Part shown: piece by piece, positions 1 to 22,769 of the stretch
Numbering within the stretch: position 1 is the stretch's first letter
Layout: each line of letters begins with the position of its first letter
DNA from: a virus
Length of the DNA stretch: 22,769 bases
Reading direction: 5' to 3' (one strand)
IMG/VR virus record: IMGVR_UViG_3300034117_002157
Location: 1 to 22,769 of that record
Notes under the pieces: model-generated
The model's input: only the letters and a program-made list of their open reading frames with translations
Told to the model about the DNA's origin: nothing
Databases searched by the model: none
Position numbers and translations under genes: made by a program

Positions 1-1
1 T

Positions 2-334
2 ACACTAGGTGAGCTTGCAGACAGGGTGTTTGATGCAATCCGCCGCTACGCCATGAAGCCCGGCGACTTGGCCGAAAAGGCGATGAAAATTAAAAAATCG
101 GCGCTGGTCGATGTTGCGCCATACGTCCACGGCAAGCAACCGATCGTGGTCGATATCAACAAGAAACCTGACGTCATCCTCAATATAGCCGGATTGACTA
201 ACCCCGCCGCGCTGGCGGCGATGGCGGACGACACAGAATTGACGATGGAGCAGCTGCAAAACATGCAGTTTTTGCCGTCGCATGGTGGGCCGGTGCAGGA
301 TGCTGATTATAGCGAGATAGCCGATGAAGGTTAA
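2..334 (+). CDS. terS: Probable terminase small subunit, C-terminal part (5' end outside window)
   Basis: The reading frame is open from the first base of the window, so the gene very likely begins upstream; a GTG at 26 is possible but has no clear ribosome binding site. The visible 110 residues contain a helical stretch followed by APYVHGKQP, which resembles the 'APY.HP' segment near the C-terminus of many phage small terminase subunits, then an acidic, helix-forming tail. Small terminase recognises the phage genome for packaging and hands it to the large subunit. The position directly before the large terminase, with an 11-nt overlap, supports the call. The DNA-binding N-terminal domain is not in the window, so this rests on context and weak motif resemblance. 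Confidence 0.6.
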   Translation, partial: TLGELADRVFDAIRRYAMKPGDLAEKAMKIKKSALVDVAPYVHGKQPIVVDINKKPDVILNIAGLTNPAALAAMADDTELTMEQLQNMQFLPSHGGPVQDADYSEIADEG

Positions 335-2141
335 GCCCTTCATCGACAATGCGCTGCACGCGCTTATGGCGGCCAGCCTGATAACTGGGCCGATACTCGA
401 TCAATGTGCAGAGGCAATAATCGAAGCCCGCCCGCTGCGCGATATGTCGAGCAATACGGTCGAGCAAGCGCGGCAAATTCAAGAAGCTGACCGGATTATT
501 GAGCGGCTATCGCAAATCGACATTGCCGATATCGAGCCGGATGCCAAAGGCCGCTATGGCGAATTGCTGGCCGCCAGCAAGGGCCTGACAATGAATTGGG
601 TGGGGCCGGTTGCGCATGCGTTCCGGTCGGACAAGGCGGCGGTATCAACGATTATGGGGCCTTATGGCTCCGCCAAAACGACGACCTGTTTCCAAAAAAT
701 CATCAATTCGCTGATTTGGCAACCGCCCGGCCCGGACGGGGTGCGGCGTGCGCGCTGGTGTGTGGTGCGCGATACCTATGGTCATTTGCAATCCAACGTC
801 ATGGCCGATTGGTTTATGTGGTTTCCCAAGACCAAGGAAAATTACAACCAGACGACCAATACCCACAAATTGTCATTCGCCATTCCGCAAGCCAATGGCG
901 ATATCATGCGGCTTGAGCTGGAAATACTTTTCCGCGCGGTCGATAATCAATCCGCCGAAGAATTGTTTAAGGGTATGGCGCTTACTGGCCTGTGGTTGAA
1001 CGAAATGGACACCTTGCACATCGACGTGTTCAAATATGGCTTCCCCCGCGTCGGTCGATATCGCGCGCCGGGCACACGGCTTGGGGGCTGGTCCGGCATG
1101 ATCGGCGACATGAACGCCCCTGCCGAAGATAACTGGACGTATGACTTTAACGTCAACAAGAATATCGGTTTGTCGCCCGAACAAATGGACGCCTACCGCG
1201 CAAGTTTCGGCGACAATTTCCGTGTGACGTTCCATGTGCAGCCAGGTGGATTATCTGCCGGTGCCGAAAATATCGGCAATTTGCCGGTCGGATATTATGA
1301 GCGCATCCAGATCGGTATGACCGAAGGCGACAAGCGCCGGTTTATCCATAACAAATTCGGCGCGGTGCGCGACGGAAGCCCGGTCTATGCCGGTTACAAC
1401 GATAGCCGTCATTGCATCGCCGACATGGCGGTCGATCGCCGTTTGCCGATCTATATCGGACTTGATGGTGGCAGCACGCCCGCCGCCCTTTTCGCGCAAA
1501 AAACTGCGAAGGGACAGATCCGTGTCGTCGATGAAGTGGTGATTTTCAAAGCCGGTAAAGACGATGTGCTCGATAAATTGGGTGGCAAGGAATTTGGCCA
1601 AGAGTGCGGCGAATATTGGAACGATAATTTTGCCGGTTGTAAGCTGGGTGAATTGGGCTGGGCCGACCCTTCATGCTGGTATGGTGACAGCGAAAAAAAT
1701 CAGGAAGATCGCGCATTCATCCATAAGTTCGTCGCCGGATTCAACGAAACTGCGATTGGCGTTAAGCTGAAAATGAAGCCAGCGCCGGTTAAGCAAAACC
1801 TGATTGGACCGCGTATTGAGGCGGTAGCTGAAAAGCTGAAAGGCGATGCAGAGCCGGGATATGTGATTTCGGACAAGTGCCGCAAGCTACGTGAAGGCTT
1901 TAACCGCGGCTATGTCATGGTGCGCACGCAATTCAGCACCGGCGGTGGTCGCTGGAAAGATCAGCCGGTCAAAAACGATTGGAGTCACATTCACGACGCG
2001 AACCAATATCTCGTGCTTGGCCTGACCAAGTTCGAGGGTTGGGAAGATGCCCAAGCGGGGCAGGCAGAGCGCGAACGTGCGCGGTCGCGGTCGCGCGTCA
2101 AGGTCAATTACGGTTCGGGTCCATTTGCACATCAGGGGTAA
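324..2141 (+). CDS. terL: Terminase large subunit (packaging ATPase and nuclease)
   Basis: This 605-residue protein matches the size of T7 gp19 (586). It is the motor that pumps DNA into the procapsid through the portal and cuts the concatemer. The ATPase domain shows a Walker A motif GPYGSAKT at residues 112-119 and a Walker B region TGLWLNEMD at about 221-229, where E227 is the likely catalytic glutamate. The nuclease domain begins near IYIGLDGG with D381 as a likely metal ligand; further acidic candidates are the DPS at about 448-450, D455 and D558 in the HDANQY motif near the end. The C-terminus is Arg/Lys-rich, as expected for portal docking. The ATG at 324 overlaps the previous gene by 11 nt, suggesting coupled translation. 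The family is certain; the exact metal ligands are inferred. Confidence 0.95.
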   Translation: MKVKPFIDNALHALMAASLITGPILDQCAEAIIEARPLRDMSSNTVEQARQIQEADRIIERLSQIDIADIEPDAKGRYGELLAASKGLTMNWVGPVAHAFRSDKAAVSTIMGPYGSAKTTTCFQKIINSLIWQPPGPDGVRRARWCVVRDTYGHLQSNVMADWFMWFPKTKENYNQTTNTHKLSFAIPQANGDIMRLELEILFRAVDNQSAEELFKGMALTGLWLNEMDTLHIDVFKYGFPRVGRYRAPGTRLGGWSGMIGDMNAPAEDNWTYDFNVNKNIGLSPEQMDAYRASFGDNFRVTFHVQPGGLSAGAENIGNLPVGYYERIQIGMTEGDKRRFIHNKFGAVRDGSPVYAGYNDSRHCIADMAVDRRLPIYIGLDGGSTPAALFAQKTAKGQIRVVDEVVIFKAGKDDVLDKLGGKEFGQECGEYWNDNFAGCKLGELGWADPSCWYGDSEKNQEDRAFIHKFVAGFNETAIGVKLKMKPAPVKQNLIGPRIEAVAEKLKGDAEPGYVISDKCRKLREGFNRGYVMVRTQFSTGGGRWKDQPVKNDWSHIHDANQYLVLGLTKFEGWEDAQAGQAERERARSRSRVKVNYGSGPFAHQG

Positions 2142-2146
2142 GCATT

Positions 2147-2374
2147 ATGTCGAAAGCGTTGCCATTTCTTTCACCAGTTCTGGCCCTTGCGGGGGCTTTC
2201 AAGAAAAAGCCCGCCGCACAAAAGCCGGTTTACGCGCAACCAACAGCTACGCCGCGCAGCAACAGCGTGGTCGCTAATGCCTTGGCAGGCCGACGTGGCA
2301 CAATCGAAAACCAGCGCACAGGCGCGGGCGGGGTGGAGTCATCCACCGGCAAAAAGACCGCATTGGGCGGATAA
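2147..2374 (+). CDS. Small basic phage protein of unknown function (75 aa)
   Basis: The ATG at 2147 lies 5 nt after the terminase stop and 8 nt after an AGGGG sequence (2134-2138), so it is preferred over the longer in-frame extension that runs back into terL. The protein starts with a short hydrophobic stretch (about residues 5-18: LPFLSPVLALAGAF), followed by a Lys/Pro/Ala-rich, probably disordered middle. It ends in a Gly/Ser/Thr-rich tail, TGKKTALGG. Small disordered proteins with a similar 'basic plus TxLGG-like tail' layout occur near the portal in T7-like phages (for example gp6.7 and gp7.3, virion proteins of T7). The resemblance is in composition and position only, so no function is assigned. 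It could be a minor head or adsorption-related virion protein. Confidence 0.7.
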   Translation: MSKALPFLSPVLALAGAFKKKPAAQKPVYAQPTATPRSNSVVANALAGRRGTIENQRTGAGGVESSTGKKTALGG

Positions 2375-2376
2375 TC

Positions 2377-2381
2377 AGGAG
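2377..2381 (+). promoter_or_regulatory. Ribosome binding site that decides the start of the 255-aa gene
   Basis: AGGAG lies 8 nt before the ATG at 2390. It overlaps an in-frame GTG at 2381, which therefore cannot use it. This favours ATG 2390 over the longer GTG start. Confidence 0.7.
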
Positions 2382-2389
2382 TGAGTGAT

Positions 2390-3157
2390 ATGAGTAAAGC
2401 TAAAGTTGAGGGCGCTGCTGTCGCCGAAACACAGGATGCCATCGTGGCGGTCGAAAAACAGGCTGGCGTTGATCCAGCAAGCATCCAGCAAGAAAACGCC
2501 GCCGAAATTGAAAATGCTTTGCAAGCTGACGTAGCGGCGGCACCGGCAAAGGGTTCTGATGTCGATCTGCTCGAAGTACAGCGACAAGTTGCTGACTTCA
2601 CAGAGTCTTTAATCCCGCTTGCAAGATATCTACGGGATGAGGCGTTCTTGCCACCCGCAGATGAGGCAATTCCCGTCGCTATGATCGCCGATGCCGCGTT
2701 GCGGGCTTTGCAAGAAGCAAAAGCCGTTGAAGTCGAATTGCATAGCCAGATCGAGGCGCTCACGCCCGATCCATCGCAACTGAAAATCAAAAAAACAAAG
2801 CAGATATCGGTTGCCAGCAAGGTCGATGATGAAGAATTCGAACGTGCAACGACGGTCGTTTTTGGAGACAGCAACGGCAATCTGATCACCGATTTGCCAC
2901 CATTGTCGTTTTCGTCGGACAAGTTCAGCGGTGCCGCGAACGGTCGCACGTTGAATGCCGAAATCGAATTCCCCGTACATGCGCCGGCACGTAGCGTCGC
3001 GGCGGCGTTCTTGGTGGATGCCAAGGGCAAAGCGCTGTCGGTGTGCGAATTTGTATCGCCTTTGTCGGTATCGGGCGGTGGCAGTGCGCGGATCAACAGC
3101 GGTTCGTTGCTGTTCCGGGCGCCTAAAAAGTCAGAAGCGGAAACCGGCGCAGCCTAA
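2390..3157 (+). CDS. Unrecognised phage head-region protein (255 aa)
   Basis: I do not recognise this gene. The N-terminal two thirds are Ala/Glu/Gln-rich and strongly helical, with likely coiled-coil character up to about residue 130, followed by a short Lys-rich linker. The last 90 residues change to alternating hydrophobic strands with Gly/Ser turns, including AAAFLVDAKGKAL and INSGSLLFRA. That pattern resembles small beta-sandwich domains seen in phage decoration or tail-attachment proteins ('...LvDa.GkaL....l..p..V..G...i..G.L.f'). The gene lies between the terminase and the portal, so a virion or assembly role is likely. A helical stalk joined to a beta domain would suit a head fibre or accessory head protein, but that is inference. 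The start is ATG 2390 with AGGAG at 8 nt. Confidence 0.75.
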   Translation: MSKAKVEGAAVAETQDAIVAVEKQAGVDPASIQQENAAEIENALQADVAAAPAKGSDVDLLEVQRQVADFTESLIPLARYLRDEAFLPPADEAIPVAMIADAALRALQEAKAVEVELHSQIEALTPDPSQLKIKKTKQISVASKVDDEEFERATTVVFGDSNGNLITDLPPLSFSSDKFSGAANGRTLNAEIEFPVHAPARSVAAAFLVDAKGKALSVCEFVSPLSVSGGGSARINSGSLLFRAPKKSEAETGAA

Positions 3158-3190
3158 AGGCAGCAATATCATCACAGCAGGAGCGGTAAC

Positions 3191-4855
3191 ATGATCGATA
3201 TCAAACAGGCGAAATCAGCGCAAAGCCGGATGGAGAGCAACCGGTCGAATGTCGATGCCCGTCGTTCTGAAATCGCGCCGCTCCTGCTCGATGAAGAAGG
3301 CCATTTCCCGACAATGAGCCGGATGGAAGGCCAATATTCCAACAATCGCCGTTTCGATAGCTATCCGGCTTTGGCGTTGCTGGATGGCGTTGCGGGTTTT
3401 GAGGATTTTGTCATGCCCAAGGGGCAGCGTTGGCAAAAATTTAGAGTTCCGGATGAAGCGGTTAATAATCGTCGTGCGAACCGCGTGTGGCTGGAAGCGA
3501 TGGAAGGGCGGTTATTTGCGCTGCGCAACGATCCCGAAAGCGGCTTTGTCTGGAACATGCACCAATCTGCGTGCAGCCTTTTTGCCTTTGCGATGCAATC
3601 GATGTGGCCTGACCTTCGCCGTGACCAGCGCGGGCGGGCTGTTGGCCTGACCTATGAGGCAGAGCATATTGACGGGATTTATCTGGAGCTCGACGGCGCG
3701 GGACGCCCATATCGGATTCATCGCAAGATCATTTTGTCGGCGCAGCAGGCGATGGACAAGTGGAAAGACAAGTCCCCCAAGGAAGTTGTCGACGCCATGA
3801 CGGGCCTAAACAAGAATCCTGACCGCGATTTTACTTTTGTTCATTGCATCGAAAAAAACAGCCGATTGCTGACAGGCAGGCTTGATGCAGCAGGTATGCC
3901 ATGGCTGGGCGGATATTATCTTGAAGGCGGGGATGATAATATGTTTGCGACGGGTGGATATGAAACCCTACCGCGCATTGTCAGTTCGTTTGATCGCGGG
4001 CTTAACCAGCATTATGGCAAATGCCCGGCAATGTTCGTGTTGCCGGAAATTCGCGCGTGCCAGGTCATGAAACAAGACCGCGTTTTGGCGGTCGAGCAAA
4101 AAACCAAGCCGCGAATCATTGCAATGGACGATGCGCTTGATCGCGGTATCATGAACCTTGGCCCTTATGGTGTCACCTATGGCGGGCTGGACGAGCGCGG
4201 CAACCCCACGATGCAGCCATGGCTTGAAGGCGCAGACTTAACCGAAGCCGCCGCGCTGCACCAAGAAGAACGCGAGATGATTGATCGCGCATTTTACCGC
4301 GACCTTTTCCAGATCAACAAGGAGTATAAGACCCATATCACCGCAACGCGGACGATGGAGGAAATTGCCGAAAAGGGCATATTCCTCGGCCCGTTGGCGC
4401 GGCAGGAAGATGAATGGCTGTCGCGCATGTTGCCGCGCGAATTATGGTTGATGGAGCAATTGGGGTTGATGGACGACATGCCGCCAGAGCTGCGCGAGTA
4501 TTTTGCGCAGGAAGGTGGCATTGACGTCATGTACGACAATAATCTGAGCCGGATGCAGGAAGCGTCCGGCGCGGTTGGATTGTTGCGCACCGCCGAAATG
4601 GTAACGTCGCTTGGTTCCATTGATGCCGAATATGTCGAGGCATACAAGCGCGCCTATGACCCGAACATAATTGTCGGTTGGCTGGGCCGCAACAACGGCA
4701 TTCCAGCGATGTTAGAACGCAGCGACGACGACAAAGAAGCGTTCGACAATGACAAGGCGATGGCCGCGCAAATGCAGGAAGCATTGGCAGCCGCACCGGT
4801 GATCGCCGACGCGGCGAAGAATTTTGCGCAAGCGGAGTCAATCAGTGTCGCATGA
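3191..4855 (+). CDS. Portal protein (T7-type head-to-tail connector)
   Basis: At 554 residues this is close to T7 gp8 (536). The sequence follows the Head-tail_con family layout. An N-terminal helical region is followed by a segment running from SYPALALLDGVAGFEDFVMP, which covers the usual 'l.a.l...l.pp...wf.l' region, and then by VWNMHQSACSLFAFAM. Near the end are the long clip and crown helices (ATRTMEEIAEKG; LPRELWLMEQLGLM). Twelve copies form the ring at the unique vertex through which DNA enters and leaves, and to which the gp11-like adaptor binds. The start at ATG 3191 is supported by AGGAG at 3179-3183. The 3' end overlaps the next gene by 11 nt. Family assignment is strong from sequence pattern, length and neighbours. 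Confidence 0.93.
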   Translation: MIDIKQAKSAQSRMESNRSNVDARRSEIAPLLLDEEGHFPTMSRMEGQYSNNRRFDSYPALALLDGVAGFEDFVMPKGQRWQKFRVPDEAVNNRRANRVWLEAMEGRLFALRNDPESGFVWNMHQSACSLFAFAMQSMWPDLRRDQRGRAVGLTYEAEHIDGIYLELDGAGRPYRIHRKIILSAQQAMDKWKDKSPKEVVDAMTGLNKNPDRDFTFVHCIEKNSRLLTGRLDAAGMPWLGGYYLEGGDDNMFATGGYETLPRIVSSFDRGLNQHYGKCPAMFVLPEIRACQVMKQDRVLAVEQKTKPRIIAMDDALDRGIMNLGPYGVTYGGLDERGNPTMQPWLEGADLTEAAALHQEEREMIDRAFYRDLFQINKEYKTHITATRTMEEIAEKGIFLGPLARQEDEWLSRMLPRELWLMEQLGLMDDMPPELREYFAQEGGIDVMYDNNLSRMQEASGAVGLLRTAEMVTSLGSIDAEYVEAYKRAYDPNIIVGWLGRNNGIPAMLERSDDDKEAFDNDKAMAAQMQEALAAAPVIADAAKNFAQAESISVA

Positions 4856-5179
4856 TGCCGGTTTTTTTGCCGATGCGCACCGCCCGCGCGCAAAAACCTC
4901 GCCGGGCGAATTGCTGCGCGCCAAGGAAACGCGGCGGATATATGCCGCCTATCAGTCGATATTTGGCTTAGTCGATGGCAAGCTGTCCGATGATGGCCAG
5001 ATCGTATTAACCGACCTGATAACAGCAGCAAATTTGGGAGAAATGAGCGGCGCGCTTTCGGATAGCGAGCTGCGCGAATGGTATGGTCGTCGCAAAATTC
5101 TTTTGCACATCATTAACCGTCTGGACCGCGACGGCACCAAGGCCGGTCAACTTACGCAACAAATCAGGGAGTCCCTAAC

Positions 5180-5183
<4 letters not shown>
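4845..5183 (+). CDS. Bbp19-like small phage protein (112 aa)
   Basis: The best start is GTG 4845, 7 nt after GGAG (4834-4837). An upstream TTG at 4824 lies inside the portal gene and lacks a ribosome binding site. The core reads YAAYQSIFGLVDGKLSDDGQ followed by VLTDLITAANLGEM, and later YGRRKILLHIINRL. This matches the pattern of the Bbp19 family of Bordetella phage BPP-1, where a 'F.t.eG..vL.dL' block is followed by 'eGrR.vvlhI...L'. Members are short helical proteins coded next to the portal or scaffold; their function is not established. It overlaps the portal gene by 11 nt and the scaffold gene by 4 nt (ATGA), so all three are probably co-translated. The family call is from recognised motif spacing rather than a search. 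Confidence 0.7.
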
Positions 5184-6022
<839 letters not shown>

Positions 6023-6254
6023 TTTTGGCTTGACGTCAGTATGTCATTTGGTAACTAAGGCAAAGGAGGGGCGGTTTTTAGCGCACGCGCCATACAGCCC
6101 GCCCTTCAACACTCCGGCCTACCCGCATATAGCGGCCCCGGTGCAAGGCGAAAGCAGCCACGCCCAGGTGGAGCGCATCCTCCGAGATCGGCCCGTCATC
6201 CGACGCCTACCCGGTCGAAATCCCGTTTGATTTTGACCTATAGGAGACAGGGCC
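6023..6254 (+). promoter_or_regulatory. 232-nt untranslated leader of the major capsid gene
   Basis: No convincing gene lies here; the one open frame starts inside the scaffold gene and has no usable ribosome binding site. A TTGACG at 6030-6035 shares the octamer GCTTGACG with the good promoter at 19129, but no clear -10 follows at 16-18 nt, so it is only a weak promoter candidate. Several short inverted repeats follow: 6066-6074 with 6099-6107; CCGC/GCGG around ATATA at 6123-6135 inside CCGG/CCGG at 6114-6141; GGCG/CGCC at 6147-6164; GGAG/CTCC at 6170-6183; CGAC/GTCG at 6201-6217. The capsid gene's own AGGAG is at 6242-6246. Other gaps in this gene cluster are far shorter, so a regulatory or stabilising leader is plausible. 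Confidence 0.5.
6062..6107 (+). promoter_or_regulatory. Orphan perfect Shine-Dalgarno inside a hairpin
   Basis: AAAGGAGG at 6062-6069 is a near-perfect match to the 16S rRNA tail, yet no ATG, GTG or TTG follows within 15 nt. Bases 6066-6074 can pair with 6099-6107 (9 bp, one G-U), partly masking it. It could be a ribosome standby site or simply chance. Confidence 0.35.
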
Positions 6255-7166
6255 ATGCCCGAGAATTATGCCGATACACATCGCAATGTAACTTTTAACA
6301 ACAACGTCACCGCCACGCTCCGTCAGGAACCTGGCATTCTGTATCCGCTTTGCGGCAGTTCCGCCAGCTACAGCGGCAGCAAGGCCGCACGGATCGAAAA
6401 CCGTTTTGGTCGTTTGAAAATGCAGACCAAGGCCGAGCGCAACGGCGATACCAACAATGTCGATTTGAATAGCGTTGCGCGTCACATCAAGGTCGGACCA
6501 AGCGCCGATGTCGCGCCGTTAATTGATCGCGACGACCAAGGCACAACCGAAGTCGAATTGACAAGCCCAGCAGTTACCGAAACCGCCGACGCAGCACGAA
6601 CCTATCACGATGATATGTTCGGCATTGGTTATTTCGGAGATGCTTGGGAAGGTGAAACCGGCAGCACGGCGATTCCGTTCAAGGCCGCCAATATCCTCCC
6701 CCACGGCGGCACGGGTGTTACGAAGGCAAAGCTGATCGAAATGCGTGAATTGGTGCGCAAGCGGAACAACAAGACGATGCGCGAAAAGCCCGTCATGTTC
6801 CTGTTCCCGGAGGATGAAAGCCAGTTGCTGAGTATCAGCGAATATGCCGATATCGACACCAATAATTTCAAGCCGCTGGTCGAAGGCGAAATCATGCCGT
6901 GGCTTGGCTTCCGCTTTGTCTGCATCAATCCGGATGCGGAATCGTTGCCAACGTCGTTCAGCAACTATTTTGCCGATAGCGGTGCAACCCGCCGTCTCCC
7001 GGTCTTCATGCCAAGCGGTATGCACCGGGGCATCTGGACCGAGTTTTGGGGCAAAATTTCGGAACGCAACGACAAGAAGCACAGCGAGCAGATTTACGGC
7101 GAAGCTCGCAGCGCCTGCGTCCGCACCGACGAGGACAAATGCTTTCTGTTCCTCAGCCAAGGATAA
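6255..7166 (+). CDS. Major capsid protein (HK97-fold family of BPP-1-type podophages)
   Basis: This 303-residue protein forms the icosahedral shell. The block VTKAKLIEMRELVRKRNN followed by MFLFPEDESQLLSISEYADID, then LVEGEIMPWLGFRFV, is the characteristic central and spine-helix region of the phage capsid family that includes the Bbp17-type coat of phage BPP-1. The C-terminal part (FWGKISERNDKKHSEQIYGEARSA, given here in pieces: FWGKISERNDKK, then HSEQIYGEA) also fits. It is shorter than T7 gp10A (345) and shows no N-terminal delta domain. The ATG at 6255 has AGGAG at 6242-6246. The gene stands apart from the scaffold behind a long leader and is followed by strong stem-loops, consistent with very high expression. 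Position after the scaffold and before a cement gene agrees. Confidence 0.9.
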   Translation: MPENYADTHRNVTFNNNVTATLRQEPGILYPLCGSSASYSGSKAARIENRFGRLKMQTKAERNGDTNNVDLNSVARHIKVGPSADVAPLIDRDDQGTTEVELTSPAVTETADAARTYHDDMFGIGYFGDAWEGETGSTAIPFKAANILPHGGTGVTKAKLIEMRELVRKRNNKTMREKPVMFLFPEDESQLLSISEYADIDTNNFKPLVEGEIMPWLGFRFVCINPDAESLPTSFSNYFADSGATRRLPVFMPSGMHRGIWTEFWGKISERNDKKHSEQIYGEARSACVRTDEDKCFLFLSQG

Positions 7167-7171
7167 GGTGA

Positions 7172-7197
7172 ACCGGGCGGCAGAGCTGCCGCCCGGT
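7172..7197 (+). promoter_or_regulatory. Strong 12-bp stem-loop just after the capsid stop codon
   Basis: ACCGGGCGGCAG, two bases, then its exact complement CTGCCGCCCGGT. In RNA the top would open to about 10 bp with a 6-nt loop. No T-run follows, so it is not a classical intrinsic terminator. A pause, processing or mRNA 3'-end stability role is more likely. Confidence 0.6.
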
Positions 7198-7200
7198 CAA

Positions 7201-7227
7201 CTGACGTAGAGCGGCATCGTCAGCCGC
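7201..7227 (+). promoter_or_regulatory. Two overlapping, mutually exclusive small hairpins before the cement gene
   Basis: CTGACG (7201-7206) pairs with CGTCAG (7218-7223). Alternatively GCGGC (7211-7215) pairs with GCCGC (7223-7227). Both cannot form at once. They lie just upstream of the AAGGA (7236-7240) used by the cement gene. Confidence 0.35.
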
Positions 7228-7248
7228 AGAAGCAAAAGGACAAATCCA

Positions 7249-7665
7249 ATGACCACTCGTTACGGTACTCAATTCAGCGCCACCGACTCGCTTAAAAAAG
7301 CGAACGGTACATCGCACAATAGCCCAATCAAGGCATTCAAAAACCGTTTTGCACTCGGCGCCGAAGGCGGAACAGTCGGCCCATATTTGATCGCAAAAAT
7401 TGGCATTGGCCATGTGATCGACGAATTCCGGTTGGACACCGATGCCAACCTGTCGGGGATTAACTTCACGATCGGCACCATTGCTGCACCGGCCAAGTAT
7501 CGCGCCGCGACCGCAGGGCCAAACGCTGCCGTTGTCGTATTGCAGCCGTTGTTGGCGAACAACATCGAAGCGTCTGAAGTCGCGGAAGATATCTATCTGT
7601 TCCCCAGCGCCAACATGCCCAGTGCCGGAACATTGAAAACGACGGTTTTTACCGTCGCACGTTAA
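7249..7665 (+). CDS. Putative capsid cement/decoration protein
   Basis: The 138-residue product sits directly after the major capsid gene, where cement or decoration proteins are found in BPP-1-type and related podophages (Bbp16 in BPP-1). It is rich in beta-strand pattern: GPYLIAKIGIGHVIDEFRLD, then NFTIGTIAAPAKY, VVVLQPLL and TLKTTVFTVAR, with Gly/Ala turns and no membrane segment or enzyme motif. Such proteins bind the outside of the mature shell and stabilise it against internal DNA pressure. The ATG at 7249 has AAGGA 8 nt upstream. The gene is isolated on both sides by 80-130-nt gaps full of inverted repeats, suggesting separate control of its mRNA amount. The call is mainly positional; a minor head or tail-completion protein is the alternative. 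Confidence 0.6.
   Translation: MTTRYGTQFSATDSLKKANGTSHNSPIKAFKNRFALGAEGGTVGPYLIAKIGIGHVIDEFRLDTDANLSGINFTIGTIAAPAKYRAATAGPNAAVVVLQPLLANNIEASEVAEDIYLFPSANMPSAGTLKTTVFTVAR
7640..7657 (+). promoter_or_regulatory. 7-bp hairpin over the last codons of the cement gene
   Basis: CGACGGT, loop TTTT, then ACCGTCG: a perfect stem ending six bases before the TAA stop at 7663. It is the first of a row of stems running to 7766. Confidence 0.45.
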
Positions 7666-7672
7666 AAAGTTT

Positions 7673-7698
7673 ACCGGCCAGCTTTTGAGTTGGCCGGT
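7673..7698 (+). promoter_or_regulatory. 10-bp stem-loop after the cement gene
   Basis: ACCGGCCAGC, loop TTTTGA, then GTTGGCCGGT; ten pairs with one G-U. It begins 7 nt after the stop codon. There is no T-run on the + strand. On the - strand the complement is followed by a TTTTT stretch, but no - strand gene is present to terminate. Confidence 0.55.
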
Positions 7699-7701
7699 GA
7701 A

Positions 7702-7766
7702 GCGGCGCGCCGGATGATCCGGTTTGGATCAACGCTCGGCGTAGGGGTGAAAGTCCGGCGCGTCGC
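7702..7766 (+). promoter_or_regulatory. Predicted three-way-junction RNA element before the gp11-like gene
   Basis: Bases 7702-7714 (GCGGCGCGCCGGA) pair with 7754-7766 (TCCGGCGCGTCGC) over 13 bp with one G-U. Inside are two further hairpins placed back to back: TGATCC/GGATCA (7715-7720 with 7726-7731) and ACGC/GCGT (7732-7735 with 7739-7742). The single-stranded joiner is AGGGGTGAAAG (7743-7753). A local alternative, CCGGA/TCCGG at 7710-7722, competes with the long stem. It ends 29 nt before the next start codon and its GGAG. It does not match any riboswitch or self-cleaving ribozyme core I know; in particular the hammerhead CUGANGA is absent. Function unknown; control of head-to-tail expression ratio or RNA processing is inference. 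Confidence 0.45.
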
Positions 7767-7795
7767 AATCTGTTTCCCTTTGGAGCAAAGCCACG

Positions 7796-8419
7796 ATGAC
7801 CGCAGCGCCCGTCCCATCGCAAACACGCATCGTCAACGCGGCCTATGCCGAATTGGGATCGACGACGACTATCAACAACATCGATGACAGCGCGGCGCAC
7901 CGCGCCAAAAGGCTTTGGGACGATATTGTTGCCGAAATGCTTGCAGAGCATCCTTGGAATTTCCAGATACGGCGCAAGCCATTAAACGCGACTGCCGACG
8001 TCGATTTGACCAACAGCGAATGGGATTATGCGTGCGCCTTGCCGCCCGACTGCGCACGCTGGCTGCCGCCGTCTCGCGAAGATAAGAATTTCTTTCGCGG
8101 CGAAGCTGAAGGCCGCTATTTGCTGGTCGATAGCACGCCGCCAATCCATCTGCGCTACATCACAAGCGATGTCGATATCGCAACATGGTCGCCGCATTTT
8201 GTGCGCGCGATGATCCTGCGCCTAGCTGAATCGCTTTGCGATGGCGTGACGCAGAGCGAAGGCAAAAAAGACCGGCTGCGCGAACGTGCCCAAGCCGCAT
8301 TGAAAAATGCCAAGCGCATCGATGGACTGCAAACAGGCCTGACCCATCGCAGCGCCGTGACGGTGCAATCGTCGTGGCTGCAAGCGCGGATGCACCCAAA
8401 CACCTATATCGGGCGTTAG
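7796..8419 (+). CDS. Tail tubular protein A-like adaptor (T7 gp11 family)
   Basis: This 207-residue protein (T7 gp11 is 196) forms the dodecameric ring that joins the portal to the nozzle. Family hallmarks visible are VNAAYAELGS at residues 13-22, a helix reading AAHRAKRLWDDIVAEMLAEH, the signature HPWNFQIRRKPL at about 51-62, and a proline-cysteine segment ACALPPDCARWLPP corresponding to the 'yalP.DclR' motif. The C-terminal helices (FVRAMILRLAESLCDGVTQS) complete the bundle. It is the first tail gene and is separated from the cement gene by a structured 130-nt gap. The GGAG at 7782-7785 is 10 nt before the ATG. Motifs and position agree, and the next gene is its usual partner. Confidence 0.9.
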   Translation: MTAAPVPSQTRIVNAAYAELGSTTTINNIDDSAAHRAKRLWDDIVAEMLAEHPWNFQIRRKPLNATADVDLTNSEWDYACALPPDCARWLPPSREDKNFFRGEAEGRYLLVDSTPPIHLRYITSDVDIATWSPHFVRAMILRLAESLCDGVTQSEGKKDRLRERAQAALKNAKRIDGLQTGLTHRSAVTVQSSWLQARMHPNTYIGR

Positions 8420-8422
8420 CCC

Positions 8423-10696
8423 ATGTCGCGCGTTTCGCACTGGCAAGTCAGTTTCAATGGCGGTGAATTGTCGCAGCGGTTGCGCGCACGCATCGATCAA
8501 GCGGTTTACGATATCGGCCTTGATGCCATGGTCGGCTTTGCGCCGACACTTGAGGGCGCGGCAGAGGCAATGCCCGGCACAATCCGAATTGCCGCAGCCA
8601 AGGGGCCGTGCATATTGCAGCGGTTCGAATATAATGTAACCCAAGGCCATGTGCTGGAATTCAGCAATCTGGCAATCCGCATTTTTACCAATGACGCGCA
8701 AGTCATGGACGGGACTGTGCCGTTTGAAGTCGAGACGCCCTATAGCTATGCGCACGTGCAGCAACTGGCGTTTGAGCAAAGCTATGACGTGCTTTATTGT
8801 TATCACCCGTTGCACCAGACGCGTCAATTTGTGCGTCTTGCCGCCGATGACTTTGCGATTGAAACGCTCGAACTGGAAAATGGCCCGTTCGAACCGCGTA
8901 ACAAGGACAAGACTTTGTTGGTTACCGCTAGCGGAGTCACGGGCAGCGTTACGCTGACGTCATCAAGCGCCCTATTCGTGGCAACCGATGTTGGTAGCTT
9001 GTTTCAGATGGAGGCCGATGATTTCGGCGATATCACCGCTTGGGAGCCATATATAAGCGTCACCAACGGGCAGATGTTGACATGGAACGAGCGCGTTTAC
9101 CGCGTCGTCGGCGGCAGCGGGCGAACAGGAACGCTGGCGCCGGTGCATACTGAAGGCGTCGAATGGGACGGCATAGGTGTCGGCACTGATATCAACGACA
9201 AGCCAGCGGGCGGTTGCCAGCTGGAATATGTGCATGGTCGCTTTGGTGTTTTGCGCATCACGGGGTTTACCAGCGGCACGGTTGTTACGGCGGACGTTCT
9301 GCGCACATTGCCCTTTACGGTGTCTGAAGCCTATGATTATGAGGACGGTTATTGGGATCCGGACTTTGGCGTTTGGGTGCCACCAGCAACCGGCGTCACC
9401 TATAGCTATGGTAGTTGGCGCTGGCGGTTTGGAAGCTTTTCAAACACGCGTGGTTGGCCGCAATGCGGGGTGATCTGGAACGAGCGGCATGTGTTGTTCA
9501 AGGGCAGCACGGGATATGCCAGCGTCGCGGGCGATCTCAACGATTTTTCGACCTATAATGAGCTGGGCGACATAACCAGCGACATGGCCTTTATCTTTAC
9601 GATTAAAGACCCGAACGCAGTCTTGCGCGCGGTCGCAGATGACAAGTTGTTGATGTTTACGGCCAGCGGTGTGTGGGCATTGAACCCGTCCAATGCGGCC
9701 GCAGGAATCGGCCCTGGCAATTACCGCGTGGACCGGCAAAGCAATGGCGGCGCTTCGGCGGCGATGGCGGCGGAAATTGACAGCCGGATCGTCTATATTG
9801 ACCGCAGCAAGCGCCGGATATTCGAAGCGGATTTCGAAGCGCAGCGCAATGTTGAAAGCGTGCTCGACCTCACGCGCTATGCGCGGCAAATTGGCAGCAG
9901 CCGTTTCGTGCAACTGGCGACGCAAAACCAGCCCATGAACATGATCTTTGCCGTGCGCGGCGATGGCAGCATGGCAGCAGCGGCATATTTACCCGAAGAA
10001 CAAGTGCTAGGATGGTGTCAACGCTCAATGGCGACAGGCGTGGCCGCGCGCAGCATTGCCAGCATGACGGACCCGAACGGCGAGTATGAGCAGATTTGGG
10101 TGGCGGCACAATATGGCGGAAGCTGGCATATCCTCTTGATGGAGGAATGGCGACAGGACAATGAGAGCCGCCCGAATGCCGTTATGGTCGATATGGCGAA
10201 ACGCTGGGACGGCGCGGCGGCAGCTACGTTCACGATTTCGCATCTACCCAATGCCAATATTCATGTCGTTGCCGATGGGCGGGTTTATACGACGCTATCA
10301 ACCAATGGCGCTGGCGCGTTTACGTTGCCGCAATCGGCATCGGTTGTTGTCGCAGGTTTGCCGTTTGAAGCCTATGTCCGCCAACTGCCAACAGAAAAGG
10401 GCGGGGATAACGGCCCGGCGATTGGCAAGATGGCGCGGGTTTCGCGCGGTTCGGTCAAGGTGCTGAATACGCGCGGGCTGGCAATTAGTGCATCGGGCGG
10501 GCCACCGCCGCGCACGCTGGAATCGCTGCGCACCGATAGCGTTACCGATAGTGCGTTCGATCCAGTCAGCGGTTTCGCCATCGAAGAAGATTTGGGCGAT
10601 TATGTTCGCCAGCCTTGGTTGAAAATCGAGCGCATTGCACCAACCGAAGCGACTATTCTTGGCATTGGCCAGATATGCGATGTGGAGGAAAGATGA
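8423..10696 (+). CDS. Tail tubular protein B-like nozzle (T7 gp12 family)
   Basis: The 757-residue product matches T7 gp12 in size (794). It is the nozzle hexamer below the adaptor ring, through which DNA leaves and to which fibres or spikes attach. The N-terminus carries the family pattern SFNGGELSQRLRARID, 'Y..gl..m.gf.ptleGaae', then a PGTIRIA segment; most relatives have RPGT where this one reads MPGT. It continues with RFEYNVTQGHVLEFSNLAIRIF. The rest is beta-rich with many Gly, as expected for stacked beta-propeller and tube domains, for example MTFTASGVWALNPSN-like blades near residues 410-425. The start is ATG 8423, 3 nt after the previous stop without a clear ribosome binding site, implying coupling. 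Confidence 0.9.
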   Translation: MSRVSHWQVSFNGGELSQRLRARIDQAVYDIGLDAMVGFAPTLEGAAEAMPGTIRIAAAKGPCILQRFEYNVTQGHVLEFSNLAIRIFTNDAQVMDGTVPFEVETPYSYAHVQQLAFEQSYDVLYCYHPLHQTRQFVRLAADDFAIETLELENGPFEPRNKDKTLLVTASGVTGSVTLTSSSALFVATDVGSLFQMEADDFGDITAWEPYISVTNGQMLTWNERVYRVVGGSGRTGTLAPVHTEGVEWDGIGVGTDINDKPAGGCQLEYVHGRFGVLRITGFTSGTVVTADVLRTLPFTVSEAYDYEDGYWDPDFGVWVPPATGVTYSYGSWRWRFGSFSNTRGWPQCGVIWNERHVLFKGSTGYASVAGDLNDFSTYNELGDITSDMAFIFTIKDPNAVLRAVADDKLLMFTASGVWALNPSNAAAGIGPGNYRVDRQSNGGASAAMAAEIDSRIVYIDRSKRRIFEADFEAQRNVESVLDLTRYARQIGSSRFVQLATQNQPMNMIFAVRGDGSMAAAAYLPEEQVLGWCQRSMATGVAARSIASMTDPNGEYEQIWVAAQYGGSWHILLMEEWRQDNESRPNAVMVDMAKRWDGAAAATFTISHLPNANIHVVADGRVYTTLSTNGAGAFTLPQSASVVVAGLPFEAYVRQLPTEKGGDNGPAIGKMARVSRGSVKVLNTRGLAISASGGPPPRTLESLRTDSVTDSAFDPVSGFAIEEDLGDYVRQPWLKIERIAPTEATILGIGQICDVEER

Positions 10697-11127
10697 TCCG
10701 CGTTGCACCTTTCGTCCCCAATGACTTGTTGGAAATCAATGTGCAAGCCGCGCAGCGCAGCGATAATTACCGCGTGTCGTTGTTTGAAATGGGTAAGGCG
10801 CAGTCGGCCAGCGGTATGGCATTCACCGCGCGCGATGCTGAAACAGGCCGCATCCTGATTTGCGGCGGCGCGTCGGAATGGCACAAACAGCATGCGTCGC
10901 TTTGGGCTGTGCTCGCGACAAGCAAGCGCGGCAATATGCAGTTAATAACAAGGCGCGTGCGCAGCTTTATCGACCAATTGCCCTACAATCGCGTGGACGC
11001 AATGATCCATAGCGATTTTGCCGCGGCTAAACGCTGGGCACATATCATTGGGCTGTCCCATGAAACAACGCTGGCACAAGCAATGCCCGATGGCGGCGAT
11101 GCACTTATATTTAGGAGGAAAGCATAA
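10693..11127 (+). CDS. Gp13-like internal virion protein with GNAT-type fold
   Basis: The ATG at 10693 overlaps the nozzle stop by 4 nt (ATGA) and has GGAGGAA at 10684-10690, so it is preferred over the longer frame beginning at 10615. The 144-residue product matches T7 gp13 (138) in size and place. The order is MIRVAPFVPNDLLEINV, then GMAFTARDAETGRILICGG, then SLWAVLATSKRGNMQLITRR, a helix, VDAMIHSDFAAAKRWAHIIG and a final strand. This is the beta-alpha layout of GNAT N-acetyltransferases, as in the gp13/DUF2833 group, ending with the 'n..a.r....lGf' helix. I see no clear acetyl-CoA loop, so it is probably a structural or assembly descendant rather than an active enzyme. In T7, gp13 is needed to build the internal core. 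Confidence 0.75.
   Translation: MIRVAPFVPNDLLEINVQAAQRSDNYRVSLFEMGKAQSASGMAFTARDAETGRILICGGASEWHKQHASLWAVLATSKRGNMQLITRRVRSFIDQLPYNRVDAMIHSDFAAAKRWAHIIGLSHETTLAQAMPDGGDALIFRRKA
11113..11120 (+). promoter_or_regulatory. Very strong ribosome binding site for the gp14-like gene
   Basis: AGGAGGAA lies 6 nt before ATG 11127, inside the end of the gp13-like gene. The two genes overlap by one base (TAATG). Confidence 0.75.
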
Positions 11128-11672
11128 TGGGTGCGGCAGCATTACCAGTTATCGCGCTAGGCGTGCAGGTTGCGGGCCAAGTGGCGGGCGGCATCGCGGA
11201 GAACAAGACTCAGCGCGCAGGCGCACGGGTTGATGATGAAAACGCGCGTCTGACCGTCTTAACGGGTGAACAAGAAGCGTTGCAAACGCGCAAAGACGAA
11301 CGCAGCATGGCGGGAGACATGATCGCCGCGATGGCGGGTGGCGGCACGTTGCTGAACGGCAGCAATGCCGACTTGATCGCGCAATCAGCCTATCAGCGCG
11401 AAATGGAGATTTTCAATATCCGGACGCAGCGAAGTGCCGAAGCGCGCAACCTTCAGCAATCGGCCAAGGATAAACGCCGCGCGGGCAAGAATGCGTTGAT
11501 CGGTGCCGGGTTCAGCGCGGTTTCAACGGCTCTTGCGGGTGTTTCCGACATCCGCGCCAACCGGCTTTCCTCGGCGCAAGGTGCGCGGGAGCGGTCAGCG
11601 ACGTTGAGCGGGGCAATTAAGATGCCGTCGTCGGTCATTAACAAAGCACCGCGTCCGGGGGTCGCATACTGA
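11127..11672 (+). CDS. Gp14-like internal virion protein
   Basis: This 181-residue protein (T7 gp14 is 196) begins with an Ala/Gly/Val-rich hydrophobic segment (about residues 2-25) suited to membrane insertion. Long helices follow, with alternating charges (ENARLTVLTGEQEALQTRKD) and a Gly-rich hinge MAGGGTLLNGSNADLIAQS that recurs in phage core proteins of this kind. Next come YQREMEIFNIRTQRSAEARN and a second Ala/Gly-rich hydrophobic stretch, NALIGAGFSAVSTALAGV. In T7, gp14 is ejected first and forms the outer-membrane pore of the DNA-ejection channel. The assignment rests on size, composition and place between gp13-like and gp15-like genes. One-base overlaps with both neighbours (TAATG, TGATG) suggest tightly coupled synthesis. 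Confidence 0.75.
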   Translation: MGAAALPVIALGVQVAGQVAGGIAENKTQRAGARVDDENARLTVLTGEQEALQTRKDERSMAGDMIAAMAGGGTLLNGSNADLIAQSAYQREMEIFNIRTQRSAEARNLQQSAKDKRRAGKNALIGAGFSAVSTALAGVSDIRANRLSSAQGARERSATLSGAIKMPSSVINKAPRPGVAY

Positions 11673-13507
11673 TGCCGCCCGGTTTCCAGAGCAGGGTCAA
11701 TACCAATGTCGTACCGGTGCAGGCGCGGCAGGGCGGCAGCACCGGCAGCGCGATTGCCGAAGGTGTGGCGCAGCTAGGGCAAACGCTCGGCAGGGTCGCC
11801 GACCAGGATGCGCAAGTGCAGGAGGGGATTGCCGATAGCGAGGCACGGCTTGAGTTGTTAGAGCGCAATCGTTCTGATGATGAACTGGCGCTCGCGGTAG
11901 CCGTTGAGCAAGCAAAATCGACTCAGCGTTTGCGAGTTTTCGACGAAGAAAACCGCAACAAAGCTGATTATGAAACCTTGTTTGGCGACAAGGTTGATGA
12001 CGAAGTGTCGGCACTTACGGTAATGATTGGCGACAACGAAAGGATCGCCGCGCGTTTTGCTGTTCCGCTCGAACAAATGGCGCAAACCGAAAAGGCCGAC
12101 GCGAAAATTTACGCCATGCGCGTTCGTTCCAAAGCGATGAACGAAGGTTTCAAAATTCAGTCCGAGACTTTGGCTAATCAGGCGTATAGTGACCCGACAA
12201 AAGTAGCGTCCGGTGTCATCATGTTGCACGACAATGTGATGAATAGTTCGGTCATCGACGACTCCTTGAAGCCTGCTATTTTGCGCGAACTGCTGGAACC
12301 CGTGCGGTTGGCGCAGTTACGACGCGGGATTGATGAAGGCAAATTTGCAGAGGTCAGGGCGCAACTGGATGCCGGTGTGTTCGATACGGACCTATCCCAC
12401 GCCAGCAAAATGCGTTTGCTAGGTGAAGCAGATGTTGCTGAAAACGAAGCTGCGCGCGCGGCGCAGGAAGCCGAAATGTTGCAACGCGAGGCGGCGCGCG
12501 AAGCGGCCAAGCAGATTGATGCCCGGATTGACGGCGGCGAGATTATTGATCCCAAAACTATGGGGCAGGCGGCTGCGGCGATGCGCGCGGCGGGGGTCAA
12601 GGAATCGGAAGTCATTGCCTTTGAAAACAAGACCGTCGAGGCGCGGGTCAACCAGACCTATAATCCGCAAGCTGACCCGATGGGAACGCAGGCCAGTATG
12701 GCGGCTTCGGCGCTTGAAGCCAAAATATTCAGTGGCAGGGCTACGCCCGACGAGGAGCGTCGCTACAAGCATTTGAAAAAGATCGGCGACACGCGCGCGA
12801 CCGAGTTCGGAAAGAGCCTCAAACAAACCGCTGCGCAGGGCGTGCAGGGCAAGCAACAGGTCTTGGGGCAGTTGGCGTCCTTGCCCGCCGACCAGCGTTA
12901 TACGGCAGCGGAGGCGGCAGCGCCCGGACTTGGGCAAGTTTCGATGATACGCTTTCCAGTGGTGCAGGAAGCTGCGTTGCAGGGCATGGCTGATTTGAAG
13001 GCCAATGCGAAGTTGATCGACGCAACCAAAGCCGATGCGGCATTTCGCGCCGCAACACGAACTGCGGGCCAGCAATTGTCGGAAGATGGCCGCCAACAGA
13101 TGATCGACATTGCCAACGGACTTTATGTGCATTGGCTGGGCAGCGGTGCCGCAGGGCAGGAATTCAACCCGAAGCTATACCAAAAGGCCGTGCGCATGGC
13201 GTATGGCGGATATACCAAAGATGGCGAATGGCATGGCGGGCTTGGCTTGTTTCGCGGTCGTTCGGTCGAAATGCCCGATGATTATACAGAGGCAAAATTT
13301 GACCGCGTGGTTTCGCGGATGACATTTGCCGATGCGGTTTATGCGAACAAGAGTGCCGCCAGCAAGGCGGACATTTTGCAAAACTACACGCCGATTTTCA
13401 TGCGCGATGATCCCGAAACTGGCAGGCCGGTTTATGCGTTTGTGAACAGCAATGGCGATGAACTTAAGCACAAAAACGGGAGCGCCTTTGTGGCGACGAT
13501 GCCCTGA
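11672..13507 (+). CDS. Gp15-like internal virion (DNA-ejection) protein
   Basis: The 611-residue protein is almost wholly helical and very rich in Ala, Gln and Glu, with extended coiled-coil regions at about 60-140 and 245-285. It has repeated short units of the type 'L...v......l..g.f..ar..l', for example AQLRRGIDEGKFAEVRAQLDAG. This resembles the tubular gp15 core protein of T7 (747 aa), which spans the periplasm during DNA ejection. No signal peptide, catalytic motif or membrane segment is seen. The C-terminal 110 residues change character (YGGYTKDGEWHGG, IFMRDDPETGRPVYAFVNSNG) and look globular. It starts on a TGATG overlap with the gp14-like gene and ends on another TGATG with the gp16-like gene. 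Family identity is from position and composition; sequence motifs are few. Confidence 0.65.
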   Translation: MPPGFQSRVNTNVVPVQARQGGSTGSAIAEGVAQLGQTLGRVADQDAQVQEGIADSEARLELLERNRSDDELALAVAVEQAKSTQRLRVFDEENRNKADYETLFGDKVDDEVSALTVMIGDNERIAARFAVPLEQMAQTEKADAKIYAMRVRSKAMNEGFKIQSETLANQAYSDPTKVASGVIMLHDNVMNSSVIDDSLKPAILRELLEPVRLAQLRRGIDEGKFAEVRAQLDAGVFDTDLSHASKMRLLGEADVAENEAARAAQEAEMLQREAAREAAKQIDARIDGGEIIDPKTMGQAAAAMRAAGVKESEVIAFENKTVEARVNQTYNPQADPMGTQASMAASALEAKIFSGRATPDEERRYKHLKKIGDTRATEFGKSLKQTAAQGVQGKQQVLGQLASLPADQRYTAAEAAAPGLGQVSMIRFPVVQEAALQGMADLKANAKLIDATKADAAFRAATRTAGQQLSEDGRQQMIDIANGLYVHWLGSGAAGQEFNPKLYQKAVRMAYGGYTKDGEWHGGLGLFRGRSVEMPDDYTEAKFDRVVSRMTFADAVYANKSAASKADILQNYTPIFMRDDPETGRPVYAFVNSNGDELKHKNGSAFVATMP

Positions 13508-16500
13508 TGCCTATCGTCGCTCCACAAAATCGCCGGGTGAACTCGCTAGGGCGTCCCGCAGCACAAGCACCTCCTCCCGATGTTGGTTTCTTTGAAGGCA
13601 TTGGTGCAGCCTTTCGGTCGGCAGAGGATCGGCAAGACCTAATGACGCAAGCGCCGCGCAATGCGGACGCCTATCGCGATTTGCTCGATAGCCTTGGCGA
13701 CATGGGTGTGGATACAAGCCGAAACGGTGCGTTGTATATGGACGTGCAAGATAGCATGGGCTTCACGCGGCGCATAATGGACCGCGAGGCAATCATTAAA
13801 GAGGTTAATCGTCGCAAGGCCCAAAATACCGCGCATTTTACAAAGGTTCCAGCAACGCGCGAAGAATTCGACATGGCCGTCGCGAACCGATTTGGTGAAA
13901 GCCAGCGCGACGAAGAGAGGGCCAGTGCAGCGGGCTTTGTTCCCAGCCTGATAGGCGGGGCAGCGTCAGCCATGACCGACCCGATTAACCTTGCGACCAT
14001 GCCCGTCGGCGGCGGCACGACATTTGCGCGCACGGTATTGATTGGCGGAATTGTCAGCGGAATGACCGAGGCCGCGCTTTTGCCAGACACAAAGCGGGCA
14101 ATGGACCGTATGGGCCGAGATTTTACAACGGCGGACGCGGTGCAACAGGTCGGCTATGCGGCAGTTGGCGGCGCGGTTTTTGACGGCATTGGTTATGGTG
14201 TTGCGAAAAACTGGGATGCCATAAAGGCCGCGCCGAAAGCCGTGCAAGAAAAGCTGTGGGCGCAGATTGCGCCAGCTTTGCCCGAATCGATCCGGCCTAA
14301 GATGGATTGGGATGCCATCGGCGATGATATGTTGCCCGACATCGCCGAGGCTGTCATTGGCCGCGATAATCTAAGCGAAGCCGAAGCGGATGCCGTGGCG
14401 GTCGTGCGGCGGGAAAGCGCGATTGAGGCGCGCAACCCGTTTCAGCCCGATGGTGCCGGGACGCGGGTTCATGCCGAAAATCTGGCTGAGGCGATGCAGC
14501 GGATATTTGATGCTCCTACGCCTAGCGGCTTCGGCGCACAGGCGCGCGCTGCTGTTTCACGTGGAAATCGTGAAACACTTAATCGCAGCACGTCGATATC
14601 GTCGGGCGTCGTTCCCGGCGATGCGCGCAGCATCGTGAAAAGCCGCATTGGCGTGGTCGAAAATCGCAGCGGCAATCCGAAGGCGCGGCCAGTCGATCCA
14701 AAAACGGGCAAGATATTGTCGTCGGCGCTGGGCAAATATCAGTTTCTGGAAGGGACATGGGAGCGGCTTTATGTCAGCCGATTTGGCAGGCAGGGGCTAA
14801 CGCCCGCACAGATTGCCAACAAACGGCTCGACAATGATTTGCAAGATATCCTGATGGATGACTTGATGGCGCATAACGGTGCGGCCTTGCGTCGCATGGG
14901 ACAGCCAGAGACACCGGGAAATCTGTATCTGTTGCACTTTGCGGGTTCCGGTACGGCGGGCGAAATATTCCGCAATCCAAGCCGGATGCTGCGCGATATC
15001 GCGCCGCGCGCCGTAGCGGCCAATCGCTTTATTAAAGGCATCGAAAATTTTACCGGCCAAGATTTGGTGAATTGGGCGGCGCGTAAGATGGGCGGGCAGG
15101 GCGGCGCGGTCGCTCCCGCTGGCCGCAGCGTTGATATCGATCCAGAGGCGGCGGTTCGCGCCGACCTCGAACGGCAGCAAGCGCAGATCGATGCCGACCG
15201 GGCCGCGATCGACGATATCGCGCCGCGACCGCGCTTGATCGATGACGAAGATATCTTGCCGGAGCCGATTGCCGATGGCAGCGATATTCCGGTTTTGACG
15301 ACGCCGATCGAAGGGCTGGCACGGCCAGCGCCGATAGCAGCGCCAGCGGTGCCGCCACGATTGCCGACAATCGAAGATGCCGACGTGACCGCATTTTTGC
15401 CGGAACTGCGCAAGATCGTTCGCGCGCGCGAAATGTCGTTGAACGAACCGGCCAAAATGGCGGCGGCGCTGGGTGTCGATGAAGCCTTGCTGCGACGCGG
15501 CCTGATCCAGATGGCGGCGGGCAAAGAAATTCGCATGAACAAGAAACAGCAATTCATGCGCTTGCCGCAGGACAGTGGCCCGGTCGATGTGCTGAAATAT
15601 ATCGCGCGGGCGGGCGGCATAAAAGACAGCGAAGGGCATGACTTAACCGGCATGTTCCGCGTCGTCCAGACGCGAAGCCGCAAGGTCGGCAAAGGCGCGT
15701 TAATGGAGGTCAGAAGGCACAAGGTCGATACGACGTATTTGGTGCCGGGGGCTGGTTATATCGTGAGCGATAAAGGCCGGTCGGTTGACGAAATCGGCGA
15801 ATTGCTTTGGGAGGCTGGCTATATCAACAATGGCGGTGATCGTCCAACGGAGCGCGAAGTGCTCGATATGCTCGACTCCGCATTTCGTGGCGGCAAGAAA
15901 TTCTATCCGGTGGATGAATATCCGGTGGATGAAGTTGCCACAGCGCGCATCAAAACGGGAAAGCTGTTCCGTAGCGAGGAAGAAGAATATTATATCCGCA
16001 ACATGTTTGACGAGGTGGCGCAAGCCAATGGTTACAGCGTGGATGATGCCGATTTTGCAATTGCGGCACGTATTCTTTTAACCGAAGACGTTGACACTAT
16101 GGACGACGCGGTGCGGTTGATGGTAAACCGTGAGCTGCAAGATATTCAGGCAGCGGCGTTTTACGAAGTTGAGGGAGATTATTATGCCAGCATCGAAGAC
16201 CGATTTGCCAAAGCCTGGGCCGAAAATGCAGGCATTGATGATGCAGCTTTCAACGGACGCCAACCTAACGCCGGAAACGCAGGCGCGCGCGGCGCGGATG
16301 CACCGGATGTTGGCGGGCAAAGCCGCGCCGACAGCCAAGACGAACTAGAGCCACCTTATTTAGACCAAGGCGCATTACGCGCGTTCGACGATCCAGACGG
16401 ACCCGCCTCAATAGGTGTTCTTGAAAGCCTAAAACACGACCTGCGCGCGCTCGTCGATCCCGCCATTGCCGAACGGCAAGCGCAGTTGGCCAGCCTCCAA

Positions 16501-16683
16501 GCCGCAAGCCCGATGCAAGCCAAGGTCGATCAGGAGTCGACCATCGGTTCGCCGTTGTTCGATGCGGTTGACCAATTCGCGTTTCGGATGGACGACGAAG
16601 GCGACGAAGTTGCACCCGCCGACTTGCTGGCCGAAATCGACGCTGAAGACGCGATGATCAAAAATATAAAGGATTGCTTATAA
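13507..16683 (+). CDS. Gp16-like internal virion protein with an internal lytic transglycosylase domain
   Basis: This 1058-residue protein is the third ejection-core component. Residues about 145-235 contain two Gly/Ala-rich hydrophobic segments around DPINLATMP and GGAVFDGIGYG, fit for membrane contact. Residues about 375-525 form a peptidoglycan-cleaving domain: RIGVVENRSGNPKARP gives the likely catalytic Glu385 in the 'E.xxGNp.A' motif, followed by SSALGKYQFLEGTWERL, the 'SSA.G.yQF...TW' motif of lytic transglycosylases. After a disordered Asp/Pro/Ala-rich linker comes a helical region and GPVDVLKYIARAGGIKDSEG, a block seen in very large phage virion and 'large polyvalent' proteins. The tail is acidic. 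T7 gp16 (1318) has its transglycosylase at the N-terminus; here it is internal. The domain cuts the cell wall during DNA entry. Confidence 0.8.
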   Translation: MPIVAPQNRRVNSLGRPAAQAPPPDVGFFEGIGAAFRSAEDRQDLMTQAPRNADAYRDLLDSLGDMGVDTSRNGALYMDVQDSMGFTRRIMDREAIIKEVNRRKAQNTAHFTKVPATREEFDMAVANRFGESQRDEERASAAGFVPSLIGGAASAMTDPINLATMPVGGGTTFARTVLIGGIVSGMTEAALLPDTKRAMDRMGRDFTTADAVQQVGYAAVGGAVFDGIGYGVAKNWDAIKAAPKAVQEKLWAQIAPALPESIRPKMDWDAIGDDMLPDIAEAVIGRDNLSEAEADAVAVVRRESAIEARNPFQPDGAGTRVHAENLAEAMQRIFDAPTPSGFGAQARAAVSRGNRETLNRSTSISSGVVPGDARSIVKSRIGVVENRSGNPKARPVDPKTGKILSSALGKYQFLEGTWERLYVSRFGRQGLTPAQIANKRLDNDLQDILMDDLMAHNGAALRRMGQPETPGNLYLLHFAGSGTAGEIFRNPSRMLRDIAPRAVAANRFIKGIENFTGQDLVNWAARKMGGQGGAVAPAGRSVDIDPEAAVRADLERQQAQIDADRAAIDDIAPRPRLIDDEDILPEPIADGSDIPVLTTPIEGLARPAPIAAPAVPPRLPTIEDADVTAFLPELRKIVRAREMSLNEPAKMAAALGVDEALLRRGLIQMAAGKEIRMNKKQQFMRLPQDSGPVDVLKYIARAGGIKDSEGHDLTGMFRVVQTRSRKVGKGALMEVRRHKVDTTYLVPGAGYIVSDKGRSVDEIGELLWEAGYINNGGDRPTEREVLDMLDSAFRGGKKFYPVDEYPVDEVATARIKTGKLFRSEEEEYYIRNMFDEVAQANGYSVDDADFAIAARILLTEDVDTMDDAVRLMVNRELQDIQAAAFYEVEGDYYASIEDRFAKAWAENAGIDDAAFNGRQPNAGNAGARGADAPDVGGQSRADSQDELEPPYLDQGALRAFDDPDGPASIGVLESLKHDLRALVDPAIAERQAQLASLQAASPMQAKVDQESTIGSPLFDAVDQFAFRMDDEGDEVAPADLLAEIDAEDAMIKNIKDCL
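14553..14577. promoter_or_regulatory. ParB-box (parS)-like inverted repeat inside the gp16-like gene
   Basis: TGTTTCACG, spacer TGGAAAT, then CGTGAAACA: a perfect 9-bp inverted repeat. Its two arms are the half-sites of the widely conserved chromosomal parS, TGTTTCACGTGAAACA. Removing the nine bases TGGAAATCG (three codons) would restore a perfect 16-bp parS. The sequence lies in codons for a linker (VSRGNRETL) just before the transglycosylase domain. With split half-sites, binding by ParB is uncertain. Confidence 0.3.
15904..15933 (+). repeat. Perfect 15-bp tandem duplication (YPVDE twice) in the gp16-like gene
   Basis: TATCCGGTGGATGAA occurs twice in direct succession, encoding YPVDEYPVDE about residues 800-809. 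The lack of any base difference between copies suggests a recent slippage duplication that kept the frame. Confidence 0.85.
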
Positions 16684-19124
16684 TGGCATTGGGCACCTGC
16701 ATCCCTGACCTGATCGCGCAAGGCAAAATCCCCGCCGATCGCGCCGAGCAAATCCGTGCGCGTTATGACGAAATGGTGCGCGGCTATGAGCCTCGGCTTG
16801 GCCGTGCGGCCGCAGAGGCAGAGGCGACGCGGATTATCGTTTCCAATCTGGAGTCGGATGTGATTGCGAAGCAAAATGCGCAGCTTAAGCAAAGAAAAGT
16901 GCAAGGTGAATGGCTTGGCCGGATGACGGCAGATGCAGGAGACGGGCCGTTTAAGCTGGCGACGGCAATCGATTATCTGGCGCGGATCGACAAGAAAATT
17001 GACGCGGTGCGCGGTTCCGCCTTTGCCTCGCTTGATGAATTCCTCGCCAAGCATCGCCGCAATTTGCTGGGGCAGATACGCGACAAAAGCGACCTTGGCG
17101 ATGTGTTGCGCGAACGGTTCGGGCAATCGACAGGTAACGTCAACGCGCGCGAATTTTCGCAGGCGATGGGTGATGTCATGGAAATGTTGCGCCAGCGGTT
17201 CAATCAGGCGGGCGGGCGAATCGGCAAGTTGGAACAATTTGTGTTCCCGCAACGCCACGACCAAGCGCTTGTGCGCGCGGTGTCGTTTGAAGAATGGGCC
17301 GATTTTGGACCGATATCGCGGGCGCGCCTGATTGACCTTGAAACCGGAGAGCCAGCCAGCGGCATGAAGCGACTCGATATCTTGCGCCGCATGTATGAAA
17401 ATATCCGTGCCGATGGGGCAGGCAAGGCAAAGCCGGGGCAAATGTTTGCCGGGTCGCTGGCATCGCGCCGCAGTGACCCGCGACTAATCCATTTTGACAA
17501 TCCCGACGACTGGCTGGAATATCAGGGCCGCTTTGGCGGGGCGGATAATATCTATGATATCTTTGTCGGCCATGTCGAAAGCATGGTGCGCGACATAGCG
17601 TTGATGGAAGAAATGGGGCCAAACCCGACCGCGACATTGCGTTTCATGAATGATTGGATGGAGAAGTCGATCAAGTTGAAAGGCGACCAGGACGCGATCA
17701 ACAATCTTGGCAGTGTGCAGGGCAAGATGGGCCGCATGTATGACGTGATATCCGGCAACAATCACATGGTTGAAAACCGGCGCTTGGCGCTGGCATTCAG
17801 CGCGTTTCGTGCGCAGCAAGTCGCGGCGAAGCTGGGCAGTGCGGTATTGTCGGCAGTCACGGACCTAAGCACCATGATGAAGACAGCAAAGTTTAACGGC
17901 ATACCCGCCATGAAAATGGCCGGTCGATATGTAGAGCTATGGAAGCCCGGCGATGCTGACCGTGCGCTTGCCGTGCGTTCTGGCCTGATTACGCAAGAAT
18001 GGTTGACGCTTACGTCGGCATCCTATCGGTATAATGGCGAGGAATTGACCGGCGAAATTGCGCGCCGCATGTCCGATTTTGTCATTCGTGCACAGGGCTT
18101 GGCCCGTCATACGCGCAACGGCCAGTGGGCGTTCGGCATGGAGACGATTAGCTGGCTGACGCATAACAAAGCGAAGGGCTGGGACGATATCGACCCAGCC
18201 ACGCGCGCGATGATGGAGCGTCACCAATTAGGCCGGCAGGATTGGGACAATTACCGCAACAGCGCCACGGTCGAGGAACGCGGAGCCGAATGGCTGTTAC
18301 CGACGGAGATTGCCGACAAGCGCCTTGGTGAACGCTTCCTGCAAATGATCCTGAGTGAAACGGATTATGCCGTTATCATGCCAGATGCACGCACGCGCGC
18401 TATGATAGCAGGGATGCCAAAGGCGGGAACATGGCTTGGCGAAATTATGCGGTCGAGCATTTTGTTCAAAGCCTTTCCGCTTGCTGTGCTGTCACTGCAT
18501 GGTCGCCGGATGCTGGAACAGGGCGGGATCCACAACAAGGCAAAATATGGCCTGACCTTGCTGGGCATGATGACGGTTGGCGGCGCGATATCGGTGCAGC
18601 TGAAACAGGTGGCGGCGGGTAAAGACCCGCAGCCGATGGTGGATGAAGATGGCACGCCAAGCGCGCGCTTTGCCGGTCGCGCGTTGATGCAATCGGGTGG
18701 TCTTGGGCTGTTCGGCGACCTGATCTATAATTCGGAAAACAGCTATGGTGGCGGTGTCACCAAGACATTGGCTGGGCCAGTGCTGGGGCAGACATTGCCC
18801 GACGCGCTGGCCATACCCGCCAATAGCGCGGTTGCGGCATTTGATGGCGATCCTGAAACCGACACGACACTGGCCAAGGATTCGGCGAAGCTGTTGCTCA
18901 ACGAAATCCCCGGTCGGAACCTTTGGTACACACGGCTTGCTTATGAGCGCGGCTTTGCCGACATGATCCGTGAATGGAGCGATGAAGATATTGCGGGCGC
19001 TTATGCACGGCAGGAACAGCGCGCAGAGAAAGAGGGCACGGCTTATTATGCGCCGCCCGGTGCGGGGCTGTCCGGAATGCGGGCACCTGACTTGGAAAAC
19101 GCGTTTGCGGAGTCCGCGCAGTAG
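16683..19124 (+). CDS. Large internal virion protein, possible second part of a gp16-type ejection protein
   Basis: ATG 16683 shares one base with the previous stop (TAATG) and has AAGGA at about 16669; a TTG at 16674 is less likely. The 813-residue protein is mostly helical. It has amphipathic stretches such as AFSAFRAQQVAAKLGSAVLS and WLGEIMRSSILFKAFPLAVL (about 580-600), and a hydrophobic segment YGLTLLGMMTVGGAISV (about 620-637) that could enter a membrane. Near the end, LWYTRLAYERGFADMIREW and a 'G.ayy.pPG....mRAPDL' tail are found in very large phage virion and polyvalent proteins, where they sit at the C-terminus. Since the previous protein ends just where such a module would begin, the two together may equal T7 gp16. 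No enzyme motif is seen. A separate virion protein is the alternative. Confidence 0.65.
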   Translation: MALGTCIPDLIAQGKIPADRAEQIRARYDEMVRGYEPRLGRAAAEAEATRIIVSNLESDVIAKQNAQLKQRKVQGEWLGRMTADAGDGPFKLATAIDYLARIDKKIDAVRGSAFASLDEFLAKHRRNLLGQIRDKSDLGDVLRERFGQSTGNVNAREFSQAMGDVMEMLRQRFNQAGGRIGKLEQFVFPQRHDQALVRAVSFEEWADFGPISRARLIDLETGEPASGMKRLDILRRMYENIRADGAGKAKPGQMFAGSLASRRSDPRLIHFDNPDDWLEYQGRFGGADNIYDIFVGHVESMVRDIALMEEMGPNPTATLRFMNDWMEKSIKLKGDQDAINNLGSVQGKMGRMYDVISGNNHMVENRRLALAFSAFRAQQVAAKLGSAVLSAVTDLSTMMKTAKFNGIPAMKMAGRYVELWKPGDADRALAVRSGLITQEWLTLTSASYRYNGEELTGEIARRMSDFVIRAQGLARHTRNGQWAFGMETISWLTHNKAKGWDDIDPATRAMMERHQLGRQDWDNYRNSATVEERGAEWLLPTEIADKRLGERFLQMILSETDYAVIMPDARTRAMIAGMPKAGTWLGEIMRSSILFKAFPLAVLSLHGRRMLEQGGIHNKAKYGLTLLGMMTVGGAISVQLKQVAAGKDPQPMVDEDGTPSARFAGRALMQSGGLGLFGDLIYNSENSYGGGVTKTLAGPVLGQTLPDALAIPANSAVAAFDGDPETDTTLAKDSAKLLLNEIPGRNLWYTRLAYERGFADMIREWSDEDIAGAYARQEQRAEKEGTAYYAPPGAGLSGMRAPDLENAFAESAQ

Positions 19125-19128
19125 CCGC

Positions 19129-19157
19129 TTGACGCATTAGGACCGTTACCATATAGG
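19129..19157 (+). promoter_or_regulatory. Sigma70-like promoter before the tailspike gene
   Basis: TTGACG (19129-19134, 5 of 6 matches) and TATAGG (19152-19157, 4 of 6) are separated by exactly 17 nt. Transcription would begin near 19164, giving an 80-nt leader. It sits right after the stop of the last internal virion gene, at one of the few gaps in the cluster. Confidence 0.6.
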
Positions 19158-19171
19158 ACTCTGTAACAGCT

Positions 19172-19238
19172 GGTTCACCCCTACGCCGAACCCCGCCCTT
19201 TTGCCGCTTTGCGGTAGCTGTGGCATATCAGGTTCGGC
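19172..19238 (+). promoter_or_regulatory. Leader with two competing stems before the tailspike start
   Basis: GAACC at 19188-19192 can pair upstream with GGTTC (19172-19176). As part of GCCGAACC (19185-19192), it can instead pair downstream with GGTTCGGC (19231-19238). The second stem encloses a CCGC/GCGG hairpin (19204-19214). It would also cover the only Shine-Dalgarno-like bases (AGG at 19230-19232) before ATG 19245. The two states exclude each other, so the leader could limit spike translation. Confidence 0.35.
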
Positions 19239-19244
19239 CATTCG

Positions 19245-21569
19245 ATGACGGTTTCCACCCAGTATCAGCCATTCACCTTCAAGCCCGGCGCGGCGATGAC
19301 GGCCGAGGCGATTCCATGGCAATTTCTGGCCGGTGAACAGATCGTCGTCACGCACATTGAGGCAGTAACCGCCGCCGAAACCGTGCTGGTTCTCGGCGAC
19401 GATTACAGCATAAGCGGCAGCGGCCCCGATGGCACGGGCAGCGTCACGGCGCTTGCGGCATGGCCAGTCAATGATGATTTTCGCGTCGAGCGCGCTACGT
19501 CGCTTGAGCAAGAATATGAATTGCCGCCGTTCGAAGCAATCCGTTCGTCGGCGCTAGAGCGCGAAAACGACCGGCAGTTGATGGCGTTGCAGGAGCAAGT
19601 CAGCACGTTAACCAGAGCTGTTTTAGCGCCAGTCGGTCAAGATGCGCCGAAACTCGACATTGCAGGCCTGATTGAAGGCGACATATTGGAATATCGCGGC
19701 GGTAAGTTCCGTCGGTTTTTGCGGGAAGCATTTGCCGGTAAATTCTTTGCGGGTGACGCATCGGGTAGGCCGGTACCTGCAAGCGGCTTTGGTGCGGACG
19801 CGGACTTGCGCACTGACTTAGCATCCGGCCTGATCGGTACGTTGTTGATTGCATGGAAAGCAGCCGGGGTCGGCGCAGTCGTCCGCACATTGTGGGCCAG
19901 GTTAAACGACTTGCCTCCCGGCGTCAGAGACTTTGGCGCTGCTGGTAACGGCGTTGCAAATGACCGCGCTGCAATCGCTTTGGCCGATGCAACAGGCGGC
20001 TTCCGGTTCACAGCGGGTTCCTATCTTATCTCCTCCAGCATCACAATTGCCAGCGATATTAGCTTTGACGCAGGGGCAAGGCTTATCATCCCAACGGGCG
20101 TAACCGTGACGTTTACCGGCTGTGTGACGGCGGGTGTTTCGCAGATATTCCAATGCACCGGAACAGGCGCGGTAGCCTTTAACTGGAACAAGACATGGGC
20201 TGGCTGTGCAGAATGGTGGGGCGCGAAACCCAACGATAGCGCGGCAGGGACGCAAACGGCCAATGTCAACGCGATCAACGCCGCGCTCATTGCCTTGCGC
20301 AAAACGCAGTTGCAAGGGGCGGATTACTGGATCAATGCCCGAATTTATATGGGCGAGCCGTGGCGCGAATTGTCGGGCGTCGGCGAACGCTTTGCGGGTT
20401 CAACGTCCAACTTTGTCACACGCATCTTGCAAACAAGCGCGACCGCGGATGTTATGCAGGTCGGGCCAGATAGCTATCCGGGTAGCATCAACGCGCTGTT
20501 TCAAGGCAATAAGGTAAATGATATTTATCTGGGCAGAACTGTGGCGCCAAATATTATCAGCGCATGCAGCGGCCTCAAAAATCAATATACGCTATACGCA
20601 CGTTTCGACAATGTCATGACTGCCGAAAGCATATTCGGCTTTCAATTTTACGGGACGGTGCAAACACATGCCTATCGGTCGTGGGCGTTTCGCAGTGGCG
20701 CTGGCGCTGGCGCAGGGTCGGATCGTTTCTATGGTTTTTACGTAAACGGTACAGCATCAATTGCGGGATTGAGCAGCGGCAACGCGTCGATCTATCTAAA
20801 TTATTGCAACGCGACCGTTGGCGGGTCGCCGCCTGTGGATTCTGTAGGCTTTTACTGCAACAGCGGCTTTACCGATACGTTCCTTGAAAGCCCCGAGACA
20901 ACATCGTGCCGCATCGGCATTTATGTGATCGGCAATGGCGTGCCGGGGTCTTACGAATACACCAACGGCGACATGCAGATTAAGCATCCTAACCTTGATG
21001 CCTTTACCTATGCCGGTATCTATTTCCAGAATATGAATAGGTTCGGTTCGGCGGAAGTGATCGGTGGCTATTATGGTGCGGCTAGCGGATGCCGCGCCGC
21101 CGTCGCGGCAGACAGTTGCTTAGGTCAAATCCGCGTAGCCGGTGGGCAGGCAATTATGCGGGCCGCAGCGACAGCGTCTGGCGTTGGCGTGGAAAACAGC
21201 AACGGTGTGACGATTGACGGCCTGATTGTTCTGGAGGCAGGCGTATCGGGCGTGGACGCGTCCAATGTAAAAAACTGCGTATTTAAGCCGATTGTTAAAA
21301 ACTATAGCATGACCATTTCTGCGGCGGTGCGCTTGTTCAACACGAACTCTCGCAATGTCATCAGGCCCGTTGCCTACGGTTCGGCAAACGTCTTCGGGCT
21401 TGGCGTGCAGCTTGTCGGGGCAAACCATAACCACAACGAGATAAATTGTTCTGGCATGGACCCTGCTGCGATCACTGGCGGTAGCGTCAATAAGCTTACG
21501 ATCAATGGCACTCAAGTGACTCAAACCGGGCTTTCCGGCACCAATCTTGTGCAAGGCGTGATGGCGTGA
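19245..21569 (+). CDS. Tailspike with T7-fibre-type N-terminus and beta-helix body
   Basis: This 774-residue protein is the receptor-binding spike. Residues 1-125 match the N-terminal attachment domain shared by T7 gp17-like fibres: beta-strand blocks (GEQIVVTHIEAVTAAETVLV, GDDYSIS), then YELPPFEAIRSSALERENDR leading into a short coiled coil. Residues about 185-225 (DLRTDLASGLIGTLL) are the usual linker before a spike. At 227-245, VRDFGAAGNGVANDRAAI is the opening of the pectate-lyase-like right-handed beta-helix, 'V.DFGA.GdG..nD..Ai'. The body shows regular short strands with Asn and Gly turns to about residue 730, then a small C-terminal domain. Such spikes bind and often cut surface polysaccharide; specificity cannot be read here. 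The ATG has a weak ribosome binding site inside a foldable leader. Confidence 0.88.
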   Translation: MTVSTQYQPFTFKPGAAMTAEAIPWQFLAGEQIVVTHIEAVTAAETVLVLGDDYSISGSGPDGTGSVTALAAWPVNDDFRVERATSLEQEYELPPFEAIRSSALERENDRQLMALQEQVSTLTRAVLAPVGQDAPKLDIAGLIEGDILEYRGGKFRRFLREAFAGKFFAGDASGRPVPASGFGADADLRTDLASGLIGTLLIAWKAAGVGAVVRTLWARLNDLPPGVRDFGAAGNGVANDRAAIALADATGGFRFTAGSYLISSSITIASDISFDAGARLIIPTGVTVTFTGCVTAGVSQIFQCTGTGAVAFNWNKTWAGCAEWWGAKPNDSAAGTQTANVNAINAALIALRKTQLQGADYWINARIYMGEPWRELSGVGERFAGSTSNFVTRILQTSATADVMQVGPDSYPGSINALFQGNKVNDIYLGRTVAPNIISACSGLKNQYTLYARFDNVMTAESIFGFQFYGTVQTHAYRSWAFRSGAGAGAGSDRFYGFYVNGTASIAGLSSGNASIYLNYCNATVGGSPPVDSVGFYCNSGFTDTFLESPETTSCRIGIYVIGNGVPGSYEYTNGDMQIKHPNLDAFTYAGIYFQNMNRFGSAEVIGGYYGAASGCRAAVAADSCLGQIRVAGGQAIMRAAATASGVGVENSNGVTIDGLIVLEAGVSGVDASNVKNCVFKPIVKNYSMTISAAVRLFNTNSRNVIRPVAYGSANVFGLGVQLVGANHNHNEINCSGMDPAAITGGSVNKLTINGTQVTQTGLSGTNLVQGVMA
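20697..20714 (+). repeat. GGCGCT hexanucleotide repeat (Gly-Ala linker) in the spike
   Basis: Three near-identical units, GGCGCT, GGCGCT, GGCGCA, encode GAGAGA in a loop of the beta-helix. As a 6-bp unit it can change length without loss of frame. Confidence 0.7.
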
Positions 21570-21600
21570 CCGGTTGGTTTATGACGAAAGGGGTGAAAAA

Positions 21601-21786
21601 ATGACGCAAATCCAATCTGACTATGCCGCAGCAGTCTATAAAATCACGCCCGCAGTGAGCGTTGCCACGGCTACGGTCGCGGGTGTGACGTTGCAAGAGT
21701 GGGTTCTTATCGCGACGTTGATTTACACCATATTGCAAACCAATTTAAGGAGAAGTAAACATGATCGACAAATTCAAACCAGTTAA
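21601..21786 (+). CDS. Holin (T7 gp17.5 type)
   Basis: ATG 21601 has AGGGG at 21589-21593, 7 nt upstream; the longer frame from TTG 21574 lacks support. The 61-residue product fits the short class II holin of T7 (67 aa). It has a soluble N-terminus, a weak hydrophobic stretch (about 15-29), then VTLQEWVLIATLIYTILQTNL at about 29-49, given here in parts: VTLQEWVLI and ATLIYTILQ. This aligns with the 'LSLNEWFYVAAIAYTVVQ' region of T7 holin. A charged tail, RRSKHDRQ, follows, as expected for a cytoplasmic end. Holin makes lethal holes in the inner membrane at a set time so that the endolysin can reach the wall. Its 3' end overlaps the next small gene by 26 nt. Placement right after the spike gene is also as in T7. 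Confidence 0.85.
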   Translation: MTQIQSDYAAAVYKITPAVSVATATVAGVTLQEWVLIATLIYTILQTNLRRSKHDRQIQTS

Positions 21787-21871
21787 AATGAGCGGTGGAC
21801 AAAGCCCACCACCCCCATCTTTGGCAAAAGCAAAGCCAAAGCCTAAACCAAAGCCAAAGCCGCAAAAATGA
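21761..21871 (+). CDS. 36-residue Lys-Pro-repeat microprotein in the lysis cassette
   Basis: The frame starts at ATG 21761 with an excellent AAGGAG (21747-21752) at 8 nt, overlaps the holin end by 26 nt in another frame, and ends on an ATGA overlap with the next gene. The product begins MIDKFKPVKMSGGQSPPPPS and then has LAKAK followed by five Lys-Pro units, ending in QK. It is strongly basic, has no membrane segment and is probably disordered. The good ribosome binding site and coupled stop/start make it a credible gene despite its size. Function unknown. Binding to the acidic membrane surface, nucleic acid or the wall, or simply serving to couple translation, are all possible. Lysis regulators of this form are not known to me. 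Confidence 0.65.
   Translation: MIDKFKPVKMSGGQSPPPPSLAKAKPKPKPKPKPQK
21833..21862 (+). repeat. Lys-Pro codon repeat (AAGCCA units)
   Basis: Five Lys-Pro dipeptides are encoded by near-identical 6-bp units (AAGCCA, AAGCCT, AAACCA, AAGCCA, AAGCCG). This is a third in-frame hexanucleotide repeat in the window. Confidence 0.8.
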
Positions 21872-22320
21872 CTGCGGTCGTCACGCCTTGGATGATGCTG
21901 TATCTCGCGACGGTTTATTGCCTAAGAGATGGCGATAACCGCCGCGTTGTCGATGCACTGGCGTTCAACTGGTTTGTCAATCAGATCGTTGTGATGGCGA
22001 ACGGCGGTTATCCGGTGTTGCCGATATTCATTGCGGTTGATTTTGTCACCGGCCTTTGGCTGGCGACATATGAGGGTAGCAAAACAGGGCACCGTGCGGC
22101 GTGGTTTTTCATTCCGATGATGTCATTAAACGCGGCGGCGTATGTCAATGGGGAACCTATTCCGGGCTGGCACTACACCGCATTGTTTGCCTTAGTATGG
22201 GCGCAAATAGGTGTTGTTGGGGCAAACAATGATGGATTTAGAAAGATTGTGGATCGTGCCTCTAGTCGCATTTTGCATCCAATATCTAGCGCACTTTATC
22301 ATTTCAGGAGGGAGAAATGA
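21868..22320 (+). CDS. Polytopic membrane protein of unknown function (150 aa)
   Basis: I do not recognise the family. The protein has four or five hydrophobic segments, roughly residues 4-18, 31-44, 48-66, 78-92 and 102-118. A conserved-looking aromatic/acidic motif, FIAVDFVTGLWLATYEG, sits in the middle, and the cytoplasmic-type tail is basic (RILHPISSALYHFRREK). It has no ribosome binding site of its own; its ATG shares four bases with the stop of the Lys-Pro microprotein, so it is probably translated only by coupling. Between a holin and an endolysin it could be a second holin, antiholin or a superinfection-exclusion membrane protein. More transmembrane segments than the usual two or three for a holin make this open. 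It overlaps the next gene by 4 nt. Confidence 0.75.
   Translation: MTAVVTPWMMLYLATVYCLRDGDNRRVVDALAFNWFVNQIVVMANGGYPVLPIFIAVDFVTGLWLATYEGSKTGHRAAWFFIPMMSLNAAAYVNGEPIPGWHYTALFALVWAQIGVVGANNDGFRKIVDRASSRILHPISSALYHFRREK
22306..22311 (+). promoter_or_regulatory. Strong ribosome binding site for the 59-aa membrane protein
   Basis: AGGAGG lies 5 nt before ATG 22317. This supports a gene too short to be obvious, which starts inside the end of the previous one. Confidence 0.7.
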
Positions 22321-22496
22321 GGCAGCTAACCGACGACGACGTGACCGCAATCGTTGATGCGCTTGAAGGCCGCTTGACCGACAAATTCTATCGTGATCTG
22401 GGCAAGGGGCTTTGGGGCCTTTTTTGGAAGGCAGTTATAGGCGTTATTGTTTTTGTTGCCGCCTATGGTGCACTTAAATCGGGAGGGAAGCCGTGA
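22317..22496 (+). CDS. Small single-span membrane protein of the lysis cassette (59 aa)
   Basis: The gene starts on an ATGA overlap with the 150-aa membrane protein and ends four bases into the amidase gene (GTGA), with a perfect AGGAGG before it. The product has an acidic, amphipathic N-terminal helix (MRQLTDDDVTAIVDALEGRL), a short loop, and one membrane span at about residues 34-52 (FFWKAVIGVIVFVAAYGA-like; exact start LFWKAVIGVIVFVAAYGA). A Gly/Lys tail, KSGGKP, follows. Proteins of this 'acidic helix plus one span' form are frequent beside phage endolysins and may act as holin partners, antiholins or inner-membrane lysis accessories. A spanin is unlikely because no long periplasmic coiled coil is present. 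Function unassigned. Confidence 0.75.
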   Translation: MRQLTDDDVTAIVDALEGRLTDKFYRDLGKGLWGLFWKAVIGVIVFVAAYGALKSGGKP

Positions 22497-22769
22497 GCAA
22501 TACACCGATAGAGCGAATTGTCGTGCATTGCACGGCGACCCGCGAAGGCCAAGACGTAAGCGCGGCCACGATTAAGAGCTGGCATCTAAAGCGAGACTGG
22601 TCTGACATTGGCTATCACTATGTGGTCCGGCTAGATGGCCGGATTGAAAAGGGCCGTCCAGATACGGCGGTTGGTTCGCACGTAAGGGGCTGGAACAAGG
22701 GCAGCATTGCCATTGTCTATGTCGGCGGATTGGACAAAAACGGCAAGGCCAAGGACACGCGAACGCCAG
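22493..22769 (+). CDS. N-acetylmuramoyl-L-alanine amidase, T7 lysozyme type (3' end outside window)
   Basis: The visible 92 residues align well with the first two thirds of T7 gp3.5 (151 aa). IVVHCTATREGQ matches the T7 'FVHCSATKPSQ' block, with H12 as the first zinc ligand. WSDIGYHYVVRLDGRIEKGR matches its second block, with Y41 corresponding to catalytic Tyr46. AVGSHVRGWNKGSIAIVYVGG is the third (H63 at the T7 His68 position; written here as AVGSHVRGW and KGSIAIVYVGG). The remaining zinc ligands (His and Cys) and the Lys would be downstream of the window. The enzyme cuts the amide bond between muramic acid and the peptide stem, releasing progeny. The GTG start overlaps the previous stop by 4 nt, behind GGAGGG. 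In T7 this gene is early and also inhibits RNA polymerase; here it sits beside the holin. Confidence 0.92.
   Translation, partial: MSNTPIERIVVHCTATREGQDVSAATIKSWHLKRDWSDIGYHYVVRLDGRIEKGRPDTAVGSHVRGWNKGSIAIVYVGGLDKNGKAKDTRTP

Follow-up and report, generated by a model that had tools for sequence, protein, structure and literature searches.

A conserved RNA structure at the head/tail gene boundary of podophages, a candidate intercistronic element

The window, i.e. the whole stretch of viral DNA analysed here, comprises the 22,769 bases of IMG/VR record IMGVR_UViG_3300034117_002157. All of its genes lie on the + strand, and their layout is that of an epsilon15/BPP-1-like podophage late operon. 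A terminase-like ORF (324-2141) is followed by the portal gene (3191-4855, PHROG match), a scaffold-like gene (5180-6022) and the gene of the major head protein (6255-7166, PHROG match). The scaffold-like protein carries a glutamine run, QQQDQQQQQQQQQQQ, near its N-terminus. Next come a cement/decoration-like gene of 138 aa (7249-7665), a tail tubular A-like gene (7796-8419; PHROG 394 tail protein, E 2e-33) and tail tubular B (8423-10696, with PHROG support for the tail genes); the RNA element described below lies downstream of the first and upstream of the second of these three. The cement-like ORF had no match in PHROG and its name thus rests on position and size, the position being that of gp09 in BcepC6B, which follows the major head protein gene. 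Tail B of the window shows 24-33% identity to its counterparts in epsilon15, BcepC6B and similar phages. As it shares 79% identity with a Sphingorhabdus MAG contig, the hosts of the phage are probably Sphingomonadales; two relatives sit as prophage copies within genomes of the Sphingomonadales group.

At the boundary between the cement-like and tail tubular A-like genes, an earlier note on this DNA had described a 7-bp hairpin, a 10-bp hairpin and a closed 13-bp stem, flawed only by two G-U pairs. All three stems are present on the + strand. The 7-bp hairpin (7640-7657) lies within the last codons of the cement ORF; it is mostly missing in relatives and is probably not part of the conserved element. 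The second hairpin, originally placed at 7673-7698, extends to 14 bp (7670-7701). This GC-rich hairpin, HPb, stands directly 3' of the cement stop codon (z -6.6) and lacks a U-run, and a hairpin at its position is kept across the family. It is followed by the closed stem P1, whose 5' strand (7702-7714) pairs over 13 bp with the 3' strand (7754-7766), both strands showing compensatory changes in relatives. P1 encloses the hairpin P2 (UGAUCC-GGUUU-GGAUCA, 7715-7731) and a 3' joiner, ACGCUCGGCGUAGGGGUGAAAG (7732-7753), which ends in AGGGGTGAAAG (7743-7753); the joiner aligns with AUUCGGAGUGGGA of the core group of relatives but has diverged from it, with more than one inner pairing possible. G7705-U7763 and G7681-U7690 account for the two G-U pairs.

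The fold is far more ordered than chance would give, as had been supposed. The 127 nt reach -73.2 kcal/mol, where shuffled sequence averages -45.7 (sd 3.7), giving z -7.4, and none of 200 shuffles attains the native energy. Among 454 segments tiled over the record, 7640-7766 ranks lowest in both z (-7.6) and energy. A 166-nt piece scores z -5.8 on the + strand versus -3.9 on the complementary strand. Other strong folds are predicted inside coding sequence, at 4451-4577 (z -5.8), 18101-18227 (-5.2) and 18701-18827 (-4.6).

The interior of the closed stem had been read as two further hairpins forming a three-way junction with a purine-rich joiner. The first of these hairpins (7715-7731) was recovered. 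The other (ACGC-TCG-GCGT) is only one option and is not found in the relatives, and the minimum free energy fold pairs CGCUC with GGGUG in its place, which makes the three-way junction insecure. A third inner stem, P3 (CGG/CCG), is compatible with several core members, while the window and L128 need another pairing. Competing inner folds also exist in which GGRA of the joiner pairs with UCC of P2, so that a strict junction is not established; switching between two such modelled folds is possible. The conserved form is instead a hairpin next to a long closed stem in which P2 is followed by a GG-rich 3' joiner.

Direct DNA searches returned near-identical copies only. The element DNA had no similarity to INPHARED phages or PLSDB plasmids, and neither had the surrounding 2.7 kb to INPHARED phages. 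Relatives were gathered by profile searches (tail B and capsid alignments), a DNA pattern of the joiner and genome searches; in tail B or capsid protein they share 37-53% identity with the window. Between the stop of the cement gene and the start of tail A, these relatives carry a GC-rich hairpin, sometimes spanning the stop codon, and within a few nt a closed stem of 9-14 bp that encloses a short inner hairpin and a GG-rich single-stranded 3' joiner. The spacing between HPb and P1 is 0-4 nt in most members. This position and architecture are shared by more than 15 divergent loci (L017, L018, L020, L021, L085, L086, L111, L112, L115, L116, L118-L120, L123, L125, L126, L128, L161, L163, L166 and L173), and the location at the head/tail gene boundary, pointed out for the window in the earlier note, holds for every relative examined. 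In two of these loci, an in-frame stop interrupts tail tubular B at a shared position (L018 4501-6810, L020 4483-6816), with the ATG of a second tail B ORF directly after the stop. In several genome prophages tail B was likewise matched as two pieces (residues about 1-301 and 328-755), which suggests a conserved split, recoding or an insertion.

More distant relatives (about 35% identity or less) lack the closed stem in the form of the window clade. A hairpin of at least 10 bp nevertheless follows the cement gene in 31 of 39 such loci, compared to 55 of 195 random stretches. Some of these loci have CATTTTTG or CCTTTTTA 3' of this hairpin; in L024, L037, L039 and L010 it is followed by a short T-run and may thus be an intrinsic terminator there. 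A small gene of ~80-100 aa often sits between cement and tail tubular A in the distant relatives (L010, L022, L023, L025, L052 and others). Of 15 members, 14 also have a GC hairpin 3' of the capsid gene; that of the window separates the major head protein gene from the cement gene (7172-7197, 11 bp, GC, no U-run). The genes of the most abundant proteins are thus bracketed by hairpins.

Homology was assessed with a covariance model (R1) built from five relatives, with the window left out, in a search space of 816 kb. R1 detects the window copy at 7703-7766 (36 bits, E 3e-4) as well as those of L128, L020 and L086 (E <0.001) and L115 (E 0.011), and in each of these five the best match falls at the same gene boundary. 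The window match is built on P1 and P2, the joiner being passed over as a local insert. Some members also score on the reverse strand, but lower, because P1 is nearly palindromic. Weaker matches elsewhere (E >0.02) are compatible with chance. Only the two prophage copies were found in 397 family and 396 order genomes (overlapping samples), and within the sequences searched no copy lies away from the head/tail boundary.

Aligning all members with MAFFT gave nothing usable for P2, and pairs were therefore counted on a model-guided alignment and by hand. On the model-guided alignment of nine members, which is biased towards the structure, 87% of the cells are paired versus 75% when shuffled. Two-sided changes occur in 11 of 19 pairs, compared to 4.7 in shuffles, so that the covarying pairs called for by the earlier note do exist in homologous phages. 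None of 500 shuffles attains any of the five pairing measures, and slid registers collapse them. P1 has 98% of its cells paired and two-sided change in 7 of its 11 pairs, a covariation matched by none of 500 shuffles and by no slid register. For P2, where the alignment register is imperfect, 62% are paired; by hand, nearly every member forms it. Wobble pairs differ by strand, with 19 G.U against 2 A.C (binomial p 2e-4, p values being indicative in this phylogenetically structured member set), and it follows that the sense-strand RNA is the conserved, selected molecule. The compensatory changes beyond controls and the strand-specific wobble show a structured RNA kept by selection.

The view that the element fits no known structured RNA class was supported. 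Rfam 15 (4227 models) gave no match at gathering thresholds in the window and 12 related loci, and under permissive settings the window, L017 and L119 yielded sub-threshold noise only. A likeness of GAAAGUCCGG in the window to RNase P CR-I was dropped, as it is not common to the relatives. In the SU10/phiEco32 paper, examined for capsid-proximal RNA, a frameshift stem-loop is all that is described. The proposal of an undescribed phage RNA element is supported by the folding and covariation tests, the fixed boundary position and the absence from Rfam, and the element would represent an RNA family missing from that collection. No intrinsic (Rho-independent) terminator with GC stem and T-run was found on either strand of 7100-8100, and the promoter scan gave no promoter-like site near the element. 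As no U-run follows the window hairpins, intrinsic termination is not predicted.

The best reading of the sequence evidence is an undescribed cis-acting intercistronic RNA, whose mechanism we infer. From a single long operon, tailed phages need hundreds of capsid and cement subunits but only about a dozen for the tail, these copy numbers being those of related virions. To our knowledge, the mechanism of head:tail dosage in temperate podophages without an RNA polymerase of their own is mostly unknown. Control of expression ratio, processing or pausing by the element is plausible, and the element, which precedes the low-copy tail genes, probably helps to set the amounts of head versus tail proteins. 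The hairpins after capsid and cement, the requirement for the sense strand and the missing U-run favour an intercistronic barrier that parts head from tail mRNA in the late (virion) transcript, and we give this role an even chance. In this mechanism, the element would act in cis, its hairpin stacking directly on the long closed stem that holds the inner hairpin and the 3' joiner, and the paired structures would end or shield the upstream capsid/cement mRNA, be it by blocking 3'-5' decay, by partial termination or by endonucleolytic processing. The tail genes would be cut off from translational coupling, and head proteins (hundreds of copies) would come to exceed tail proteins (about a dozen). 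In this scheme, the element would change mRNA levels and would be read by a putative host factor. A conserved RNA locked to the head/tail boundary is a directly testable element.

The joiner may hint at more. The motif CGGAGUGGGA is common to seven core members, one of them having CAGAGUGGGA, and CGGAGUGG(G)A is near-invariant in the seven core lineages although their tail tubular A proteins are only 35-55% identical. Such constancy exceeds the needs of a simple barrier and suggests a specific reader of the core-group joiner. The joiners of non-core members (GGGACUGGAA, GGGUUGGAA, GGGGUGGAU or GGAUGGGGA) look related, with weak significance (combined p about 0.01), and that of the window, CUCGGCGUAGGGGUGAAAG, has drifted from the core consensus (p 0.15 against the core motif, not significant). 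A universal joiner motif was rejected, being strong in the core group only. It is a tentative possibility that the element is a new class of RNA in which P1 and P2 display the GG-rich joiner to RNA polymerase, a nuclease or a virion protein. If there is a specific reader, head-to-tail gene dosage would be set by a dedicated RNA switch and not by a passive hairpin.

Several other explanations were weighed against the intercistronic barrier. The element could be the site of a phage or host RNA-binding protein that controls tail-gene translation or assembly-coupled expression, with P1 and P2 presenting the joiner for recognition. The near-invariant core joiner would be explained well; its likeness is weak beyond the core group, however, and the end of P1, ~30 nt upstream of the tail gene start, leaves the ribosome-binding site free. 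CsrA, the obvious GGA-binding protein, was not found in three sphingomonad-group genomes and six phage records (E. coli control positive) and is an unlikely reader. Overall, a protein site seems unlikely.

Somewhat less likely again, judged by analogy, is a nascent RNA acting on RNA polymerase by pausing or antitermination, like HK022 put, with two neighbouring stem-loops of which one would hold an unpaired purine-rich strand. The put RNAs are about 70 nt long and consist of two stem-loops, the first with a triplex and a bulge (PMC9378689), and HPb and P1 are likewise adjacent in most members. However, put elements adjoin early promoters, and here the element lies deep in the late operon with no promoter-like site. 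A trans-acting small RNA processed from the late transcript would fit a compact, very stable, intergenic, single-copy element. We consider it improbable, given that neither terminator nor promoter was matched, that the element always lies in sense orientation at this one gene boundary and was found nowhere else, and that most conservation falls in P1, a paired region. An inverted repeat acting at the DNA level, as a protein-binding palindrome or as a packaging or recombination signal, with incidental RNA pairing, could account for the GGCGCGCC palindromes conserved in the P1 strands of many members, but it is very improbable, since a DNA palindrome predicts no strand bias such as the 19:2 wobble on the coding strand and the terminase gene is far away.

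The intercistronic barrier can be compared to several known systems. With the phi29 pRNA, the phage packaging RNA of Rfam, the element shares being a phage RNA drawn as helices around a junction; it differs in lacking an Rfam match, in position and in phage type. The likeness to HK022 put, an antiterminator by which RNA polymerase resists pausing and termination in cis, is one of topology only (a cis RNA of ~70-100 nt with two adjacent stem-loops and an unpaired stretch), whereas put stands at early promoters in another gene context. In T7, T-phi separates the capsid gene (gene 10) from that of tail tubular A (gene 11) and is a U-run terminator for T7 RNA polymerase. The element is likewise placed after the capsid genes and before tail tubular A. 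However, it has no U-run, and a search of nine related records, run without a positive control, gave no T7-type polymerase. An alphaproteobacterial precedent is offered by a hairpin between cistrons of the Rhodobacter capsulatus puf operon (Klug et al. 1987, as cited in PMC6238624). Like it and the phage CUUCGG hairpins, which determine the stability of individual mRNA segments, the element is a sense GC hairpin between operon genes of unequal dosage without a U-run, and the alphaproteobacterial setting is shared with puf. In contrast to both, the element, known here from sequence, adds a second, larger closed stem that encloses P2 and a joiner of conserved sequence. Intercistronic regulatory RNA is thus a known kind, of which the present form is new within the collections searched.
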